From: Rhodothermus sp.
GTDB taxonomy: Bacteria; Bacteroidota; Rhodothermia; Rhodothermales; Rhodothermaceae
Direction: 5' to 3'
DNA: 64,000 nucleotides
Assembly: GCA_030950375.1 (NCBI GenBank)
Contig: JAUZRN010000031.1
Coordinates: forward strand, 1-64,000
A model generated the notes under the pieces. It was not told the DNA's origin. It did not search any database and saw only the letters and a list, made by a program, of their open reading frames with translations. The position numbers were made by a program, and so were the translations under genes. Below are positions 1 through 64,000 of the stretch, piece after piece (position 1 is the stretch's first letter; each line of letters begins with the position of its first letter).

Positions 1-147
1 GGTAGGCACGCAGGCATTACAGTCGATACATTCATCAGGGTGAATCGCCAGAAAGTTGGGCCCTTCGTAGAAGCAGTCAACCGGGCAAACCTCGACGCAG
101 TCGGTGTACTTGCAATTAATGCAGGGCTCGCAGACAACGTATGGCAT
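1..147 (-). CDS. fdxA: 7Fe ferredoxin (FdxA-like), partial
   Basis: The first 49 residues of a small bacterial-type ferredoxin; the C-terminal end lies beyond the left edge of the window. Cysteines at residues 6, 9, 12, 17, 21 and 25 and the later CIDCNAC segment match the seven-iron ([3Fe-4S] plus [4Fe-4S]) ferredoxins of the Azotobacter/Thermus type. The region around [12 protein letters not shown] is nearly identical to that family. It acts as a soluble low-potential electron carrier in the cytoplasm. The start ATG at 147 leaves the usual MPYVV N-terminus with no leader. It is divergent from methylglyoxal synthase. Its redox partner cannot be told from this window. Confidence 0.93.
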
Positions 148-334
148 GATGACCAGCGTTCAATGTTAACGGATCCGATGAGAATATACGGTGTACAGCA
201 ATAGGGATGCTACGTCTTCTTGTATGCAAACGACTTTCCTTTGCGCAGTCGGGTTCCCTCTCACCTGACAGAGGACTGGCGCAGCGCTCAGAATTTTGTT
301 TAATTGCGCCCAGAGCGGCGTGCAGTCAGACCAA

Positions 335-763
335 ATGGCCATGAAAACCCCCATTCGCACGATAGCGCTCATCGCGCACGATGGTAAGAAGGCCGACATG
401 GTAGCCTTCGCCATGCAACACCGCGACCTGCTGGCCCGCTTTGAGCTGGTGGGCACCGGCACGACGGGCAAGCTGCTGGAAGAGAAAGTAGGCCTGCGGG
501 TCCAGCGTTTGCTGTCGGGTCCGCTGGGTGGCGATGTGCAGATTGCCGCCCGCGTGGTAACGGGCGAAATCCACGCCGTGTTTTTCTTTGTGGACCCGCT
601 TGATAAGCATCCGCACGATCCTGATATCCAGACGCTTATGCGGGCCTGCAATGTACACAACGTTCCGCTGGCCACCAATCCGGCCACGGCCCACTACATT
701 CTGACAAGCCAGGCCCTGCAGAGCATCGAGGCCAGCGCAGCCGACGCATCGTCGGACGCCTGA
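335..763 (+). CDS. mgsA: Methylglyoxal synthase
   Basis: Converts dihydroxyacetone phosphate to methylglyoxal and phosphate, a bypass that relieves phosphate limitation or sugar-phosphate overload. The 142-residue product keeps the family signatures: IALIAHDGKK near the N-terminus (the aspartate that aligns with E. coli Asp20), GTGTTG for phosphate binding, GPLGGD with the catalytic aspartate, FFVDPL, and HPHDPD with the histidine that aligns with His98. The ATG at 335 is chosen because the family begins close to the IALIAHD strand; an ATG at 341 is equally possible and an ATG at 296 would add unrelated residues. No Shine-Dalgarno is visible. It converges on ruvB with only one base between stop codons. 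Confidence 0.95.
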   Translation: MAMKTPIRTIALIAHDGKKADMVAFAMQHRDLLARFELVGTGTTGKLLEEKVGLRVQRLLSGPLGGDVQIAARVVTGEIHAVFFFVDPLDKHPHDPDIQTLMRACNVHNVPLATNPATAHYILTSQALQSIEASAADASSDA

Positions 764-764
764 T

Positions 765-1787
765 TCAATCAAACAGACTGCCCGTACGTGCTGGCGGAGT
801 CAGACCAAAGTGCTGATAGGCACGGGGGGCGGCTACCCGGCCCCGGGGTGTACGCTCCAGAAACCCTTCCTGGATCAGATAGGGCTCGTAGACTTCCTCA
901 AGGGTTCCGGGATCCTCCCCTACGGCCACGGCGAGCGTGTTGAGCCCCGTGGGGCCTCCACCGAACTTTTCGATCAGGGTACGCAACAGGCGCACGTCCA
1001 TTTCGTCGAGCCCGGCCTCGTCCACATCAAGTGCTTCCAGGGCCATGCGGGCCACTTCACGGGTAATACGGCCATCACCTTTTACTTCAGCAAAATCGCG
1101 CGTACGGCGCAGCAGATGGTTGGCAATGCGCGGCGTTCCCCGACTCCGACGGGCAATTTCATAGGCGCCCTCCTCGTCAATTGCGACCCCCAGGATGCGC
1201 GCCGAACGCAGCACGATCTGTTGCAGGTCCTCGGTGTGGTAATAGTCGTAGCGAAATTCGATGCCGAAACGCGCCCGCAGGGGTGCTGTCAACAGCCCTT
1301 TGCGTGTTGTAGCTCCAATCAGCGTAAAGGGCGGTAGCCGCAACTTGACGCTTCGCGCGTTGGGACCACTATCGATCAGAATATCGATCCGGTAATCCTC
1401 CATAGCCGAGTAAAGGTACTCCTCGACCACCGGGCTGAGCCGATGGATTTCATCAATAAAAAGCACATCCCCTTCATTCAGATGAGTGAGCAAACCCGCA
1501 ATATCGGCTGGTTTTTCCAGCACAGGCCCACTCGTAGTGCGGATGCGCGCCCCCATCTCCTCGGCAATAATGTAGGCCAGTGTTGTCTTTCCCAACCCCG
1601 GTGGTCCGGAAAGCAGCACATGGTCCAGCGTCTCCCCACGCTGCAGCGCGGCTGCAATGAACACACGCAGGTTATCTTTGATCTTCGACTGGCCGATAAA
1701 TTCTTCCAGACGACGTGGTCGCAGGGCCTTCTCGTAATCCTCTTCGGCGTGCTGCGACAAGGGACGTAATAAACCGGGTTCACGCAT
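765..1787 (-). CDS. ruvB: Holliday junction branch migration ATPase RuvB
   Basis: Hexameric AAA+ motor that, with RuvA, drives branch migration of Holliday junctions during recombinational repair. The 340-residue product has Walker [10 protein letters not shown], Walker B FIDEIHRL, sensor 1 around GATTRKG, the arginine-finger region TAPLRARFG, and the C-terminal winged helix ending in [15 protein letters not shown]. The start at 1787 ([10 protein letters not shown]) is chosen because an in-frame upstream codon at 1826 adds 13 residues with no family counterpart. ruvA and ruvC are not in the window. Length and motifs are normal. Confidence 0.97.
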
Positions 1788-1895
1788 CGTCGGCCTTCTT
1801 AAAGCCCTGGTTTGCTCAAAATACAACCGATGATGTCAACAGTCTGACACCATGGAGGTTTTCCGCAAAAATAACAACCCATACCCAGCGCTGCG

Positions 1896-1924
1896 TTGAC
1901 AAAACGCGTACGGCGTCCTACGTT
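1896..1924 (+). promoter_or_regulatory. Candidate promoter of the DUF3109-rpoN operon
   Basis: TTGACA at 1896-1901, a 17-base spacer and TACGTT at 1919-1924. The expected start of transcription is near 1931, only a few bases before the ATG at 1934, so the message would be almost leaderless. Found by eye from hexamer match and spacing. Confidence 0.5.
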
Positions 1925-1933
1925 AGAGGCATT

Positions 1934-2548
1934 ATGTTTGCAGTAGATCACATACTGATTGCAGAGAGCGTCCTGGAAGCGGCTTTTGCCTGTCAGCTCC
2001 AGGCATGTTGGGGTACCTGTTGCGTACAGGGCGCATCGGGCGCCCCGCTGGAAGCGGGCGAGCGCTTCGTACTGGAAGCGCTGGTACCTACCCTGCGTTC
2101 GATGTTACGCCCTGAAGCGCAGGCCCTCATCGCTTCCCATGGCCCCTGGGAAAAAGTGGGGACCGACCGCTATGCCATTCGTTGCACGCCGGAAGGCGCC
2201 TGCGTCTTTGCCATTTACAACGAGGCAGGTATCGCCCGCTGCGCTATCCAACGCGCCTACGAACAGGGACGTATCGACTTTCCTAAACCGATCTCCTGTC
2301 ACCTGTACCCCTTACGCGTGGAACGACGCCACGGTTTGGAAATTCTTCATTATGAAAAAATTCCGTTATGTAACGCAGCCCGAATATACGGCGCGCGCTG
2401 CGGCATTGCGCTCATAGACTTTCTGGAAGCACCCCTTGTGCGACGCTATGGCCGCAGCTGGTATGAACGTTTTCGGACCCGATGGACCGAGCGCCGTCAG
2501 CTACGCGGGCTGGCGCCTCAACAGATGGGAAAGACGGAGCCATGCTAA
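1934..2548 (+). CDS. DUF3109 family cysteine-rich protein
   Basis: A 204-residue cytosolic protein of the DUF3109 family, found in Bacteroidota and of unknown function. Conserved cysteines occur in the pattern CxxxCxxxCC around residues 16-26 (ACQLQACWGTCC), at RCTPEGAC, at ARC, at SCHLYPLR, at LCNAA and at ARCG, which is consistent with a bound metal or Fe-S cluster, although no cluster has been assigned. The start at 1934 is preferred over a long upstream extension because it follows a good promoter. Its last seven bases overlap the start of rpoN, so the two genes are very likely cotranscribed and translationally coupled. Confidence 0.8.
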   Translation: MFAVDHILIAESVLEAAFACQLQACWGTCCVQGASGAPLEAGERFVLEALVPTLRSMLRPEAQALIASHGPWEKVGTDRYAIRCTPEGACVFAIYNEAGIARCAIQRAYEQGRIDFPKPISCHLYPLRVERRHGLEILHYEKIPLCNAARIYGARCGIALIDFLEAPLVRRYGRSWYERFRTRWTERRQLRGLAPQQMGKTEPC

Positions 2549-4104
2549 AACTCAAACAGGAACAAAAGCTGCAGCAAAAGCTCTCGCCGCAGCAGATTCA
2601 GTACATCAAGCTGCTGCAGCTTCCCACGCTGGCCCTGGAACAACGCATCAAGGCCGAACTGGAATCCAATCCGCTACTGGAGGAAGGCTCAGAAGAAGAA
2701 GAGGAAACACCCCTCGAAGAAACGCTGGACGAAACGCCCGAACCCGCTGACACCGAAACGGCGTCGGAGCCCGAAGCCTCCGACGCCGTCGCTGAAGAGG
2801 AGGCCTCCGTCGACTACGAAGAAGAGATCGACTGGGAAGAACTCTTCAACAATGTGGACGACCTGTACGGCTACAAGGCCCGGGTAGATCGCAGTGACGA
2901 AGAGGATGAGCGACGTGAGCTGCCGCTACCGGCTCGTCCCTCGATGATCGAACACCTGCGCGAACAGCTGATCCTGCTCGATCTGAACGAAACCGAACGC
3001 CTCATTGCTGAACAGATCATTGGCTCCATCGACGAGGACGGCTACCTGCGACGTTCGCTTGAATCCATCGTCGATGACCTGATGTTTACACACGGTATCA
3101 GTGTGACCGAAGAAGACGTCGAACGGGTACTGAAGCAGATCCAGCGCCTTGACCCTGTCGGCATCGCTGCACGCGACCTGCGCGAATGCTTGATCGTCCA
3201 GCTTGAAACCCTGCCTGAAGACACGCCCGGCCGGGAAGTCGCACTGCGCATGCTTCAGGAAGCATTTAGAGACTTCACCATGAAGCACTTCGAAGCCCTG
3301 CAACGCAAGCTCGGCGTTTCCGAAGTAGCTCTTAAAGAAGCATACGACCTGATCCAGCACCTCAATCCCAAGCCGGGTGAAGGGGACCTGAACCCCCAAC
3401 AGAACTACATTGTCCCGGACTTTACAGTAACCTACGAAGATGGCGAATTCATTATCACGCTCAACAGCCGCAACGCGCCCCAGCTTCGCATCTCCCGCCG
3501 CTATCGCCAGATGCTTGAGCAAATGGCCGTTGCCAAGAAAAAAGGCAAGCGCGTCAATGGTCTGGACGAAAAAACGCGGGCCTTTCTCAAAAACAAGCTG
3601 GAGTCAGCTCGCTGGTTTATCAACTCCATCAACCAGCGACGCCAGACTATGCTCAAAGTTATGAAAGCCATCGTCGAACTCCAGGAAGACTTCTTCAAAT
3701 ACGGTGAGGGCCATCTCAAGCCTATGATCCTCAAGGATGTGGCCGATCGCATTGGTATGGATATCTCCACGGTAAGCCGCGTCGTCAATGGAAAGTACGT
3801 CCAGACGGACTTCGGCGTCTATGAACTGAAGTATTTCTTCTCCGAGGGCCTGGCGACCGAAAGCGGCGAAGAGGTTTCTAACAAGGAAGTGAAGGCACTC
3901 ATTCAGCGCATGATTGCCCAGGAAGACAAACGTAATCCGCTTTCAGATCAGAAAATCGCCGAGCTACTGGCCCAGCAGGGCTTTAAGATCGCCCGACGTA
4001 CCGTAACCAAGTACCGCGAACAGCTCGGCATCCCGGTAGCCCGTCTACGACGCGAAATCGTGTTGGACGATCAGCCAACGGGAACAAAACGATCGGAAAC
4101 GTAA
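2542..4104 (+). CDS. rpoN: RNA polymerase sigma-54 factor RpoN
   Basis: Sigma-54, which directs RNA polymerase to -24/-12 promoters and needs an AAA+ activator. The 520-residue product has the activator-interacting N-terminus (LQLPTLALEQRIKAELE), a very acidic linker at about residues 50-105 rich in Glu and Asp, the core-binding domain, the helix-turn-helix (KDVADRIGMDISTVSRVVNG) and the RpoN box ARRTVTKYRE near the C-terminus. The ATG at 2542 begins the family-typical MLKLKQ and overlaps the stop of the DUF3109 gene. No bacterial enhancer-binding activator lies nearby. It converges with a sensor kinase gene four bases away. Confidence 0.97.
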   Translation: MLKLKQEQKLQQKLSPQQIQYIKLLQLPTLALEQRIKAELESNPLLEEGSEEEEETPLEETLDETPEPADTETASEPEASDAVAEEEASVDYEEEIDWEELFNNVDDLYGYKARVDRSDEEDERRELPLPARPSMIEHLREQLILLDLNETERLIAEQIIGSIDEDGYLRRSLESIVDDLMFTHGISVTEEDVERVLKQIQRLDPVGIAARDLRECLIVQLETLPEDTPGREVALRMLQEAFRDFTMKHFEALQRKLGVSEVALKEAYDLIQHLNPKPGEGDLNPQQNYIVPDFTVTYEDGEFIITLNSRNAPQLRISRRYRQMLEQMAVAKKKGKRVNGLDEKTRAFLKNKLESARWFINSINQRRQTMLKVMKAIVELQEDFFKYGEGHLKPMILKDVADRIGMDISTVSRVVNGKYVQTDFGVYELKYFFSEGLATESGEEVSNKEVKALIQRMIAQEDKRNPLSDQKIAELLAQQGFKIARRTVTKYREQLGIPVARLRREIVLDDQPTGTKRSET

Positions 4105-4108
4105 ACCC

Positions 4109-5404
4109 TCAGCGGGTTGCCTGCTTCGGGCCTAACATCTGCACCTCCATCTGGGCCCGACGTAGTCCTATGGTAAATGTGCTCCCTTCACCTACCTTAC
4201 TCTCCACGGTTAACGTGCCATCAAGCAGCTGTAACAACCGCTGGGCTACGGTCAGCCCCAGACCAGCCCCCTCATGGGTACGACGGATTCCTGTCGACCC
4301 CTGCTCAAACGCTTGAAACATCCGTGCCAGTTTATCCGGTTCAATCCCCGGCCCCGTATCGCCTACATCCACAAACAGGCGGGTCTCCTGCTCTCGCAGT
4401 GCAATATGCACTCCGCCCTGCCGCGTAAACTTAACGGCGTTCTCCACAATGTTATAAAAAATGACGTTCAGCGCTTCAGCATCAGCATAAACATAGACCG
4501 GATGTTCCGGATAACGGCAGGTTATAGCCAGGCCCTTTTCCTCGGCCATTTCATGTAGTTCCTCCAGAATAGGCTGCATCACTTTGCGCAGGTCAACCAG
4601 ACCCGGTTTAAGCCGGAAGCGGTCGGCTTCCATACGGGCCAGTAATACCAGATTGGTCAACACCCGAAGCAGCCGACGCCCACTGTGCTCTACGATCTGC
4701 ACAAACTCTCGTAACTCCTCAGGGACTTCTTCATCCAGAATCTGGGCGGCTCCCAGAATGCCTGCCAGCGGCGTACGCAGCTCGTGTTGCATATTGGCCA
4801 GCAACGTATTACGAAACTGCAGGGCTGTCTCGGCCTGCTGGCGGGCATTCTCTAACATCTCCCGTTGGCGCATCAAAGTACGCAACACCAGGTAGATCGC
4901 GATCCCCATACCCAGTAGTATCGCGGCCAGCATCACCGGCGACACCACAGGATCCTTTACCCAGAGGCTACCGATGGCAAGCAGCAGCGTACCAAAAGCC
5001 AGATAGGCACCCAGAGGTTCAGATCGCCGCAATCCAAGTCCATAGACAATTGCGGTTCCTGCATAGATGAACAGGTAGCCCACCACATAGTTAGGAGTCA
5101 GACGGTTGACCAGGGTCAGTACTCCGAACCAGAGCAAAACGACCCAGGATAACACGCATGCAACCAGCGCCAGGTGCTTTCGAATCCAGGCTATCCGATA
5201 GGAGAGCAATACTGTTCCCAGCGCCGTCCCGCCGATCAGTGCGCGCCACCAGAATGGATCCCAGGCCCCCGGGTCTGTCATACGATGTACAAACCAGAAG
5301 CCAATAACTATGAAAAAAGCGAGCCACCCCAGTCGTCGATAGGTATGTAGCAGCCAGTCAGGCGGTTCGAGATGCACCGCCTTGATCTTTGTCTGCCGGC
5401 TCAT
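4109..5404 (-). CDS. Membrane sensor histidine kinase, orphan
   Basis: A 431-residue histidine kinase. The N-terminal half (about residues 20-180) holds five or six hydrophobic segments with almost no periplasmic domain, followed by a short coiled coil. The dimerisation domain contains the phospho-acceptor in NMQHELRTPLAG, and the ATPase domain has the N box (NIVENAVKF), DTGPGIEPDKLARMF and GAGLGLT. No response regulator is adjacent, so it is an orphan in this context. The signal is unknown; the membrane-embedded sensor suggests a lipophilic, redox or membrane cue, which is inference. Lies tail to tail with rpoN. Confidence 0.92.
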   Translation of the reverse strand: MSRQTKIKAVHLEPPDWLLHTYRRLGWLAFFIVIGFWFVHRMTDPGAWDPFWWRALIGGTALGTVLLSYRIAWIRKHLALVACVLSWVVLLWFGVLTLVNRLTPNYVVGYLFIYAGTAIVYGLGLRRSEPLGAYLAFGTLLLAIGSLWVKDPVVSPVMLAAILLGMGIAIYLVLRTLMRQREMLENARQQAETALQFRNTLLANMQHELRTPLAGILGAAQILDEEVPEELREFVQIVEHSGRRLLRVLTNLVLLARMEADRFRLKPGLVDLRKVMQPILEELHEMAEEKGLAITCRYPEHPVYVYADAEALNVIFYNIVENAVKFTRQGGVHIALREQETRLFVDVGDTGPGIEPDKLARMFQAFEQGSTGIRRTHEGAGLGLTVAQRLLQLLDGTLTVESKVGEGSTFTIGLRRAQMEVQMLGPKQATR

Positions 5405-5765
5405 CGCGAATCTGTTACAAGCACATTTCGGTCGGTCATCAACCGATTAAGACTCAATAAAGATTACATCCGTAAAGTACGTACAATCAGCATAGACGTC
5501 AATGCTTAATCCTCTCTCGTCGTACACAAAACGCCCGGAAGCCATGCCTCCCCCCCGGCCAATCCGCCGGGCAACCCACGACGATTCTCCTGCTGCGTCC
5601 GAAAGCCCATGCTCCGAAAACATGGAAACGATGTGTAACCACATCAAACATCTGACCGTAGGCATTCATGGGCAAAACGCATTTTTCAGCCATCTATGCG
5701 TTTTTGGCCCAGATTTTGTTTAGAGTATGTGAAGCGTAACCTTTGAAACCTAACCGCTCGAAGCC
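5405..5765. other. 361-base intergenic region with two inverted repeats
   Basis: Holds no convincing gene. An inverted repeat CCCGGC/GCCGGG lies at 5554-5559 and 5566-5571. A 9-bp repeat AAAACGCAT/ATGCGTTTT at 5674-5682 and 5696-5704 has a 13-base loop and could act as a terminator in either direction. A 72-codon reading frame on the minus strand at 5447-5665 ends in a protein-like tail but has unusual codon use (AGA, GGA, TTA) and no recognised family, so it is not called. The promoters of the sensor kinase (left) and of the small gene at 5766 (right) should lie here. Confidence 0.4.
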
Positions 5766-6020
5766 ATGCGCACAACAGCCCAACGTTCGGTCGGTTCGGC
5801 CCTGGCCCGCCTGTTTGTTTATTACCTGAGTGGTCGGATAGCCGAAACCCAGTGGCAACAGCTCTCACGCCTGCTGGACGCCCGTACCACTACGCCGGAA
5901 GAACGGGAAGCTCTGGCCGCTTTCGTGAGCGACCTCCTGCAGGAACGACAGGCCGAACTTCGCATTCCGCGCCTCAAGGAATTCCGTGAGCTCCTGGCTA
6001 CTGCGCGCATGGCTGTATAG
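5766..6020 (+). CDS. Small hypothetical protein, 84 aa
   Basis: Not recognised. The 84-residue product is soluble and predicted to be helical, with basic and acidic residues alternating (RAELRIPRLKEFRELL-like C-terminus) and no cysteine or membrane segment. It is probably real because it has an ATG start, codon use like its neighbours, no competing gene, and a strong factor-independent terminator directly after its stop codon, so it looks like a single-gene transcription unit. It could be a small DNA- or protein-binding factor, but nothing in the sequence shows this. Confidence 0.6.
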   Translation: MRTTAQRSVGSALARLFVYYLSGRIAETQWQQLSRLLDARTTTPEEREALAAFVSDLLQERQAELRIPRLKEFRELLATARMAV

Positions 6021-6047
6021 ATTTCCCTTAAAGGGTCATTTTTTTCC

Positions 6048-6082
6048 GCCGAACCTCGCGATGGGGTTCGGCTTTTTATTTT
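6048..6082 (+). terminator. Factor-independent terminator after the 84-aa gene
   Basis: Perfect 8-bp stem GCCGAACC/GGTTCGGC (6048-6055 with 6065-6072), a 9-base loop, then TTTTTATTTT. It lies 27 bases after the stop of the small gene and 35 bases before the HMG-CoA lyase start, so it separates the two transcripts. Confidence 0.85.
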
Positions 6083-6117
6083 CCAGTAGCAGCCCACGTG
6101 ATCTGTAAAGCAACACG

Positions 6118-7065
6118 ATGATGCAGCTTCCTGCAAACGCTTTGATCTGTGAAGTCGGCCCACGCGATGGTTTTCAGTATGAGACGGTTTTTATTCCTAC
6201 CGAACGCAAAATAGCTGTCATTGAACGACTGATCGCGGCTGGTGTGCGACGCATTCAGGTAACCTCCTTCGTGCATCCCAAATGGGTCCCCCAGATGGCC
6301 GACGCCGAAGAGGTCTGCCGTCGCTTGCCCGACCGCAGCGATGTGCTTTTTTCCGGACTGGCTCTGAATGTCAAGGGCGTCGAGCGGGCCCATGCAGCCG
6401 GCCTGCGGTACGTAGATCTGTCGATCGCCACTCATGACGAACACAGCCTGGCCAATGCAAACATGACGGTGGAAGAAGCGGTCCGGCAGGCCGAAGCCAT
6501 GATTCGTCTGGCGCACCACTACGACATGCAGCCACAACTCGGTCTGCAGACCGTCTTCGGCTATCGAACACCCGGCGATACGCCGCTTGAACGCATCCGT
6601 GAACTGGCTCGCCGCTTTGTGGATCTGGGGCTCGAGTCGTTCTCCCTGGCCGACACGACGGGCATGGCGCATCCACGGCAGATTCAGGAGTATGTGCAGG
6701 CTGTGCGTGAAGAAATCGGCGATACGCCCCTGGTCCTGCACCTGCACGACACGCGTGGCCTGGGGCTGGCCAACGTACTGGCGGCCCTGCAATGCGGCGT
6801 CACCCGCTTCGATACGTCACTGGGTGGATTGGGCGGCTGTCCATTCATTCCCGGGGCCACCGGCAATATCGCCACCGAAGACACCGTTTACATGCTGGAA
6901 GCCATGGGCGTGCGCACCGGGATCGACTACCGCCAGGTCGCTGAGCTGGCGCTTGAACTCGAGGCCTTTTTAGGGAAAGAACTGCCTGGACGCCAGACGC
7001 GCCTGCTGGCCCGCCAGCGCGCCCTTTCCGAAGGTTCATCCACCGGGCGCCGTAGTTGCGTATGA
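6118..7065 (+). CDS. mvaB: Hydroxymethylglutaryl-CoA lyase
   Basis: Cleaves HMG-CoA to acetyl-CoA and acetoacetate in leucine degradation and ketone body metabolism. The 315-residue product is a DRE-TIM TIM barrel. It carries EVGPRDGFQYE (metal and substrate arginine and aspartate), TSFVHPKWVPQMAD, the HLHDTRGLGLANV metal-binding HxH strand, and the diagnostic LGGLGGCPFIPGATGN loop with the active-site cysteine. The start at 6118 is ATGATG; either codon could be used. It stands alone between a terminator and the convergent gcvP gene, without the leucine-pathway carboxylase genes beside it. Citramalate synthase or isopropylmalate synthase are excluded by the cysteine loop. Confidence 0.93.
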   Translation: MMQLPANALICEVGPRDGFQYETVFIPTERKIAVIERLIAAGVRRIQVTSFVHPKWVPQMADAEEVCRRLPDRSDVLFSGLALNVKGVERAHAAGLRYVDLSIATHDEHSLANANMTVEEAVRQAEAMIRLAHHYDMQPQLGLQTVFGYRTPGDTPLERIRELARRFVDLGLESFSLADTTGMAHPRQIQEYVQAVREEIGDTPLVLHLHDTRGLGLANVLAALQCGVTRFDTSLGGLGGCPFIPGATGNIATEDTVYMLEAMGVRTGIDYRQVAELALELEAFLGKELPGRQTRLLARQRALSEGSSTGRRSCV

Positions 7066-7084
7066 TCCCTTCAATCGAAACCTT

Positions 7085-9955
7085 TCAGGTGGCGTAGGCT
7101 TCCATCGGGGGGCAGGCGCACACCAGGTTGCGGTCGCCGTAGGCTTCGTCTACTCGCCGGACGGCGGGCCAGAACTTGTGCGTACGGGTCCACGGCGCTG
7201 GAAATGCCGCCTTCTCACGGGCATAGGGCAACTCCCAGTGGTCCGACGCCACCATCGTGGCTGTATGCGGCGCCTGCTTGAGCACGTTCCGCTCCGGATC
7301 GGCCTGTCCCTGCAGCACTTCCTCGATTTCTTCCCGGATCATCAGCAGGGCTTCGGCGAAGCGGTCCAGCTCCGCTTTCGACTCACTCTCCGTAGGCTCG
7401 ATCATCATGGTGCCCACCACCGGAAAGGAGACCGTGGGAGCGTGAAAGCCGTAGTCCATCAACCGCTTGGCCACATCAATTTCTGTAACCCCCTGCCGCC
7501 GGTAGGGACGCAGGTCTACGATAAACTCGTGGGCCACGCGCCCGTTGGGTCCTCGATAAAGGATCTCATAACCCGCTTCAAGGCGACGCGCCAGATAGTT
7601 GGCATTCAGAATGGCCACTTCCGAAGCCTTTTGTAGGCCTTCAGCACCCATCAGCGCAATATATGCCCAGGAAATCAGCAGAATGCTGGCACTGCCGTAG
7701 GGCGCAGCTGCCACAGGACCAATGGCCTGCGTGCCACCCGTCGGCACTACAGGATGGCCAGGCAAGAACGGCTTCAGATGTTCGGCCACGCAGACCGGAC
7801 CGGCGCCTGGCCCACCGCCGCCATGCGGGATGGCAAAGGTCTTATGGAGGTTCAGATGGCACACGTCGGCGCCATATTCAGCAGGCCGGCACAGCCCCAC
7901 CTGCGCATTCATGTTAGCTCCATCCAGGTACACCAGCCCACCACAGGCATGCACAACGTCGCATACCTCCCGGATATGCGGCTCGAAAACGCCGTGCGTG
8001 GACGGATAGGTGACCATGAGTGCGGCCAACCGGTCGCGATATGCCTCAGCCTTGGTGCGCAGGTCCTCCAGATCGATGTTGCCGTTTTCATCGCACCGCA
8101 CCACGACCACTTCCATGCCGGCCATCACGGCGCTGGCGGGATTTGTGCCGTGCGCCGAGGCGGGAATCAGGCAGACGTTGCGGTGCCCTTCGCCCCGGCT
8201 CCGGTGATAGGCCCGGATCATGAGCAGGCCTGTGTACTCGCCGGCCGCCCCGGAATTCGGCTGGAAGGTAACGGCGGCAAAACCGGTGATCTCTTTCAGC
8301 CAGGCTTCAAGCTCGTTCAGGATTTCCCGGTAGCCGTCCACCTGCTCCGGTGGAACAAAGGGGTGCACGCGCATAAAGGCCGGCCAGCTCAGCGGCATCA
8401 GTTCGACGGCCGCGTTGAGCTTCATCGTACAGGAGCCCAGCGGGATCATACTGTGCACCAGCGATAGATCCCGACTGGCCAGGCGATGCATGTAGCGCAC
8501 CAGCTCCGTTTCGGAGCGATAGCGATGAAAGACAGGATGTGTCAGATAAGGTGAGGTGCGGGCCAGCGGTCCCTGATAGCCCGGCGACATTCCGGCAGCC
8601 AGGTCAGTAACCGTGAACGTCCGAGAGCGCTCGAGCGCGAAAATGTCCAGCAGCGTTTCCAGCTCTTCGGCGGTCGTTGCTTCGTCCAGCGACAGTCCGA
8701 CCGTGCCATCTTCGTAATAGCGCAGGTTGACGCGCCGGGCCAGCGCCACTTCCCGAATGCGGGAGGCTTCCTCGGGCGTGGTTTCGATCCGCAGCGTATC
8801 AAAGAAGTGCGCGTGGCGCAACCGGTAGCCCAGTCGTTCCAGCCCGGCCGCCAGCACGCGCGTCAGGTTATGGATGCGTTCGGCAATGCGGCGCAACCCA
8901 TCCGGTCCATGATAGATGGCATAGAAACTGGCCATCACAGCCAGCAGCACCTGTGCCGTGCAGATATTCGACGTGGCTTTTTCACGACGGATGTGCTGCT
9001 CGCGCGTCTGCAACGCCATGCGCAGCGCTGGATTACCATCGGCATCTCGTGAGACACCGATGATGCGTCCGGGTACCTGCCGTTTGAAGGCTTCCCGCGT
9101 CGCAAAGTACGCGGCGTGCGGTCCCCCATAGCCCATAGGAATTCCGAAGCGCTGCGTACTGCCCACAGCTACATCGGCCCCAAACTCGCCAGGCGGCACC
9201 AGCAGCGTCAGACTTAACAGATCAGCGGCTACCACCACGTAGGCACCGGCTTTATGTACGCGCTCACAGAAGTCCCGATAGTCGTAAATGGCGCCATCGG
9301 TAGCCGGATATTGCACCAGCACTCCGAACAGCTCAGGTCCCGGCTCGAAAGTCCGGTGATCGCCGACCACCACACGAATACCCAGCGGTTCGGCACGCGT
9401 CTCGACCACGGCGATGGTTTGCGGATGGCAGGCTTCCGAGACGAAAAACGTATTCCGTGCGGGGTCCCGGGCGATGCGGTGCAGCATCATCATGGCTTCA
9501 GCAGCGGCCGTCGCCTCGTCGAGCAACGACGCATTAGCCAGCTCCAGCCCGGTCAGCTCAATAACCATGGTCTGGAAATTCAAAAGCGCTTCCAGTCGCC
9601 CCTGTGCAATCTCCGCCTGATAGGGCGTATAGGCCGTGTACCAGGCAGGATTCTCCAGCACGTTCCGCTGAATCACCGGCGGCGTCATCGTATCGTAGTA
9701 GCCCATTCCGATAAACGAACGGAACGGCGCATTTTTCGTCGCCCGTTCCTGAAGCCGCGCCAGCAACTCAGCCTCACTCAGAGCTGGTGGAAGTGCCAGC
9801 GGCCGTTTTGTCCGAATAGATGTCGGAATGGTCTCGGCCACGAGTTCTTCCAGCGACGAAAGCCCCAGCGTCTGGAGCATCTCCTGAATCTCAGCCGGCG
9901 AAGGGCCAATGTGTCGATCCACAAACCGATCGGTAAAGGACAAGTCGATACCCAT
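7085..9955 (-). CDS. gcvP: Glycine dehydrogenase (decarboxylating), P protein
   Basis: PLP-dependent P protein of the glycine cleavage system; it decarboxylates glycine and passes the methylamine group to lipoylated GcvH. The 956-residue single-chain form (fused N and C halves, as in E. coli) has the N-terminal [15 protein letters not shown] motif and the PLP-lysine region [18 protein letters not shown]. The C-terminus ends near [18 protein letters not shown], the normal family end. gcvH and gcvT are not adjacent. A good promoter lies about 115 bases upstream. No glycine riboswitch was recognised in the leader. Confidence 0.97.
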
Positions 9956-10070
9956 GGCCGTTGCGTTTACTTCAAGAGCATTCCGTCCCGTAAATGTCCA
10001 GGTATTCGTTCAAGTTCGGGTTTGGCGGATTCTTCAGATGTCGGCTGGCACCCGACCCAAAAACTACGGT

Positions 10071-10099
10071 AAAGTAGGCTTTTCGAAACGTTCGATCAA
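10071..10099 (-). promoter_or_regulatory. Candidate promoter of gcvP
   Basis: On the minus strand TTGATC (10099-10094), 17-base spacer, TACTTT (10076-10071). It predicts a leader of about 110 bases before the gcvP ATG at 9955. Found by eye. Confidence 0.45.
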
Positions 10100-10113
10100 C
10101 GCAGCTATACGCA

Positions 10114-11331
10114 ATGGCACCAGCTATTGCTGTACCTCCACCGCTTCGAGGTATCGATCCACATTCATTTGCCGAGCGCACCGTTCGGGAACGCTGGCCC
10201 CGGATCGTTGCCCGGACAATCCAGGAAAACGACTTTCCCGAAGCTATCAACGAGCGGCTTCGCACGCTACATCGTGAACTTCCGGAGGGTCCTATCCGAC
10301 CGATACAAGACCCGGGGGCGCCAGACCTGCCGCTCTGGAACGAATGGGTAGCCCCTTACGTAGGCGAAACCTGGGCTTCGGCGCCCTGGCTCTTCGCCGA
10401 ACATTATCTGTACCGGCGCCTGCTGGAAGCCACCGGTTACTTCCAGCCCGGTCCCACCTATCTGCTTGATCCGTTCCGCAAGCAAAAGGCAGAAGCCTTC
10501 GACCCGACCGCTGAGATTGTGGGCATGCTGGCTCGGGCAGCCAATGAACGAGCAGCACAGCCGGAACTGACCCGTACCCAGCTACCCCTGCTGATACGCA
10601 CGGCGCTCTGGAGCAACCAGCTCGACCTGAGCATGTGGTCGGCCACTGAGGCTCCTCACCACCTGGGCACCGACCAGGAAACAGCCCATGTGCTGGTTGA
10701 CGACACTGACGCCCTGCGAGCCCATCTCGAAACCGTGGCGCCAGCCCGGGTCGACCTGCTGGCAGACAACGCTGGGTTCGAATTGCTATGTGATCTGGTC
10801 CTCATCGATGGACTCCTGGCCGCCGACTATGCTCGCCTCGTCGTGCTGCATCTGAAAGCACATCCCACATTCGTCTCCGATGCGCTCGTCGTAGATGTGC
10901 TGGAAATGCTCGACATGCTGGCCGCCGCCCCAGATCCTGCCCCTCGTACCCTGGCCGAACGCCTGCGACGATACCTGGCAGACGGCCGCCTGCACTTGTC
11001 GGATAGCTTCATCTGGAACTGTCCGCTACCCATGCGGGCTTTCCCGAAACTTCCGCTGGCCGATCTGGCCCGCTCCGATCTGGTTATTGCCAAGGGCGAT
11101 GCCAACTATCGTCGCCTGGTGGACGATGCCCACTGGCCTTTCACCACCCCCTTTGCCGAAGTGGTCGGCTACTTTCCAGCCCCCCTACTGGCCCTGCGCA
11201 CCCTCAAAGCAGAGGTGGTCGTAGGGCTGGATACAGCACGCATTCGCGAAGTCGCCACGCAGGATCCAGCCTGGATGACCAACGGCCACTGGGGGGTGAT
11301 TCAGTTTTACCATCCCCCGAGCTCACCCTGA
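10114..11331 (+). CDS. DUF89 damage-control phosphatase, ARMT1-like
   Basis: A 405-residue member of the DUF89/ARMT1 family of metal-dependent phosphatases, which hydrolyse damaged or excess sugar phosphates such as fructose-1-phosphate; human ARMT1 was also reported to methylate carboxyl groups. Visible family motifs are LADNAGFELLCDLVL at about residue 212 (metal-binding Asp and Asn), the central LSDSFIWNCPLPMR, and KGDANYRRLVDD near residue 330. The long N-terminal helical domain with WNEWVAPYVGETW is typical of the subfamily III (ARMT1) type. The ATG at 10114 is the first in frame. It is convergent with rnc. The true substrate is not known. Confidence 0.85.
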   Translation: MAPAIAVPPPLRGIDPHSFAERTVRERWPRIVARTIQENDFPEAINERLRTLHRELPEGPIRPIQDPGAPDLPLWNEWVAPYVGETWASAPWLFAEHYLYRRLLEATGYFQPGPTYLLDPFRKQKAEAFDPTAEIVGMLARAANERAAQPELTRTQLPLLIRTALWSNQLDLSMWSATEAPHHLGTDQETAHVLVDDTDALRAHLETVAPARVDLLADNAGFELLCDLVLIDGLLAADYARLVVLHLKAHPTFVSDALVVDVLEMLDMLAAAPDPAPRTLAERLRRYLADGRLHLSDSFIWNCPLPMRAFPKLPLADLARSDLVIAKGDANYRRLVDDAHWPFTTPFAEVVGYFPAPLLALRTLKAEVVVGLDTARIREVATQDPAWMTNGHWGVIQFYHPPSSP

Positions 11332-11335
11332 ATCC

Positions 11336-12136
11336 TCAGGCCCGCTCTTCCCCGACTGACCCAGCCGCCTGCAATCGGACAAGCGCTTCGCGGGCGGCCC
11401 GTTGCTCCGCCTGTTTCTTGCTACCGGCCGTGCCGCGCCCCAGTCGTCGGTTTCCGATCCAGGCCTCTACGGTAAACGTCCGCGCATGGCTGGGCCCTTC
11501 CTCGGCCACTACCCGATAACGCGGTTGCGGCCATCCCCGAGCCTGTGCAAACTCAAGCAACAGGCTTTTGTAGTTATCCGGCTGTCGGGCCAACGCTTCC
11601 AAATCGAGCGGTGCCAGTAGCGCGCGCTCTACAAACGTTCGCGCCGCATCCAGTCCCAGATCCAGATAAATCGCCCCGATTAATGCTTCAAACGCATCGG
11701 ACAGGATCGAGTCGTTCGCCCGTCCCCCCGCCCGCTCCATGTGTTCACTCAGCTGCACATATGCGCTCAACTCCAACCGACGCGCCGCCTGTGCCAGCGC
11801 CCTACGATTGACCAGCTTGGCCCGCAGCCGGGTCAGAAAGCCTTCGTTTTGATCCGGAAAACGCTCATACAGATAGGCCGCTACAATAAACCCCAGCACT
11901 GCGTCCCCCAAAAACTCCAGTCGCTCGTTGGAATACAGGTGACTATCGGGTTGTCCACGTAGCAAGCTCCGATGTGTCAGCGCCTGTTCATAAAGGGTCA
12001 GGTTCTGAACCGGCAACCCTGTCAGACGCCGCATCACCGCCAGCCGTTCAGATACTGCTGGCGTTACTTTACCGGTCAACCGCAGCAGCCAGTTTTGCAA
12101 GCGACAGCGTACGCCACGCATGCCTGTTACCCCCAT
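11336..12136 (-). CDS. rnc: Ribonuclease III
   Basis: Double-strand-specific endoribonuclease that processes rRNA precursors and structured mRNAs. The 266-residue product has the catalytic signature NERLEFLGDAVLGF with its acidic metal ligands, a second acidic site DAFEALIGAIYLD, and a C-terminal double-stranded RNA-binding domain (from about residue 185, ending GTAGSKKQAEQRAAREALV). The ATG at 12136 is chosen; a GTG at 12142 and an ATG at 12121 are also in frame. The N-terminal 30 residues are basic and longer than in E. coli. Its stop lies four bases from the DUF89 stop. Confidence 0.96.
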   Translation of the reverse strand: MGVTGMRGVRCRLQNWLLRLTGKVTPAVSERLAVMRRLTGLPVQNLTLYEQALTHRSLLRGQPDSHLYSNERLEFLGDAVLGFIVAAYLYERFPDQNEGFLTRLRAKLVNRRALAQAARRLELSAYVQLSEHMERAGGRANDSILSDAFEALIGAIYLDLGLDAARTFVERALLAPLDLEALARQPDNYKSLLLEFAQARGWPQPRYRVVAEEGPSHARTFTVEAWIGNRRLGRGTAGSKKQAEQRAAREALVRLQAAGSVGEERA

Positions 12137-12256
12137 GTACACACTGAAAGATACACACCCTGCCGCAAAAATCCTGTAACACCTTGCACTGCAAGAAACT
12201 TCTCACTGGTTAACCTTTTGTTTCTACATGCACTTCCCCAAAAATCTGTAAAGCCC

Positions 12257-13567
12257 ATGGCACAGGATCGTCCTCGTGTGGTGATTGTAGGTGCGGGATT
12301 CGGCGGGCTGACGCTGGCACGAGCGCTGCATCGTCTGCCCGTTGAAGTCGTGTTGATCGACCGCCAGAACTACCATACGTTTCAGCCGCTTCTCTACCAG
12401 GTAGCTACGGCGGGCCTGGAGCCGGAGGAAATTGCACACGCCGTGCGCGGTATTTTTCAGGGACGGCGAAACGTCCGGTTCGTGATGGGTACGGTCGTGG
12501 GGGTCGACTGGAACGCGCAGGCGGTGTTGCTGGAAGACGGCGATCGCATCCCCTTTGACTATCTGGTACTGGCCGCCGGAGCCGTTACCAATTATTTCGG
12601 CATTGAAGGCGCTGCCGAATACGCCTTCCCGCTCAAGACGCTTGAAGATGCGATCGCACTGCGCAGCCATATCATTCGCCAGTTTGAGGAAGCCGATCGG
12701 CATCCGGAGCGCATCCGGGAAGGCCTGCTCAACATCGTGGTGGTAGGCGGCGGCCCGACCGGCATCGAAATGGCAGGTGCTCTGGTGGAATGGTTCGAAC
12801 TGGTCTTCCGCAAAGACTATCCCCACCTGCCCATGAACCGGGCCCGCGTGCTCCTTGTCGAAGCGCTCGACACCGTACTCTCCTCCTATGATGTGCGACT
12901 CCAACAGTATGCCCGCCAGCAACTTCGCCGCCGGGGCGTCGAGCTGCATCTGGGGGACCCTGTCGCCCGCGTCACGTCGGAGGCCGTTTATCTGCAGAGT
13001 GGCGAACGTATTCCCACGCGGACCGTCATCTGGGCGGCCGGCGTGCGCGCCTGCCCCCTGGCCGACCGGCTGGGCCTGCCGCAGACGCGCGGTGGTCGCA
13101 TTGAAGTCGAAGCCGACCTGCGCGTACCCGGCTATCCGAATGTCTTTGTCATTGGCGATCTGGCCGCCAGCCGCGACGAAGCAGGCCGCCTGCATCCCCA
13201 GATGGCACCTGTGGCTATCCAGGGCGCACGGCACGTGGCCCGACAGATCCAGCGCCTGCTGCAGGGTCAGGAAACAGAACCATTCCGTTATCGGCATCGG
13301 GGTATAATGGCCACCATCGGCCGCCATGCTGCCGTGGCCGAACTGAAAAGCAACGTACGCCTGACCGGCCCCCTGGCCTGGTTCGCCTGGCTTGCCCTTC
13401 ACCTGGTACAACTGATCGGCTTCCGCAACCGCTTACAGGTCCTTATCAACTGGGCCTGGAACTACTTTACCTACGATCGCAGCGCCCGACTCATTTTCCA
13501 CATCCACCCCGTCCCGGCCGACTATTTGCCCGAATATGTCACCAGCAAGGCAACTACCGACGCTTAA
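12257..13567 (+). CDS. ndh: Type II NADH:quinone oxidoreductase
   Basis: Single-subunit, non-proton-pumping NADH dehydrogenase that passes electrons from NADH through FAD to menaquinone at the inner face of the membrane. The 436-residue product has the FAD-binding VVIVGAGFGGL at its N-terminus, RQNYHTFQPLLYQVATAGLEPEEIA, the NADH-binding VVVGGGPTGIEMAGAL, and VFVIGDLAAS before the C-terminal membrane-anchoring region (LAWFAWLALHLVQLIGFRN). The ATG at 12257 starts directly before the first Rossmann strand, and longer upstream frames have no family match. It overlaps the end of the convergent antiporter gene by four bases. Confidence 0.95.
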   Translation: MAQDRPRVVIVGAGFGGLTLARALHRLPVEVVLIDRQNYHTFQPLLYQVATAGLEPEEIAHAVRGIFQGRRNVRFVMGTVVGVDWNAQAVLLEDGDRIPFDYLVLAAGAVTNYFGIEGAAEYAFPLKTLEDAIALRSHIIRQFEEADRHPERIREGLLNIVVVGGGPTGIEMAGALVEWFELVFRKDYPHLPMNRARVLLVEALDTVLSSYDVRLQQYARQQLRRRGVELHLGDPVARVTSEAVYLQSGERIPTRTVIWAAGVRACPLADRLGLPQTRGGRIEVEADLRVPGYPNVFVIGDLAASRDEAGRLHPQMAPVAIQGARHVARQIQRLLQGQETEPFRYRHRGIMATIGRHAAVAELKSNVRLTGPLAWFAWLALHLVQLIGFRNRLQVLINWAWNYFTYDRSARLIFHIHPVPADYLPEYVTSKATTDA

Positions 13568-15570
13568 GTTGCTGCGGCTCGGGGACGCGGCGGGCGGAAC
13601 AGCTCGGCGCAACGGGCAAACTGATCGGCCAGCCCGATCAGCACAAGCCGATCGCCAGGTTTGATGCGAAAGTCACCGGCCGGGCTGCCAATGGTTCGAT
13701 TGCCACGCCGCACAGCCAGCACGGTCAGTCCATAACGCTGACGCAGGTTCAGCTCGGCCAGCGTCTTACCCGCTACGGGAGCTCCTTCGCGCACCACTAC
13801 TGCACGCGTATGCAGCCCTTCTTCGTCGAGTCCCTGAAGCACCATCAGATGGGCCTCCTGAATACTGCCCCGGAAAATCCGATAGTCGCCCGCACGAATT
13901 GCCGCGACCTGCCGCTGAATTTCATCCTCCGGTACAAAGTAAGCCTGCAGCACCTGCGTAAAGATGCGCACGGACGTTTCCAGCTCTTCGGGCACCACAA
14001 TGTCGGCACCAACCCGCTGAAGCACTTCTACATCCCGCAAAAAGCGCGTGCGTACGATGATCTGCAGCGTCGGGTTTAAGAAACGCGCCAGCTCTACGAT
14101 GCGTCGCGTAGCGTCCTCGTCGTTAATGGCCACCACACATACTTTGGCCCGCTCGATTGCCGCATGCTCCAGAATGTGCCGGCGACTGGCATCACCATAC
14201 AGAATAGGGATGTCCTCGTGCCGGGCGGTCCGAACAGTATGTGGATTGAGTTCGATGACTATAAAAGGAATGCCGGCTTCCCGAAGTACCCGTACCAGAC
14301 GTTGCCCGGCGGGTCCATAGCCCACCACGATCACATGGTCTTCGAGCACCGCTTTTTCCACAGGGGGTGCGGGCGCAGGAGGTTCACGTCGGAGCAGCTG
14401 TGCGTTCAACCGTCGCCCAAGCGCCATCAAAAACGGCGTGACGGCCATAAGCAGTACGGTCGAAGCCAGCAGGCCCTGCGTGCCGGCCTCCCCCATACCG
14501 GCCGGAGTGAGCCCCACGTCGCGTCCGGCCTGCGCCAGCACAAACGAAAACTCTCCGATTTGCGCCAGCGACAGTCCGAGCGCCAGCGCCACCCGCGTTG
14601 GATACCCCAGCAGACGCGCAGCAGCCGCCGTGGCCCCCACTTTGACCAGCAACACCCCCAGCACAATGCCCGTCACCAGCAAAGGCTGCGTCAGCACAAA
14701 CAACACGTCCAGCAGCATTCCTACCGATACAAAGAAAATCGCATTGAACAGGGCTTTAAGCGGCAGAATCTCACTCAACGCGTATTCGCTATAGGTGCTT
14801 TCGCTGACAACCAATCCTGCCAGGAAAGCTCCCAGGGCCAGGCTAACACCAAACAGGCTGGTCAGCCAGGCTGTCCCGAAGCAGATAGCCACCACCGTCA
14901 GCAAAAACAGCTCGTGACGACGCGTATAGGCAATGCGCTCCAGCAACCAGGGGACGATCTGACGAGCCAGCACGAGCACACCACCTACTACCAGCAAGGC
15001 CTGCCCCAACGCCTGCAGCGTATCAAGTGCCGAGCCATGCCCGCCACCCAGCACCGGCACCAGCAGCACCATGGCGACAATCGCCAGATCCTGGAAAATG
15101 AGCATGGCCACTGCCAGCCGCCCAATCACCGTATCGGTCTCCTGACGGTCGCTGAGCACGCTCAGTACAATGGCTGTGCTGCTGAGCGCCACCAGAAAGC
15201 CTGTAAAAAGTGCCGCACGCATCTCGATGCCCAGTCCCAGCAGTAGCCCAAGCACCACGATCGTGGTCAGGCCCACCTGCAATCCTCCACCCAGCAACAG
15301 CTCACGCCAGATGCGCCGGAGCTGGTCTAACCTGAACTCAATCCCAATGGTGAACAGCAGCAAAATGACGCCGATCTCGGCGGTACTCTGAATGAGCGTT
15401 TCATTACGAACCAGACCCAGCACCCCCGGACCAATCAGCACACCAGCCAGCAGGAACCCCACAATGGGTACCAGCCGAATTTGATAGCACAGATAGGCAA
15501 TCAGGACACTCGTCACCACAAGCGCCACCAGCTCTCCCAGAAAGGGTAATCCAATGCCTGCCAGCAGCAT
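13564..15570 (-). CDS. CPA2 cation:proton antiporter with RCK_N and RCK_C domains (KefB-like)
   Basis: A 668-residue monovalent cation/proton antiporter. About 12 membrane segments fill residues 1-390 (Na_H_exchanger fold, with IVLLLFTIGIEFRLD and the acidic FQDLAIV pair region). A Rossmann RCK_N domain starts near residue 412 (VIVVGYGPAGQRLVRVL) and an RCK_C (TrkA_C) domain fills the last 80 residues (GKTLAELNLRQRYGL, IKPGDRLVLIG). Family members exchange K+ or Na+ for H+ and are gated by nucleotides at RCK_N; many RCK_C domains bind c-di-AMP. It starts four bases after the SbtB-like gene, so sbtA-sbtB and this gene form one operon. The ion specificity is not shown by the sequence. Confidence 0.93.
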   Translation of the reverse strand: MLLAGIGLPFLGELVALVVTSVLIAYLCYQIRLVPIVGFLLAGVLIGPGVLGLVRNETLIQSTAEIGVILLLFTIGIEFRLDQLRRIWRELLLGGGLQVGLTTIVVLGLLLGLGIEMRAALFTGFLVALSSTAIVLSVLSDRQETDTVIGRLAVAMLIFQDLAIVAMVLLVPVLGGGHGSALDTLQALGQALLVVGGVLVLARQIVPWLLERIAYTRRHELFLLTVVAICFGTAWLTSLFGVSLALGAFLAGLVVSESTYSEYALSEILPLKALFNAIFFVSVGMLLDVLFVLTQPLLVTGIVLGVLLVKVGATAAAARLLGYPTRVALALGLSLAQIGEFSFVLAQAGRDVGLTPAGMGEAGTQGLLASTVLLMAVTPFLMALGRRLNAQLLRREPPAPAPPVEKAVLEDHVIVVGYGPAGQRLVRVLREAGIPFIVIELNPHTVRTARHEDIPILYGDASRRHILEHAAIERAKVCVVAINDEDATRRIVELARFLNPTLQIIVRTRFLRDVEVLQRVGADIVVPEELETSVRIFTQVLQAYFVPEDEIQRQVAAIRAGDYRIFRGSIQEAHLMVLQGLDEEGLHTRAVVVREGAPVAGKTLAELNLRQRYGLTVLAVRRGNRTIGSPAGDFRIKPGDRLVLIGLADQFARCAELFRPPRPRAAAT

Positions 15571-15574
15571 ACGC

Positions 15575-15877
15575 TCAAACGTATTTGTCTCCCCGTACTA
15601 CCTCGACGGGCTGGGCATAAACAATCACGGCATAGTACTGAAAGTAATGCGTAGCAATGTGCTCAATGATCCGATCGGCCACGTTTGGACTGACGATTGT
15701 CTCGATCTTTACATTGTGGCCCTCCCATTCGCTAGCCCGTACGCCGCGTGATCCCTCACCCGACACCTCGGTCAGCGTGTAGCCGCGGGCACCCAGCGCT
15801 TTAAGCTCACGCAGTAAACGCTCCTGCAGCACACGTTCGGCCACAATGGTTACCAGCTTGAGCGTTACAGTCAGCAT
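15575..15877 (-). CDS. sbtB: SbtB-like PII signalling protein, short form
   Basis: A 100-residue trimeric PII-like protein of the SbtB branch, which in cyanobacteria binds adenine nucleotides, including cAMP and c-di-AMP, and controls the bicarbonate transporter SbtA. Diagnostic segments are KLVTIVAERVLQE at the start, the GARGYTLTEVSGEGSRGVR nucleotide loop, and IVYAQPVEVVRGDKYV at the end. The cyanobacterial C-terminal CGP(E/D)GC R-loop with its two cysteines is missing; the chain stops where it would begin. The ATG at 15877 is preferred over an in-frame TTG at 15890-15892 because GGAG lies 9 bases upstream. It starts four bases after sbtA. Confidence 0.9.
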   Translation of the reverse strand: MLTVTLKLVTIVAERVLQERLLRELKALGARGYTLTEVSGEGSRGVRASEWEGHNVKIETIVSPNVADRIIEHIATHYFQYYAVIVYAQPVEVVRGDKYV

Positions 15878-15881
15878 AGGT

Positions 15882-16841
15882 CTATTCTCCAATCCATTGT
15901 GCTAAGGCAAAATACAACGGAATACCCAGCGCCAGATTGAACGGAAAGGTGATACCCAGCGAAGCCGTCAGATAGAAGGTAGGATTGGCTTCCGGAAGTG
16001 AAATGCGTACAGCGGCCGGTGCGGCAATGTAGGAAGCGCTGGCTACCATAGCTCCCAGCACAGCACTGCCCCCCACCGATAGCCCGGTCCAGTGGCCCAG
16101 CACGACGGTCAGCGAACCATGCAGCAATGGCATCACGATACCAAATCCTATCAAAAACGGCCCCACGGTTTTCAGATCACGTAGCCGACGGGCAGCTACC
16201 AGCCCCATCTCTAGCAGAAAGAGCGTCAGTGCTCCTTTGAAACCGTTTACAAAAAAGGGCTCCACCGACTTGAGTCCTTCCATACCTGACAGGTAGCCAA
16301 TGAGCAGGCCCCCTACCAGCAATACCACGCTACGACCGGCCAATACTTCGTGCAACCCTTCTCGCCAGGAGCCGTGATGATTGGAGCGCATAAAGGCGAT
16401 CGTCAGCGCCACTACGATAGCCGGTACCTCCAGTATAGCCACCAGCGCCGGCATGAACCCTTCAGCCGGGTTGCCCTGGAACTGCCCAAACGTCTGCGCC
16501 GCAATAAATGTCACGGCGGATACGGAACCGTAATGAGCAGCAATAGCTGCCGCGTTGATGCGATCCATGCGACCGATCTTACGCAGCACGACGTAGGACG
16601 TAATGGGCGTCAGCAACCCCAAGAACAGCGTCACCAGTACCGGCCCGCGTACTACCGACCAGGGCGTGTGACTCAACTCGGCCCCACCTTTGAGCCCGAT
16701 AGCCAGTAGCAGATAGATCGAAAGCGCCTGATATAGCGGCTCAGGAAACGATAGATCGCTGCGAATCAGCTGGGCGATGATACCCAGCGCAAAAGCCAGC
16801 ACAATTGGGGAGAGCAGATTGGTCAGCAGAATGTCCAGCAT
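15882..16841 (-). CDS. sbtA: SbtA-family sodium-dependent bicarbonate permease
   Basis: A 319-residue membrane protein of the SbtA (DUF897) family, which imports HCO3- with Na+ in cyanobacteria. About ten hydrophobic segments are arranged in two inverted halves. Recognisable segments are LLLAIGLKGGAELSHT, AAIAAHYGSVSAVTFIAA with the substrate-site serines, LVAILEVPAIVVAL, and GAMVASASYIAAPAAVR in the second half. It is shorter than cyanobacterial SbtA (about 370 residues) mainly in the cytoplasmic loop between halves. The gene begins 22 bases after the nhaA terminator and is followed by its sbtB partner. No photosynthesis or carboxysome genes are present, so a role in anaplerotic or pH-linked bicarbonate uptake is inferred. 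Confidence 0.9.
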   Translation of the reverse strand: MLDILLTNLLSPIVLAFALGIIAQLIRSDLSFPEPLYQALSIYLLLAIGLKGGAELSHTPWSVVRGPVLVTLFLGLLTPITSYVVLRKIGRMDRINAAAIAAHYGSVSAVTFIAAQTFGQFQGNPAEGFMPALVAILEVPAIVVALTIAFMRSNHHGSWREGLHEVLAGRSVVLLVGGLLIGYLSGMEGLKSVEPFFVNGFKGALTLFLLEMGLVAARRLRDLKTVGPFLIGFGIVMPLLHGSLTVVLGHWTGLSVGGSAVLGAMVASASYIAAPAAVRISLPEANPTFYLTASLGITFPFNLALGIPLYFALAQWIGE

Positions 16842-16862
16842 AATGCGGTCTCGGCGGATTCA

Positions 16863-16888
16863 CAAAAAAGCCGGCCGACCAACGGCTG
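16863..16888 (-). terminator. Terminator between nhaA and sbtA
   Basis: On the minus strand AGCCG, a 9-base loop, CGGCT (16887-16883 with 16873-16869), then a run of six T. It lies 17 bases after the nhaA stop and 22 bases before the sbtA ATG. Because so little room is left for a sbtA promoter, partial readthrough is possible. Confidence 0.7.
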
Positions 16889-16904
16889 ACCCTTTTTCGG
16901 GGTT

Positions 16905-18242
16905 TCATTCCACAAGCGCTTTCGTGGCATCAATTTTTCGTGCCCGGGCCAGGAATACCCACCCCAGCAATCCCGCCAGCAATGAAGCACCCAGAATGCC
17001 TACCTTGGCCTGATCCAGCAATAGAGGGCTGGGCAAGGCCAGACCTGCAATGAACAACGCCATAGTAAATCCAATGCCGCAGAGGCATCCCACCCCCAGT
17101 AACTGCCTCCAGCTAACACCAGCAGGCAGTTCGGCCAGTCGCAGACGTACGGCCAGCCAGGATGCCAGCAGTACCCCGATCGGTTTGCCCAGCAGCAAGC
17201 CCAACACCACACCCAGCGTCACCGGATGCATCAGGCTGAGTCCGGTATCACCGCCCAGCGCCACCCCCGCATTGGCCAGTGCAAACACCGGCATCACGAC
17301 ATAAGCAACCAGCCCGTGCAATCCATGCTCCAGCCGCGTCAGTGGGGCCTCAACACGTTCACAGGCCCGTTCCAGCGAATAGATTACATTACGCTGCTCC
17401 TCACTGAGCAGGCGTCCCCTCCCCCGACTTCTGCGGAACAGGTCCAGTAACGCCTGTACCTGCTCCAGAAAAGCCGCACTATCAATGGCGCGACGGGCTG
17501 GAATCGTCAGCGCCAGCAAGACACCGGCCACTGTAGCATGTACGCCCGACTTGAGTACAGCCAGCCAGAGTAGCACCCCCAGCGCTCCGTATATCCACAA
17601 TTGGCGCACGCCCAGCAGGTTGCACCCCCAGAGCAGTCCCCAGACGAGAGCAGCCGCCAGTAAAGCCCCGAGCGACAGATCGGTCGTGTAAAACACAGCG
17701 ATCACCAGCACTGCCCCAAGATCATCTACGATAGCCAGTGCTGCCAGAAACACGCGCAATCCCACGGGCAGCCCCCGTCCCACCAGTGCCAGCACACCCA
17801 GCGCAAAGGCGATGTCGGTAGCCATCGGAATACCCCAGCCCCGCTCGCCTATGCCTCCTATATTGAGGGTCAGGTACAGCAAAGCCGGAACGAGCATGCC
17901 TCCAATCGCGCCGGCAATTGCCAGTCCAGCTTTCTTTGGCGATGACAGTTCTCCTACCAACAGCTCCCGCTTGATTTCCAACCCCACCAGCAGAAAAAAC
18001 AGCACCATCAAGCCATCGTTGATCCAGTGCAGGAGCGATTTAGAAAGCGCTGCGCCTTCGGGACCAATCGTCAGCTTCGTTTCCCAGAGGGCACGGTAAA
18101 ACGCCCCCCACGGGGAATTGGCCCAGACCATTGCAATTACGGCACTGGCCAACAGCAAGGCTCCGCTGGCTGCCTCGGTCTGGAAAAACTCCTGAAACGG
18201 ACGAATCAACCGATCGGTCATTCGAGTAGCCCGTGCCATCAT
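16905..18242 (-). CDS. nhaA: Na+/H+ antiporter NhaA
   Basis: Electrogenic antiporter that exports Na+ in exchange for two H+, keeping cytosolic pH and Na+ low at alkaline pH or high salt. The 445-residue product has about 12 membrane segments, PMATDIAFALG (equivalent of E. coli Asp133), LAIVDDLGAVLVIA (the ion-binding Asp163-Asp164 pair) and LGLLLGKPIGV (equivalent of Lys300). It is about 55 residues longer than E. coli NhaA, mostly in a basic cytoplasmic loop near residues 255-310 (FRRSRGRGRLLSEEQ). It follows the EIIA-linked antiporter gene by 24 bases and is followed by a terminator. No NhaR-like regulator is present. Confidence 0.96.
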   Translation of the reverse strand: MMARATRMTDRLIRPFQEFFQTEAASGALLLASAVIAMVWANSPWGAFYRALWETKLTIGPEGAALSKSLLHWINDGLMVLFFLLVGLEIKRELLVGELSSPKKAGLAIAGAIGGMLVPALLYLTLNIGGIGERGWGIPMATDIAFALGVLALVGRGLPVGLRVFLAALAIVDDLGAVLVIAVFYTTDLSLGALLAAALVWGLLWGCNLLGVRQLWIYGALGVLLWLAVLKSGVHATVAGVLLALTIPARRAIDSAAFLEQVQALLDLFRRSRGRGRLLSEEQRNVIYSLERACERVEAPLTRLEHGLHGLVAYVVMPVFALANAGVALGGDTGLSLMHPVTLGVVLGLLLGKPIGVLLASWLAVRLRLAELPAGVSWRQLLGVGCLCGIGFTMALFIAGLALPSPLLLDQAKVGILGASLLAGLLGWVFLARARKIDATKALVE

Positions 18243-18266
18243 AGTGCTTTCTGTCTTTTTTTGCAG

Positions 18267-20570
18267 TTAAACGGCCGGCATCGTTTCATCCGGCTCCGAG
18301 CCATAGCGTAGCAATAGCCGACGTCGCTCACTTTCCAGAAGCAACCGACGCAATGCTTCGGCGTCGGGCGCCCGGAGCCAGGCCTGTTCGAAGTCCTCGC
18401 GTTGCAGGATCTGCGCAATGGCCGAAAGCGCCTGCAAATGGAAAGTGCGCTCGTCTTCGGTACGCACCAGTACAAAGACCGCATGGACCCGCTCCGGCTG
18501 ATCCGGAAACTGCAGCCCTTCTCGACAGCGAGCCACCAGTAACTCAAAACGGCCATGTCCTTCGACGATCACATGCGGAATGGCTACACCCGGAAAAATG
18601 ACCGTGCTGCTGAGCGTCTCCCGCTCCAGAAAGCGTTGCTGCAGGGTTGTCGCCGCTACCTTCAGCCGGGCTGCCAGCGGCTCAGCTACTACCCGGAAAA
18701 ATGCGGGCAATGAAAGGGGACGACGCAGGTCCAGTACAGGTGCTCGCGCTACCAGGTGATCGAAACGATCGCGTGGCTCAGCAGGTACGTCACTTGCTTG
18801 CAACACGATCACCTGATCGCCTGGTTGCAGTGCCAGGCCACTATGCACAGGCTGGTACCGATTGCCCCGCAGCAGTGCCAGAGGGAGCGCCGGCCGCAAT
18901 CCCTGTAGCATCTGGAAAAACCGGCCAGCCGGTACGGGTTGCGCAACCGGCACCTTGCTACGCACAATGCGCTCTTGCTCGATGCGATAATCCCAGGCAC
19001 CCAGCGACATCGGTCCGGCAAAGAGGGTGGTAGCCTGTAAATGCCGCAGCAGGTGCTGGTGCTCGGCCTCATCGCCGCCGCTGAAGAGCACGTGCACTTC
19101 TGGCACGTAAAAGACCGTACGAGCCTGCTGCGCGGCCAATGCGTTCACTTCGGCGTTGGCCGTCATGGCAATGAATGTGCGTACATGAGCGGCCTGTGCT
19201 TCACTGAGGACCTGTTCGTCCAGCGCATCTCCACAGATTACCTGTAGGCCATCGCTTTCGGCCAACGCGCAGAGCTGGGGATTTCGGTCCACCATCCACA
19301 CCGGCTGTGAGCGGGCCAGCACGCGTCCCAGTGCCCGTGCCGTTGCGCCAGCGCCAATGATCAGCACGCCGCGCCGCTCATGGTCCGAGCGCACCAGCTC
19401 ATCCCGCCGTTTGAGCCATTCCACGCCCAGCTTGAGCAGGACGGGCACCGTGGCCGTCGTAAAGATGGCCATAAATACCAGAATGGAGAAGATCGTGGCA
19501 TCAATGATGCCCATAGACAGACCGATCTGTGCGATAATGATCTCGACAGCGCCACGGCCATTCATGCCCGCTCCAATGACAACGCCTTCACGCCAGCCAT
19601 ATCCAGTGGGCAGGTAGAAAAGCGCAGTCCCGACAACTTTGGCCAGCGTAGCGACCCCGATCACCCCCGCCAGCAGTACCGGATGCTGCCAGAACACGTC
19701 GAAAGTCACTTCGAAGCCAGCCGTCACGAAAAAAATTGGCGCCAGTAAACCCAGCGACACGTCGCGCACCAGATCCATCAGGTCCTTCGAGAGCGTGCGC
19801 CCCAGCGTACGTTCCCGCAGAAACAACCCGGCCAGAAAAGCCCCCAGAATACCGTGCAGACCAGCCAGCTCAGCCCCTTCAGCAAAAAGCAACGCCATAA
19901 CCACGATCAGTAGAAAACTGACCGTGCGTCCCGGCGCATAGCGCTGCAGCCAGGCCCCAAAACGCGGGATCAGTTTGAGCCCCACCAGCGCTGCCATCCC
20001 AAAAAAGCCCAGCGCCTTTAACCCCACCAGTCCCAGCTCGGCCACCGCCATGCTCCCGAATTGCGCAACCCCGGTGATCCCGGCAAAGATCAGCAGCGAG
20101 AGCGTATCGGCAATCAACGCCCCGGCCATCATCACGTGCGCGATGCGTGTGTCGAGCAGTTGCAGATCAACCAGAATGCGCGACTTGGTCGCCAGCGACG
20201 TTACTCCGGCTGCCACCCCCACAAACAGGGCGGCATAGACATTCCCTGTCACGCTGTAGATAAGCAGGTAGCAAGCCACAAACGGCGTGATAAAACCGCC
20301 CAGCGCAGCCAACACACCCCCCTTAGAAGCACGCCCCAGCTCCTGCGGATCGATCTCCATGCCAATGTAGAGCATCATCAGCAGCACACCCAGCTCCCCT
20401 ATCACGGCCAGCGCTTCACTTCCGTGCAGGACACCCAGCAACGGCGGTCCCAGCAGCATACCTGCCAGCAATTCCCCCAGCACCGACGGGTAGCCCACCC
20501 GTGTGGCCAGCAGTCCTCCCAACCAGGCTGCAATCAGCACCAGCAGTAGATTCAGCAGCGAGAGTTCCAT
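18267..20570 (-). CDS. CPA2 antiporter fused to RCK domains and a PTS EIIA-like domain
   Basis: A 767-residue protein. Residues 1-385 form the Na_H_exchanger membrane domain (IYSVTGNVYAALFVGVAAG). A Rossmann RCK_N domain follows from about 397 (VLIIGAGATARALGRVL), then an RCK_C-like segment near 560-605, then a fructose/nitrogen-type EIIA domain in the last 150 residues with GVAIPHV, where His666 is the phospho-acceptor equivalent. EIIA domains accept phosphate from HPr or NPr in the phosphotransferase system, so transport could be switched by carbon or nitrogen status; this is inference. It is the first gene of the run leading to nhaA. Length and domain order fit a known subset of CPA2 proteins. 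Confidence 0.9.
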   Translation of the reverse strand: MELSLLNLLLVLIAAWLGGLLATRVGYPSVLGELLAGMLLGPPLLGVLHGSEALAVIGELGVLLMMLYIGMEIDPQELGRASKGGVLAALGGFITPFVACYLLIYSVTGNVYAALFVGVAAGVTSLATKSRILVDLQLLDTRIAHVMMAGALIADTLSLLIFAGITGVAQFGSMAVAELGLVGLKALGFFGMAALVGLKLIPRFGAWLQRYAPGRTVSFLLIVVMALLFAEGAELAGLHGILGAFLAGLFLRERTLGRTLSKDLMDLVRDVSLGLLAPIFFVTAGFEVTFDVFWQHPVLLAGVIGVATLAKVVGTALFYLPTGYGWREGVVIGAGMNGRGAVEIIIAQIGLSMGIIDATIFSILVFMAIFTTATVPVLLKLGVEWLKRRDELVRSDHERRGVLIIGAGATARALGRVLARSQPVWMVDRNPQLCALAESDGLQVICGDALDEQVLSEAQAAHVRTFIAMTANAEVNALAAQQARTVFYVPEVHVLFSGGDEAEHQHLLRHLQATTLFAGPMSLGAWDYRIEQERIVRSKVPVAQPVPAGRFFQMLQGLRPALPLALLRGNRYQPVHSGLALQPGDQVIVLQASDVPAEPRDRFDHLVARAPVLDLRRPLSLPAFFRVVAEPLAARLKVAATTLQQRFLERETLSSTVIFPGVAIPHVIVEGHGRFELLVARCREGLQFPDQPERVHAVFVLVRTEDERTFHLQALSAIAQILQREDFEQAWLRAPDAEALRRLLLESERRRLLLRYGSEPDETMPAV

Positions 20571-20821
20571 AGAGTTATTCGTTCGTAATGGAATGCACCG
20601 GTTCAGGAATGCTTGCTAAAAGCAGAAAAGCGAGATCATCTGCCAACAATTCAGCGAGGTGCGGTCATTCCTGCGGCTTACAGCGGCCAAGCCAGCGCCG
20701 GACCAGACATTGCCGCATCGACAACGTCCCACCGGCAGCCGAGTGATATGAAGACAACCATCTCATTGCTCAGATACGCAGCTTGTAGACGATACGAAGC
20801 CGGACGGAAAAAGACAAGCCT

Positions 20822-21868
20822 TCAACGAACAAGCGGCAGGTGAAAGGCGAAAGTTGAGCCCCGACCTGGCGTGCTTTCGATCTCCAGCTGCGTCTGATGA
20901 GCGTTCAGGATGTGCTTCACAATAGCCAGACCAAGTCCCGTGCCGCCCTGTTCCCGAGATCGAGAGCGATCAACCCGGTAAAAGCGCTCGGTCAGTCGGG
21001 GAATATGCTGAGGCGCGATCCCAATACCATTGTCCACGACGGCCACCCGAACGCTTTCATGCTGCGCCTGCAACCGCACCTCTACAAAACCGCCCGGGTT
21101 ATTGTACTTGATCGCATTGTCCACCAGGTTGAGCAGCACCTGCCGCAGTCGCTCGCGATCCCCCAGCACACGGGGCAGATTTTCCGGGAAACAACCCCGC
21201 AACGACACCTGACAGGCGGACGCCAGTGGCTCCATCGACTCGAGCACTTCACGCACCAGGGCCGGTAAGTCGAATGGAGTCGGCTGCAATTGCAATGCGC
21301 CCGTCTCCAGTCGCGAAATCTCTGTAAGATCACGCACCAGGTTGGCCAGGCGATCAGCGTTGCGCAGAATCTTTTTCAAAAAAGTGCGGCGTACGGCCTC
21401 GTCGTCCGGATCGGCTTCAAGCAATGTTTCGGTAAAACCTCGAATGGAAAAGATGGGCGTTTTCAATTCATGCGAGACATCCCCGAGAAACTCACGCCGG
21501 TAGTTTTCCATGCGCCGAAGCTCCTCGATCTCTTTTTCAAGTGTACGTCCTGTGCGATAGACCTGCCAGATCAGGCTGTTCAACTCATCGTCCTGGGGTA
21601 CCTGGGCCCGCTCCAGGTTCTCAAACGAACGACGACGAATCTGCTGGAGTAGCTCGCGCGCCAGTTCCAGGCGAGGCATGAGCAACCGCGCAGCCACAAT
21701 CAGCACGCTTGCCCCGAAGATCAGCACCAGCAACCCTATCCGCAACCATGGATGGCCCACACCCAATCCCACAACAAGTGTCGGCAGCAATGCCAGCAAC
21801 ACACTGTAGGCAGCCAGCTTCCAGGCCAACCGCCCGAATCGAAAGAGCGCGCGCAGTCTGGAGCGCAT
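20822..21868 (-). CDS. phoR: PhoR-like sensor histidine kinase
   Basis: A 348-residue histidine kinase with two adjacent N-terminal membrane segments (about residues 15-60) and no periplasmic sensor domain. A short linker precedes the dimerisation domain with the acceptor FLGDVSHELKTPI, then N box LVDNAIKYNN, VVDNGIGIAPQHIPRL and GGTGLGLAIVKHIL. This is the PhoR/SenX3 type without a visible PAS domain. The ATG at 21868 follows a GTG at 21871; both are close to the response regulator stop, so the two genes are cotranscribed. Phosphate sensing is the usual role of this pair, but no pst or pho genes lie nearby to confirm it, so the symbol is tentative. Confidence 0.88.
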   Translation of the reverse strand: MRSRLRALFRFGRLAWKLAAYSVLLALLPTLVVGLGVGHPWLRIGLLVLIFGASVLIVAARLLMPRLELARELLQQIRRRSFENLERAQVPQDDELNSLIWQVYRTGRTLEKEIEELRRMENYRREFLGDVSHELKTPIFSIRGFTETLLEADPDDEAVRRTFLKKILRNADRLANLVRDLTEISRLETGALQLQPTPFDLPALVREVLESMEPLASACQVSLRGCFPENLPRVLGDRERLRQVLLNLVDNAIKYNNPGGFVEVRLQAQHESVRVAVVDNGIGIAPQHIPRLTERFYRVDRSRSREQGGTGLGLAIVKHILNAHQTQLEIESTPGRGSTFAFHLPLVR

Positions 21869-21874
21869 CACACG

Positions 21875-22585
21875 CTACTCGCGGAATTTGTAGCCAACCC
21901 CCTTGACCGTCTCAATATAGTGGCTGCCGAGCTTCTCGCGAATCTTTCGGATGTGCACGTCCACCGTGCGATCCACTACATAGACGTCTCGCCCCCACAC
22001 CTCGTCAAGTAGCTCCTGCCGGGTAAATACCTTACCGGGATGGGCTGCCAGAAAGTAGAGCAGTTCGAACTCCTTACGTGGCAGGCGTACCGTCTCGCGC
22101 CCCTCCTTCCCGAGCCGATAGACGAGATAGCGGTCGCGGTCGATTTCCAGATCGTGAATGCGCAGCAGGTTCGGAGGCGTTTCATAGCGACGCGCACCAC
22201 GCAACAGAGCACGCGTCTGGCTTAGCAGAACGGGGACCGACACAGGCTTCCCCACATACATATCCGCACCAACGTCCAGTCCCTGAATCTGATCTTCCTC
22301 TTCAGTCCGCGCCGTGAGCATCAGGATAGGCGTGGTGCGCAGCCGGGCATCGCGCCGAATGCGGCGGCATACCTCAATGCCGTCCATGTTCGGCATCATA
22401 ATGTCCAGAATGATGACATCCGGCTGCAACCGAGCGGCCTTTTCCAGGGCCTCAATGCCATCACGGGCCAGCTCCACCTCAAAACCCTCCCGCTTGAAGT
22501 TGTAGGCCAGCAGTGCCAGAATATCGTCTTCGTCATCGACGATAAGCACGCGTGGAGGACGCGCATCAACGGCGGGCTGTAACAT
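21875..22585 (-). CDS. phoB: OmpR/PhoB-family response regulator
   Basis: A 236-residue two-domain regulator. The receiver has the acidic pocket VDDEDD, the phospho-acceptor in VIILDIMMPNMDG, the switch Thr in MLTAR and the conserved lysine in YVGKPV (usually Y-x-T/V-KPF). The C-terminal winged helix (about residues 135-236) ends in DVHIRKIREKLGSHYIETVKGVGYKF, typical of PhoB-like factors that bind direct repeats. The gene is followed after two bases of spacing by its sensor kinase. Upstream, TTGTAT-17-TATGGT is a plausible promoter. Regulated genes are unknown from this window. Confidence 0.92.
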   Translation of the reverse strand: MLQPAVDARPPRVLIVDDEDDILALLAYNFKREGFEVELARDGIEALEKAARLQPDVIILDIMMPNMDGIEVCRRIRRDARLRTTPILMLTARTEEEDQIQGLDVGADMYVGKPVSVPVLLSQTRALLRGARRYETPPNLLRIHDLEIDRDRYLVYRLGKEGRETVRLPRKEFELLYFLAAHPGKVFTRQELLDEVWGRDVYVVDRTVDVHIRKIREKLGSHYIETVKGVGYKFRE

Positions 22586-22616
22586 GATCTGCGGGACCGT
22601 ATGCCCTCAGGGTGGC

Positions 22617-22645
22617 ACCATATCTTGACACGCTTAAAGATACAA
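22617..22645 (-). promoter_or_regulatory. Candidate promoter of the two-component operon
   Basis: On the minus strand TTGTAT (22645-22640), 17-base spacer, TATGGT (22622-22617); it lies about 30 bases before the response regulator ATG at 22585. Found by eye and weaker than the others. Confidence 0.35.
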
Positions 22646-22659
22646 GCGGACTGACCGGA

Positions 22660-23400
22660 TTATATTATCGAAGCGTTATGCGCCGGATTTTCAAGGATAG
22701 GCAGACGATCGGTCAGATCATCCAGGGGCGGATCAAAGGTTTCCTGAAACAGCTCAAAACAAACACCGTCGGCTACAGCCGCCAGGGGACGATTCTGTTC
22801 AATGACACGCTGGTAGGTGCGATAGCAGGCCAGCGCTGCCCTGGCCCGCTGCAGATCTTCCGCCGTAAACGAAACGCAGGCGTCGATATGCGCCGGAGGG
22901 GAGGTGTGTAAATGCGCAGGCTTCGCTTCAAGGTCTTCGGGCAACGTAAAAAAAGCCAACCGACGTGGCCCCCCCGAACGCTCACGAAGCGCACAAAAGA
23001 CGCGTTTGACCACCGCATGTGTGACCAGATGATCGGGATGTCCACTGAGGCCATGCACCGGATAGGTCACTACCACGCTGGGCCGATGGCGCTCAATAGC
23101 CCGGGTCACTACTTCTTCCAGGACCCGAGGGTCCAGCTCGGCCAACCTGCCGTCCGGAAAGTTCAGCACGTCCAGGCTAGAAAGCCCCAGGATCTCAGCC
23201 ACACATTGCATTTCTTCAAAGCGAATTCGGCCCATTTCAGACTTGCTGTAGCCGTGATAAAGACGCTGGCGTGTGGCCTCGCCACAGGTGAGTGTTAATA
23301 GATGTACAGCATGTCCTTCGCGTCGCTGCCGGGCAATCGCCGGCGCCGGCCCAAAGCACTCGTCATCTGGATGAGGAAAGATGTACAGCAGCGTAGCCAC
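22660..23400 (-). CDS. PIG-L (LmbE) family deacetylase
   Basis: A 246-residue zinc-dependent de-N-acetylase of the PIG-L/LmbE fold. It has the N-terminal FPHPDDECFG metal motif, GEATRQRLYHGYS, VVVTYPVHGLSGHPDH with the third metal ligand, and a Rossmann-like core. Relatives deacetylate GlcNAc-malate in bacillithiol synthesis (BshB), GlcNAc-inositol or other N-acetylated sugars; the substrate here cannot be read from sequence, and BshB is possible. Translation probably starts at the GTG at 23400 because the family starts immediately before the ATLLYIFPHPDDE strand. It lies 62 bases downstream of the BFD-like gene, so it may be the last gene of the B12 operon or have its own promoter. Confidence 0.87.
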   Translation of the reverse strand: MATLLYIFPHPDDECFGPAPAIARQRREGHAVHLLTLTCGEATRQRLYHGYSKSEMGRIRFEEMQCVAEILGLSSLDVLNFPDGRLAELDPRVLEEVVTRAIERHRPSVVVTYPVHGLSGHPDHLVTHAVVKRVFCALRERSGGPRRLAFFTLPEDLEAKPAHLHTSPPAHIDACVSFTAEDLQRARAALACYRTYQRVIEQNRPLAAVADGVCFELFQETFDPPLDDLTDRLPILENPAHNASII

Positions 23401-23462
23401 TGAAAAGGAAAGGATTTTTTACAATGCCAACGTAGTCTATTAAAGTTTGTTGCAACAGATTC

Positions 23463-23669
23463 TTACTCTGACGGTTCCTGAATAATCTCATGAAAGACCG
23501 TCTGACCGGTCTGGAGCATGCGGCGTACATAGGGCAGACAGAGCCGGCAGCGGAGGCCAAAGCGTATGTGGCGCTGTAACGCCTCCACACTGCCGGCTCC
23601 GGTCTGCGCAGCTACGGATTTCAATTCGGCAAAGGTGCGCTGAAAGCAGTAGCAGCGGTCGATGCGCAT
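23463..23669 (-). CDS. BFD-like [2Fe-2S]-binding protein
   Basis: A 68-residue protein with the bacterioferritin-associated ferredoxin pattern: Cys6 and Cys8, 32 residues, then Cys41 and Cys44 (C-x-C-x32-C-x2-C), which binds a [2Fe-2S] cluster. In E. coli Bfd this domain reduces the haem of bacterioferritin to release iron; the same domain occurs in NirB and other reductases. Its ATG overlaps the stop of the BtuG-like gene (TGATG), so it is translated from the B12-controlled message. An electron-transfer role in cobalamin reduction or in making this operon's cargo usable is inference. No bacterioferritin gene is in the window. Confidence 0.82.
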   Translation of the reverse strand: MRIDRCYCFQRTFAELKSVAAQTGAGSVEALQRHIRFGLRCRLCLPYVRRMLQTGQTVFHEIIQEPSE

Positions 23670-24787
23670 CAGCGCCTTTCCTGTACGAGCTCAATATGCG
23701 AAGGAGCGGGCCCCACGGTGAAACGTCCCACCTGGCGGCCATTACGATCCAGGATAACCACGGCCCCTGCAGCTGTGTAGTCAGGCGCGCCGTTTGGTCC
23801 AGCAGCCAACCGGGCGATATAGAGACGCTGCTGCGCCGCATCGTAGGCAACCGCCGTCATGGCGGACAGGTCGGTCGCCGCCGGCACGGTCAGTGTGGCT
23901 GCCAACGCATTGGCGTCGGTATCAATCCGGAAGATCTGTCTGCTGGCGCTGCTGATCGCGTACAGCTCTTCAGCTGCAGGCGCATAGTAGGCCACTTGCG
24001 TACCGTTGGCCGAGCCAAGTTGCACGTCGAACGTGATCCGGGCCACCACCGCACCGGTAGTCCGATTCATGAAGACCACCTGGCCATTGGTTCGCTCAAT
24101 GACTTCAGTGTAATCTTCATTGTAGACGGTTTTGCCCTGACAAACGACCAATAGTTCTTCCTCTTCGTCAATGAACACAGCCTTGGGACCATCGCAGCCG
24201 GGCTCCAGTGTGTCGATTACCTGGTCGGTCGCCGCATCAACCACCGAGATCGTCCGTCCTGCTCCCAGGGCGCCGTAATTAGCCACATACACGCGTCCCT
24301 TATAGGCAACAACACCTTCGGGATAGGGCCCGACCTCGATCGAATCGGCCACAATGGTCCGGGTAACCGGATCGACGGCAAAGACCAACCCATTGCCCCC
24401 AAAGACCATGTTGGTTACATAGGCTTTCTGATCACTGGCAAACGCCACGTACCGGGGAATAGGCAGGCCGTCGATGCGCCCGACAAGCTGTTGAGTAGCC
24501 ACATCAACTACAGCGACATGCCCAACGCTAAACGTGTTGAGTGTCACATAGACGCGGCCCTGATACAGCGTGAGACTTTGCACAAAAGCGTTCAGGGCCA
24601 GCGTTGAGGTCTGACCAGTGGCCGGTTCGTAGAAGGTCAGTGAACCATTCTGGTCGCTGAAGTTACCGCCGTTACCTACCAGCACACCGGTCGTTACCAG
24701 ACGCTCCGTTTCCTCGTCCGGGCCCAGCAGATCGCAGCCACCCAGTACAACCAGGGGTAATGTTATCAGCAGAATCAGGCGTCGCAT
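23669..24787 (-). CDS. btuG: BtuG-like surface beta-propeller lipoprotein
   Basis: A 372-residue YncE-type beta-propeller (DUF5074 type). A type II signal peptide ends in the lipobox LGGC (Cys18), followed by acidic residues (DEETE) that could act as a surface-export signal. Repeats such as GRVYVTLN, KAYVTNM, GRVYVANYG and RLYIARL mark blades of a seven-bladed propeller. In Bacteroides thetaiotaomicron the lipoprotein BtuG has this fold, binds cobalamin tightly and hands it to BtuB. Position directly downstream of btuB under a cobalamin riboswitch supports the same job here. Identity to BtuG by sequence alone is modest, so the symbol rests on fold plus context. Confidence 0.8.
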   Translation of the reverse strand: MRRLILLITLPLVVLGGCDLLGPDEETERLVTTGVLVGNGGNFSDQNGSLTFYEPATGQTSTLALNAFVQSLTLYQGRVYVTLNTFSVGHVAVVDVATQQLVGRIDGLPIPRYVAFASDQKAYVTNMVFGGNGLVFAVDPVTRTIVADSIEVGPYPEGVVAYKGRVYVANYGALGAGRTISVVDAATDQVIDTLEPGCDGPKAVFIDEEEELLVVCQGKTVYNEDYTEVIERTNGQVVFMNRTTGAVVARITFDVQLGSANGTQVAYYAPAAEELYAISSASRQIFRIDTDANALAATLTVPAATDLSAMTAVAYDAAQQRLYIARLAAGPNGAPDYTAAGAVVILDRNGRQVGRFTVGPAPSHIELVQERR

Positions 24788-24815
24788 GGTTCGTTCTTCT
24801 TTTCGGGTTTAGGGT

Positions 24816-26717
24816 TCACGGAAGTAGTTCCAGACGAAGTTGCACGCGCACGTGGCGCGGCGGCATGGGATAAAAGCGCACGACTTCGTAAGCTGTGTTG
24901 GTCAGATTTTCGGCGCTCAGGCTGAAGGACCACCGGATCCGGGCTATCTGCGGGGTCAGACGCAGATGGGCATCGAGCACGGTGAAAGGCGCCAGAGCCT
25001 GGGACTCGTCGCTGGTAAGGTAACGACGACCAGTATGGCGCGCGTTCAAGCTCAGGCCTACAGGTCCGACCTGCACATCTATAAAGGCCTTGAGCTGGTG
25101 CAGGGGTACATAGCGCAGCTGGTGTCCGTAGGCTCTGGTAGCAGGATTCGAGCGGTCTTCGGCCCGAGTCAGCGTGTAGAAAAGCCCTCCCTGCAGCCGG
25201 AAAGAGGCGGTAAAGGGCACGTGGGCCCGGAGCGAAGCTTCCAAGCCGCGTGTGCGGACGCGCCCGACATTGATCGGGCGCCAGAGCTGTACCCCAGGCG
25301 CCACGAAGCCGGGATACCAGACGATCTGCTCCGTCAGGATAGTCCGAAAGGCCGTCAGCTCCAGCGTGAAGGGTTGCCAGCGCGTATACAGACCTGCCTC
25401 GGTGCTCCAGCCGCGTTCGGGCTTCAGGTCGGGATTGCCGCCGGGCTGGAAGAAGCGCTCGCCCAGCGTAGGGGCTCGAAAAACCCGCCCAAGCGCTCCT
25501 TTCACATGTAGCATGCCTTCACGCAGCGCCAGGTTCAGGCCGAGCTGCGGGCTAAGAGCACGGAAGGCGTGCCCGGCTGTTGCATACAGATCCAGCCGAA
25601 GGGCCGGATAGAGTCGCAGCCGTCCCTGGCGTCCGGCCAGACGAAATGCCAGCGCAATTGCGCGTTGATCGACCTTACGCCGCAATGCCGCATGTTCCCA
25701 GCGGCCTTCGAGCTGTACAGTCAGCGCCCAGCGTGCGTGCAGTGCCTGGTCGAGCGTTGTCTCCAGCGCCAGCGCGCGCGTGCGCGTGGTGTCGGCTTCA
25801 CCGGCAAAGCGATTAACGTAAGCCAGCTGCGTGTGCTGGTAGCTGCTACGTACCGTAAGGCGTCCGGCCGGCAGCGGCCATTCGGCCAGCAGGAGCACAC
25901 GCTGTTGCCGGTCGGTCTGTTGGGCATCAACCGGCGGCGCATTACCCGGTCCGGGCAGGCTCCGGCGCGCTTCCGTCAGCCAGACTGTTCCTTCGAATCG
26001 TCCGTAGGCTACATAGCGCAGTTTGCCGAAAACCGACGTCATCTGCCGGTCAGCCCCTTCTCGGCGACGCACCGTTGGAGGGGGCAGCGGATTGGGATAT
26101 GGATAGTCGCCGGTAGTTCGACTATGCTCAACGGCGCCCAGCACGGCCAGGCGATTTATTCCGGCATGCGCGACTACTCCCAGACTTTGCTCGCCGTAGG
26201 CGCCCAGCCGCAACGCCATCCGGCCACCCGGTCGCTCCGTCGGTCGGAGCGTATGTAGCCGTACCACACCACCAACGGCTCCTGAGCCATAAAGTGCAGC
26301 CGCTGGCCCGTGCACTACCTCGACGCTTTCCAGCAACACGGTGGGGAGCAGTGTCAGGTCGATCAATCCCGACTGAGGATCGGCGACCCGATGCCCGTCG
26401 ATCAGCATCAGTGTCTGAGTGGCACTGCTGCCCCGTAGTGAGAATGTGGCCAGCCCTCCACTCCCGTAGCGTTTGATAAACAGCCCGGTGCGCGCTTCCA
26501 GCAGCTCGGCCACCGTGCTTCCCCCGGCCCGTTCCAGGTCGGTCGCAGCCAGTCTCCAGAGATGCCGATCGACTTCCTGCGCCGTCTCAAGGCGCTGTCC
26601 TTCGACGACGACGGGGGGCAGCACCAGCGTGGTATCTGCCTGTTCCTGGGCCCGGATGCCTGACACGTACCCGAGTCCCAGCAACAGTAGTCCGTACCGA
26701 AATACCGAAAAGCGCAT
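24816..26717 (-). CDS. btuB: TonB-dependent outer-membrane cobalamin receptor BtuB
   Basis: A 633-residue TonB-dependent transporter. A signal peptide (residues 1-23, ending GIRAQ) is followed by a TonB-box region and a plug domain with TVAELLEARTGLFIKRYGSGG, FSLRGSSATQTLMLIDGHRV and VEVVHGPAAALYGSGAVGGVV. A 22-strand barrel follows and ends in the canonical aromatic-rich C-terminus (HVRVQLRLELLP). It moves cobalamin across the outer membrane using TonB energy. The ATG at 26717 is chosen because it starts the signal peptide and directly follows the riboswitch terminator; a longer frame starting at 26819 would run through the riboswitch. The BtuG-like gene follows after 28 bases. BtuFCD are not in the window. 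Confidence 0.95.
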   Translation of the reverse strand: MRFSVFRYGLLLLGLGYVSGIRAQEQADTTLVLPPVVVEGQRLETAQEVDRHLWRLAATDLERAGGSTVAELLEARTGLFIKRYGSGGLATFSLRGSSATQTLMLIDGHRVADPQSGLIDLTLLPTVLLESVEVVHGPAAALYGSGAVGGVVRLHTLRPTERPGGRMALRLGAYGEQSLGVVAHAGINRLAVLGAVEHSRTTGDYPYPNPLPPPTVRRREGADRQMTSVFGKLRYVAYGRFEGTVWLTEARRSLPGPGNAPPVDAQQTDRQQRVLLLAEWPLPAGRLTVRSSYQHTQLAYVNRFAGEADTTRTRALALETTLDQALHARWALTVQLEGRWEHAALRRKVDQRAIALAFRLAGRQGRLRLYPALRLDLYATAGHAFRALSPQLGLNLALREGMLHVKGALGRVFRAPTLGERFFQPGGNPDLKPERGWSTEAGLYTRWQPFTLELTAFRTILTEQIVWYPGFVAPGVQLWRPINVGRVRTRGLEASLRAHVPFTASFRLQGGLFYTLTRAEDRSNPATRAYGHQLRYVPLHQLKAFIDVQVGPVGLSLNARHTGRRYLTSDESQALAPFTVLDAHLRLTPQIARIRWSFSLSAENLTNTAYEVVRFYPMPPRHVRVQLRLELLP

Positions 26718-26751
26718 AAAAAAGCCCGTTACCTCAATGCGAGGTCCGGGC
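26718..26751 (-). terminator. Riboswitch-controlled terminator in front of btuB
   Basis: On the minus strand GCCCGG-ACCTC, GCATT loop, GAGGT, AA bulge, CGGGC, then TTTTTT. The last T is next to the btuB ATG. This is the expression platform of the cobalamin riboswitch: when B12 is bound, this hairpin should form and stop transcription just before the coding region. Confidence 0.85.
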
Positions 26752-26849
26752 CAACGCAGCCATGCCAGAACGCCAGAACGGCCGACCTTTTGGCCGGTAC
26801 GGTCGAACAGCCGGTGCATCAGGCGCGGACCTCAGTTCCCGGAGGCTTC

Positions 26850-27102
26850 GGCCTGACGCCGCTGGCAGGTCTCCTGGCTCACCGTGGGTTCCATCAGGGT
26901 GACGGAACGGATCGCATCGAGCTCCACCGCCGGCCTTCCCATCTGACAGCGCAGACAGTGACCGTCGGCTTCATCGCCCGCCGACCACAACCACGGCTCA
27001 CAGTTGCGGGTACAGCTCCAGATTCCCCGACCAACAGGCCGGGCCACTGGATTCCCTTTTCATCCGCCCGTGGCGGAACCAGCGGCGCATGTCGAAGAAC
27101 AA
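26850..27102 (-). promoter_or_regulatory. Cobalamin (AdoCbl) riboswitch
   Basis: On the minus strand the leader shows, in order, GGTTCCGCCAC near 27080, GATGAAAAGGGAATCCAGTG (27066-27046, the conserved AAAAGGGAA core), GGGGAATCTGG near 27030, TACCCGCAACTGTGAGCC (27014-26997), the GTCACTG segment near 26963, and the B12 box GCCAGGAGACCTGCC (26878-26864). These are the landmark elements of the class I cobalamin riboswitch and occur in the right order. It lies between its promoter and the btuB terminator, so it should switch off btuB, the BtuG-like gene and the BFD-like gene when B12 is plentiful. Ends are approximate. Confidence 0.95.
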
Positions 27103-27108
27103 CCTTCT

Positions 27109-27137
27109 AATTTAGGCACGAGCAGCCTGCTGTGCAA
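27109..27137 (-). promoter_or_regulatory. Candidate promoter of the B12 operon
   Basis: On the minus strand TTGCAC (27137-27132), 17-base spacer, TAAATT (27114-27109). Transcription would start near 27102, at the 5' end of the riboswitch. It is back to back with the marR promoter. Confidence 0.6.
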
Positions 27138-27186
27138 ACCTTTCCACCAGACTTCCTGTTGAAGCTTTCTGGAATGCTTTGAGGAC

Positions 27187-27215
27187 TTGCCCCCAGGCGC
27201 TGCACTTTGTATGTT
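27187..27215 (+). promoter_or_regulatory. Candidate promoter of marR
   Basis: TTGCCC (27187-27192), 17-base spacer, TATGTT (27210-27215), about 43 bases before the marR ATG. Found by eye. Confidence 0.5.
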
Positions 27216-27257
27216 TAGCGCCATCCTGAAATTACGAAAAACTACGTAACCTCTTCC

Positions 27258-27743
27258 ATGAAGCTCTCAGAGCGCATCAAGCAGGCCCGTTTTGCTTCAC
27301 CGGCGCAAGAAGCGCTGCTCAATATTCTGGTAACCAGTTCCTGGGTATTGAGTGAACTCTCCGCCCTGATGGCTCCGTTTGGCGTTACACCCACTCAGTA
27401 CAACGTCCTGCGCATCCTCCGTGGCAGTCATCCTGGAAAGCTGACCTGCTCAGAGGTCGGTCGGCGCATGCTTGACCGCATGCCCGATGTTACCCGATTG
27501 CTCAATCGCCTGGAACGGGCCGGACTGGTCACGCGCACCCGCTCCAGCCATGATAGACGGGTGGTCGAAGTGGGCATCACGGAGAAAGGGTTGGCGTTGC
27601 TGGCCCGCATGCAACCGGTGGTGGACGAAGCACAGGAACGTCTGATGCGTCGCCTTTCGCCGGAAGAGTTGCGGCTGCTCAGCGATCTGTTGGATCGCCT
27701 GCGCGCCGACGAAGAAACGTCGCAGGAAACGCCGTCCGAATGA
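27258..27743 (+). CDS. MarR-family transcriptional regulator
   Basis: A 161-residue winged helix-turn-helix repressor. The recognition helix region LTCSEVGRRMLDRMPDVTRLLNRLERAGLV and the wing TRTRSSHDRRVVEVGITEKGLALL are diagnostic; helices at both ends form the dimer interface. MarR proteins bind short palindromes and are released by phenolic or other small ligands, or by oxidation; no cysteine pair is visible here, so an oxidant switch is unlikely. It is divergent from the B12 operon, with about 50 bases between the two promoters, and may regulate itself, the operon, or distant genes. No efflux pump is adjacent. It starts at the first ATG. Confidence 0.92.
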   Translation: MKLSERIKQARFASPAQEALLNILVTSSWVLSELSALMAPFGVTPTQYNVLRILRGSHPGKLTCSEVGRRMLDRMPDVTRLLNRLERAGLVTRTRSSHDRRVVEVGITEKGLALLARMQPVVDEAQERLMRRLSPEELRLLSDLLDRLRADEETSQETPSE

Positions 27744-28424
27744 CCGACGCATCGCACGTATGCTTTGCGCAGCCGACGTCCTGAGCCGTCTGTCCAAAGT
27801 CTTCTGCGTCTGCACGGCGATTTTCATCACAGCGCTGGTACCTGTCGAAGCCACCGCTTGGAGGTGCTTCGCATAACCTTACCTGCCGGGCATGCGCTTT
27901 AACAAATCAGGACCGCAAGGTATGCTGGCCTTCTCCATACGCGTCTATGGTCGATGATGGCTGAGGCTCCGGCCAAAAGGAGGTCCGGGTTTGAGCCAAT
28001 GGATTGGAGTGCAGATTGGGTTTGCGTGTGCCTTGCCTCGGCAAGCCATTGCCATATCCGCCATCGCTTTTTCTCCCTGCTCTCAGAAGCCCTGCGTTGG
28101 TCTTCGGTATGATCCGACGCATTCTGCTTGGGAATCTGACCGCCTATCTCCTGAGCCAACTGGCCGACAATATCCTGCTTTCCTGGCTACGACGCCTGTA
28201 TGGCATTGCCACGCTCCAAAGGATGGCTTATGAGCTCACTGGCTTATCAATAGGCTGAGGGGGCTGACGGTTGCCTTTGCCAATCAGCTTGCCCTGGCGC
28301 ACAAGCTCCTCAGGGATAGCTACGAGCCTGAGGCAGTTCCTCCACCTCCCACTGGCCGATCAGGGGCAACAAGCCAGCGCATATCCGCGCCACCCAGGCA
28401 GTGGTCAGCATGGGCTTCTTCCTG
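27744..28424. other. 681-base gene-poor region, possibly decayed coding DNA
   Basis: No intact gene could be supported. Several short frames on both strands (for example 28004-28258 plus and 27899-28159 minus) overlap one another and match no family I recognise. Short protein-like runs such as RFFSLLSEALRW and LTAYLLSQLADN occur in different plus-strand frames and are broken by stops, which would fit an old frameshifted gene, perhaps a transposase, but this is weak. No terminal inverted repeats or target duplications were seen. It is the longest stretch in the window without a gene. Confidence 0.35.
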
Positions 28425-28667
28425 TTAGCGGAAGAGCCGAAGCAGCAGATTGAGCAGGAGGGTCAGCACCAGACTGACCAGCAGCATGGTACCCAGCGGG
28501 AAGTAAAAGCGAATGTTCCCTTTCTCCCAGCTGAAGTCACCAGGCAGGCGTCCGATGGGTAGGTGGGGCAGCCGCCCCAGCAAAAGCAGCACCCCTCCCA
28601 GCACTATCAGCACCACACCCATCAGCAGCAGCCAGCGGCCCAGCTCGGTCAGCGGACCCTGTGTCAT
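28425..28667 (-). CDS. DUF2905 family small membrane protein
   Basis: An 80-residue protein with two membrane segments (about residues 10-30 and 58-78) joined by the conserved loop GRLPHLPIGRLPGDFSWEKGN and YFPLGT, which is the DUF2905 signature. Function is unknown; members are widespread short inner-membrane proteins. It follows ilvE by three bases on the same strand and is probably cotranscribed with it. Start is the first ATG, with normal family length. Confidence 0.88.
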   Translation of the reverse strand: MTQGPLTELGRWLLLMGVVLIVLGGVLLLLGRLPHLPIGRLPGDFSWEKGNIRFYFPLGTMLLVSLVLTLLLNLLLRLFR

Positions 28668-28670
28668 CGC

Positions 28671-29609
28671 TCAGGATGAAATACTTGCCTCCCGGGGAAC
28701 TTCGACGAACGTCAGCCAGCCATAAGGATCTTTGCCTTCGCGTACGATCTCAAAAAACGCGCGCTGTAGGGCTTCGGTTACCGGGCCGCGCCGCCCCTGG
28801 CCAATCGTATAGCGATCGACCGAACGGATCGGCGTGATCTCAGCGGCCGTGCCCGTAAAGAACAGCTCGTCAGCAATATAAAGCGCTTCACGGGGCAGAG
28901 GTTGTTCGATCACGGTATAACCCAGATCACGCGCCAGGGTGATCACCGCATCGCGCGTGATGCCCGGCAGGATCGACAACGTCAGCGGCGCCGTGTAGAT
29001 AATACCATCGCGTACCAGAAACAGATTCTCACCACTTCCCTCGGCCACATAGCCGTTCACCGATAGCATGATACCTTCGGTGTAGCCGTTGAGCACGGCT
29101 TCCATTTTCACCAGACCTGCATTTGCATAGTTGGCACCGGCCTTTGCCAGGGATGGCAGCGTGTTAGGTGCCATGCGGTTCCAGGTGCTTACCTGCACAT
29201 CTACACCCTGCTCAAGGGCGTCATCCCCCAGATAGGCTCCCCATTCCCACACGGCAATAGCGACCTCAACGGGACTGTTCAGCGGATTAACGCCCAGCCC
29301 CCCCATGCCACGAAAAACTACGGGCCGAATGTAACAGGCTTTCAAGCCACTGGCCCGGACTGTTTCAAGGGCAGCCGCTTCCAGCTCTTCCAGCGTATAG
29401 GGCAACTCCATACGGTAAATCCGAGCCGAGTCGACCAAGCGCCGCATGTGCTCCCGTAGTCGAAAGACAGCCGGGCCTCGGGCGGTGTTATAGCATCGGA
29501 TCCCTTCGAAAACCGACGACCCGTAATGTACTACGTGCGACAGCACGTGAATCTTTGCCTCTTCGAACGGCACCAGCTTACCGTTAAACCAAATAGGATG
29601 TTTTTCCAT
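28671..29609 (-). CDS. ilvE: Branched-chain amino acid aminotransferase
   Basis: PLP-dependent class IV aminotransferase making valine, leucine and isoleucine from their 2-oxo acids with glutamate. The 312-residue product begins [24 protein letters not shown] after the chosen ATG at 29609, and has [25 protein letters not shown], the PLP-lysine region [22 protein letters not shown] and [16 protein letters not shown], all typical of IlvE rather than D-amino acid aminotransferase or PabC. A longer frame to 29696 adds unrelated residues. It is the only branched-chain biosynthesis gene in the window and is divergent from a small hypothetical gene. Confidence 0.96.
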
Positions 29610-29709
29610 TGTACTTATCGCGTTTGCGTTCTCAGAAACTTTTCGGAAACCTGGCCATCTTCTTGGCCATTGGATAACTGGAATATTCACCTGCACTGGC
29701 CGACTGCTT

Positions 29710-29955
29710 ATGCGCCGGGGTCGTCTGATATTCGGGCTGATTATTATCCTGTTTGTATTCCTGGCGGTAGCTGACGCCCTCGATCTGTTTAACCGGCGTC
29801 CGTATTACGAAGTCCCTCATGGCAATCATACGCATTACGTCCCGCGTGATCGGGATCCTGACGTTCCGATCGAACGCTTTCCCAGACGTCCTCCCGAACG
29901 TTGCGAGCGCATTGCACCTGACGGCCGGCTGGTTCCCATCGAAGGGTGCGAGTAA
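29710..29955 (+). CDS. Small hypothetical membrane-anchored protein, 81 aa
   Basis: Not recognised. The product has one N-terminal hydrophobic segment (about residues 7-25, [17 protein letters not shown]) followed by a short, polar, proline- and arginine-rich tail with two cysteines (CERIAPDG and the GCE end). It may be an anchored or secreted small protein. Codon use is ordinary and it fills the gap between two divergent and convergent genes, ending two bases before the GNAT stop. It is called because the membrane segment, ATG and tight fit look real; function is unknown. Confidence 0.55.
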
Positions 29956-29957
29956 GT

Positions 29958-30479
29958 TCACGAGCACTTTCCGCGGCCTCCCAGTTGCTCCAGTGCTTCC
30001 CCGCTCAACCGCATCGTGATCCATCCGTTCAACGGGCGAGCGCCCAGCTTTCGGTAAAAGCGAAGCGCCGGCTCGTTCCAGTCAAGCACCTGCCAGTCCA
30101 GCCGTCTGGCACCCCGCGCGATTGCAATTTCGGCCACGCGCTTCAGCAATGCAAACCCGATTCCCCGGCCACGATAAGCAGGACGGACGTAAATATCCTC
30201 CAGATAGATGCCCCAGCGGGTCAAAAAGGTTGAATAGTTCGCAAAGAACAGGGCAAAGCCCAGGGCCTCGCCAGTCGTCGCCTCTTCGGCCAGCAGCGCC
30301 TCGCAGCGCGGCGAAGCCTCCGGGCGCAGGTGCGCCCGAAGTCTCTTCGGATCGGGTTGCGCTTCATCGCGTAGCTTTTCGTAGTCGGCCAGCTCCAGGA
30401 TGAGCTGCACAAGTGTGTCAGCATCGTCCGGGGTCGCTTCCCGGATGCGAAACGTTATGTCCGTTGCGAAAGCGCTCAT
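29958..30479 (-). CDS. GNAT-family N-acetyltransferase
   Basis: A 173-residue acetyl-CoA-dependent acetyltransferase. The acetyl-CoA pocket is IYVRPAYRGRGIGFALLKRVAEIA, preceded by the beta strand GWGIYLEDIY-like core (TRWGIYLEDIYV), and DWNEPALRFYRKLGA follows. The overall pattern (ANYSTFLTRWGIYLEDIYVRP) resembles spermidine/spermine acetyltransferase SAT and thialysine acetyltransferase families, so a polyamine or other small amine is a plausible substrate, not proven. Its ATG overlaps the stop of the ChlI-like ATPase gene (ATGA), so it is the last gene of that operon. Confidence 0.88.
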   Translation of the reverse strand: MSAFATDITFRIREATPDDADTLVQLILELADYEKLRDEAQPDPKRLRAHLRPEASPRCEALLAEEATTGEALGFALFFANYSTFLTRWGIYLEDIYVRPAYRGRGIGFALLKRVAEIAIARGARRLDWQVLDWNEPALRFYRKLGARPLNGWITMRLSGEALEQLGGRGKCS

Positions 30480-32011
30480 CGATAGCGGCGGAAGAATTCG
30501 TCATCTTCGTCGTCTTCGTCCTCGTCTCGTCCCAGCGACGAGAGCATCGAGCCCATGATGTCGCTGTAGCGGGTTTCCTGATCAAGCAGGTCCTTGCCGA
30601 GCAACGAATGCTGATGGAGCGCCTCCAGCACAAACTCCATCATGGAAGCCGTCTCCGCCGGGGTAGCCGGGCGCGTGTAACGCTGCACAAGGGCGCAGAG
30701 CCCTTCTACGGCATCCAGCCGACGTGCATACTCGTCAAAGGGCAGTTCGGGCGTCAGCGTCACCTGCTCTCCCTTAGCGAACCAGTCCAGGATAGGTTGA
30801 TAGACGGCCCGTCCTTCCTTGCGGTTGGCCGGATCTGGAAAATAGCGCGGAAAGATAGCCTTAACGGCCCGTCCGACAAGCAGCCGCGCAACATTCTGCA
30901 CGCCTTCCTGCTCGCCTTCATAGACCAGTTCAATTTTGCCGGTAATGGCCGGTTCGACAAAAAACAGATCACTGATGCGCACCGTGGTTTCTGCTTCGCC
31001 GTTCAGCAACGCCCGACGCTCGGCCGCCGAGATCAGACATTCAAGTGCAGCTCGCGTCATACGCACCGACACGCCGGATTTCTGGTCCACGTACTCGCTC
31101 TGGCGGGCTTCGAAAGCAATCTGCTCAATGATCTCGCGGAAAAAGTAGGGCACGTGGACACGCACCTGCCCATCTCGCTCCTGCCAGGCTTCTTGCTGCG
31201 TAATGGCAATGCCGATCTCAATGGTCTTCGGATAGTGCGTGATGATCTGACTATCTATACGGTCCTTTAACGGCGTGATAATATTGCCCCGATTCGTGTA
31301 ATCTTCCGGGTTGGCCGTAAAGACCAGCAGGATATCGAGCGGAAAGCGGATGTTAAAGCCGCGAATCTGAATGTCCTGTTCTTCCAGAATGTTGAGCAGC
31401 CCTACCTGAATACGTGGTTGCAGGTCGGGCAATTCATTGATCGCGAAGATACCCCGATTGGTGCGAGGAATCAGGCCAAAGTGAATGACCTCTTCATCGG
31501 CGTAGGTCAACCGTCGGTTGGCCGCCTTGATGGGATCAATATCGCCGATCAGGTCGGCAATGGTCGTATCGGGTGTAGCCAGTTTTTCGGCGTAACGCTG
31601 GCTCCGATGAAGCCACTCGATGGGTGTATCATCGCCTAAGTCGGCCACCATCTCCCGGCCATATTTGGAGATAGGAGCAAATGGATTGTCATTGACCTCG
31701 CTTCCTTTGATGATCGGAATGTATTCGTCAAGCAGTTCAGGTAACATGCGGATGATTCGCGTTTTGGCCTGGCCGCGCAGCCCGAGCAGGATCATGTCGT
31801 GGCGTCCCAGAATCGCGTTCTGGATCTGCGGAATGACTGTTCGCTCATAGCCGATGATGCCCGGAAAGATCTCTACACCGCGCTGGAGTTTGGCGATCAG
31901 ATTTCTGCGCAGTTCATCTTTGACCGAGAGCGGTCGATAGCCGATCTCCTTAAGATCACCCAGCGTTTTCAACGCTGTCAGCCTCTGTCCCATAGCCCCG
32001 AATGGTCCCAT
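30476..32011 (-). CDS. ChlI/BchI-like AAA+ ATPase with altered Walker motifs
   Basis: A 511-residue protein of the magnesium-chelatase I / MoxR clade. The AAA module spans about residues 40-330: the P-loop reads GLRGQAKTR, with Ala where Walker A has Gly, and the Walker B-like strand reads GIFAINELPDLQ, with Asn where Asp normally coordinates Mg2+. The Mg-chelatase-type RIQVGLLNILEEQDIQIRGFNIRFPLDILLVFTANPEDYTNRG region is clear. No chlorophyll or cobalt chelatase partners, nor a von Willebrand factor A partner, are adjacent, so a true chelatase role is unlikely; it may be a chaperone-type ATPase. It lies in an operon with an HtrA protease, a propeller lipoprotein and a GNAT enzyme. Confidence 0.85.
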   Translation of the reverse strand: MGPFGAMGQRLTALKTLGDLKEIGYRPLSVKDELRRNLIAKLQRGVEIFPGIIGYERTVIPQIQNAILGRHDMILLGLRGQAKTRIIRMLPELLDEYIPIIKGSEVNDNPFAPISKYGREMVADLGDDTPIEWLHRSQRYAEKLATPDTTIADLIGDIDPIKAANRRLTYADEEVIHFGLIPRTNRGIFAINELPDLQPRIQVGLLNILEEQDIQIRGFNIRFPLDILLVFTANPEDYTNRGNIITPLKDRIDSQIITHYPKTIEIGIAITQQEAWQERDGQVRVHVPYFFREIIEQIAFEARQSEYVDQKSGVSVRMTRAALECLISAAERRALLNGEAETTVRISDLFFVEPAITGKIELVYEGEQEGVQNVARLLVGRAVKAIFPRYFPDPANRKEGRAVYQPILDWFAKGEQVTLTPELPFDEYARRLDAVEGLCALVQRYTRPATPAETASMMEFVLEALHQHSLLGKDLLDQETRYSDIMGSMLSSLGRDEDEDDEDDEFFRRYR

Positions 32012-32036
32012 ACAGTTGCCAGGGTAGGTAGCACGG

Positions 32037-33077
32037 TCACGGGGCAGTGCTGTTCCCCGGAGGGGTCCAGCGATAAGCTACGATCCGGGCTTCGGGATCG
32101 TTCAGCACCACCACGAGCAAGCAGGTGGCGTTTCGGCATTGCACGGCCAGATCGTGTGGATAGAAACGGCGATTCAGCCGCTGTGCTGCCGTAATCAACC
32201 GGTGGCGCAGTCGGCCGTCGGACAGGCCAAAAACGTCGATCTGAACCCAGCCAGGTCGCAGGTTAAGTACAAATAGCAGCGAATCGACAGGCACGGCTGA
32301 TGACGTGAGCAAGGGGGCCTCGTGCACCTCACCTACCAGGAAGGCCCGACTTCGAGCCAGCATGGGGGAGTCAAACCCCACAAGTGCGAGCGTATCGAGC
32401 TGCCCATCAGGCCACCACCGATCGATTACGGGGCGAAAGCCAGCCAGGCTCAGCAGCACGTCACCCCATGGACGCAAAAAGCCGGCATAGCGCCAGTATG
32501 GCTCGGGGAGCTTCTGCTGCCGCACAATCCGCCCTTTGCGGTCAAGCTGTACCAGGACCCCTTCTTGTCCTTCCCGGACTGCCTTGACGAAGTATCCTTT
32601 CGGTGTGGCTACTGCGTACAGCAATGCTCGATCAGGCAATAAGGCAGGCAGCGCTATCCGCTGCACCACGCGTCGCTCAACGATCAGCACAAGCTGTCGG
32701 GCTTCGGGCGCCAGCACTACCAGCGTGTCACCGTGAAAGCCCGCCAGATACGGATAGCGCAGGTTGGCCGGCTGCAATGTATCGCGCAAAGCGCCGGTCG
32801 TATCCAGCACGGCCAGCAGGTGCTGTTCGGCATCACTGATGTATAGCAGCCCATCGGGCCCAAACTGCACGGTACGCGGCCGTTTGAGCGGCAAGGATTC
32901 CGTAGCGGAAACGGTCCAGTTCAGACGCAGGGTATCGAAAGGCACCGTAGCCGCTATCTGACGTGACAGGGAGTCGGATGGCAGCAGGGCCGTGGGCTCC
33001 TCACGCCGGCACGACGACGGCCAACACCCCGCCAGTAGGAGTGCCAGGCTGAGCAACAGCATGGTCGACCGCATCAT
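32037..33077 (-). CDS. Hypothetical beta-propeller lipoprotein
   Basis: A 346-residue protein with a lipoprotein signal peptide (lipobox LLAGC, Cys18) and no recognised named family. Repeated strands such as RTVQFGPDGLLYISDAEQHLLAVLD and KGRIVRQQKLPEPYWRYAG look like NHL or six-bladed propeller repeats, as in the 6-bladed lipoproteins of Bacteroidota. It would sit on a membrane facing the periplasm or cell surface and bind a ligand or protein. The ATG overlaps the stop of the upstream protease (ATGA), so it is translated together with it; the ATPase gene follows after 25 bases. Function unknown. Confidence 0.72.
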   Translation of the reverse strand: MMRSTMLLLSLALLLAGCWPSSCRREEPTALLPSDSLSRQIAATVPFDTLRLNWTVSATESLPLKRPRTVQFGPDGLLYISDAEQHLLAVLDTTGALRDTLQPANLRYPYLAGFHGDTLVVLAPEARQLVLIVERRVVQRIALPALLPDRALLYAVATPKGYFVKAVREGQEGVLVQLDRKGRIVRQQKLPEPYWRYAGFLRPWGDVLLSLAGFRPVIDRWWPDGQLDTLALVGFDSPMLARSRAFLVGEVHEAPLLTSSAVPVDSLLFVLNLRPGWVQIDVFGLSDGRLRHRLITAAQRLNRRFYPHDLAVQCRNATCLLVVVLNDPEARIVAYRWTPPGNSTAP

Positions 33078-34246
33078 CGCGACGACTCCTGGCGTCCGAT
33101 GCGCATTTCCAGCGTCAGGCGCCGGCCATCGCGTAGTACGCCTATCTGCACACGATCACCGGGGCGAAAGTCGAACAACCGGGCACGCAGTTCGTCGCTA
33201 TTGGCCACTGGTGTGCCACCGAACGACACGATCACGTCGTAGGGCCGCAGGCCGGCCATATCGGCAGGCGAGCCAGGATCGATGTCAGTCACAAACACAC
33301 CCCGCGCATGGGGAACCCCCAGCGCCTGGGCAATGCGTGGCGTCAGATCCCGCACATAAAGCCCTGTGTAGTAGGAGCGGTCTACGTAACCCTTTGCTTT
33401 CAACTCGGCCACGATACGCTGAATTTTGTCAGCCGGTATGGCAAAGCCAATCCCGACCGAGCCCCCTGTTTCCGAATAGATAGCCGCATTCATGCCAATC
33501 ACCTCACCCCGTGCGTTCACCAGTGGCCCTCCAGAGTTCCCCTGGTTAATGGCCGCATCGGTCTGAATCATGTCGCGATAGAGCCGGCCGTTCTGAGAAG
33601 GCAGGTTACGTCCAACCGCACTGACCACCCCCACCGTTACAGTAGGCGGCGCTGCCTCAAACAGACCATAGGGATTGCCCAGGGCAATTACCCATTCACC
33701 GACAATTGGTGCACTCTGGGCAAAGTGCAGATAGGGCAACGGCCGGTCCGGATTCACTTTCAACAGCGCAATGTCCGTAACCGGATCAGTACCTACCAGC
33801 TCGGCGTCCATGGCCCGGCCGTCCGGGAACGAAACGGTAATCTTTGTAGCATTACCCACGACGTGGTCATTCGTAACAATGTAACCATCCGGCGAAATGA
33901 TGAATCCCGAACCAATTGCGTGAATCTGCCGCTCGATAATGCGTGAGCGCGGCCCTCCAAAGAAGAACTCCCAGATCGGATCGTTGAAAAAGTCGGCAAA
34001 CGGATCCCGATAGCGAATGCGTTGCACCTCCAGCACGTTGATACTGACCACGGCAGGCGACACCTCACGCACGGCCCGCGTGATCGCCGTCTCCCGTGAG
34101 CGATAGAGTTGCGCCTGCAGGTCCGCCGTGTCGGTCGCTACCCAGGGCGTATCAGGACCTGGCTCTTCAGAACGGGCATTCTGGGAGCATCCCCCTGCCA
34201 ACAGGGGTAACAACAAAAATCCCAGCAGTGGCAGAAAGCCTCGCAT
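33074..34246 (-). CDS. HtrA/DegP-type periplasmic serine protease, lipoprotein
   Basis: A 390-residue trypsin-like protease with one PDZ domain. The signal peptide ends in a lipobox (LLAGGC, Cys about 20), so it is anchored rather than freely soluble. Catalytic residues are visible: His in VTNDHVVG, Asp in VTDIALLKV and Ser in QGNSGGPLV. The PDZ domain (about residues 290-385) starts ARGVFVTDIDPGSPADMAGL. It degrades or refolds misfolded envelope proteins. With one PDZ domain it is DegS-like in layout. The ATG at 34246 is chosen since it starts the signal peptide and a promoter overlaps an upstream in-frame codon at 34294. First gene of a four-gene operon. Confidence 0.94.
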   Translation of the reverse strand: MRGFLPLLGFLLLPLLAGGCSQNARSEEPGPDTPWVATDTADLQAQLYRSRETAITRAVREVSPAVVSINVLEVQRIRYRDPFADFFNDPIWEFFFGGPRSRIIERQIHAIGSGFIISPDGYIVTNDHVVGNATKITVSFPDGRAMDAELVGTDPVTDIALLKVNPDRPLPYLHFAQSAPIVGEWVIALGNPYGLFEAAPPTVTVGVVSAVGRNLPSQNGRLYRDMIQTDAAINQGNSGGPLVNARGEVIGMNAAIYSETGGSVGIGFAIPADKIQRIVAELKAKGYVDRSYYTGLYVRDLTPRIAQALGVPHARGVFVTDIDPGSPADMAGLRPYDVIVSFGGTPVANSDELRARLFDFRPGDRVQIGVLRDGRRLTLEMRIGRQESSR

Positions 34247-34289
34247 GGCAAATCGGCTGACTGTTGGCTGAACCCCGCAAGCCAGGAGG

Positions 34290-34319
34290 CTCATACGAGC
34301 CAGCCGAGCTCGGGTTCAA
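34290..34319 (-). promoter_or_regulatory. Candidate promoter of the htrA operon
   Basis: On the minus strand TTGAAC (34319-34314), 18-base spacer, TATGAG (34295-34290). It leaves a leader of about 40 bases to the ATG at 34246. Found by eye. Confidence 0.4.
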
Positions 34320-34364
34320 CCGAGGTATTGTCGTGTCGTTAAATGTCAGGAAATTGTCACCGTC

Positions 34365-34970
34365 ATGCGGAGACCGGTGCGCCATATTCTATTCTGGAAG
34401 CCCTACGGTGTGTTGAGTCAGTTCACTGACCGGGAAGGGCGTCCTACCCTCAAAGACTACATCGAGGTGCCGGATGTCTATCCAGTCGGACGACTGGACA
34501 TGGACAGTGAAGGGTTGTTGCTCCTTACCAGTGACGGCCTGCTCAAATATCGGTTGCTGCATCCACGTTATGGACACTGGCGCACTTACTGGGCCCAGGT
34601 CGAACGCATTCCTGACGAGGAAGCGCTTCGGCGTCTATCCGAAGGTGTTGTGATTGCGGGCGGCTATCGGACCCGTCCAGCCCGGGTGCGCCGCATTAAG
34701 CCGCCAGACCTACCTCCCCGTCCCCGTCCGATCCGCTACCGCAAAACAGTGCCCACCTGCTGGCTGGAGATTTCTGTTCGAGAAGGAAAAAATCGACAGG
34801 TACGTCGCATGACCGCGGCCGTCGGGCATCCTACGCTACGGTTGGTACGCGTAGCTATCGGCCCGTTACGCCTTGATGGGCTGGCACCTGGCCAGTGGCG
34901 TTGGCTCACACCCGACGAAGAAGCGGCCCTCTACCGCCTCTGCCGTTTGAAGAAACCAGGACCTCCCTGA
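34365..34970 (+). CDS. Pseudouridine synthase, RluE/RsuA family
   Basis: A 201-residue RsuA-family enzyme that isomerises a specific uridine in rRNA; the closest known type is RluE, which acts on 23S rRNA U2457. It has the catalytic [14 protein letters not shown] motif (the Asp after RL), the [11 protein letters not shown] start, and [25 protein letters not shown] at the C-terminus. It lacks the N-terminal S4 domain of RsuA or RluB, which again points to RluE. It starts at the first ATG, is divergent from the htrA operon and is followed by a small lipoprotein gene. Confidence 0.92.
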
Positions 34971-35018
34971 GTCATTTCTCTGTTTGAAGTTGGATTGCAC
35001 TACGATCTTGCTAATCGC

Positions 35019-35417
35019 ATGCCCCGTGGAATTCTACTCGTCGGGCTACTGCTCGGAGCGGGTTGCAGCCTTCTGAGTCCTGTTTATGCGCCTGTGCCCG
35101 AACTGATCGGTCGGTGGGAATGGGAAGAATCTACTGGCGGACTTGCCGGCCTACGTCTGACCCCAGACAGCATGGGCTACACCATTATGCTGACCTTCCA
35201 CACCGACGGCACCTTCGTCTGGCATCGGAGCGATCAGGGCCCCCTTACGGGTCTTTACCAGCTCGTCCAGCGCAATGGCACCTGGTACGTACGCTATCGG
35301 CCAGCCGACCATCGCTGGCTGCCGGAGCAACGGATTGGCTTTGCTCCGCCCGATACGTTGTTACTATATGATCGGTGTGTGGATTGCTTTTCTCACCGAT
35401 TCCATCGGGTGCAATAG
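35019..35417 (+). CDS. Small hypothetical lipoprotein, 132 aa
   Basis: Not recognised as a named family. A short signal peptide ends in the lipobox LLLGAGC (Cys about 17), followed by a mainly beta domain (ELIGRWEWEES, MLTFHTDGTFVWHRS, TGLYQLVQRNGTWYVRYRP) that resembles lipocalin-like or META-type small envelope domains of Bacteroidota. It ends in a CVDCF pair of cysteines. The ATG at 35019 is chosen because an in-frame TTG at 34995 would add residues before the signal peptide. It lies 48 bases after the RluE-like gene, with which it could be cotranscribed. Role unknown. Confidence 0.68.
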   Translation: MPRGILLVGLLLGAGCSLLSPVYAPVPELIGRWEWEESTGGLAGLRLTPDSMGYTIMLTFHTDGTFVWHRSDQGPLTGLYQLVQRNGTWYVRYRPADHRWLPEQRIGFAPPDTLLLYDRCVDCFSHRFHRVQ

Positions 35418-35423
35418 CCCTCT

Positions 35424-35454
35424 AAAAAAAAAAGAGGCCGTCATCCCGACGGCC
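35424..35454 (-). terminator. Terminator downstream of ahcY
   Basis: On the minus strand GGCCGTC, 5-base loop, GACGGCC (35454-35448 with 35442-35436), then CTCTTTTTTTTTT. It lies about 30 bases after the ahcY stop; the plus side has only a short U run, so it serves ahcY. Confidence 0.85.
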
Positions 35455-35483
35455 CCGAAGATTGCCTGTTGCCTGGCCCGACT

Positions 35484-36761
35484 TCAGGTGCCGGCCGTAT
35501 AGTCGGTGGCGTACGCCCGTTGCTCGTCGGAAAGCGTGTCGATCCGAATGCCCATCGTTTCCAGCTTGATGCGGGCAATTTCCTGATCCAGCTCCTCGGG
35601 TAGATCTATCACCTGCGGAGGCAGCTTCTCCCCCGCCTTGTGTTTTTCGACGAGCATCAGGTGGGCCATGAACTGGTTGGCGAAGCTCATGTCCATGACT
35701 TCGGACGGATGTCCTTCGGCAGCAGCCAGGTTGACCAGGCGGCCGTCGGCCAGCACGTAGATGCGGCGGCCATTTTCGAGCAGATATTCCTTGTTATTCG
35801 GCCGTATTTCGCGCACCTGAACTGCCAGCTCAGCCAGCTCTTTCAAATTCAACTCCACGTCGTAATGGCCGGTGTTGCATACAATCGCTCCGTCTTTCAT
35901 CTTCTGGAAGTGGTAGCCCCGAATTACATCCTTCATGCCGGTGGCCGTTACGAAGATGTCGCCGATCTCGGCAGCTTCATCCATGGGCATGACGCGGAAG
36001 CCATCGAGCACAGCCTTCAGAGCGGCCGTGGGCTTCACTTCCGTGATGATCACATTGGCGCCCATACCACGCGCTCGCATGGCGACACCGCGCCCACAAT
36101 GTCCATAGCCGGCTACCACGAAGTTTTTGCCTGCCAGCAAAACGCTTGTTGCGCGCAGGATTCCGTCAATGGTAGATTGTCCGGTACCATAGATGTTGTC
36201 GAAGTCCCACTTCGTTTCAGCATCGTTGACCGCAAAGACCGGATAGAGTAGCTTGCCATCGGCGGCCATGGCCCGCAGCCGTTTGACGCCGGTAGTCGTC
36301 TCTTCCGAACCGCCAATGATGTGCTGGGCCAACTCGGGGCGTTTGTGATGCACGGTGAAGATCAGGTCGGCGCCGTCGTCAAGGGTCAGGTGCGGGGGGG
36401 TATCCAGCGTGCGCTCGATGCTCCAGTAGAATTCTTCGACGCTCTGGCCATGCCAGGCATAGATTTCAACCCCCGCGGCGGCCAGGGCTGCAGCGATGTC
36501 GTCCTGTGTCGAAAGTGGGTTACAGCCGCTCCAGGCCACCTCGGCACCGCAGGCCTTGAAGGTTTCAATCAGTACGGCCGTTTCCTTGGTTACATGCAGA
36601 CAGCCAGCAATTTTGTACCCTTTGAACGGTTGCGTCTGGCTGTAACGCGCACGTAGATGCATGAGCACGGGCATGCGGCTTTCAGCCCACGCAATCCGCT
36701 TGCGGCCCGCTTCGGCCAGTTTCAGATCCCGTACCTTGTAGGCTCCTTCCCGGTAGTCCAT
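35484..36761 (-). CDS. ahcY: Adenosylhomocysteinase
   Basis: NAD+-dependent hydrolase that splits S-adenosylhomocysteine into adenosine and homocysteine, removing the inhibitor of methyltransferases. The 425-residue product has KIAGCLHVTKETAVLIETF, the catalytic DDGADLIF region, GSEETTTGVKRLRAM, the NAD-binding VVAGYGHCGRGVAMRARGMGA, GHYDVELNLKEL and the C-terminal ERRAYATDYTAG-like end (EQRAYATDYTAGT). The ATG at 36761 begins MDYREG; a longer frame to 36830 adds unrelated residues. metK, which makes the methyl donor, lies a few kb away on the same strand, but the metalloprotease gene between them argues against one operon. Confidence 0.97.
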   Translation of the reverse strand: MDYREGAYKVRDLKLAEAGRKRIAWAESRMPVLMHLRARYSQTQPFKGYKIAGCLHVTKETAVLIETFKACGAEVAWSGCNPLSTQDDIAAALAAAGVEIYAWHGQSVEEFYWSIERTLDTPPHLTLDDGADLIFTVHHKRPELAQHIIGGSEETTTGVKRLRAMAADGKLLYPVFAVNDAETKWDFDNIYGTGQSTIDGILRATSVLLAGKNFVVAGYGHCGRGVAMRARGMGANVIITEVKPTAALKAVLDGFRVMPMDEAAEIGDIFVTATGMKDVIRGYHFQKMKDGAIVCNTGHYDVELNLKELAELAVQVREIRPNNKEYLLENGRRIYVLADGRLVNLAAAEGHPSEVMDMSFANQFMAHLMLVEKHKAGEKLPPQVIDLPEELDQEIARIKLETMGIRIDTLSDEQRAYATDYTAGT

Positions 36762-36842
36762 TGTTACAGACGTTTGGTCGTGGTTCGTTTTCGGCAGGCT
36801 CTTACGCCCGGTTAAAGACTTCGGTCGCAATTTATTTGAACT

Positions 36843-39644
36843 TCATGGGCGATCTGGCAGGAAAAGTACCGTGCGTGTCTGGTTCCCTCCTTCCACTTCC
36901 AGCCGCACCACATATACGCCTGTGGCCAGACCATCCGGACGAAAAACAGCCACGTGGCTGCCGGCCGACAGCGTAGCATCTACCAGGCGCACCACTTCGC
37001 GACCCAACAGGTCATATACGCTCAGCCGCACATGGCGGGCGGCCTCCAGCGTGAAGGGGATTGAGATCTGATGGCGGAAGGGGTTTGGAAAAGGCGCCAG
37101 CAGCCGGGTCGCGTAGCGGGTCTGCAAATCCGCATCGCGTGTGGCCTGTTCCAGTTCCAGCCGTTCGATCGTCCAGAAAGCGCTCGGATTGGCCGTTGTG
37201 CAACTAAAGGTAAACCGCAGCCATTGCTGGCTTCCGGCTGCTTCCGACAGGTCGAAGGTGTGCCACATGCCTTCGGGAGGGCTGGCTTCGCCAAAAGGCT
37301 GCCTGGGCGTGCCTCCACTTTCAGGAAGCAGCAGCTGCCAGGTACGTCCGCCATTGGCCGAGCTTTCCAGATAACCCGCGCAGCTCGGGCCGAAGTTGAA
37401 GCGGTGCCGCAGGTGCAGCCGGAGCCGGTCAGCATTGGCGGCCATGGCGACAGGCAGAAGCACCAGCGTAGTGTAACCTTCCTGCAGCCCATCTACGGTC
37501 CAACCTGCGTCTACACGTCGCCAGCCGGTGCCGGTCCGTGCCACCTGGAGCACGTCGGCCGTTACCACCTGGCCCACATCCACCGCATACGTCTGGGCAG
37601 GTGCCTGAAACGGCTGGCGAAGTACCCATCCACCGGCTGTTTCAACTTCCAGGTAGTAGCGGATGCGCCCGGGAATCCCGTCCCATGGAATCTGTCCTTC
37701 AAAGAGCGTGTCGTTGACGGGATGAAATACCATGGTTGGGACGAACTGACTGGCCTGCTCATAGAAGGCCTGCACCCGCACTACCGTGTCGGCCTGGGCG
37801 ATCGCTACCACCTGAAGTCTCAGGTAATCGGGCTCGATGCGTACATCCCGTGCTGGATCGTGGCGCACCACCAGATGCATTGCGCCGGGATCGATCAGTC
37901 CGCGGGCTCCCAGTCGATCAAGCAATGCCCCCAGATGCGCTCCGTTGTAGTAGTCCATATCGGCCTGCAGGAGTGCCTGCGCCGCATCCCGGAACGTGGC
38001 GGGCGGATTTAGATACAGGGCAGCCGCCATGGCCAGCCGGTCGGTGACAGCCTTTCCCAGCACATCCTGAATCTCCATGAGTACGGTTGCCCAGAGGAGG
38101 CCGTCGTCATAGATATTGCAGGGGGCACGGGGTGTATCTTCCCGGTCACAGTTGGTATCTTCCGGGTAGCGTCCGACAAAAGCGATGCGTCGTCCTTCCC
38201 ATATTGTGCCGTCGCCGCTATCCCAGCGAAAGACAAAGTCCCAATCGGTACGCCGCAACAGACCGGCTTCGGCGATTCCTCGCACATAGGAAGCAGCCCA
38301 GTAGTCGGCCCATCCTTCGTGGAGCGCCCGTCCTTCATTTGTTCCCAACAGTCCCGGTGCTGCATCTTCCAGCAAGGCATGCATATACTCGTGCCAGATT
38401 ACCGTGGCATCTTCGGCATCATCCACCCCCCCATCGCCGAAGACGATCGCGTTCTGTGCCGGGTAGTATTGTGAATTGTCCTGATTGCCAAACCCGTGCG
38501 GATTTACCAGAATGGGCATGGCCTGCACGGCGGTGCCCAGGTCGAGTTGCTGGACGTAGCGTTGGCTGCGGTCAATGTGGTAGTAGGCCATGACAGCTTC
38601 GAAGTGTTCGTGCGCACGCGTGTACCGAAAGGCCTCAGGGGCGGGCTCGGCCGGCGGTTCGTAGGGCGTATCGGACACGCCTGGAATATCGCCGGTAATG
38701 CGCACGTAGGGTCCTTCGAGCCGGTAACGACCGTCTTCGCCCTGCGTGATGTCGGGCAGGGTCACGACAACACGTTCGTTGTTTAGCTCGGGCGTATCAG
38801 CATCGTTGTTGTCGGCATAGGCCCCCCCATAGGCAACGCCGGCAGTAGCCAGTGGATCGGGATCGAATACCATGCCTTCGCCTATGATCAGGCCCACTGG
38901 CGGCGGTGAGGATATGTTCTGGCCCTTGATCCCGGAGGACGTTTCTGCTGTCTTTACGTGCTGGTCATGGACGGCCTGGCTCTGCACCTGCAGCAGCTCC
39001 CCTGTACGGGCATCGACGACCACCGCCCATTCGTCGAGCCGATCCTGTGGCCAGAGCACAAAGTGCCAGGCCAGGCGTGGTGGATCCGACGGCCATACGA
39101 CCAGTTCGGGCACGCTCGTCGGGGCCTCGGGTTGGGCCAGTCGACGCCGTGCTTCCGTCATCGCTTCGGTTGCTGAGAGATGGGGCGTTGGATCGAACCG
39201 ATCAGCATAGATATCCAGCCAAGGGGCGTAGCCACTGAACACCAGAGAAGGCTGTCCTCGGCGATCCAGGTTAACCTGCACATAGCGGCCATAGACGGGT
39301 ACGCCGGCCAGTGTCTGCCGAAAGCGTACATGTGAAGCGTAAGGGGTGATGCGCACACGGTCCAACGTCAGCGTACGGTCAGGCTGCTGCCAGCCGAAGC
39401 GTGCTGCCTCCAGCCGAAGATAGACGCGGGCAGTAGCCTCTGCACTGCCCTGCCAGGCTATCGGCACACGTACGCGGTAGTGCGCCTGCCAGCGCCCTGA
39501 AGTTGGATCGATACGTCCTTCGGGAACCACGCGCGTCGCTGGAGCCTGCTGCACGTTCCGGTAGGGCTGAGCCTGGAGACTGATTCCTCCAAAGCCAAGC
39601 AACAGACACCCCAGCCACCCTGCCAGCCGGCTGTTGCAAACCAT
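36843..39644 (-). CDS. Secreted M36/fungalysin-like metalloprotease with T9SS tail
   Basis: A 933-residue exported zinc metalloprotease. After a signal peptide (about 1-25) comes an FTP/PepSY-type propeptide with VPVYGRYVQVNLDRRGQP and EWAVVVDARTGELLQVQ (about 90-230). The catalytic motif VIWHEYMHALLED lies near residue 417, and NEGRALHEGWADYWA about 30 residues later supplies the third zinc ligand, as in the EGWSD motif of M36 fungalysins. A jelly-roll-type region with disulfide-forming cysteines follows, and the last 85 residues (LLAPFPNPFRHQISIPF to TRTVLF) form a type A type IX secretion C-terminal domain. It is therefore expected to be released or bound at the cell surface. No propeptide partner nearby. 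Confidence 0.9.
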   Translation of the reverse strand: MVCNSRLAGWLGCLLLGFGGISLQAQPYRNVQQAPATRVVPEGRIDPTSGRWQAHYRVRVPIAWQGSAEATARVYLRLEAARFGWQQPDRTLTLDRVRITPYASHVRFRQTLAGVPVYGRYVQVNLDRRGQPSLVFSGYAPWLDIYADRFDPTPHLSATEAMTEARRRLAQPEAPTSVPELVVWPSDPPRLAWHFVLWPQDRLDEWAVVVDARTGELLQVQSQAVHDQHVKTAETSSGIKGQNISSPPPVGLIIGEGMVFDPDPLATAGVAYGGAYADNNDADTPELNNERVVVTLPDITQGEDGRYRLEGPYVRITGDIPGVSDTPYEPPAEPAPEAFRYTRAHEHFEAVMAYYHIDRSQRYVQQLDLGTAVQAMPILVNPHGFGNQDNSQYYPAQNAIVFGDGGVDDAEDATVIWHEYMHALLEDAAPGLLGTNEGRALHEGWADYWAASYVRGIAEAGLLRRTDWDFVFRWDSGDGTIWEGRRIAFVGRYPEDTNCDREDTPRAPCNIYDDGLLWATVLMEIQDVLGKAVTDRLAMAAALYLNPPATFRDAAQALLQADMDYYNGAHLGALLDRLGARGLIDPGAMHLVVRHDPARDVRIEPDYLRLQVVAIAQADTVVRVQAFYEQASQFVPTMVFHPVNDTLFEGQIPWDGIPGRIRYYLEVETAGGWVLRQPFQAPAQTYAVDVGQVVTADVLQVARTGTGWRRVDAGWTVDGLQEGYTTLVLLPVAMAANADRLRLHLRHRFNFGPSCAGYLESSANGGRTWQLLLPESGGTPRQPFGEASPPEGMWHTFDLSEAAGSQQWLRFTFSCTTANPSAFWTIERLELEQATRDADLQTRYATRLLAPFPNPFRHQISIPFTLEAARHVRLSVYDLLGREVVRLVDATLSAGSHVAVFRPDGLATGVYVVRLEVEGGNQTRTVLFLPDRP

Positions 39645-39683
39645 AGGAATGGCTTTCTACGGTTCCAGCTGTCTCTAAGGTAA

Positions 39684-39716
39684 CAAAAAAAGGGCCACCG
39701 AGACAGCGACCCTTTT
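39684..39716 (-). terminator. Terminator downstream of metK
   Basis: On the minus strand AAAAGGGTCGC, loop, GTGGCCCTTTTTTT at 39716-39684. The outer stem is strong but the inner pairing is imperfect. It lies about 20 bases after the metK stop. Confidence 0.55.
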
Positions 39717-39736
39717 ACCGGACCGGTGCTGAATCG

Positions 39737-40903
39737 TCAAGCATAGCGGGCAACAGCCTGTTTGAGCGCTTCAACGCGATTCAGCGCCTCCCAGGGAAAT
39801 TCTGAGCGACCAAAGTGGCCATAGACAGCCGTCGCCCGATAGCGTGGTTTGAGTAAATCCAGATCTCGAATGATGGCGGCCGGCCGCAGATCAAAAACCT
39901 CCCGCACAGCCTCCACCAGCACCGCATCGGGGACCATGCCGGTTCCAAACGTATTCACGTCAATCGAAACCGGTTCGGCCAGTCCGATCGCATAGGCAAT
40001 CTGCACTTCGACTTCATCCGCCAGTCCAGCACCCACGATGTTTTTGGCCACATAGCGGGCCGCATAAGCGCCCGAGCGATCTACCTTAGACGGATCCTTG
40101 CCACTAAAAGCACCGCCGCCATGCGCGCCTTTCCCGCCATAGGTGTCCACAATAATCTTGCGGCCAGTCAGGCCTGTGTCACCATGGGGTCCCCCGATAA
40201 CAAAGCGGCCAGTCGGGTTCACATGCAGGACCAGTTGGTCGTCCACCAGTTCAGCGGGGAGCACACGGGGGAGGAGAATTTCCTGAATATCCTGGCGAAT
40301 GCGTTCCTGCGTGACGTCTTCGGTATGTTGCGTGGAAACGACCACCGTATGAATGCGCCGGGGCGTACGCCGGTCGTCCTCGTACTCAACGGTTACCTGA
40401 CTTTTGGCATCCGGGCGCAGATAGGGCATCAGCTGAGGCTCCTCTTTTCGGATGCGGGCCAGCTCACGCACGAGCTTATGCGCCAGCATGATGGGCAGCG
40501 GCATCAGCTCGGAGGTCTCCCGGCAGGCATAGCCAAACATCATGCCCTGATCGCCAGCGCCCTGCTCCCCCGAGGGAGTACCATCGACACCCTGGCGAAT
40601 GTCCGGGCTTTGCTCATGAATACTGGAGAGTACTCCACAGCTATCAGCATCAAACCGAAGGCGTGGATCCGTATAGCCAACGTCCCGGATGACCTTCCGA
40701 GCAATCTGCTGCACATCCACGTGTGCCCGCGTATAGACCTCCCCTGAAAGCACAACCAGCCCGGTAGTCACCAGGGTCTCCACCGCCACGCGGCTATGCG
40801 GATCCTGCGCCAGCATCGCATCCAGAATGGCATCCGAAATCTGGTCTGCAATCTTATCCGGATGCCCTTCAGAGACCGACTCGGAAGTAAACAGGTAAGC
40901 CAT
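39737..40903 (-). CDS. metK: S-adenosylmethionine synthetase
   Basis: Makes S-adenosylmethionine from methionine and ATP. The 388-residue product starts with [26 protein letters not shown], which holds the metal- and ATP-binding residues, and has [44 protein letters not shown]-type glycine-rich phosphate loop, and [18 protein letters not shown] at the end. Length and motifs are normal. It is likely its own transcription unit with a terminator behind it. I looked for a SAM-sensing leader upstream and saw none that I could support. Confidence 0.98.
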
Positions 40904-41057
40904 CGAAGCTCCTGTAATTACGTGGAAGATTGCGCTGCAGCATAAGCCTGTCGTTAACGCGCGGTCTGCTTTTGAGATTCAACGCCTTATGTGAAGATCG
41001 CTTTCCCGGAACCCCTCGACAAGGTTGCACGTTGGCGGGCTCCGATTGAGGCCGGCA

Positions 41058-41086
41058 TTGCTCTGAAGTGCCCCGTGTTGTATTTT
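41058..41086 (+). promoter_or_regulatory. Candidate promoter of acpP-fabF
   Basis: TTGCTC (41058-41063), 17-base spacer, TATTTT (41081-41086), giving an 80-90 base leader before acpP. Found by eye. Confidence 0.5.
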
Positions 41087-41175
41087 GGAGCGATTTGTTG
41101 GAAGCAAGCAACCGACGGGCACCAGCTCGTCCTGATTAGAAACAAACCGCGAATCAACCAAGGAGGCGTAGCACT

Positions 41176-41418
41176 ATGGCCAACGACATCGAAGCCAAGG
41201 TAAAAGCCATCATTGTGGAAAAACTCGGCGTCGACGAGGCCGACATCACGCCGGATGCATCCTTTACAAACGACCTCGGAGCCGACTCGCTGGATACCGT
41301 CGAGCTCATCATGGAATTTGAGAAAGAGTTTGATATCACGATCCCCGACGAAGAGGCCGAGAAAATCGTGACGGTAGGGGATGCGATCAAATACCTGAAG
41401 GAGAAAATTGGCGCCTGA
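41176..41418 (+). CDS. acpP: Acyl carrier protein
   Basis: Carries growing fatty acyl chains on a 4'-phosphopantetheine arm. The 80-residue acidic product has the attachment serine at residue 38 in [11 protein letters not shown], with [19 protein letters not shown] before it. A strong Shine-Dalgarno (AAGGAGG, 41159-41165) stands before the ATG, a feature rare among neighbouring genes and in line with very high expression. fabF follows after 80 bases with a hairpin between them. plsX, fabH, fabD and fabG are not beside it. Confidence 0.98.
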
Positions 41419-41431
41419 CCCAGGTTGCCTG

Positions 41432-41470
41432 CAGCCCGGTCGCATCTGTTCCCACATTGCGCCGGGCTTT
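41432..41470 (+). other. Hairpin between acpP and fabF
   Basis: AGCCCGG at 41433-41439 pairs with CCGGGCT at 41462-41468, and an inner CGCA/TGCG pair continues the stem across a single bulged T, giving 11 base pairs and a 13-base loop, followed by TT and GCTG. It could be a partial terminator or an RNase-processing site that lets more acpP than fabF be made. Its effect is not proven. Confidence 0.55.
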
Positions 41471-41498
41471 GCTGTACCCGTCCGAAGTGAACAGCGCT

Positions 41499-42755
41499 AT
41501 GGCACACCAACGGCGCGTTGTGGTCACGGGCATGGGGGCCCTTACGCCGCTCGGACTGAACGTCCCGGCCTTCTGGGAAGCCCTGCTGCAGGGAAAAAGC
41601 GGGGCAGCTCCCATTACCCGCTTCGATCCTACGCCTTTCGATACGCACTTTGCCTGTGAACTCAAGGGGTTTGATCCGCTGGATTACATGGACCGGAAGA
41701 CGGCCCGGCGGCTGGACCCCTTTGCACAGTATGCCCTGGTGGCGGCCGACGAAGCCCTTCGGGATGCCGGGCTGAATCCAGCGACCCTACCTGCTGCCGA
41801 AAAAGACCGGATCGGGGTGGTCTTTGGCAGCGGCATCGGCGGCATGCGGGTTTTTCAGGATCAGACGGCCCAGTATCTCCAGCGAGGTGCCCGCTTTATT
41901 TCGCCCCTGTTCATTCCGATGCTCATCCCCGATATTTCGGCCGGCCATCTGGCCATCCGCTATGGGTTCCGCGGGCCTAACTATGCGGTAGTCTCTGCCT
42001 GTGCCACGGCTAACCATAACATCGGCGACGCCTTCCTACTCATTCAGCGAGGGATGGCCGACGTGGTGCTCTGCGGCGGCAGCGAAGCCCCCATTACCGA
42101 AATGGCACTGGGTGGATTCAACGCCATGAAGGCCCTCTCCACCCGCAACGATGATCCAGCACGCGCCAGCCGACCGTTTGACGCCACACGCGACGGCTTT
42201 GTGATGGGCGAAGGTGCCGGTGCCCTGGTCCTTGAAGAACTGGAACATGCTCGTGCCCGTGGAGCACGTATCTATGCCGAAGTGCTTGGCATTGGCATGT
42301 CAGCCGATGCCCATCATATCACCGCTCCGGATCCTGAAGGCGAGGGCGCTGCCCGGGCCCTGCAGGCCCTGCTTCGAGATGCCGATCTTCGTCCCGAGGA
42401 GGTTGACTACATCAATATGCACGGGACGTCCACCCCACTGGGCGATGTGGCCGAAACCAAAGCGATCAAACAGGTCTTCGGCGAACATGCTTATCGAATG
42501 AACCTGTCCTCTACAAAAAGTATGACCGGACACCTGCTGGGAGCCGCTGGAGCTGTTGAAGCCATTGCCACCATCCTGGCCATCGTGCACCAGACCGTTC
42601 CCCCTACCATTAATTTTGAGCACGCTGACCCAGCATGCGACCTGAACTACACGTTCAACGCGCCCCAGCAGCGCTCCATACGTGTAGCTATCAGCAACGC
42701 CTTTGGTTTTGGAGGCCACAACACGGCTGTGGCTTTCAGGCGCTATGAGGAATAG
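41499..42755 (+). CDS. fabF: 3-oxoacyl-[acyl-carrier-protein] synthase II
   Basis: Condenses malonyl-ACP with acyl-ACP in chain elongation; FabF also takes part in thermal control of fatty acid composition. The 418-residue product has the catalytic cysteine in [15 protein letters not shown], the first histidine in [12 protein letters not shown] and the second in [14 protein letters not shown]. The ATG at 41499 ([19 protein letters not shown]) is preferred to an upstream in-frame ATG at 41457 that lies in the hairpin region. Cotranscribed with acpP and convergent with dciA, three bases from its stop. Confidence 0.97.
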
Positions 42756-42758
42756 CCC

Positions 42759-43046
42759 TCACCTGAAGACAATTTCATCCACCATCGGGGTGCCCAGCGC
42801 CTCGTTCAATCGTGCGCACCACTGCGCCCGCTGCAGATGAAGCGTGTGACGCCAGGCCGCCGAGGTGAGACGCACGTAGAGTTTCCGGTTACGCACCCAG
42901 GCCGATGCCGTTACCCGATTGATCTGAGGACCAGCCAGGGCCGCCCAGGTTTCGATAATATGTACAGCATCGACACGTGGCTGCAGCCCCCATCGATCAA
43001 TGATTTCCTTTAAAATTTGTCCCAGTGGCTGTGGTCCGGGTCGCAT
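42759..43046 (-). CDS. dciA: DUF721 / DciA-like replicative helicase operator
   Basis: A 95-residue DUF721 protein. DciA was shown to be the ancestral loader or operator of the DnaB helicase in bacteria that lack DnaC. The visible pattern is LGQILKEIIDRWGL, IIETWAALAGPQI, ASAWVRNRKLYVRLTSAAWRHTLHL and LNEALGTPMVDEIVFR at the end, matching the KH-like domain with a short form that lacks the extra tail. Starts at the first ATG. It converges on fabF and is divergent from the TolC gene. Confidence 0.88.
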   Translation of the reverse strand: MRPGPQPLGQILKEIIDRWGLQPRVDAVHIIETWAALAGPQINRVTASAWVRNRKLYVRLTSAAWRHTLHLQRAQWCARLNEALGTPMVDEIVFR

Positions 43047-43140
43047 GGAAGGGTACGGGAAAGGTTTTTGTGATTAAGGTAGTGGCTCCCAGGGTTACTG
43101 TCCAGCCCCCAATGATAAAAAACAAACTTGATCTGTTCCT

Positions 43141-44559
43141 ATGCGTCTTGTCCAACCATTACGCTTATGGGTGCTGACCACAGGATACCTCATGTTGGCC
43201 ATTCATACGAGCTTTTCCCAGCCGGCTGATACCTTGCGCCTGACGCTACTTCAGGCGCTGCAACGGGCCTTGAGCGTCAGTCCCGATCTTCAGGCCGTCG
43301 AAGCCCGTCGGGATTTTGCCGAAGCACGTTATGATCTGGCCCGTTCCAGCCGCTTTTTGCCCCAGTTTCAGTTTCAGAGTGCCCACGCCTTCGGTCCAGG
43401 CCTTAAAATTCCGGAGAACAACGCACTCCCCGCGGACGCCCTGTACCTGAATCCTGACATACGTAACGACTGGCGCAACATCCGTCCCCTCAACCAGCTC
43501 GAAGTACAGCTTATCCAACCCCTGTGGACCTGGGGTGAAGTCAGCGGTCAGCTCCGGGCAGCGCGCTACGGCACTGAAGTCGAAGCAGCGGGCGTCCGCC
43601 AGAAAGCGCTGGAGGTAGCTACCCGAACCGGGGAACTGTACTACAGTCTGCAACTTACTGAAGCACTGCTCCGACTGGCCCGTGAAACGGGCGAGATCTT
43701 GGAGCGGGCCAAAGAAGAAGTAAATCGCCTGCTCCAGGAAGGCGACCCCTCTGTGGACGACGCCGACCTGTTCCAGCTCCGCATTACTGAACAGGAGTAC
43801 CTGCAGCGGGTGGTCGAAGCCGAAGAACGACATCAGATTGCCCACGCAGCCCTGTCTCGCCAGCTACTTCTCCCTGAAAACACTGTGATCGATCCCGCCG
43901 ACGGCCCGCTTGCACCTATCGCATTTACCCTCCAATCGCTGGAGACGTATCTGGTGTTGGCCGAAACCCATCGTCCGGAGATCCAGCAAGCCCAGGCAGG
44001 CCTTGCCGCCCGCGAAGCGCTCGTCAGGGTAGCCCGCTCGGACTACTATCCCAAGCTGTTTCTGGGAATTTCGGGACGATGGACGTACACAGCTGGCCGT
44101 TATCGGCAGCCCAATCCGTATATCAGCGATCCTTACTTTGGGGAAAGTCTGCGGGCTGGCTTCGGTTTTCGACTGAACCTGAACTTCGGACAAACACGGG
44201 CTCGCGTTGAACAGGCCCGCGCCCAGCGCAACGAAGTGGCCTATCAGCTGGAAGCGGCCCGCCAGCTTGTTCGCTTCGAGGTGGAAGAAGCCTATCGAAA
44301 TGTACGCATCGCCCAGGCCGCCCTCAAAGCCCGTGACCGCGCCTTAACCATCAGCAAAGAATGGCTTCGCACCGAACAGATTAACTTCGACCTGGACCTG
44401 GGTGATACCGAAAACCTGGTGCGCGCCGTACGTGAAAACCTGGAACTCCAAGCACGGTACTACGAAGCAGTCTACAACTACAACCGGGCCGTGCTGCGCT
44501 TACAACGGGCCATCGGGGTACTCGACCTGAACGTACGGCGCGGCACGCTTGTTGACTAA
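43141..44559 (+). CDS. TolC-family outer-membrane efflux protein
   Basis: A 472-residue outer-membrane channel protein. A signal peptide (about 1-27) is followed by two homologous halves typical of the family, including LLQALQRALSVSPDLQAVEARRDFAEARYDLARS and the long coiled-coil helices (RARVEQARAQRNEVAYQLEAARQLVRFEVEEAYRNVRIAQAALKARDRALTI). TolC proteins form the exit duct of ABC, RND or type I secretion pumps. No pump or membrane-fusion protein is adjacent; instead an MlaC-like gene follows after 51 bases, suggesting a shared envelope-lipid or export role. Confidence 0.92.
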   Translation: MRLVQPLRLWVLTTGYLMLAIHTSFSQPADTLRLTLLQALQRALSVSPDLQAVEARRDFAEARYDLARSSRFLPQFQFQSAHAFGPGLKIPENNALPADALYLNPDIRNDWRNIRPLNQLEVQLIQPLWTWGEVSGQLRAARYGTEVEAAGVRQKALEVATRTGELYYSLQLTEALLRLARETGEILERAKEEVNRLLQEGDPSVDDADLFQLRITEQEYLQRVVEAEERHQIAHAALSRQLLLPENTVIDPADGPLAPIAFTLQSLETYLVLAETHRPEIQQAQAGLAAREALVRVARSDYYPKLFLGISGRWTYTAGRYRQPNPYISDPYFGESLRAGFGFRLNLNFGQTRARVEQARAQRNEVAYQLEAARQLVRFEVEEAYRNVRIAQAALKARDRALTISKEWLRTEQINFDLDLGDTENLVRAVRENLELQARYYEAVYNYNRAVLRLQRAIGVLDLNVRRGTLVD

Positions 44560-44610
44560 AAGTAACTGGCCGCACAACCCTGTTTCCGCCAACAACCTTA
44601 TCGGATCCAT

Positions 44611-45234
44611 ATGAACCGCTACAACTTATACCTGCTATCAGGTACGCTGCTGACAATACTCCTGCTCGGAAGCACCCTGCCTGTACAGGCACAGTCCAGT
44701 ACCGAGGCCCGAAAGCTCCAGCAACTGCTGGAGACGCGTGACCAACAGATCAAGGCCTTGCTCCAGACCGGTCCCCTGAGCTCTGCAGACCGGGAACAAC
44801 TGAAAGATCTGATCAACGGCTTTGTCGATTTCGAAACCATGGGCCGCCTGGCCCTGGGCCCTTTCTGGGCTGACTTGAGCCCGGCACAGCGTCAGGAATT
44901 CATTGAACTTTTCAGCGATATCGTACGCGAGCAGTCGCTGTCGGATCTGGATATCTATCGTGCCCGTGTGCAGTACGACCATGTCGAGGTGCAGGGCGAC
45001 AGTGCCCGCGTCGTCACCACGGTCATCTACAAAGAGACCCCCACGCAAGTGGTCTATCTGTTCACTCGACGAAACGGACAGTGGAAGGCCTACGATATCA
45101 TCATCGACGAAGTGAGCACAGTCAAAGGATATGCTCGCTCCTTTCAGAGCGTGATCCGCAAACGCGGCTTCGACGCCCTCATGAAGAGCCTACGTAAAAA
45201 ACAGGCCAGAATGGCGCGCTCCCGCTCCTCATAG
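44611..45234 (+). CDS. mlaC: MlaC-family periplasmic phospholipid-binding protein
   Basis: A 207-residue protein with a signal peptide (residues 1-28, ending VQAQ) and the MlaC/Ttg2D domain, seen from DLINGFVDFETMGRLALGPFWADLSPAQRQEFIELFSDIVRE to the beta-strands VVTTVIYKETPTQVVYLFTRRNGQWKAYDIIIDEVS and SFQSVIRKRGFDALM. MlaC shuttles phospholipids between the outer membrane and the MlaFEDB inner-membrane complex. The C-terminal extension is basic. None of mlaF, mlaE, mlaD or mlaB is adjacent; it is paired with a TolC-type protein. Confidence 0.9.
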   Translation: MNRYNLYLLSGTLLTILLLGSTLPVQAQSSTEARKLQQLLETRDQQIKALLQTGPLSSADREQLKDLINGFVDFETMGRLALGPFWADLSPAQRQEFIELFSDIVREQSLSDLDIYRARVQYDHVEVQGDSARVVTTVIYKETPTQVVYLFTRRNGQWKAYDIIIDEVSTVKGYARSFQSVIRKRGFDALMKSLRKKQARMARSRSS

Positions 45235-45285
45235 TGGCACGGCCAGGGGCAATCGGCCCTGGACGAATACGAAATTTTCAAACCT

Positions 45286-45315
45286 TTGCCGAAAACCCAT
45301 TGCCTTTCGTATCGT
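45286..45315 (+). promoter_or_regulatory. Candidate promoter of the glycosyltransferase gene
   Basis: TTGCCG (45286-45291), 18-base spacer, TATCGT (45310-45315), about 34 bases before the ATG at 45349. Found by eye. Confidence 0.4.
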
Positions 45316-45348
45316 TGGGTTGAGACCCTACGTCTTAACCCTAACGTA

Positions 45349-46401
45349 ATGGCCCGGTCACGCCAGGAAGGATACGTTCTGCATACCTACGGCGCCGAGC
45401 GGTACGTGCAGCATGCGGTGGCCTCGGTGGTGACCCTGCGGCGCTACGATACCACCCGGCCGGTGGCGCTTTTCTGTCCGGATGAGCACCGGGTTCTACT
45501 GGAACGCCACGGACTGGACCGTCTTTTTCAGATCATCGCCCCGCTACCCGAAGCCCACCGTTCCATTGTCGGCTTCAAACACCACCTGCATCGCTTCATG
45601 CCCTTCGATCGGTGTCTGTTTGTCGATGCCGACATGATCTGGTGCCGCAATCCCGATCCCCTCTGGCAACAGCTGGCCGCCTTCCCGTTCACGGCGACCG
45701 GCCTGGAACGTGCGGACTTCTTTTTTGGGGGGCCCAAAGGTTTCGGCGTCGTACTCGACGTGTTGCTGGATCGCCGCCGCCGCACCCTGCGCCGCTTTGG
45801 TTTGACCTATCTGCCTCGCGTACAAGCCGGCATGATCTATGCGCAGGATGCATCGCTAACCCGCACTGTCTGCGAACTGGCTGCGGAATTTCTGGCGCAG
45901 CGCTCGGAGACCCACTTCCGAAGCCGGCTACACGAAGGCCGTAGTGAGGAATCCTGCGAGTGGAGTCTGGCCATGGCCATGAGTCGGCTCAATCTGCCTG
46001 TTTTCCCCTGGTTCGCCGGTCAGTATAGCCCCCAGCTGGACTATATCGATGACATGACAACTCATGACCCTGACTTCAAACAGGTGGTCTGTCGGTACTA
46101 TACCGATCGCCTGGTGTATGCACTACGAGGCATTGCTTCCCCATTTTGGCGTCGACTGTTGCGCGGCTTTTTTTCCCGGTTACCGGGCCGCGGCGACTAC
46201 ATGGAGGTTACGCCGTTTGCCCTGCATTTTGGATGGTTACACCAGAAACAGCCTTTCTATACGTTTGTCGAACGCGTCTGGGCTGAACTTATCCGTACCG
46301 CCAACATCCCCTCGCTATCGGACCATGAGCAGATGCCAGAGAAAAATGGTATGACCGGTGTAAAGCCCCCATCCCAGACCGCCCAGCGCAGCAAGCAGTA
46401 A
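45349..46401 (+). CDS. Glycosyltransferase, GT-A-like
   Basis: A 350-residue enzyme with a nucleotide-sugar (GT-A) fold. Near residue 90 the run FMPFDRCLFVDADMIWCRNP holds the metal- and nucleotide-binding DxD motif (DAD), as in GT8 and related families, and the C-terminal half has ESCEWSLAMAMSRLNLPVFPWFAGQYSPQLDY. The ATG at 45349 is chosen because a TTG at 45286 would lie in the candidate -35 box. The last 87 bases overlap the membrane protein gene on the opposite strand; that tail (SDHEQMPEKNGMTGVKPPS) is polar and low in complexity and may be a later extension. Sugar donor and acceptor unknown. Confidence 0.72.
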   Translation: MARSRQEGYVLHTYGAERYVQHAVASVVTLRRYDTTRPVALFCPDEHRVLLERHGLDRLFQIIAPLPEAHRSIVGFKHHLHRFMPFDRCLFVDADMIWCRNPDPLWQQLAAFPFTATGLERADFFFGGPKGFGVVLDVLLDRRRRTLRRFGLTYLPRVQAGMIYAQDASLTRTVCELAAEFLAQRSETHFRSRLHEGRSEESCEWSLAMAMSRLNLPVFPWFAGQYSPQLDYIDDMTTHDPDFKQVVCRYYTDRLVYALRGIASPFWRRLLRGFFSRLPGRGDYMEVTPFALHFGWLHQKQPFYTFVERVWAELIRTANIPSLSDHEQMPEKNGMTGVKPPSQTAQRSKQ

Positions 46402-47970
46402 CCAGCAGCTCGGATGAAGCAGGGCAAGCACTGGATAGATCCAGGCTGGCCCCTCTACCACCTGTCCCGCATCCCGGACTGTTCGAAAAAGTCCCCACGC
46501 CTCTGTAAGCACCCACAGGATCAGCAGCCTGTGCCCCGTATCTCCTTCTGCGTCTGGCAGCAAACTGAGCGCCCCGATCATCAACCCTAACAATGGCCAC
46601 CGCGGCATATGCGCCAACGTCCAGGCCTGCACAAATCCAACGCGGTGTCCCCAACGGCTGAGTAACATCAGCCCCCCTGCCCAGCATCCCAACCCGCCCA
46701 GACTGCTTAACGCTACAACCGATAGGAGCAGGGCGGGTGTCTGCATGCTTTCCACGACCGTCTGTGCCACGACCGACGGAAGCCTTCCGATCAGCCAGGT
46801 GGCGACCAAACTTTCTCGAAGCATCTGTGCCATAGCGGTCAGGATCACCCCCAGCGCTATCCCTTCAGCGAGCGCCAGGGTGCCCAGCGCACCTGCTGGA
46901 AGATCCCGTCCGTACTGCACCGCTTCTATGTAGAAGCCATGCGCCCGGAAATACCGTGTGCCAAGCAGACGGAACGGCAGCGAAAACCGATAGCTCAATA
47001 CCAGCAGCACTATCGGAATCCACCCGATCAACACCACTCCAGAGCCGGAAGTCCCAGAGGGACGTCCAGCCGGAAACGCAAAAACCGTCTGCGCTCCTGT
47101 AAAAAACCCACGCACTACCTCAAACGCTGGCCGCCGCTCCCCCTGCAGGTTATGTAACCCGTAGGTCTCCACAAAAGGCGTGTCCAGATACAATGCAGGA
47201 TGCGAACGGGTAATATCTTGCCAGCGATAGACAAACACAAAGCCGCTAAAAACGTCCCGTAGTTGCCGTAGATGCCGCTCCAGATAGCGAGCCTGCCACT
47301 CCGGGGAATGGGGCCGGCGCAAACCGCGCAACGTATCGGCTCGTACCCAGGTGCCCAGCCGTCCAATCCCAACCGTAACCGTCGGGTGCACCTGCTGCCA
47401 CCGCTGCAACGGCTGTAGCGGATCTTCGACATCACGTACGTCCAGCAACACAAAATCCACAGCCGTCCCACACCGATCCCCTTCAATGAAGCGTGTTTCA
47501 TAGTACACCTGCAGGTCCGGACGCACGCGCTGCACCTCAGCCCGCAATGTTTCAAAATAGACGCAGGCATCCGGGTCTGCCGTGTCGACCAGACGCGCCA
47601 GTCCAATTGCGCGTACCGAGGTATGACCGGCCACCTGTTGCAATAAGGTACGAAGCTGCTTCTGCAGCGCCGGCAACCGTCGCAAAAGCTGGCGGGCGGG
47701 TTCGTCAGCCACCGGCAGCTCCACCAGGACTACGATCCCCAGGGTGTCGGCCGCCCTCAAAAGGAACGCCGGAGGCGAAGGAGTATCCAGCCGCAACGCC
47801 ATCGCTCCCAGGTGACGAAGCCGCTGCCACTCCTGTAGCGCCCGCAATGTATCACGAGGCGGTTGCCACACCACGCCCCACACCTGAGCTCGGGCTACCG
47901 ACAGAACAGTTAACCCTATCAGGAACAACAACTTACTCAAAGCAATGCGTATAAAAGTATAGCTGCGCAA
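46315..47970 (-). CDS. Glycoside-hydrolase-like domain fused to a six-span membrane domain
   Basis: A 551-residue protein. A signal-peptide-like start (MRSYTFIRIALSKLLF to ARAQ) precedes a TIM-barrel-like region at about residues 35-300 (LRHLGAMALRLDTPSP, GIVVLVELPVADEP, VDFVLLDVRDVEDP, SGFVFVYRWQDITRSHP, YGLHNLQGERRPAFEVVRGF) that resembles the C-terminal part of GH2-type glycosidases. No catalytic Glu pair could be placed with confidence. About six membrane spans follow from residue 305 to the end. The start is uncertain: TTG at 47970 has AGGAG upstream and fits the signal peptide; a GTG at 48006 lies further up. It could sense or anchor a glycan; function unknown. Confidence 0.68.
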   Translation of the reverse strand: MRSYTFIRIALSKLLFLIGLTVLSVARAQVWGVVWQPPRDTLRALQEWQRLRHLGAMALRLDTPSPPAFLLRAADTLGIVVLVELPVADEPARQLLRRLPALQKQLRTLLQQVAGHTSVRAIGLARLVDTADPDACVYFETLRAEVQRVRPDLQVYYETRFIEGDRCGTAVDFVLLDVRDVEDPLQPLQRWQQVHPTVTVGIGRLGTWVRADTLRGLRRPHSPEWQARYLERHLRQLRDVFSGFVFVYRWQDITRSHPALYLDTPFVETYGLHNLQGERRPAFEVVRGFFTGAQTVFAFPAGRPSGTSGSGVVLIGWIPIVLLVLSYRFSLPFRLLGTRYFRAHGFYIEAVQYGRDLPAGALGTLALAEGIALGVILTAMAQMLRESLVATWLIGRLPSVVAQTVVESMQTPALLLSVVALSSLGGLGCWAGGLMLLSRWGHRVGFVQAWTLAHMPRWPLLGLMIGALSLLPDAEGDTGHRLLILWVLTEAWGLFRTVRDAGQVVEGPAWIYPVLALLHPSCWLLLAALGGLGWGLYTGHTIFLWHLLMVR

Positions 47971-48000
47971 GGCTCCTCTTGGCTTATAGTGTGGGATAAC

Positions 48001-48029
48001 TTGCACGTATCACCACGAAGCTGTATTTT
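48001..48029 (+). promoter_or_regulatory. Candidate promoter of the outer-membrane protein gene
   Basis: TTGCAC (48001-48006), 17-base spacer, TATTTT (48024-48029), predicting a leader of about 80 bases. Same -35 hexamer as the B12 operon promoter. Found by eye. Confidence 0.55.
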
Positions 48030-48116
48030 GGGATGACTTGCGGCCGGTCGCATGAAAATACGGCACAATTCTTTCCGGACGGAAGCATAACTTTCAAAAT
48101 CAAACCCCGAACCGCC

Positions 48117-48626
48117 ATGAAGCACATATTACCACTCGTTGCGTTTCTTGTGCTGGCCTCGACGGCGTACGCACAGGTCCCGTCTCCAGTAACTTTTGAA
48201 CTCGGACCACGGATAGGCTACGACATGGGAGGCGACGTCGAAGAGACCTTCCTGGGAGTCGATGCCCGACTATCCGTGCTGGCATTGCCCATCGATTTTC
48301 AGGCAACATTCGACTATTATTTCATGGAACGAAATGTAACGTTCTGGCAGCTGGGGTTAAATGCACTGCTGGGTTTCGGTCCCGGACTTCTTTTTACTCC
48401 TTATATCGGAGCTGGACTGGGCATTGCGCGGACTTCTGTTGATGTGGATATGGGTGGGTTCGGAGCATTCAGTGCCAGCGACACAGATACCGGCATCAAC
48501 CTGATCGGGGGCGCCCGTTTTGGCGTTGGTCCAATTCGGCCATTTGTGCAGGCACAGGTGACTGTGCTGGGCGACGTGGATCTGGTGACAATTGCTGGTG
48601 GGCTGTTGTTCAAGTTTGGCCCCTGA
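48117..48626 (+). CDS. Small outer-membrane beta-barrel protein
   Basis: A 169-residue protein with a signal peptide (residues 1-20, ending AYAQ) and alternating hydrophobic and polar strands typical of an eight-strand barrel, including ELGPRIGYDMGG, TFWQLGLNALLGFGPG, LFTPYIGAGLGIA, INLIGGARFGVGPIRPFVQAQV and the final VTIAGGLLFKFGP with a terminal aromatic. It resembles OmpW/OmpX-like or Bacteroidota outer-membrane beta-barrel (PF13505-like) proteins; no ligand is evident. The ATG at 48117 starts the signal peptide; a longer frame at 48033 is less likely. It is followed by a strong terminator. Confidence 0.85.
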   Translation: MKHILPLVAFLVLASTAYAQVPSPVTFELGPRIGYDMGGDVEETFLGVDARLSVLALPIDFQATFDYYFMERNVTFWQLGLNALLGFGPGLLFTPYIGAGLGIARTSVDVDMGGFGAFSASDTDTGINLIGGARFGVGPIRPFVQAQVTVLGDVDLVTIAGGLLFKFGP

Positions 48627-48640
48627 ACTTTTGGCTATAG

Positions 48641-48677
48641 AAAAGGGCCGCGTCCGGCCGGACGCGGCCCTTTTTTC
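48641..48677. terminator. Strong terminator, both directions
   Basis: AAAAGGGCCGCGTC, CGGCCG, GACGCGGCCCTTTTTT at 48641-48676: a perfect inverted repeat of 13 bp with A and T tracts on its two sides. It ends the outer-membrane protein transcript and can also stop leftward transcription from ftsZ, whose stop is about 210 bases away. The 211 bases between it and ftsZ hold a 63-codon minus-strand frame with no recognised family. Confidence 0.9.
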
Positions 48678-48888
48678 GTCGGCAGCCTTAGCGGCTACCC
48701 GCTGAACCACAACCCCTGCAGGCCGGGGGAACCTGCAGCGTCTGGACCGTGCTCGTCGGTCCGGTGGCGGAAGGCGGCACCCCTGCTATCTGGGGGGCGA
48801 CCGGTTCTGGCCGGTTTCGGACGCAGCCGCTACTGCACAATATGCTGCCTGCGCGTGTCACCTGTATGTCACCGATCATAGAGCAGTG

Positions 48889-50130
48889 TCAGTCCAGCAT
48901 CTTGCGCAGGAAAGCCGGCGTGTCCGGATTATCTTTGCGAATGCGTTCGCCTCGCTCACGGAGCTCGTCCGCATGCAGCCGACGAATGTTTCCCAAGCGC
49001 TTTCCTTCAACCGGCGTTGTTCCAGGAATGGTACGCCGCTCAAAAGCCGGCTTGTCCAGCCGCTTTAGATTTTCCTCCCCCTTGTAGTTGATATAAGGTT
49101 CTTCCGGTTCAAGCGGAACGGTACGACGCCGCCCGGTTGTTTCCGGTCGCTGTTCACGATCAAAACCAGTAGCTATCACGGTGACGCGCAGATCATCGCC
49201 CATGTTGTCGTCGATGACCGTACCGAAAATGACTTCAACGTCTTCGCCGGCTTCCTGCTGAATGATGCGCACCGCCGTAGTCGCCTCGCGGATTCCCAGC
49301 GACCGCCCGGCGGTAATGTTAACCAGTACGTTCCGGGCACCGGCAATCGACAGACCGTCCAGTAGCGGACTGGAAATGGCTGCGATAGCCGCTTTTTCGG
49401 CCCGATTTTCACCTGAAGCCACTGCGGATCCCATAATGGCTGTTCCACCATTTTGCATGGTGGTCTTCACGTCCGCAAAGTCCAGGTTGATCAGGCCGTG
49501 CACGGTGATCAAGTCGCTGATGCCACGTGTGGCGTTGTAAAGCACCTCGTCGGCCTTGGCAAAGGCTTCAAGGAGCGTGGTGTTTTCATCCGAAATGTCA
49601 AGAAGCCGTTCGTTCGGAATGACGATTAATGTGTCAACATTTTCCTTGAGCAGGGCAATGCCGTCGAGCGCAGCCTTCATGCGCTTGGGGCCTTCGCATT
49701 CAAACGGCTTGGTAACAATCGCCACCGTTAGAATGCCCAGCTTCCGCGCGATAGCTGCCACGACAGGCGCCCCACCGGTACCCGTACCACCGCCCATGCC
49801 GGCTGTGATAAAGACCATATCATAGTCTTTAAGGGCCTGTTCGATTTCCTCCCGACTTTCCTCAACAGCCTGCGCGCCGATTGCAGGGCGCGCACCGGCT
49901 CCCAGTCCCTTGGTCAGGTTGCGTCCTACCTGAATCTTTACCGGAGCGCGATTGGCAGCCAGCGCCTGGGCATCTGTATTGATGGCGATAAAATCAACGC
50001 CCTGGATACCCCGCTCCAGCATGTTATTGATGGCATTACCACCACCTCCTCCGATGCCCACAACACAGATCTTAGCTTCCGTGTGCACCGAGTCGTCAAA
50101 CGCGAAGCGCGAACTAATGGACTGTTCCAT
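48889..50130 (-). CDS. ftsZ: Cell division protein FtsZ
   Basis: Tubulin-like GTPase that forms the division ring. The 413-residue product has CVVGIGGGGGNAINNMLE, the GTP-binding GMGGGTGTGGAPVVA (the tubulin G-box), NERLLDI, the T7 loop region VHGLINLDFADVKT and GSAVASGENRAEKAAIAAISSPLLD. The variable linker (about residues 325-395) is charged, and the C-terminal peptide ends DTPAFLRKMLD, the FtsA/ZipA-binding tail. It is the last gene of the dcw cluster, 80 bases after ftsA with a 9-bp hairpin in the gap. Confidence 0.98.
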   Translation of the reverse strand: MEQSISSRFAFDDSVHTEAKICVVGIGGGGGNAINNMLERGIQGVDFIAINTDAQALAANRAPVKIQVGRNLTKGLGAGARPAIGAQAVEESREEIEQALKDYDMVFITAGMGGGTGTGGAPVVAAIARKLGILTVAIVTKPFECEGPKRMKAALDGIALLKENVDTLIVIPNERLLDISDENTTLLEAFAKADEVLYNATRGISDLITVHGLINLDFADVKTTMQNGGTAIMGSAVASGENRAEKAAIAAISSPLLDGLSIAGARNVLVNITAGRSLGIREATTAVRIIQQEAGEDVEVIFGTVIDDNMGDDLRVTVIATGFDREQRPETTGRRRTVPLEPEEPYINYKGEENLKRLDKPAFERRTIPGTTPVEGKRLGNIRRLHADELRERGERIRKDNPDTPAFLRKMLD

Positions 50131-50175
50131 GACTCCCCTCTGATTGGTTGTGGTTCAGCGTTTTGTGTATTCGAT

Positions 50176-50200
50176 CGGTCGGAGCGAGCATCTCCGACCG
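50176..50200 (-). other. Perfect 9-bp hairpin between ftsA and ftsZ
   Basis: CGGTCGGAG at 50176-50184 and its exact complement CTCCGACCG at 50192-50200 are separated by a 7-base loop. No T run follows on the minus strand, so it is not a standard terminator. It may be a processing site or a block that sets the ratio of FtsZ to FtsA. Confidence 0.55.
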
Positions 50201-50210
50201 TGCTTGTCGC

Positions 50211-51479
50211 TTACAGCTCGTTAAACCAGGCTTTCATCCGGTTAGCGATCTTGCGCAGCAGCATCTCGCCCGGGATTGTTTCTCCTCCAGCGCGCGTCTG
50301 CATCTCATAGCTCAGGCCGGGGGTTCCAATCAGTTCGGGCCGTAAGCCGTACAGCACCAGTCCCACAGCCGTTGCAAATTTTGGATCGTTTACCTCTGCG
50401 GCCATGCCCCCGGCAATTCCCATGGGCAGCCCGATGCGGGCCTCCATGCCCAGCACATCTGCGGCCAGCTCGGCCGTGCCTGGAATAAGCGCGCCGCCTC
50501 CGGTAAGCACCACCCCCGCTGCCAGATGCCGTGCATACCCACTGCGTTTGATCTCAATGGCCGCAATCTCCAGGATCTCTTCCATGCGTGGCTGAATAAT
50601 CTGGGCCAGCGTGCTCCGACTGATCCGTTTTTCAGGACGTCCCCCGATACCCGGAATGGTTATCTCTTCGTCTTCTTCGATCAGATCGACCATGGCCACG
50701 CCGAAGCGGCACTTGAGCCGTTCGGCCTGATCGCGCATAATGCCCAGCCCTTTCCGGAGATCATCGGTCACCTTGTTGCCGGCCACAGCAATGACCCCGG
50801 TATGTCGAATCGTATTATCCTCGAACACGGCAACGTCTGTGGTGCCCCCCCCGATATCGATCAGCGCCACACCGATCTCTTTCTCATCTGGATGCAGCAC
50901 AGCAAACGACGAAGCCAGCGGTTCCAGCACCAGATCGGCGACCTCGTAGCCGGCTTTTTCAATACAGCGATAGACGTTTTTGGCAGCCGACACCAGCCCG
51001 GTGATAATATGAACGTTTGCCTCCAGCCGCACTCCACTCATACCCACCGGATCGGCCACCCCATCCTGTCCATCTACGATGAATTCCTGGGGAATGACGT
51101 GCAAAATCTCCCGGTCGGCTGGCAACGCGACATGCGTCGTGTCTTCCAGAAGCCGTTCGACGTCGCGCCGGGTGATTTCTCCATCCCGGTTGGAGATGGT
51201 AATCACGCCGCGGCTCTGAAAGCTCTGGATGTGATCGCCAGCAATGCCCACAATCACCTGTCGTGCCTGGATGCCAGCCGTCCGCTCGGCCTCATGAAGC
51301 GCCGCCTGCAGTGAAGCCACCGTCTTATCGATGTTCACCACGACGCCCCGGTTCAATCCGTCCGATTCGGCCACACCGACCCCTAAGATGTTCACTCGAT
51401 TCATCTCGTCGGCCGAAGCGACCACGGCACATACCTTCGTGGTGCCGATGTCTACACCCACAACAATGCGCTCATTCAT
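50211..51479 (-). CDS. ftsA: Cell division protein FtsA
   Basis: Actin-like ATPase that anchors FtsZ to the membrane. The 422-residue product has the phosphate-1 motif VVGVDIGTTKVCAVV, the adenosine and phosphate-2 motif ALIDIGGGTTDVAVF, VVLTGGGALIPGTAELA, and a C-terminal amphipathic segment (LRKIANRMKAWFNEL) for membrane binding. The ATG at 51479 is chosen; an in-frame extension to 51554 reads into ftsQ sequence. It overlaps the end of ftsQ by eight bases. Confidence 0.97.
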   Translation of the reverse strand: MNERIVVGVDIGTTKVCAVVASADEMNRVNILGVGVAESDGLNRGVVVNIDKTVASLQAALHEAERTAGIQARQVIVGIAGDHIQSFQSRGVITISNRDGEITRRDVERLLEDTTHVALPADREILHVIPQEFIVDGQDGVADPVGMSGVRLEANVHIITGLVSAAKNVYRCIEKAGYEVADLVLEPLASSFAVLHPDEKEIGVALIDIGGGTTDVAVFEDNTIRHTGVIAVAGNKVTDDLRKGLGIMRDQAERLKCRFGVAMVDLIEEDEEITIPGIGGRPEKRISRSTLAQIIQPRMEEILEIAAIEIKRSGYARHLAAGVVLTGGGALIPGTAELAADVLGMEARIGLPMGIAGGMAAEVNDPKFATAVGLVLYGLRPELIGTPGLSYEMQTRAGGETIPGEMLLRKIANRMKAWFNEL

Positions 51480-52293
51480 GGCCCCATACGGATTTTTGGG
51501 TTGAGGGGTGCGTCTGCTCACGCACCACAATCTGGTTGGCAAATCGAAGGTCAATCAACGAAAACGTTTTATGCGGCTGCGTCAGGACGGCCTGGTGCCA
51601 GAAAGCAACCAGACGACGCAGGCGCCGAACGAAATCTTCAGTGCCCAGCCGTACGGGGATGCTGCGCTGTCCGGCCGCAGGCGTGGTGTAGAGCCAGAAT
51701 TCACCCTGCGGCGTTCGTACAATCTCTGCGATAAGCGCTCGCTCTGATGGCTTCAGCACGGCCAGCGCCGCCAGCAATGCCCGCACCTGTCGGTCTTCCA
51801 GCGGTCGCATTGGATGCGCTGGCCCGGGCACTCCAGATAGCAAGGGCACATCAATCGCAGGACCGCCCCCTAACGGCATACCATAGCCGTCGACGTCCAG
51901 ATAGCACACAGGCCGTCCACGGGCATCCATCAGCAAAACAACAGGCGTGCGCTCTTCTACAGCGATGCGCAGTGTACCGGTGGGCAGACGCCTCACCGAA
52001 GCCGTCCGCACCCAGGGATGTCGCTGCACCCGGTCGGCAATCAACACCGGATCCAGTGCGAACAGAGCTACGCCGGAATCTACGGCAGCCAGCTGCCGTA
52101 GCGTTTCAGGATCGGCCTGGCGAACGCCTACAATTTCAATCTGCCTCAACTGCACCCGCTCCAGCCACAGCCAGGCCACGCCACACAGAGCCAACACCGG
52201 CAGCCCCATCGCCAGCAGCCGGATCAGTCTGCGGCGTCCCCCGACCGACCGACAGGGTCGCTTGGCGTTCATATGAGCGCTACGGCGCGGCAT
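51472..52293 (-). CDS. ftsQ: Cell division protein FtsQ (DivIB)
   Basis: A 273-residue bitopic membrane protein with a basic cytoplasmic N-terminus, one membrane span near residues 27-45 (LLAMGLPVLALCGVAWLW), a POTRA domain (LRQIEIVGVRQADPETLRQLAAVDSGVALFALDP) and a beta domain (SVRRLPTGTLRIAVEERTPVVLL). It links early and late divisome proteins. The ATG at 52293 overlaps the end of murC by 14 bases; an ATG at 52272 is also possible. FtsQ is poorly conserved, so identification relies on POTRA plus position between murC and ftsA. Confidence 0.9.
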   Translation of the reverse strand: MPRRSAHMNAKRPCRSVGGRRRLIRLLAMGLPVLALCGVAWLWLERVQLRQIEIVGVRQADPETLRQLAAVDSGVALFALDPVLIADRVQRHPWVRTASVRRLPTGTLRIAVEERTPVVLLMDARGRPVCYLDVDGYGMPLGGGPAIDVPLLSGVPGPAHPMRPLEDRQVRALLAALAVLKPSERALIAEIVRTPQGEFWLYTTPAAGQRSIPVRLGTEDFVRRLRRLVAFWHQAVLTQPHKTFSLIDLRFANQIVVREQTHPSTQKSVWGHE

Positions 52294-53719
52294 GTGGTAA
52301 TACCTCGGTTAATTGCAGATAGTCCAAGAGCTCTCGAGCGGCCCGCCAGATGTCGCCAGCCCCCATGAAAAGCACAGCATCGCCAGGCTGCAGCACGTGC
52401 TCCAGCAAATAACCTGGAATCTGGCGGCGGTCAGCCACATAGTGCACGTTCCGATGTCCAAAACGCCGGGCCAGCTCGGCAATGCGCTCACCGGTAATGC
52501 CCGGGATCGGCGCTTCACGGGCTCCATAGATCTCGGTCACCACCAGCACGTCGGCATCCACAAACGACCGGGCGAAGTCTTCCTGGAAGTCGCGTGTACG
52601 GCTGTACAGATGGGGCTGAAAAACAGCTACCAGTCGCCGGTCGGGCATCGCTGTCGTAGCCGCCTCCAGCGTAGCCCGAATTTCCGTTGGATGGTGGGCA
52701 TAGTCATCGACCACCAGCACGCCATGTTGCTCCCCCAGTCGTTCAAAACGGCGGCGCACACCGGTAAAGCGGGCCAGTGCTTGCTGCATGCAATCAAATG
52801 GAATGTCCAGTTCCAGGCCTACAGCTACGGCCGCCAGCGCGTTGCGTACGTTATGGAGCCCCGGCACCTGGAGCTGGATTGTTCCCAGGGAGTTCCCCTG
52901 CAATAGCACCTCGAACCGAGAGCCAAAGCCTTCAAATTGGACGTTTTCAGCGCGGACCTCAGCCTGTCGCGCCAGCCCATAGGTGCGTACGCGCCGATCC
53001 AGCTCGCCCACCAGCGCCTGTACGTTCGGATCGTCCAGGCACAGGATAGCCGCTCCAAAGAAGGGAACGCTGTTGGCAAACTGACGGAAGGCTGCCTTCA
53101 GGTCGGCCAGGTCCTGATAAACGTCCAGATGCTCCGGTTCAATACTGGTCACTACCGCCAGGGTAGGTGTCAGGCGCAGGAAGGTGCGGTCATATTCGTC
53201 AGCTTCAATCACAATGATGTCGCCCTCGCCGGCAACGGCATTCGACTCGAACGCCGCCACCTTGCCCCCCACGATGATCGTGGGATCGAATCCACCTGCA
53301 GCCACTACCAGACCGACCATCGACGTGGTGGTTGTCTTGCCGTGCGTGCCAGCCACCCCGATTCCGAACTTCATTCGCATCAACTCACCGAGCATTTCCG
53401 CCCGGGGGATGAGCGGGATATGGCGGCGGAGTGCCTCCAGTGTCTCCGGATTTTCCCGGGGACATACGGCCGAAGAATAGACCACCACATCGGCCTCACC
53501 CACATGTTCGGGCCGGTGGCCTTCGTGAATGACAGCGCCCAGCTGTTCCAGCCGCGCGGTAATGTCGCTGCGTTTCAGGTCAGACCCCGTCACGCGAAAA
53601 CCGCGCAGCAAAAGCACTTCGGCGATCGAGCTCATCCCGATGCCGCCAATGCCCACCATATGCACGTGCCGGACCCGCCCGAACAGAGGCGGCCGGCGAC
53701 AGTTCTCGCGCTCACCCAT
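52280..53719 (-). CDS. murC: UDP-N-acetylmuramate-L-alanine ligase
   Basis: Adds L-alanine to UDP-MurNAc, the first peptide step of peptidoglycan precursor synthesis. The 479-residue product has HMVGIGGIGMSSIAEVLL for UDP binding, the ATP-binding GVAGTHGKTTTTSMVG, EADEYDRTFLRL and a C-terminal domain with YAHHPTEI and FQPHLYSRT. Length is normal. It overlaps murG by eight bases and ftsQ by 14 bases, consistent with tight translational coupling. Confidence 0.97.
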   Translation of the reverse strand: MGERENCRRPPLFGRVRHVHMVGIGGIGMSSIAEVLLLRGFRVTGSDLKRSDITARLEQLGAVIHEGHRPEHVGEADVVVYSSAVCPRENPETLEALRRHIPLIPRAEMLGELMRMKFGIGVAGTHGKTTTTSMVGLVVAAGGFDPTIIVGGKVAAFESNAVAGEGDIIVIEADEYDRTFLRLTPTLAVVTSIEPEHLDVYQDLADLKAAFRQFANSVPFFGAAILCLDDPNVQALVGELDRRVRTYGLARQAEVRAENVQFEGFGSRFEVLLQGNSLGTIQLQVPGLHNVRNALAAVAVGLELDIPFDCMQQALARFTGVRRRFERLGEQHGVLVVDDYAHHPTEIRATLEAATTAMPDRRLVAVFQPHLYSRTRDFQEDFARSFVDADVLVVTEIYGAREAPIPGITGERIAELARRFGHRNVHYVADRRQIPGYLLEHVLQPGDAVLFMGAGDIWRAARELLDYLQLTEVLPHAAP

Positions 53720-54908
53720 GATGTCCTTGTACTTGTTTCCGTCGCCTCATGGCCAGCTCCAGCACTTCGGTTGCAATCTGTACCGCGGCCTCCGGACGCG
53801 CCATACGCCGCGCCGCTTCGGCCATGGCAGCCCGACGCTCCGCATCGGCCAGAAGCGTCCAGACCTCGGCTATCAGACGCGCGGACAGCTCCGATTCGGG
53901 CAGATGTCGCGCTGCTCCTGCCCGCACCATGCTTTCAGCATTGCGCGTCTGGTGATCGGCCGCTACCTGGGTAGCTGGCACCAGAATAGCTGGCGTTCCG
54001 GTCACCATCAGCTCGCTACAGGTCAATGCTCCGGCCCGACACAGGGCCAGATCGGCCGCAGCATAGGCAGCCCCCATCTCCTCGATATAAGGCAACAGCC
54101 GTATCCGATGGTGCACTTGTTTTGCCAGCGCTTGTAGCTGCTGTTGGACCGCCCCGTAGTGTGCCTGGCCCGTCTGCCAGAGCAAATACAGACGCGGTTC
54201 GTCAAGCAGGGCTGGCACCGCCTGTATCAATGCCTCATTGAGTACCGCACTGCCCAGCGATCCACCAAACACCAGCAACACCTGCGCTTCCTCCGGCAGC
54301 CCAAACCGGCGTCGCGCCTCCATACGTGACACCTGGTGGAGCGCGCTTCGCACGGGGTTGCCGCTCAGCATGCACCGGCCCGTGGGGAAATACATCTGTG
54401 CTTCCGGAAAAGCAATGTAAATCCGGGCAGCCCACCGCCCCAGCAACCGATTGGTCAGCCCCGGGAACGCGTTCTGCTCCTGGATCACGAAAGGACGCCG
54501 CTGCAGCCAGGCAGCCAGCAATACAGGCGCCGACACATAGCCTCCGGTACCCACCACCACATCGGGATCAAAGGCCTGTATCAAGCGGACACTTTCGACT
54601 AAACCCTGCGCCAGCTTCCCCGGCAGCCAGAGCACATGGGATGACAGACGACGCGGCAGCGCCGCGGCCGTAATTGAATAAATCGGGAAGCCAGCCGCTG
54701 GCACGGCCCGCCACTCCAGGCGCTCACGCGTCCCGGCAAAAGCAATCACTGCTTCCGGACATTGCGCCCGGATGGCCTCGGCAATGGCAAGAGCCGGATA
54801 CACATGCCCTCCGGTGCCACCACCGGCCATCAGCACACGCGGTGCTTCACCGGCGGCTGTCAGCAAAGCCGTCGGCACTTCAGGTTCTCGCTGGAGTATC
54901 TCAGCCAT
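53712..54908 (-). CDS. murG: UDP-GlcNAc:lipid I N-acetylglucosaminyltransferase MurG
   Basis: GT28 glycosyltransferase that converts lipid I to lipid II on the cytoplasmic face of the inner membrane. The 398-residue product has the N-terminal glycine loop VLMAGGGTGGHVYPALAIA, GGYVSAPVLLAAW, the C-terminal donor-binding GGSLGSAVLN and MGAAYAAADLALCRAGALTCSELMVTGTPAILVP. The N-terminus carries about 20 extra residues before the core. It overlaps the ftsW stop by one base. Confidence 0.96.
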   Translation of the reverse strand: MAEILQREPEVPTALLTAAGEAPRVLMAGGGTGGHVYPALAIAEAIRAQCPEAVIAFAGTRERLEWRAVPAAGFPIYSITAAALPRRLSSHVLWLPGKLAQGLVESVRLIQAFDPDVVVGTGGYVSAPVLLAAWLQRRPFVIQEQNAFPGLTNRLLGRWAARIYIAFPEAQMYFPTGRCMLSGNPVRSALHQVSRMEARRRFGLPEEAQVLLVFGGSLGSAVLNEALIQAVPALLDEPRLYLLWQTGQAHYGAVQQQLQALAKQVHHRIRLLPYIEEMGAAYAAADLALCRAGALTCSELMVTGTPAILVPATQVAADHQTRNAESMVRAGAARHLPESELSARLIAEVWTLLADAERRAAMAEAARRMARPEAAVQIATEVLELAMRRRKQVQGHHG

Positions 54909-56083
54909 CAGGGCCGTCCCGTTTCAGGTAGTTGCACCTGTCTCGAAACACTTAGCAGCACCCCTGCCAGAATGCCGCTGGTCAGCAATGACGTGCCACC
55001 GTAGGAGACAAAGGGAAACGGCAAGCCCGTCACTGGCAGCAACCCACAGGTGACTGCAGCATGCACAAAGCCCTGGAGCACCAGCATGGTGGTAGCCCCA
55101 AAGGCGAGGAAAAATCCTAATGGATCGCGGGCATGGCGGGCAATACGCAGATATCCGCGAAAGAGCAAGATCATCAGGGCTGTCAACAGCAGTGTCGCGC
55201 CCACCATACCGTATTCCTCGGCCACAATCGCAAAGATGAAATCGTTATAAGGTGCTGGTAAAAAGTCCCGTTGTACACTTTTGCCGGGTCCCACCCCGGT
55301 CAGTCCGCCCATGGCAAAGGCAATACGAGCCTGTCGGGCTTGATACCCTTCATCGAGTGGATCGAAGACAGCTTCGGCTTCGGTGTGTGCAAAGATCTTG
55401 GTGCCCAGGAAAGCCTCCACGCGGGCCGCACGCTGGGGAGAAGCCAGTAGCACCAGAGCGGCCAACCCCAGCCCCAGCAGGCCAGAACCGGTTAGATGCA
55501 GGAGCCGCACCCTTCCCACAAAACACAACAGCAGCATGCTGCCTGTCAGCAGCGTAGCGGTCGAAAGATTTTCGATACCGATCAGCACAGCTGTCACCAG
55601 TATCCAGAACAGCAGCGGCAGGAAACCTCGCTCGAAGGAATCGATATAGGCCTGCTTGCGCGTGAGCAACACAGACAGATGTAGCAGTAGTGCTACTCCG
55701 GCCAGATCAGACGGCTGGAACGCCAGCGACCCGATCCGTAACCAGCGTGTCGCGCCGCCAAAAGCCACGCCGGCCACTTGCACCAGCAGCAGCAGGCCCA
55801 ACGCACCCACCAGTACAGGCAAGCTCCAGCGGGCTAAGCGCCGATAATCGATGCGGGCCACCACAACCATCGCTCCCGCGGCCAGGAACACCCGCACCAG
55901 ATGGCGCAGGAGCAACCGCTCCGGTTCCCCTCCGGCTTTGGTCTCAGCCAAAAACGAAACGGCACTGTAGACGGCCACCACGCCGAATGCCATAAGCGCT
56001 ATCACCACAAATTGCACGTAGCGGTCCGCGCCGACAGCCGTCGAATGCCGATACACGCGCGATGTCGTTCGACTCCTGCGCAT
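54908..56083 (-). CDS. ftsW: Lipid II polymerase FtsW
   Basis: SEDS-family peptidoglycan glycosyltransferase of the septum. The 391-residue product has about ten membrane spans, the catalytic-aspartate region near NLSTATLLTGSMLLLCFVG, DFIFAIVAEEYGMVGA with its conserved acidic residues, and the C-terminal PFVSYGGTSLLTSG signature. It acts with FtsI, whose gene lies four genes upstream. RodA is excluded by cluster position. It is followed by murG with a one-base overlap. Confidence 0.95.
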   Translation of the reverse strand: MRRSRTTSRVYRHSTAVGADRYVQFVVIALMAFGVVAVYSAVSFLAETKAGGEPERLLLRHLVRVFLAAGAMVVVARIDYRRLARWSLPVLVGALGLLLLVQVAGVAFGGATRWLRIGSLAFQPSDLAGVALLLHLSVLLTRKQAYIDSFERGFLPLLFWILVTAVLIGIENLSTATLLTGSMLLLCFVGRVRLLHLTGSGLLGLGLAALVLLASPQRAARVEAFLGTKIFAHTEAEAVFDPLDEGYQARQARIAFAMGGLTGVGPGKSVQRDFLPAPYNDFIFAIVAEEYGMVGATLLLTALMILLFRGYLRIARHARDPLGFFLAFGATTMLVLQGFVHAAVTCGLLPVTGLPFPFVSYGGTSLLTSGILAGVLLSVSRQVQLPETGRP

Positions 56084-56085
56084 GG

Positions 56086-57450
56086 CTACAGACCCAGCAC
56101 CAGGCGACGGAACGTGTCGCCGCGTTCTTCATAGTTTTCAAACATATCGAACGACGCACAGGCCGGACTGAGCAGCACTACGTCGCCCGGCTCCGCAAAC
56201 ACCCGGGCGTACTGGATTGCCTCTTCCATGCTCTGCGCCTTGACCGCATGAGGCACCAGGGTGCCCAGCTCGCGTAGCAGTTTGTCGGCACTTTCGCCAA
56301 TAGCTACCAGCGCCCGTACCTTCTCAGCCACCAATGGCTTGAGGACCGCATAGTCGTTGCCCTTGTCCCGTCCTCCGGCGATCAGCACAATCGGGCAGGA
56401 GAAGCTCTCAAGGGCATACCACACGGCATTTACGTTGGTGGCTTTTGAATCGTTGACGTAGCGGACGCCGTCGAGCTCGCGCACGAACTCCAGGCGGTGC
56501 GGCACGCCCTCAAAGCTTGCCAGGCTTTCGCGCACTACGTCGTTGCGAACCTCCATGACACGGGCAGCCACCGCCGCGGCCAGCGAGTTGTACAGATTGT
56601 GTCGCCCGCGCAGAGCCAGCTCATTCGCGTGCATAAGGACTTCCTCCTGCTGTTCGATCCGAAGGATCAGGTAGCCGTCGCGCACAAAAGCGCCAACTGG
56701 CAACTCCGTCCGCTGGCTGAAGCCAAGCACCCGCAATCCTCGTTTGCGGTGCGCACGCTCAGCCGCCATGCGGATGAGTTCGTCATCGTGGTTGTATACC
56801 AGCACATCCGCATCACGCTGGTTAGCGAAGATGCGAAATTTGCTCTGAGCATACTCATTGAAGCTATAGTTATACCGTTCCAGATGATCGGGCGTGATGT
56901 TGAGCAACACACTCACGCGTGGTCGGAAGGTAGCCACATGATCCAGCTGAAAGCTGGAGACCTCCAGCACCACTACGTCCTCAGGCATTGCATCAAGCAC
57001 GTAGTCGGAAAACGGATAGCCGATGTTGCCGGCCACGATCGTCTGTCGCCCGGCTTTCCGGAAGATGTAGCCGATCAGGCTGGTTGTCGTTGTCTTGCCA
57101 TTGGTGCCCGTAACGGCCACCATGGGAGCCCGACAGAACCATGACGCGACCTCGATTTCTGAATACACGGGCAACCCGATGCGCAATGCCTGCTGCACCA
57201 GCGGAATCGTTGACGGCACACCCGGACTGACCACCATCAGGTCGGCTTCCAGCGCCCGGACTGTGTGGCCTCCGAACTCGTAACGCACGCCCAATGCGTC
57301 GAGCGTAGCTTCCAACCCCGGTGCGGCAGGTTTTTGCTCGGTCAAAAACACCCGTGCCCCCGCCCTGCGCAATAGTCGTGCTACGGCGAGCCCACTTCGG
57401 GCGCCTCCTATCACCGTTACCTGTTTTTTGCGCAGTGCTTCCGGATGCAT
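56086..57450 (-). CDS. murD: UDP-N-acetylmuramoyl-L-alanine-D-glutamate ligase
   Basis: Adds D-glutamate to UDP-MurNAc-L-Ala. The 454-residue product has VIGGARSGLAVARLL for UDP binding, the ATP-binding VAVTGTNGKTTTTSLIG, VLEVSSFQLD, LNITPDHLERYN and NDSKATNVNAVWYAL, all typical of MurD rather than MurE or MurF. Length is normal. It follows mraY by six bases. Confidence 0.97.
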   Translation of the reverse strand: MHPEALRKKQVTVIGGARSGLAVARLLRRAGARVFLTEQKPAAPGLEATLDALGVRYEFGGHTVRALEADLMVVSPGVPSTIPLVQQALRIGLPVYSEIEVASWFCRAPMVAVTGTNGKTTTTSLIGYIFRKAGRQTIVAGNIGYPFSDYVLDAMPEDVVVLEVSSFQLDHVATFRPRVSVLLNITPDHLERYNYSFNEYAQSKFRIFANQRDADVLVYNHDDELIRMAAERAHRKRGLRVLGFSQRTELPVGAFVRDGYLILRIEQQEEVLMHANELALRGRHNLYNSLAAAVAARVMEVRNDVVRESLASFEGVPHRLEFVRELDGVRYVNDSKATNVNAVWYALESFSCPIVLIAGGRDKGNDYAVLKPLVAEKVRALVAIGESADKLLRELGTLVPHAVKAQSMEEAIQYARVFAEPGDVVLLSPACASFDMFENYEERGDTFRRLVLGL

Positions 57451-57456
57451 CTTGCT

Positions 57457-58602
57457 TCACCGAATCCGCAGTGTCAGCAACGTGGCCAGCACGGTCAATG
57501 CGGTTATGATCCAGAAGCGGATCACAATTTTGGACTCGTGTAAGCCCATTGCTTCAAAGTGGTGATGCAACGGTGCAATCCGAAACACACGTCGTCCCGT
57601 CCCCGTGCGCCAGCGCGTATATTTGAAATAGGTCGTCTGAATGATCACCGAGAGTGCCTCTACGAAATAGACTGCTCCCAGCAACGGTAGCAGCAGCTCT
57701 TTTTTGACCATAAGGGCGAGCGTGCCTATAGCTGCCCCCAGCGCCAACGCACCTGTGTCGCCCATAAAAACCTGAGCGGGATAGCCGTTGTACCAGAGGA
57801 AGCCCAGGCAGGCCGCCGCCATGGCCGCCGCAAATACAGCCAACTCGCCTGCGCCCGGAAGGTACAGGTCGTTGAGAAAGTCGGCCAGAATGGCGTTACC
57901 TGAGATATAGGCAAACACCATGAGCCCTCCGGCCACAAAGGCCGTGGTGCCGGCTGCCAGTCCGTCGAGGCCATCGGTGATGTTCACCGCGTTCGACACA
58001 GCGGTCACAATGAATACGGCTACGGGCAGATAGACTGCCCACCCGATATCGACCGACAAACTTTCGCCGAAGAAGTAATAGTCAAATACTCTGTCTTTGA
58101 GAAAGGGCACATAGGTTATGGTATGGATCTCTGCAAACTGTGGATGGAAGTAGAGTACACTCCCCACAATCAGCCCCAGGCTAACCTGGCCAATCAGCTT
58201 GATGCGCGGGGCCAACCCGCGTTTATCACGCAGAATCGTTTTGATGTAATCGTCGAGCAATCCAAACGCGCCCATCCAAGCCGTGGCCAACAATGCCAGC
58301 CAGACATACACCTCGGCTATTGCTCCCCAGAGCAATACCGACACCAGCAGCGAAAGCAAAATGATCAGGCCGCCCATGGTAGGCGTGCCCGCCTTATGGG
58401 CATGACTGATGAGCATATCGTTCCGCACATGTTCGCCCAGCTGTTTGCGCTGTAGCCAGCGAATAATGCGACGGCCCACAAACAGGGAAAGGGCCAGCGC
58501 CGTCAGCGCGGCCAGCACCGCCCGGACCGTAATAAAGCGGAAGACCTGAAAGCCGGGCGGCTGGTACGTGACTTCCAGATATTGCAACAGGTAGTACAGC
58601 AT
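57457..58602 (-). CDS. mraY: Phospho-N-acetylmuramoyl-pentapeptide transferase MraY
   Basis: Transfers phospho-MurNAc-pentapeptide to undecaprenyl phosphate, forming lipid I. The 381-residue product has about ten membrane spans, HKAGTPTMGGL near residue 70, LLDDYIK, the catalytic NAVNITDGLDGLAAGT, YPAQVFMGDTGALALGAAIG, and the HHHFE histidine motif near the C-terminus. It directly follows murE by two bases; murF, which should make its substrate and usually lies between, is absent here. Confidence 0.97.
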   Translation of the reverse strand: MLYYLLQYLEVTYQPPGFQVFRFITVRAVLAALTALALSLFVGRRIIRWLQRKQLGEHVRNDMLISHAHKAGTPTMGGLIILLSLLVSVLLWGAIAEVYVWLALLATAWMGAFGLLDDYIKTILRDKRGLAPRIKLIGQVSLGLIVGSVLYFHPQFAEIHTITYVPFLKDRVFDYYFFGESLSVDIGWAVYLPVAVFIVTAVSNAVNITDGLDGLAAGTTAFVAGGLMVFAYISGNAILADFLNDLYLPGAGELAVFAAAMAAACLGFLWYNGYPAQVFMGDTGALALGAAIGTLALMVKKELLLPLLGAVYFVEALSVIIQTTYFKYTRWRTGTGRRVFRIAPLHHHFEAMGLHESKIVIRFWIITALTVLATLLTLRIR

Positions 58603-58604
58603 GG

Positions 58605-60140
58605 TTACAGAAATCTGAACGAAGGCGGGCGCGCTGGCGTGTGGTAGTGCTCGAAGAACTCCTGCACCAGCTGGCGGTCGTCCATAGGAATCCTTTCCGT
58701 ACCGATAAGCTGGTAAGCTTCATGCCCCTTGCCAGCCACCAACACCACGTCGCCTGGACGACAAAGCTTCGCCACCTGCTCAATGGCGCGTGCCCGATCT
58801 ACTTCCCACAGGGCTGCTTCAGGATGGCGCATGCCGCGTCGGATATCCTCGAAAATCTGCTGTGGATCTTCTGAGCGGGGGTTATCACTGGTGACGACCA
58901 CACAGTCTGCCAACCGTTCGGCGATCGTACCCATTACCGGTCGTTTGCCGCGATCGCGCTCCCCCCCACATCCAAAGACGCACCACAACCGCGCCCCTGC
59001 TGGCATTACCTCACGGATTGTTCGTAGAACGTTTTCGAGCGCATCGGGGGTGTGTGCATAATCCACAATGGCTGTCGTGCCATCTTCAAACGTAAAGCGC
59101 TCAAAGCGACCGGGAATCTGGGGTACCCGACTCAGCGCCTCCAATAACAGATCAGGATCCAGTCCCATTGCCCGTCCCACGCCATAAGCCGCCAGCAGGT
59201 TATAGGCATTGAAGCGTCCTACCAGTGGAAAGCGCTGGAAACGACCGTCTATGTTGAGCCCCAGCCCCTCAAGGGTGTGACTGACGATATGCATTTGCAG
59301 CTGCGCCTCCTCCCGCAGGCCGTAACTGATGCGGCAGGCCTTCGTATCGGCCACAAGGGCTGGGCCGCTGGGATCGTCAATGTTGTAGAGCGCCGTTGCC
59401 CGAAAGGTCAACCGGTCAAAGAGCTTCTTTTTGGCCTTTAAATACGCCTCGAACGATCCGTGATAGTCCAGATGGTCGCGCGTCAGGTTGGTAAAGACTG
59501 CAATGGAGAAGGGCAATCCCGCTACCCGTTCCTGCTCCAGCGCATGCGAAGAAACTTCCATGACGCAGTTTCTACAGGGCACACCCGTCATGCGCCGTAG
59601 CAGATGGTTGAGCTCAATCGGTCCAGGTGTGGTATTCAATGCGGGCAGTTCGTGTCGGCCAAATCGGTAGCAGATCGTTCCAATCAACCCGGTCTCCTCC
59701 CCGATTGCGTTCAGCATGTGATACACCAGAAAGGCCGTAGTCGTCTTCCCATTGGTACCCGTGATGCCAATCAGACGCAGCCGCCGGGCCGGATTCATGT
59801 GGAAGATGGTGGCCAGAATCCCCAGCGCCCGTCGACTATTCGACACCTGGACAAACGTTGTGGCCGGAAAGCGCTCGGCACATCCCTCTGGTAGCGTCTC
59901 TCCCACGATAACCACAGCCCCCTGCTCCACAGCCTGCTCGATAAATTGATGTCCATCGACGCGTTCGCCCCGCACCGCTACAAACAGCGCTTCGGCCCGC
60001 ACTTCCCGACTGTTATCTGACAGCAGCGTAACCTGTCGGTCGGCTGTCGGTCCAATAACCGTTTGCAGTAACCCTTCACGCTCCAGACGTTGGAGCACAC
60101 GGGTTATTGAGATCGGTTCTCGTGGGATAGCTACTGGCAT
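58605..60140 (-). CDS. murE: UDP-N-acetylmuramoyl-tripeptide synthetase, DAP-type
   Basis: Adds the third residue of the stem peptide. The 511-residue product has VQVSNSRRALGILA, the ATP-binding GITGTNGKTTTAFLV, the carbamylated-lysine region VMEVSSHALEQERVAGLPF and TSDNPRSEDP, where the DNPR motif selects meso-diaminopimelate rather than lysine. The ATG at 60140 overlaps ftsI by ten bases and is preferred over a longer in-frame extension to 60185 that runs into ftsI. Its presence implies DAP-type peptidoglycan. Confidence 0.97.
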   Translation of the reverse strand: MPVAIPREPISITRVLQRLEREGLLQTVIGPTADRQVTLLSDNSREVRAEALFVAVRGERVDGHQFIEQAVEQGAVVIVGETLPEGCAERFPATTFVQVSNSRRALGILATIFHMNPARRLRLIGITGTNGKTTTAFLVYHMLNAIGEETGLIGTICYRFGRHELPALNTTPGPIELNHLLRRMTGVPCRNCVMEVSSHALEQERVAGLPFSIAVFTNLTRDHLDYHGSFEAYLKAKKKLFDRLTFRATALYNIDDPSGPALVADTKACRISYGLREEAQLQMHIVSHTLEGLGLNIDGRFQRFPLVGRFNAYNLLAAYGVGRAMGLDPDLLLEALSRVPQIPGRFERFTFEDGTTAIVDYAHTPDALENVLRTIREVMPAGARLWCVFGCGGERDRGKRPVMGTIAERLADCVVVTSDNPRSEDPQQIFEDIRRGMRHPEAALWEVDRARAIEQVAKLCRPGDVVLVAGKGHEAYQLIGTERIPMDDRQLVQEFFEHYHTPARPPSFRFL

Positions 60141-62215
60141 CGCAGATATACCTCCTTTGGTAGGGGAGCTCCAGGTGTCGGCCACTGAGCAACGACCTGA
60201 CCATGACCTTCCACACGCACGGCCACCCGAAGCGCAGTCAACCAGTAAATTGCCTGCCGCGCACTGATCCCCCGCAGATCAGGCATGCGGCGTCTCAGCG
60301 TATCGGGCATCACGTCCAGTCGTACCGTTGTCCCCGGCGCTACCGAGGTGCCCGGCGCTGGCTGTTGCGCCACCACGATAGCTGGCCGATCGCCCGAGGC
60401 AGCTGCTCGCACCTTTAACCCCTCACTCCAGAGTCGAGCGGTTGCCACGGCCAGGGGTTGTCCGACGACCGAAGGCAGCGGCCGGAGAATCTGCGCGGGC
60501 ACCGTCGCGTTTGGAGTCATACGCTCGGCAATCTTCGGGAACGTGCTGATCCAGCGCTCGGCAATCCGTCGAAAGATGGGTGCGGCCACCTGTCCCCCAT
60601 AGATGCTGCGGCGTGGCTCGTCGAGCACCACGATCAGCGCTACCTGCGGATCGTCGGCCGGGAAAAAACCTACAAACGATGCCCGATACGCCCCTGGTTG
60701 ATAGCGACCGCTCACCACCTTGAAGGCCGTGCCTGTTTTGCCGGCGACCGGGAGTCCTGCAATCCGCGCCGCGCGTCCGGTGCCTTCATTCACCACCCGC
60801 TCGAATACGGGCAACAGCCGTCGGGCCGTCTCTCGACGGAAGGCCCGACGGATCGAGTCAGGCTGTGCCCTCCAGATTACCTCGCCCGTAAGCGTCCGCC
60901 GCTCGGCCACCACATAAGGCCGCACCAGCAATCCACCGTTGGCCAGTGCACAGTAAGCAGTCAGGATCTGGAGCGGTGTCGCATCAACCTCATAGCCAAT
61001 ACTCATAGACGTCAACGTAGTGCCGCTCCAGTGGGCTGGACGCTTCAGCGTGCCGCCCACCTCGCCCGGCAGGTCAATCCAGGTCGGCTGCCCGAAGCCC
61101 AGATTACGGGCATACTGGTAAAGGATACCGGGCTTAAGCCGGGTAGCCACTTTGGCAACACCCACGTTGCTGGACAACACAAGCGCATCAGCAAACGAGA
61201 TGCGTCCGTAGGCATGCACGTCGCGCATGGTGCGACCGCCAAAGACGGCCCAGCCGGCTCCGGTATCGATAGTGTCCTCAAGGGTCGCTATGCCTTGCTC
61301 CAGGGCTGCAATGGCGGTAATGAGCTTGAAGGTCGAGCCAGGCTCCATGCGGTCGGTAATGGCCCGGTTGCGCCGAAACTCCTCGGGGACAGCGGCTGGC
61401 CGGTTAGGATCAAACGTGGGCACATTGGCCATAGCCAGCACGGCCCCCGTACGCGGATCCATGGCAATGGCCGTCCCCCAGCGGGCCCCTGCCTCGGCCA
61501 CCCCGCGAGCCAGTTCTTCTTCCAGAATGGTCTGCCGGATCAGGTCAAGCGTGAGCACCAGCGTCTGTCCATGCTCGGGCTCAACAACTTCGCCGCCCAC
61601 CATGGGCTTAAGTACCCCGCGGCGATCGCGCTGGACCACACGTCGCCCCGGCCGCCCCCGCAGGTAGGCATCGTATTGCAGCTCCAGTCCGGCCAGTCCT
61701 CGCCCATCGGCTCCTACGTAGCCGAGCACATGCGCCGCCAGCGACCCGTAGGGATACCAGCGGCTGAAGCGAGGCTCCAGAATGACACCCGGCACTTCCC
61801 AGCTTTCAATGTCCACCTTCTGCGCTTCGGTAAGACCACGCCAGAGCACCACATAGCGGGGGCTCTGGCGCCGGGCCACGCGCTGCCGAAAATATGCGGC
61901 TGACCTTCCGGTCAAGCGTGCCAGTCTTTCAAAGAACACGGATGCCTGCGCCTCAAAGCCTTCGACCTCAGGGTCGAGTGCCAGATCGTAACGCACGGTG
62001 TTGACGGCCAGCGCCTTTCCAGTCCGATCGAGGATTTCGCCCCGCATGGCGGGAATGTCCACGACCGCCCGTACCTGACGACGCCCCGCGTCCCGCAAGG
62101 CCGCTCCTTCTCCCAGATAGATCCAGAGCATCCGCCCCACAATGGCCAGCGGCCATAGCGCCATCAACACCAGCACCCCATACATGCGCGTAAGCATTTG
62201 ATCGCGGGGCTTCAC
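60131..62215 (-). CDS. ftsI: Septal transpeptidase FtsI (PBP3) with two PASTA domains
   Basis: Class B penicillin-binding protein that cross-links septal peptidoglycan. The 694-residue product has an N-terminal membrane anchor, a dimerisation/pedestal domain (IPAMRGEILDRTGKALAVNT), the transpeptidase motifs SxxK in EPGSTFKLITAI, SxN in VLSSNVGVAKVA and KTG in VAGKTGTAFKV, and two C-terminal PASTA repeats (about 565-625 and 630-690), unlike E. coli FtsI, which has none. The start is a GTG at 62215 or an ATG at 62197. Its stop overlaps murE by ten bases. Confidence 0.96.
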   Translation of the reverse strand: MKPRDQMLTRMYGVLVLMALWPLAIVGRMLWIYLGEGAALRDAGRRQVRAVVDIPAMRGEILDRTGKALAVNTVRYDLALDPEVEGFEAQASVFFERLARLTGRSAAYFRQRVARRQSPRYVVLWRGLTEAQKVDIESWEVPGVILEPRFSRWYPYGSLAAHVLGYVGADGRGLAGLELQYDAYLRGRPGRRVVQRDRRGVLKPMVGGEVVEPEHGQTLVLTLDLIRQTILEEELARGVAEAGARWGTAIAMDPRTGAVLAMANVPTFDPNRPAAVPEEFRRNRAITDRMEPGSTFKLITAIAALEQGIATLEDTIDTGAGWAVFGGRTMRDVHAYGRISFADALVLSSNVGVAKVATRLKPGILYQYARNLGFGQPTWIDLPGEVGGTLKRPAHWSGTTLTSMSIGYEVDATPLQILTAYCALANGGLLVRPYVVAERRTLTGEVIWRAQPDSIRRAFRRETARRLLPVFERVVNEGTGRAARIAGLPVAGKTGTAFKVVSGRYQPGAYRASFVGFFPADDPQVALIVVLDEPRRSIYGGQVAAPIFRRIAERWISTFPKIAERMTPNATVPAQILRPLPSVVGQPLAVATARLWSEGLKVRAAASGDRPAIVVAQQPAPGTSVAPGTTVRLDVMPDTLRRRMPDLRGISARQAIYWLTALRVAVRVEGHGQVVAQWPTPGAPLPKEVYLRCQ

Positions 62216-62233
62216 GGCACGTGCGCATTGATG

Positions 62234-62656
62234 TCAGGGATTCTCCCGAATAACCACCGGTCCGTACGTAAAGCCTTCCTCCAGACCCAGCGCCTGCGCG
62301 CGCCTATAGATCACGGCTGGGCTGGTAGCCCGATCAAATTCGCCGCGCAACCGGTTGTATTGCAGCACCAGTTGCCGGTGCTCCCGTCGAAGCTGTTGCA
62401 CCTCTCGCAACACAGCCCGTGTGGCATACACGTGCCACACGTAAGCGGTGGACAGCGCCGCCGCCATGAGCACATACATGGTCAGCCGTCGTATCGACCG
62501 ACGATCGGTCCCCGCGGGATTCTCCGGCGAAGCCATAACATTCCGGCGGGCCAGCTCACGCCACGACGGCCAGCGATCGACCGGACGCGTCGTACGACGG
62601 CGTGCCCACCTCGATCGCGGGCGGCGGTAGGTTCTGTTTGAACGCCGCGTAATCAT
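62234..62656 (-). CDS. ftsL: FtsL-like cell division protein
   Basis: A 140-residue bitopic protein: a long arginine-rich cytoplasmic N-terminus (about 1-55), one membrane span ([21 protein letters not shown]), and a leucine-heptad coiled coil ([25 protein letters not shown]) typical of FtsL, which bundles with DivIC/FtsB and FtsQ. Sequence conservation is low in this family, so the call depends on topology and its place between rsmH and ftsI. The ATG overlaps the rsmH stop by four bases (ATGA). Confidence 0.85.
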
Positions 62657-63636
62657 GGATTTTCAAAAGCTGGTTCGGCCACACGCTCAGCAATCCGCAG
62701 CCGAGCACTTCGCGCACGGGGATTGGCGGCTATTTCGACGGCTGAGGGACGTATCGCACGGCGGGTCAGCGGACGCCAGGGGCTCAGCAGACGTCCGTAG
62801 AAGTCACGGACCGGCTTTCCTTCCAGATTGCCATAGCGCAGAAAGCGCTTTACGCGCCGATCCTCCAGCGAATGGTAGCTGAGTACAGCCAAGCGCCCTC
62901 CCGGACGCACCCGCCGCGTGGCTGCCTCCAGCACACGCTCCAGCGCCTGCAGCTCGCCGTTGACGGCAATGCGTAGCGCCTGGAAAACGCGCGCCAGCGT
63001 TTTGGTCGCTTCACGGGCCGGGACTTCACGCCGCACCACTTCGGCCAGCTCGGCAGTCGTCCGGATCGGCCGGGCTCGGTGAATAGCCCGAGCCAGTTTG
63101 CGAGCCCGAGGCTCTTCACCATAGTGACGTAGCACACCGGCCAGCTCATACGCGCTCCACTGCTCCAGCAACTGAGCCGCTGTCGGACCCGGACTTGAAG
63201 GATCCATACGCATGTCCAGCGGTCCTTCGGCCTGGAAGCTGAACCCGCGCCGTCCCACATCGAGCTGATGCGACGAAACCCCCAGGTCCAGCAACAGCCC
63301 GTCAATAGACGTCACTCCCAGCCGATCCAGGATGTCCTCCAGGTTGGCAAAGTTGCCCTGCACGAGCTGCAGCCGTCCGGCAGCTATGGCATCGGCCAGG
63401 CGCCGGCGCACTGCCTCCAGGGCCTCCGGGTCTCGATCGATGCCGATCACCCATCCTTCAGGTGCCAGCGCATCAAGCAACGCCGCTGTGTGGCCGCCTC
63501 CCCCGATGGTGGCGTCCACATAGCAGCCAGCCGGCTGAGTGATCAGTCCCTCAATAACAGCCTGACAAAGAACAGGCACATGGTACGGCGACCCATAAGG
63601 TCCCGCAGCGTTCGTATGTTGCTGTGCCGCACTCAC
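62653..63636 (-). CDS. rsmH: 16S rRNA (cytosine-1402-N4)-methyltransferase RsmH
   Basis: Methylates N4 of C1402 in 16S rRNA using S-adenosylmethionine (the MraW family). The 327-residue product has [13 protein letters not shown], the SAM-binding [29 protein letters not shown], and C-terminal [19 protein letters not shown] at 63636 overlaps the end of mraZ by four bases (GTGA) and agrees with family length. Second gene of the dcw cluster. Confidence 0.96.
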
Positions 63637-64000
63637 ACCCCCATCACCTGTTCGGCCAGCGTTTCGTAGTCCGTGGGCTGCTCATTCATGTACTGGTCAA
63701 ACGTGGCCGGATTCCAGATCTCAATATGATCGAGCGCGCCAATGATCAGCGCCCGATCTGTAATACCCGCATATTCCATCAGTGGCTTGGGCAACACGAT
63801 ACGCCCCTGCTTGTCCAGGGTGACCTCCTCGGCCCAGCGCAAGATCAACCGTACGAAGTTGCGCGCTTCCCTGTTGTACAGGTTGAGCGCCATCATCTGC
63901 GCCTCCATCTCTTCCCAGCGATCGAGCGGATAGACAAAGATGCACCGCTCAAAGCCGCGCGTGACCGTGAAGGTCCCTTTGGCTTCAGGCTTCAGGACAG
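63633..64000 (-). CDS. mraZ: MraZ transcriptional regulator, partial
   Basis: AbrB-like ring-forming regulator that heads the dcw cluster and represses it by binding repeats upstream of its own promoter. About 122 residues are visible; the N-terminus and the promoter lie beyond the right edge. Read in frame from 64000, the second half of the first DxxxR repeat ([19 protein letters not shown]) leads into the second repeat ([28 protein letters not shown]). A shorter in-frame ATG at 63908 is not the start because the family's first repeat continues upstream. Stop overlaps rsmH. Confidence 0.94.

What the first reader, a model, noticed from the sequence alone, without database searches (positions are those of the whole stretch)
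23463..23669. BFD-like [2Fe-2S] protein translated from the B12 operon
The gene overlaps the BtuG-like stop and would be under the cobalamin riboswitch, although BFD proteins normally act in iron release from bacterioferritin. It may donate electrons for cobalamin reduction before adenosylation, or be part of an unknown step after B12 import. No such role is established as far as I know.
Basis: inference. Interest (0 to 1): 0.5.

Follow-up and report, generated by a model that had tools for sequence, protein, structure and literature searches.

The report
Small ferredoxin in B12-uptake operons
A small iron-sulfur protein gene is built into vitamin-B12-controlled uptake operons in many relatives of this bacterium, and beside the enzyme that activates B12 in a distant group, so it may supply the electrons needed to activate imported B12.

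Summary
A 68-aa BFD-like protein (PF04324, CxC-x32-CxxC) starts inside the stop codon of the btuG-like gene, third gene behind a cobalamin riboswitch. It is not unique to one genome. In its order 84 of 114 genomes carry the family, and in 73 of the 84 it sits with btuB and/or btuG. A riboswitch precedes btuB in all 53 relative loci that could be tested, and in the window. In another class of the phylum it lies in differently built riboswitch operons: directly after the adenosyltransferase gene cobA (5 of 5 loci of one family), or between metH and cobA (8 of 8 loci of another). None of 60 carriers in a hand-picked panel has a bacterioferritin above the curated cut-off, so the textbook iron-release role is unlikely. 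My best reading is a one-electron donor for cobalamin reduction at the adenosyltransferase and/or methionine synthase (0.45); no biochemistry tests it. Against it: a sister lineage keeps the protein in a non-B12 operon (dcd-BFD-rsmE, 41 of 41 loci fetched), two families have riboswitch-receptor operons but lack the gene, and in this class the adenosyltransferase gene lies elsewhere.

The parts
26847..27098 (-). Cobalamin riboswitch aptamer (RF00174), head of the operon
   Evidence: 94.6 bits, gathering 31.5, model 1-189
24816..26819 (-). btuB-like TonB-dependent receptor; an internal start giving a clean signal peptide is possible
   Evidence: Plug and beta-barrel Pfam hits; best NCBIfam hit TIGR01779 137.6 bits, below the equivalog cut-off of 599.7
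23669..24787 (-). btuG-like beta-propeller lipoprotein (signal peptide with LGGC lipobox, read by eye)
   Evidence: TIGR02276 beta-propeller repeats 34 bits; DUF5074 22.8 bits, under its cut-off 27.2; relatives in 142 of 244 class genomes
23463..23669 (-). BFD-like [2Fe-2S] ferredoxin, 68 aa, Cys 6, 8, 41, 44
   Evidence: PF04324 28.2 bits; four Cys invariant in 33 aligned relatives; fold like P. aeruginosa Bfd
22660..23400 (-). PIG-L/BshB-like deacetylase, 62 nt downstream; operon membership unproven
   Evidence: PF02585 111.5 bits; a PIG-L gene lies downstream of BFD in 29 of the 71 loci clustered (recount)

Best explanation
The gene encodes a small, probably cytoplasmic BFD-type [2Fe-2S] ferredoxin that is made with the B12 importer when B12 is short. 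Imported cobalamin arrives as cob(III)alamin; the protein most likely passes single electrons from a cellular reductase to the cobalt, so that the PduO-type adenosyltransferase (CobA-type in the other class) can make adenosylcobalamin, and perhaps so that MetH can be reactivated. Shown here: the gene, its cysteines, its predicted fold, its place in riboswitch operons in several lineages, and its adjacency to cobA and metH in another class. Inferred: co-transcription, cluster binding, the electron-transfer role and the partner.
For: Co-directional riboswitch-btuB-btuG-BFD order; riboswitch upstream in 53 of 53 testable relative loci plus the window. In 32 of 67 loci the btuG stop to BFD start distance is 5 nt or less, and in 54 of 67 it is 60 nt or less (window included). 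Where a DUF6580 and a btuF-like gene are inserted (six loci), BFD stays in the operon. Family f48 of another class: cobA directly upstream in 5 of 5 loci, at -1 to 83 nt, riboswitch in 4 of 5. Family f52: metH-BFD-AAA-dCMP deaminase-cobA in 8 of 8 loci; riboswitch in 4 of 5 tested, the fifth cut short of its upstream part. Family f55, one locus: BFD precedes the B12-dependent NrdJ by 553 nt, no riboswitch found there. Eight relatives that seem to have lost riboswitch, btuB and btuG kept BFD, and the three of them in the panel keep PduO and NrdJ, which fits a step after uptake. Six genomes without a PF08471-type NrdJ still carry BFD in the operon (G129, G130, G194-G197), so NrdJ is not its sole client. 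Cob(II)alamin bound to an adenosyltransferase has its couple raised to about -360 mV, within reach of free reduced flavin (PMC2982820, passages).
Against: In 41 of 41 fetched loci of a sister lineage (f16-f19) the protein lies between dcd and rsmE, with no B12 gene seen. Families f59, f44 and f41 show no convincing B12 context; a convergent Peripla_BP_2 gene in 2 of 6 f59 loci is the nearest to one. Families f3 and f15 lack BFD in 16 of 16 and 6 of 6 genomes, though 12 of 16 and 5 of 6 show an RF00174 match and all 12 of their members in the panel have PduO and NrdJ; so it is dispensable or replaced. An adenosyltransferase is present in 59 of 60 carriers and 20 of 20 non-carriers, so co-occurrence does not discriminate. 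In the panel's carriers of this class PduO lies away from BFD. MetH was not searched for in the window's genome. The Bfd potential that I recall, near -250 mV, is above -360 mV, so the step would be uphill and need the pull of adenosylation.
Confidence: 0.45

Rival explanations
1. A general-purpose [2Fe-2S] electron carrier, or a part of nucleotide metabolism such as supplying a ribonucleotide reductase; B12 operons hold it because B12 feeds NrdJ.
For: Neighbours include dCTP deaminase (41 loci), dCMP deaminase (8 f52 loci), B12-dependent NrdJ (f55, one locus) and class I RNR (L191). In sister-lineage operons nrdJ follows btuG where BFD stands in this order (4 of 4 read, chosen by coordinates).
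Against: Six genomes have no PF08471 NrdJ match yet keep BFD in the B12 operon. Riboswitch operons of f48 join it to cobA, not to nucleotide genes.
Confidence: 0.2
2. It acts on cob(III)alamin itself: reductive removal of the upper ligand (decyanation or demethylation), or hand-over of freshly imported corrinoid, rather than reduction at the adenosyltransferase.
For: Tight coupling to btuB/btuG and, in six loci, a btuF-like gene (PF01497); expression expected when B12 is scarce.
Against: The protein is 68 aa, which leaves little room for a corrinoid pocket (inference); adjacency to cobA and metH fits later steps better.
Confidence: 0.15
3. A true Bfd that releases iron from bacterioferritin.
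For: Domain, cysteines and fold are Bfd-like. Some carriers have ferritin-like proteins below the cut-off, up to 71.4 bits in f52 and f59.
Against: No bacterioferritin above the TIGR00754 cut-off in any of the 60 carriers of the panel; own genome's best is 29.4 bits against 125.55. The Leu5 hotspot position is Tyr here and in 35 of 67 B12-linked sequences.
Confidence: 0.04
4. Hitch-hiking: an old gene order kept by descent, with no functional link to B12.
For: The B12-linked loci are clustered on the tree, and contexts differ between lineages.
Against: Riboswitch operons in f48 and f52 are built quite differently yet contain it; very short spacing persists.
Confidence: 0.12

Closest known systems
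Bacterioferritin-associated ferredoxin (Bfd), Pseudomonas aeruginosa
   Same: Fer2_BFD domain over the Pfam cut-off, CxC and CxxC cysteines, small helical fold (VIA-align Z 6.2 over 52-53 residues, next row 2.6)
   Different: 15-17% identity; no bacterioferritin over the cut-off in panel carriers; conserved residues beyond the fourth cysteine such as P46, Y47, L52, G55; sits in B12 operons
Corrinoid reductases PduS and CobR, and flavodoxin
   Same: Proposed job: one-electron reduction of cob(II)alamin for an adenosyltransferase (PMC2982820, passages)
   Different: Those are flavoproteins, PduS with [4Fe-4S] centres; this is a 68-aa single-domain [2Fe-2S] candidate whose only Pfam match over its cut-off is Fer2_BFD
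Bacteroides btuB/btuG cobamide operons
   Same: Cobalamin riboswitch control with btuB and a btuG-type lipoprotein (PMC12751083, passages)
   Different: The words Fe-S and ferredoxin do not occur in that paper's main text; outside the class only 10 of the phylum genomes drawn carry this BFD family at E < 1e-17

Membership tests
Fer2_BFD domain (PF04324) | Score above the curated cut-off | tested here: met
   28.2 bits against 26
Fer2_BFD domain (PF04324) | Four cluster cysteines CxC...CxxC | tested here: met
   Invariant in 33 rows; spacing 32 in 119 of 120 sequences, 33 in one
Fer2_BFD domain (PF04324) | [2Fe-2S] cluster bound and redox-active | not testable with these tools
   Needs purified protein
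Bfd (bacterioferritin-associated ferredoxin) | Bfd fold | tested here: met
   AlphaFold2 pLDDT 86.8; Foldseek top four are Bfd but E 0.54 at best; Z 6.2 against 2.6 for the next family
Bfd (bacterioferritin-associated ferredoxin) | Bacterioferritin partner in the genome | tested here: not met
   0 of 60 carriers over the TIGR00754 cut-off; own best 29.4 bits; sub-cut-off matches up to 71.4 bits in some other carriers
Bfd (bacterioferritin-associated ferredoxin) | Interface hotspot Leu5 (L, I or V) | tested here: not met
   Leu5 rule from PMC12363616 (passages); the aligned place between the first two cysteines is Tyr in the window; Y in 35 of 67 B12-linked sequences, L, I or V in 26 of 67; I or V in 41 of 41 of the dcd-rsmE group
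Bfd (bacterioferritin-associated ferredoxin) | NADPH-dependent ferredoxin reductase partner | not tested
   No search was made
Cobalamin-riboswitch regulon | RF00174 upstream, same strand, short gaps | tested here: met
   53 of 53 testable relative loci
Cobalamin-riboswitch regulon | Expression falls when B12 is added | not testable with these tools
   No RNA data here
BtuB (upstream gene) | TIGR01779 equivalog cut-off | tested here: not met
   137.6 bits against 599.7; called btuB-like from best equivalog hit and riboswitch
BtuG (upstream gene) | Surface lipoprotein beta-propeller that binds cobalamin | tested here: inconclusive
   Lipobox (by eye) and beta-propeller repeats present; DUF5074 under its cut-off; binding not testable
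Corrinoid reductase | Reduces cob(III)- or cob(II)alamin | not testable with these tools
   Inference from gene context only

The most novel reading that the evidence does not exclude
This BFD family is a dedicated, riboswitch-controlled [2Fe-2S] electron donor for cobalamin reduction, serving PduO-type adenosyltransferases in one class and CobA-type enzymes and MetH in another: a BFD-type ferredoxin with a corrinoid rather than a ferritin client.
Probability: 0.4. Interest if true: 0.72.

Novelty: new variant of a known kind. Interest (0 to 1): 0.55.

Why it matters
What reduces cob(II)alamin for adenosyltransferases is debated even for PduS (PMC2982820, passages) and, as far as I recall, is unknown in most bacteria. 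A small soluble protein fixed in B12-controlled operons across two classes, in one of them next to cobA and metH, gives a named candidate and simple assays. It would also give stand-alone BFD proteins a role beyond iron storage.

Tried and rejected
Rejected: the bacterioferritin role. Rejected as sole client: NrdJ, because six genomes without a PF08471 match keep the gene in the operon. Phyletic co-occurrence with adenosyltransferases does not discriminate: 59 of 60 carriers and 20 of 20 non-carriers have one (the exception is G236); CobA alone is in 12 of 60 carriers and 1 of 20 non-carriers, but the panel was hand-picked.

Led nowhere: phmmer of the window protein against PDB sequences (no match); plasmid search (none); PADLOC (none); promoter and terminator scan (chance level). 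A profile search of PDB sequences gave Bfd only at E 0.11 or worse. The tree of 153 BFD proteins has too few columns: 73 of 149 inner branches open; among the context groups the dcd-rsmE group forms one side of a well supported branch (97).

Print: no paper in the held library has 'bacterioferritin-associated ferredoxin' with 'cobalamin' and 'riboswitch'; 'BFD-like' with '2Fe-2S' and 'cobalamin' gave one paper on Piscirickettsia CRISPRi, seen in the listing only; 'BFD domain' with 'adenosyltransferase' gave none. Searches were read as listings; of all papers I read passages of three: PMC12363616, PMC12751083, PMC2982820. I did not see this association described, within those searches.

Dropped rows: L170 is a btuB locus without BFD, fetched beside the 119 BFD loci. 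L150 was counted as testable by the script but its upstream btuB is cut by the contig end, so I left it out of the riboswitch count (it gave no riboswitch). Genome G163 gave two loci on two contigs and is counted once in 73 of 84. and the large genome searches use stricter filters, so their absences are soft; the Pfam search missed carriers that the A1 profile found.

Full report
What is there. On the minus strand of the window a cobalamin riboswitch (27098-26847, 94.6 bits) is followed by a btuB-like receptor (26819-24816), a btuG-like beta-propeller lipoprotein (24787-23669) and the 68-aa gene of the finding (23669-23463), with gaps of 27, 28 and -1 nt. A PIG-L deacetylase gene follows after 62 nt. 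The protein matches Fer2_BFD just above the Pfam cut-off (28.2 against 26) and is the genome's only such match. BtuB and BtuG are names by best match and context: the receptor is below the TIGR01779 equivalog cut-off, and the lipoprotein is below that of DUF5074. The genome also has a PduO-type adenosyltransferase and a B12-dependent NrdJ, but no CobA-type match.

The protein. In 33 aligned relatives Cys6, Cys8, Cys41, Cys44, Tyr47, Leu52 and Gly55 are invariant. The spacing CxC-x32-CxxC holds in 119 of 120 sequences. A prediction from the window protein and 11 relatives has mean pLDDT 86.8. The best matches among solved structures are P. aeruginosa Bfd: Foldseek E 0.54 at best, not significant alone, but Z 6.2 over 52-53 residues against 2.6 for the next family. 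By eye there is no signal peptide, so I take it as cytoplasmic. It is BFD-like by domain, cysteines and fold.

How general is it. The Pfam model matched 128 of 244 genomes of the class, some only by large NirB-type proteins. A profile of 33 small relatives (A1) found the family in 176 of 244 at E 1e-6 or better. In the window's own order (families f1-f15, 114 genomes) 84 carry it. Of these 84, 73 are linked to btuB and/or btuG: 64 by fetched loci, the three f14 genomes with a receptor but no btuG found, G154 and G218, G177, G209 and G226 by coordinates, and G178 (riboswitch). Eight hold a lone BFD between the same kinds of neighbours that flank the operon in G218, which I read as loss of riboswitch, btuB and btuG; seven of those eight show no RF00174 match genome-wide and G232 shows one (stricter filters). 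In G165 it lies about 78 kb from the operon. G179 and G184 are not resolved (contig ends). The two f21 genomes, outside the order, are also linked.

Riboswitch. Of the loci with btuG, BFD and at least 350 nt above an intact btuB, 53 of 53 have RF00174 there on the same strand (49), as does the window; two of the 53 are the f21 loci. The btuG stop to BFD start distance is 5 nt or less in 32 of 67 loci, 6-60 in 22, 61-200 in 6 and more in 7 (window included). In six of those seven a DUF6580 gene and a btuF-like gene stand between; in the other, L130, the gap is 244 nt.

Independent contexts. Outside the class only 10 genomes among those drawn carry the family clearly. A search of 149 genomes of the class of G447 found 24 clear carriers: f52 8, f59 6, f48 5, f44 5. 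In family f48 (5 loci) cobA, the ATP:corrinoid adenosyltransferase, is directly upstream in 5 of 5, at -1 to 83 nt, with btuB in 4 of 5 and a riboswitch in 4 of 5; G602 has neither. In family f52 (8 loci) the order is metH, BFD, an AAA kinase, dCMP deaminase, cobA in 8 of 8, with one or two small genes between metH and BFD in some; a btuB-like receptor and DUF6580 precede metH where fetched, and a riboswitch was found in 4 of 5 loci tested (L243, L244, L247, L250; L242 stops short of the upstream part; L245 and L246 were not tested). In f55, one locus, BFD precedes NrdJ by 553 nt without a riboswitch hit. Families f59, f44 and f41 gave no convincing B12 context. The f48 and f52 operons differ in build from the window's, which is why I do not think the link is mere descent, although an ancestral B12 operon cannot be excluded: the tree is too weak.

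Against the reading. In 41 of 41 fetched loci of f16-f19 the gene sits between dcd and rsmE, and in 4 of 4 B12 operons of that lineage that I read, chosen because the coordinates pointed there, nrdJ follows btuG where BFD stands here. Families f3 (16 genomes) and f15 (6) lack the gene. Three f3 loci read have a receptor and a btuG-like gene and no BFD (Pfam-checked in two, L193 and L194), with a riboswitch in the 2 of them tested (L193 and L195); one f15 locus read has a receptor at the RF00174 match and no BFD; G228 has riboswitch, receptor and btuG without BFD. All 12 panel members of f3 and f15 have PduO and NrdJ. So the protein is not essential for B12 use, or another donor replaces it.

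Iron. On a hand-picked panel of 80 genomes (60 carriers, 20 non-carriers) bacterioferritin passed its cut-off in 2, both non-carriers; weaker ferritin-like matches, up to 71.4 bits, occur in some carriers of f52 and f59. The Bfd interface residue Leu5, said to be Leu, Ile or Val (PMC12363616, passages), is Tyr here and in 35 of 67 B12-linked sequences, but Ile or Val in 41 of 41 of the dcd-rsmE group. A Bfd-type job on bacterioferritin is therefore unlikely here.

Mechanism. Adenosylation needs cob(I)alamin. [quoted passage not shown] MetH reactivation also needs an electron to cob(II)alamin (recalled). A BFD ferredoxin beside cobA or metH, or made with the importer when B12 is short, fits as that donor. 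The client is inferred; the reductase that feeds it was not sought. I give 0.45.

Verdict. The finding is real and stronger than reported; its function is open but now sharply testable.

Noticed in passing
own genome G000:C53, L258:6200-6280 minus strand: A second B12 riboswitch (AdoCbl-II, RF01689, 47.4 bits) precedes nrdA, nrdB and metE: the B12-independent isozymes.
   Followed up: yes
L252, L253, L254, L255 (sister lineage): Riboswitch-btuB-btuG-nrdJ operons: the B12-dependent ribonucleotide reductase stands where BFD stands in the window's order (4 of 4 read).
   Followed up: partly
L069:1280-1978; L188:1732-2289; L081:5976-6710: DUF6580 (PF20221 in the two tested) proteins recur in B12 operons of the order, of f21 (by cluster) and of f52: a candidate inner-membrane corrinoid transporter part.
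   Followed up: partly
L086, L099, L118, L142, L153, L155, L160, L169: Lone BFD genes between the neighbours that flank the B12 operon in relatives: apparent loss of riboswitch, btuB and btuG with BFD kept.
   Followed up: partly
own genome L256:1834-5898; L183:1773-5498: NrdJ genes that appear interrupted by inteins (LAGLIDADG and intein splicing hits in L183; split NrdJ hits in L256).
   Followed up: no
window 22660-23400 and downstream: A PIG-L/BshB-like deacetylase lies downstream of BFD in 29 of 71 loci and in the window is followed by a two-component pair read by eye.
   Followed up: no
window 15575-16841: Neighbouring genes look like an SbtA-type bicarbonate transporter and a PII-like SbtB partner (recalled from the sequence, not searched), beside several cation antiporter-like genes.
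   Followed up: no
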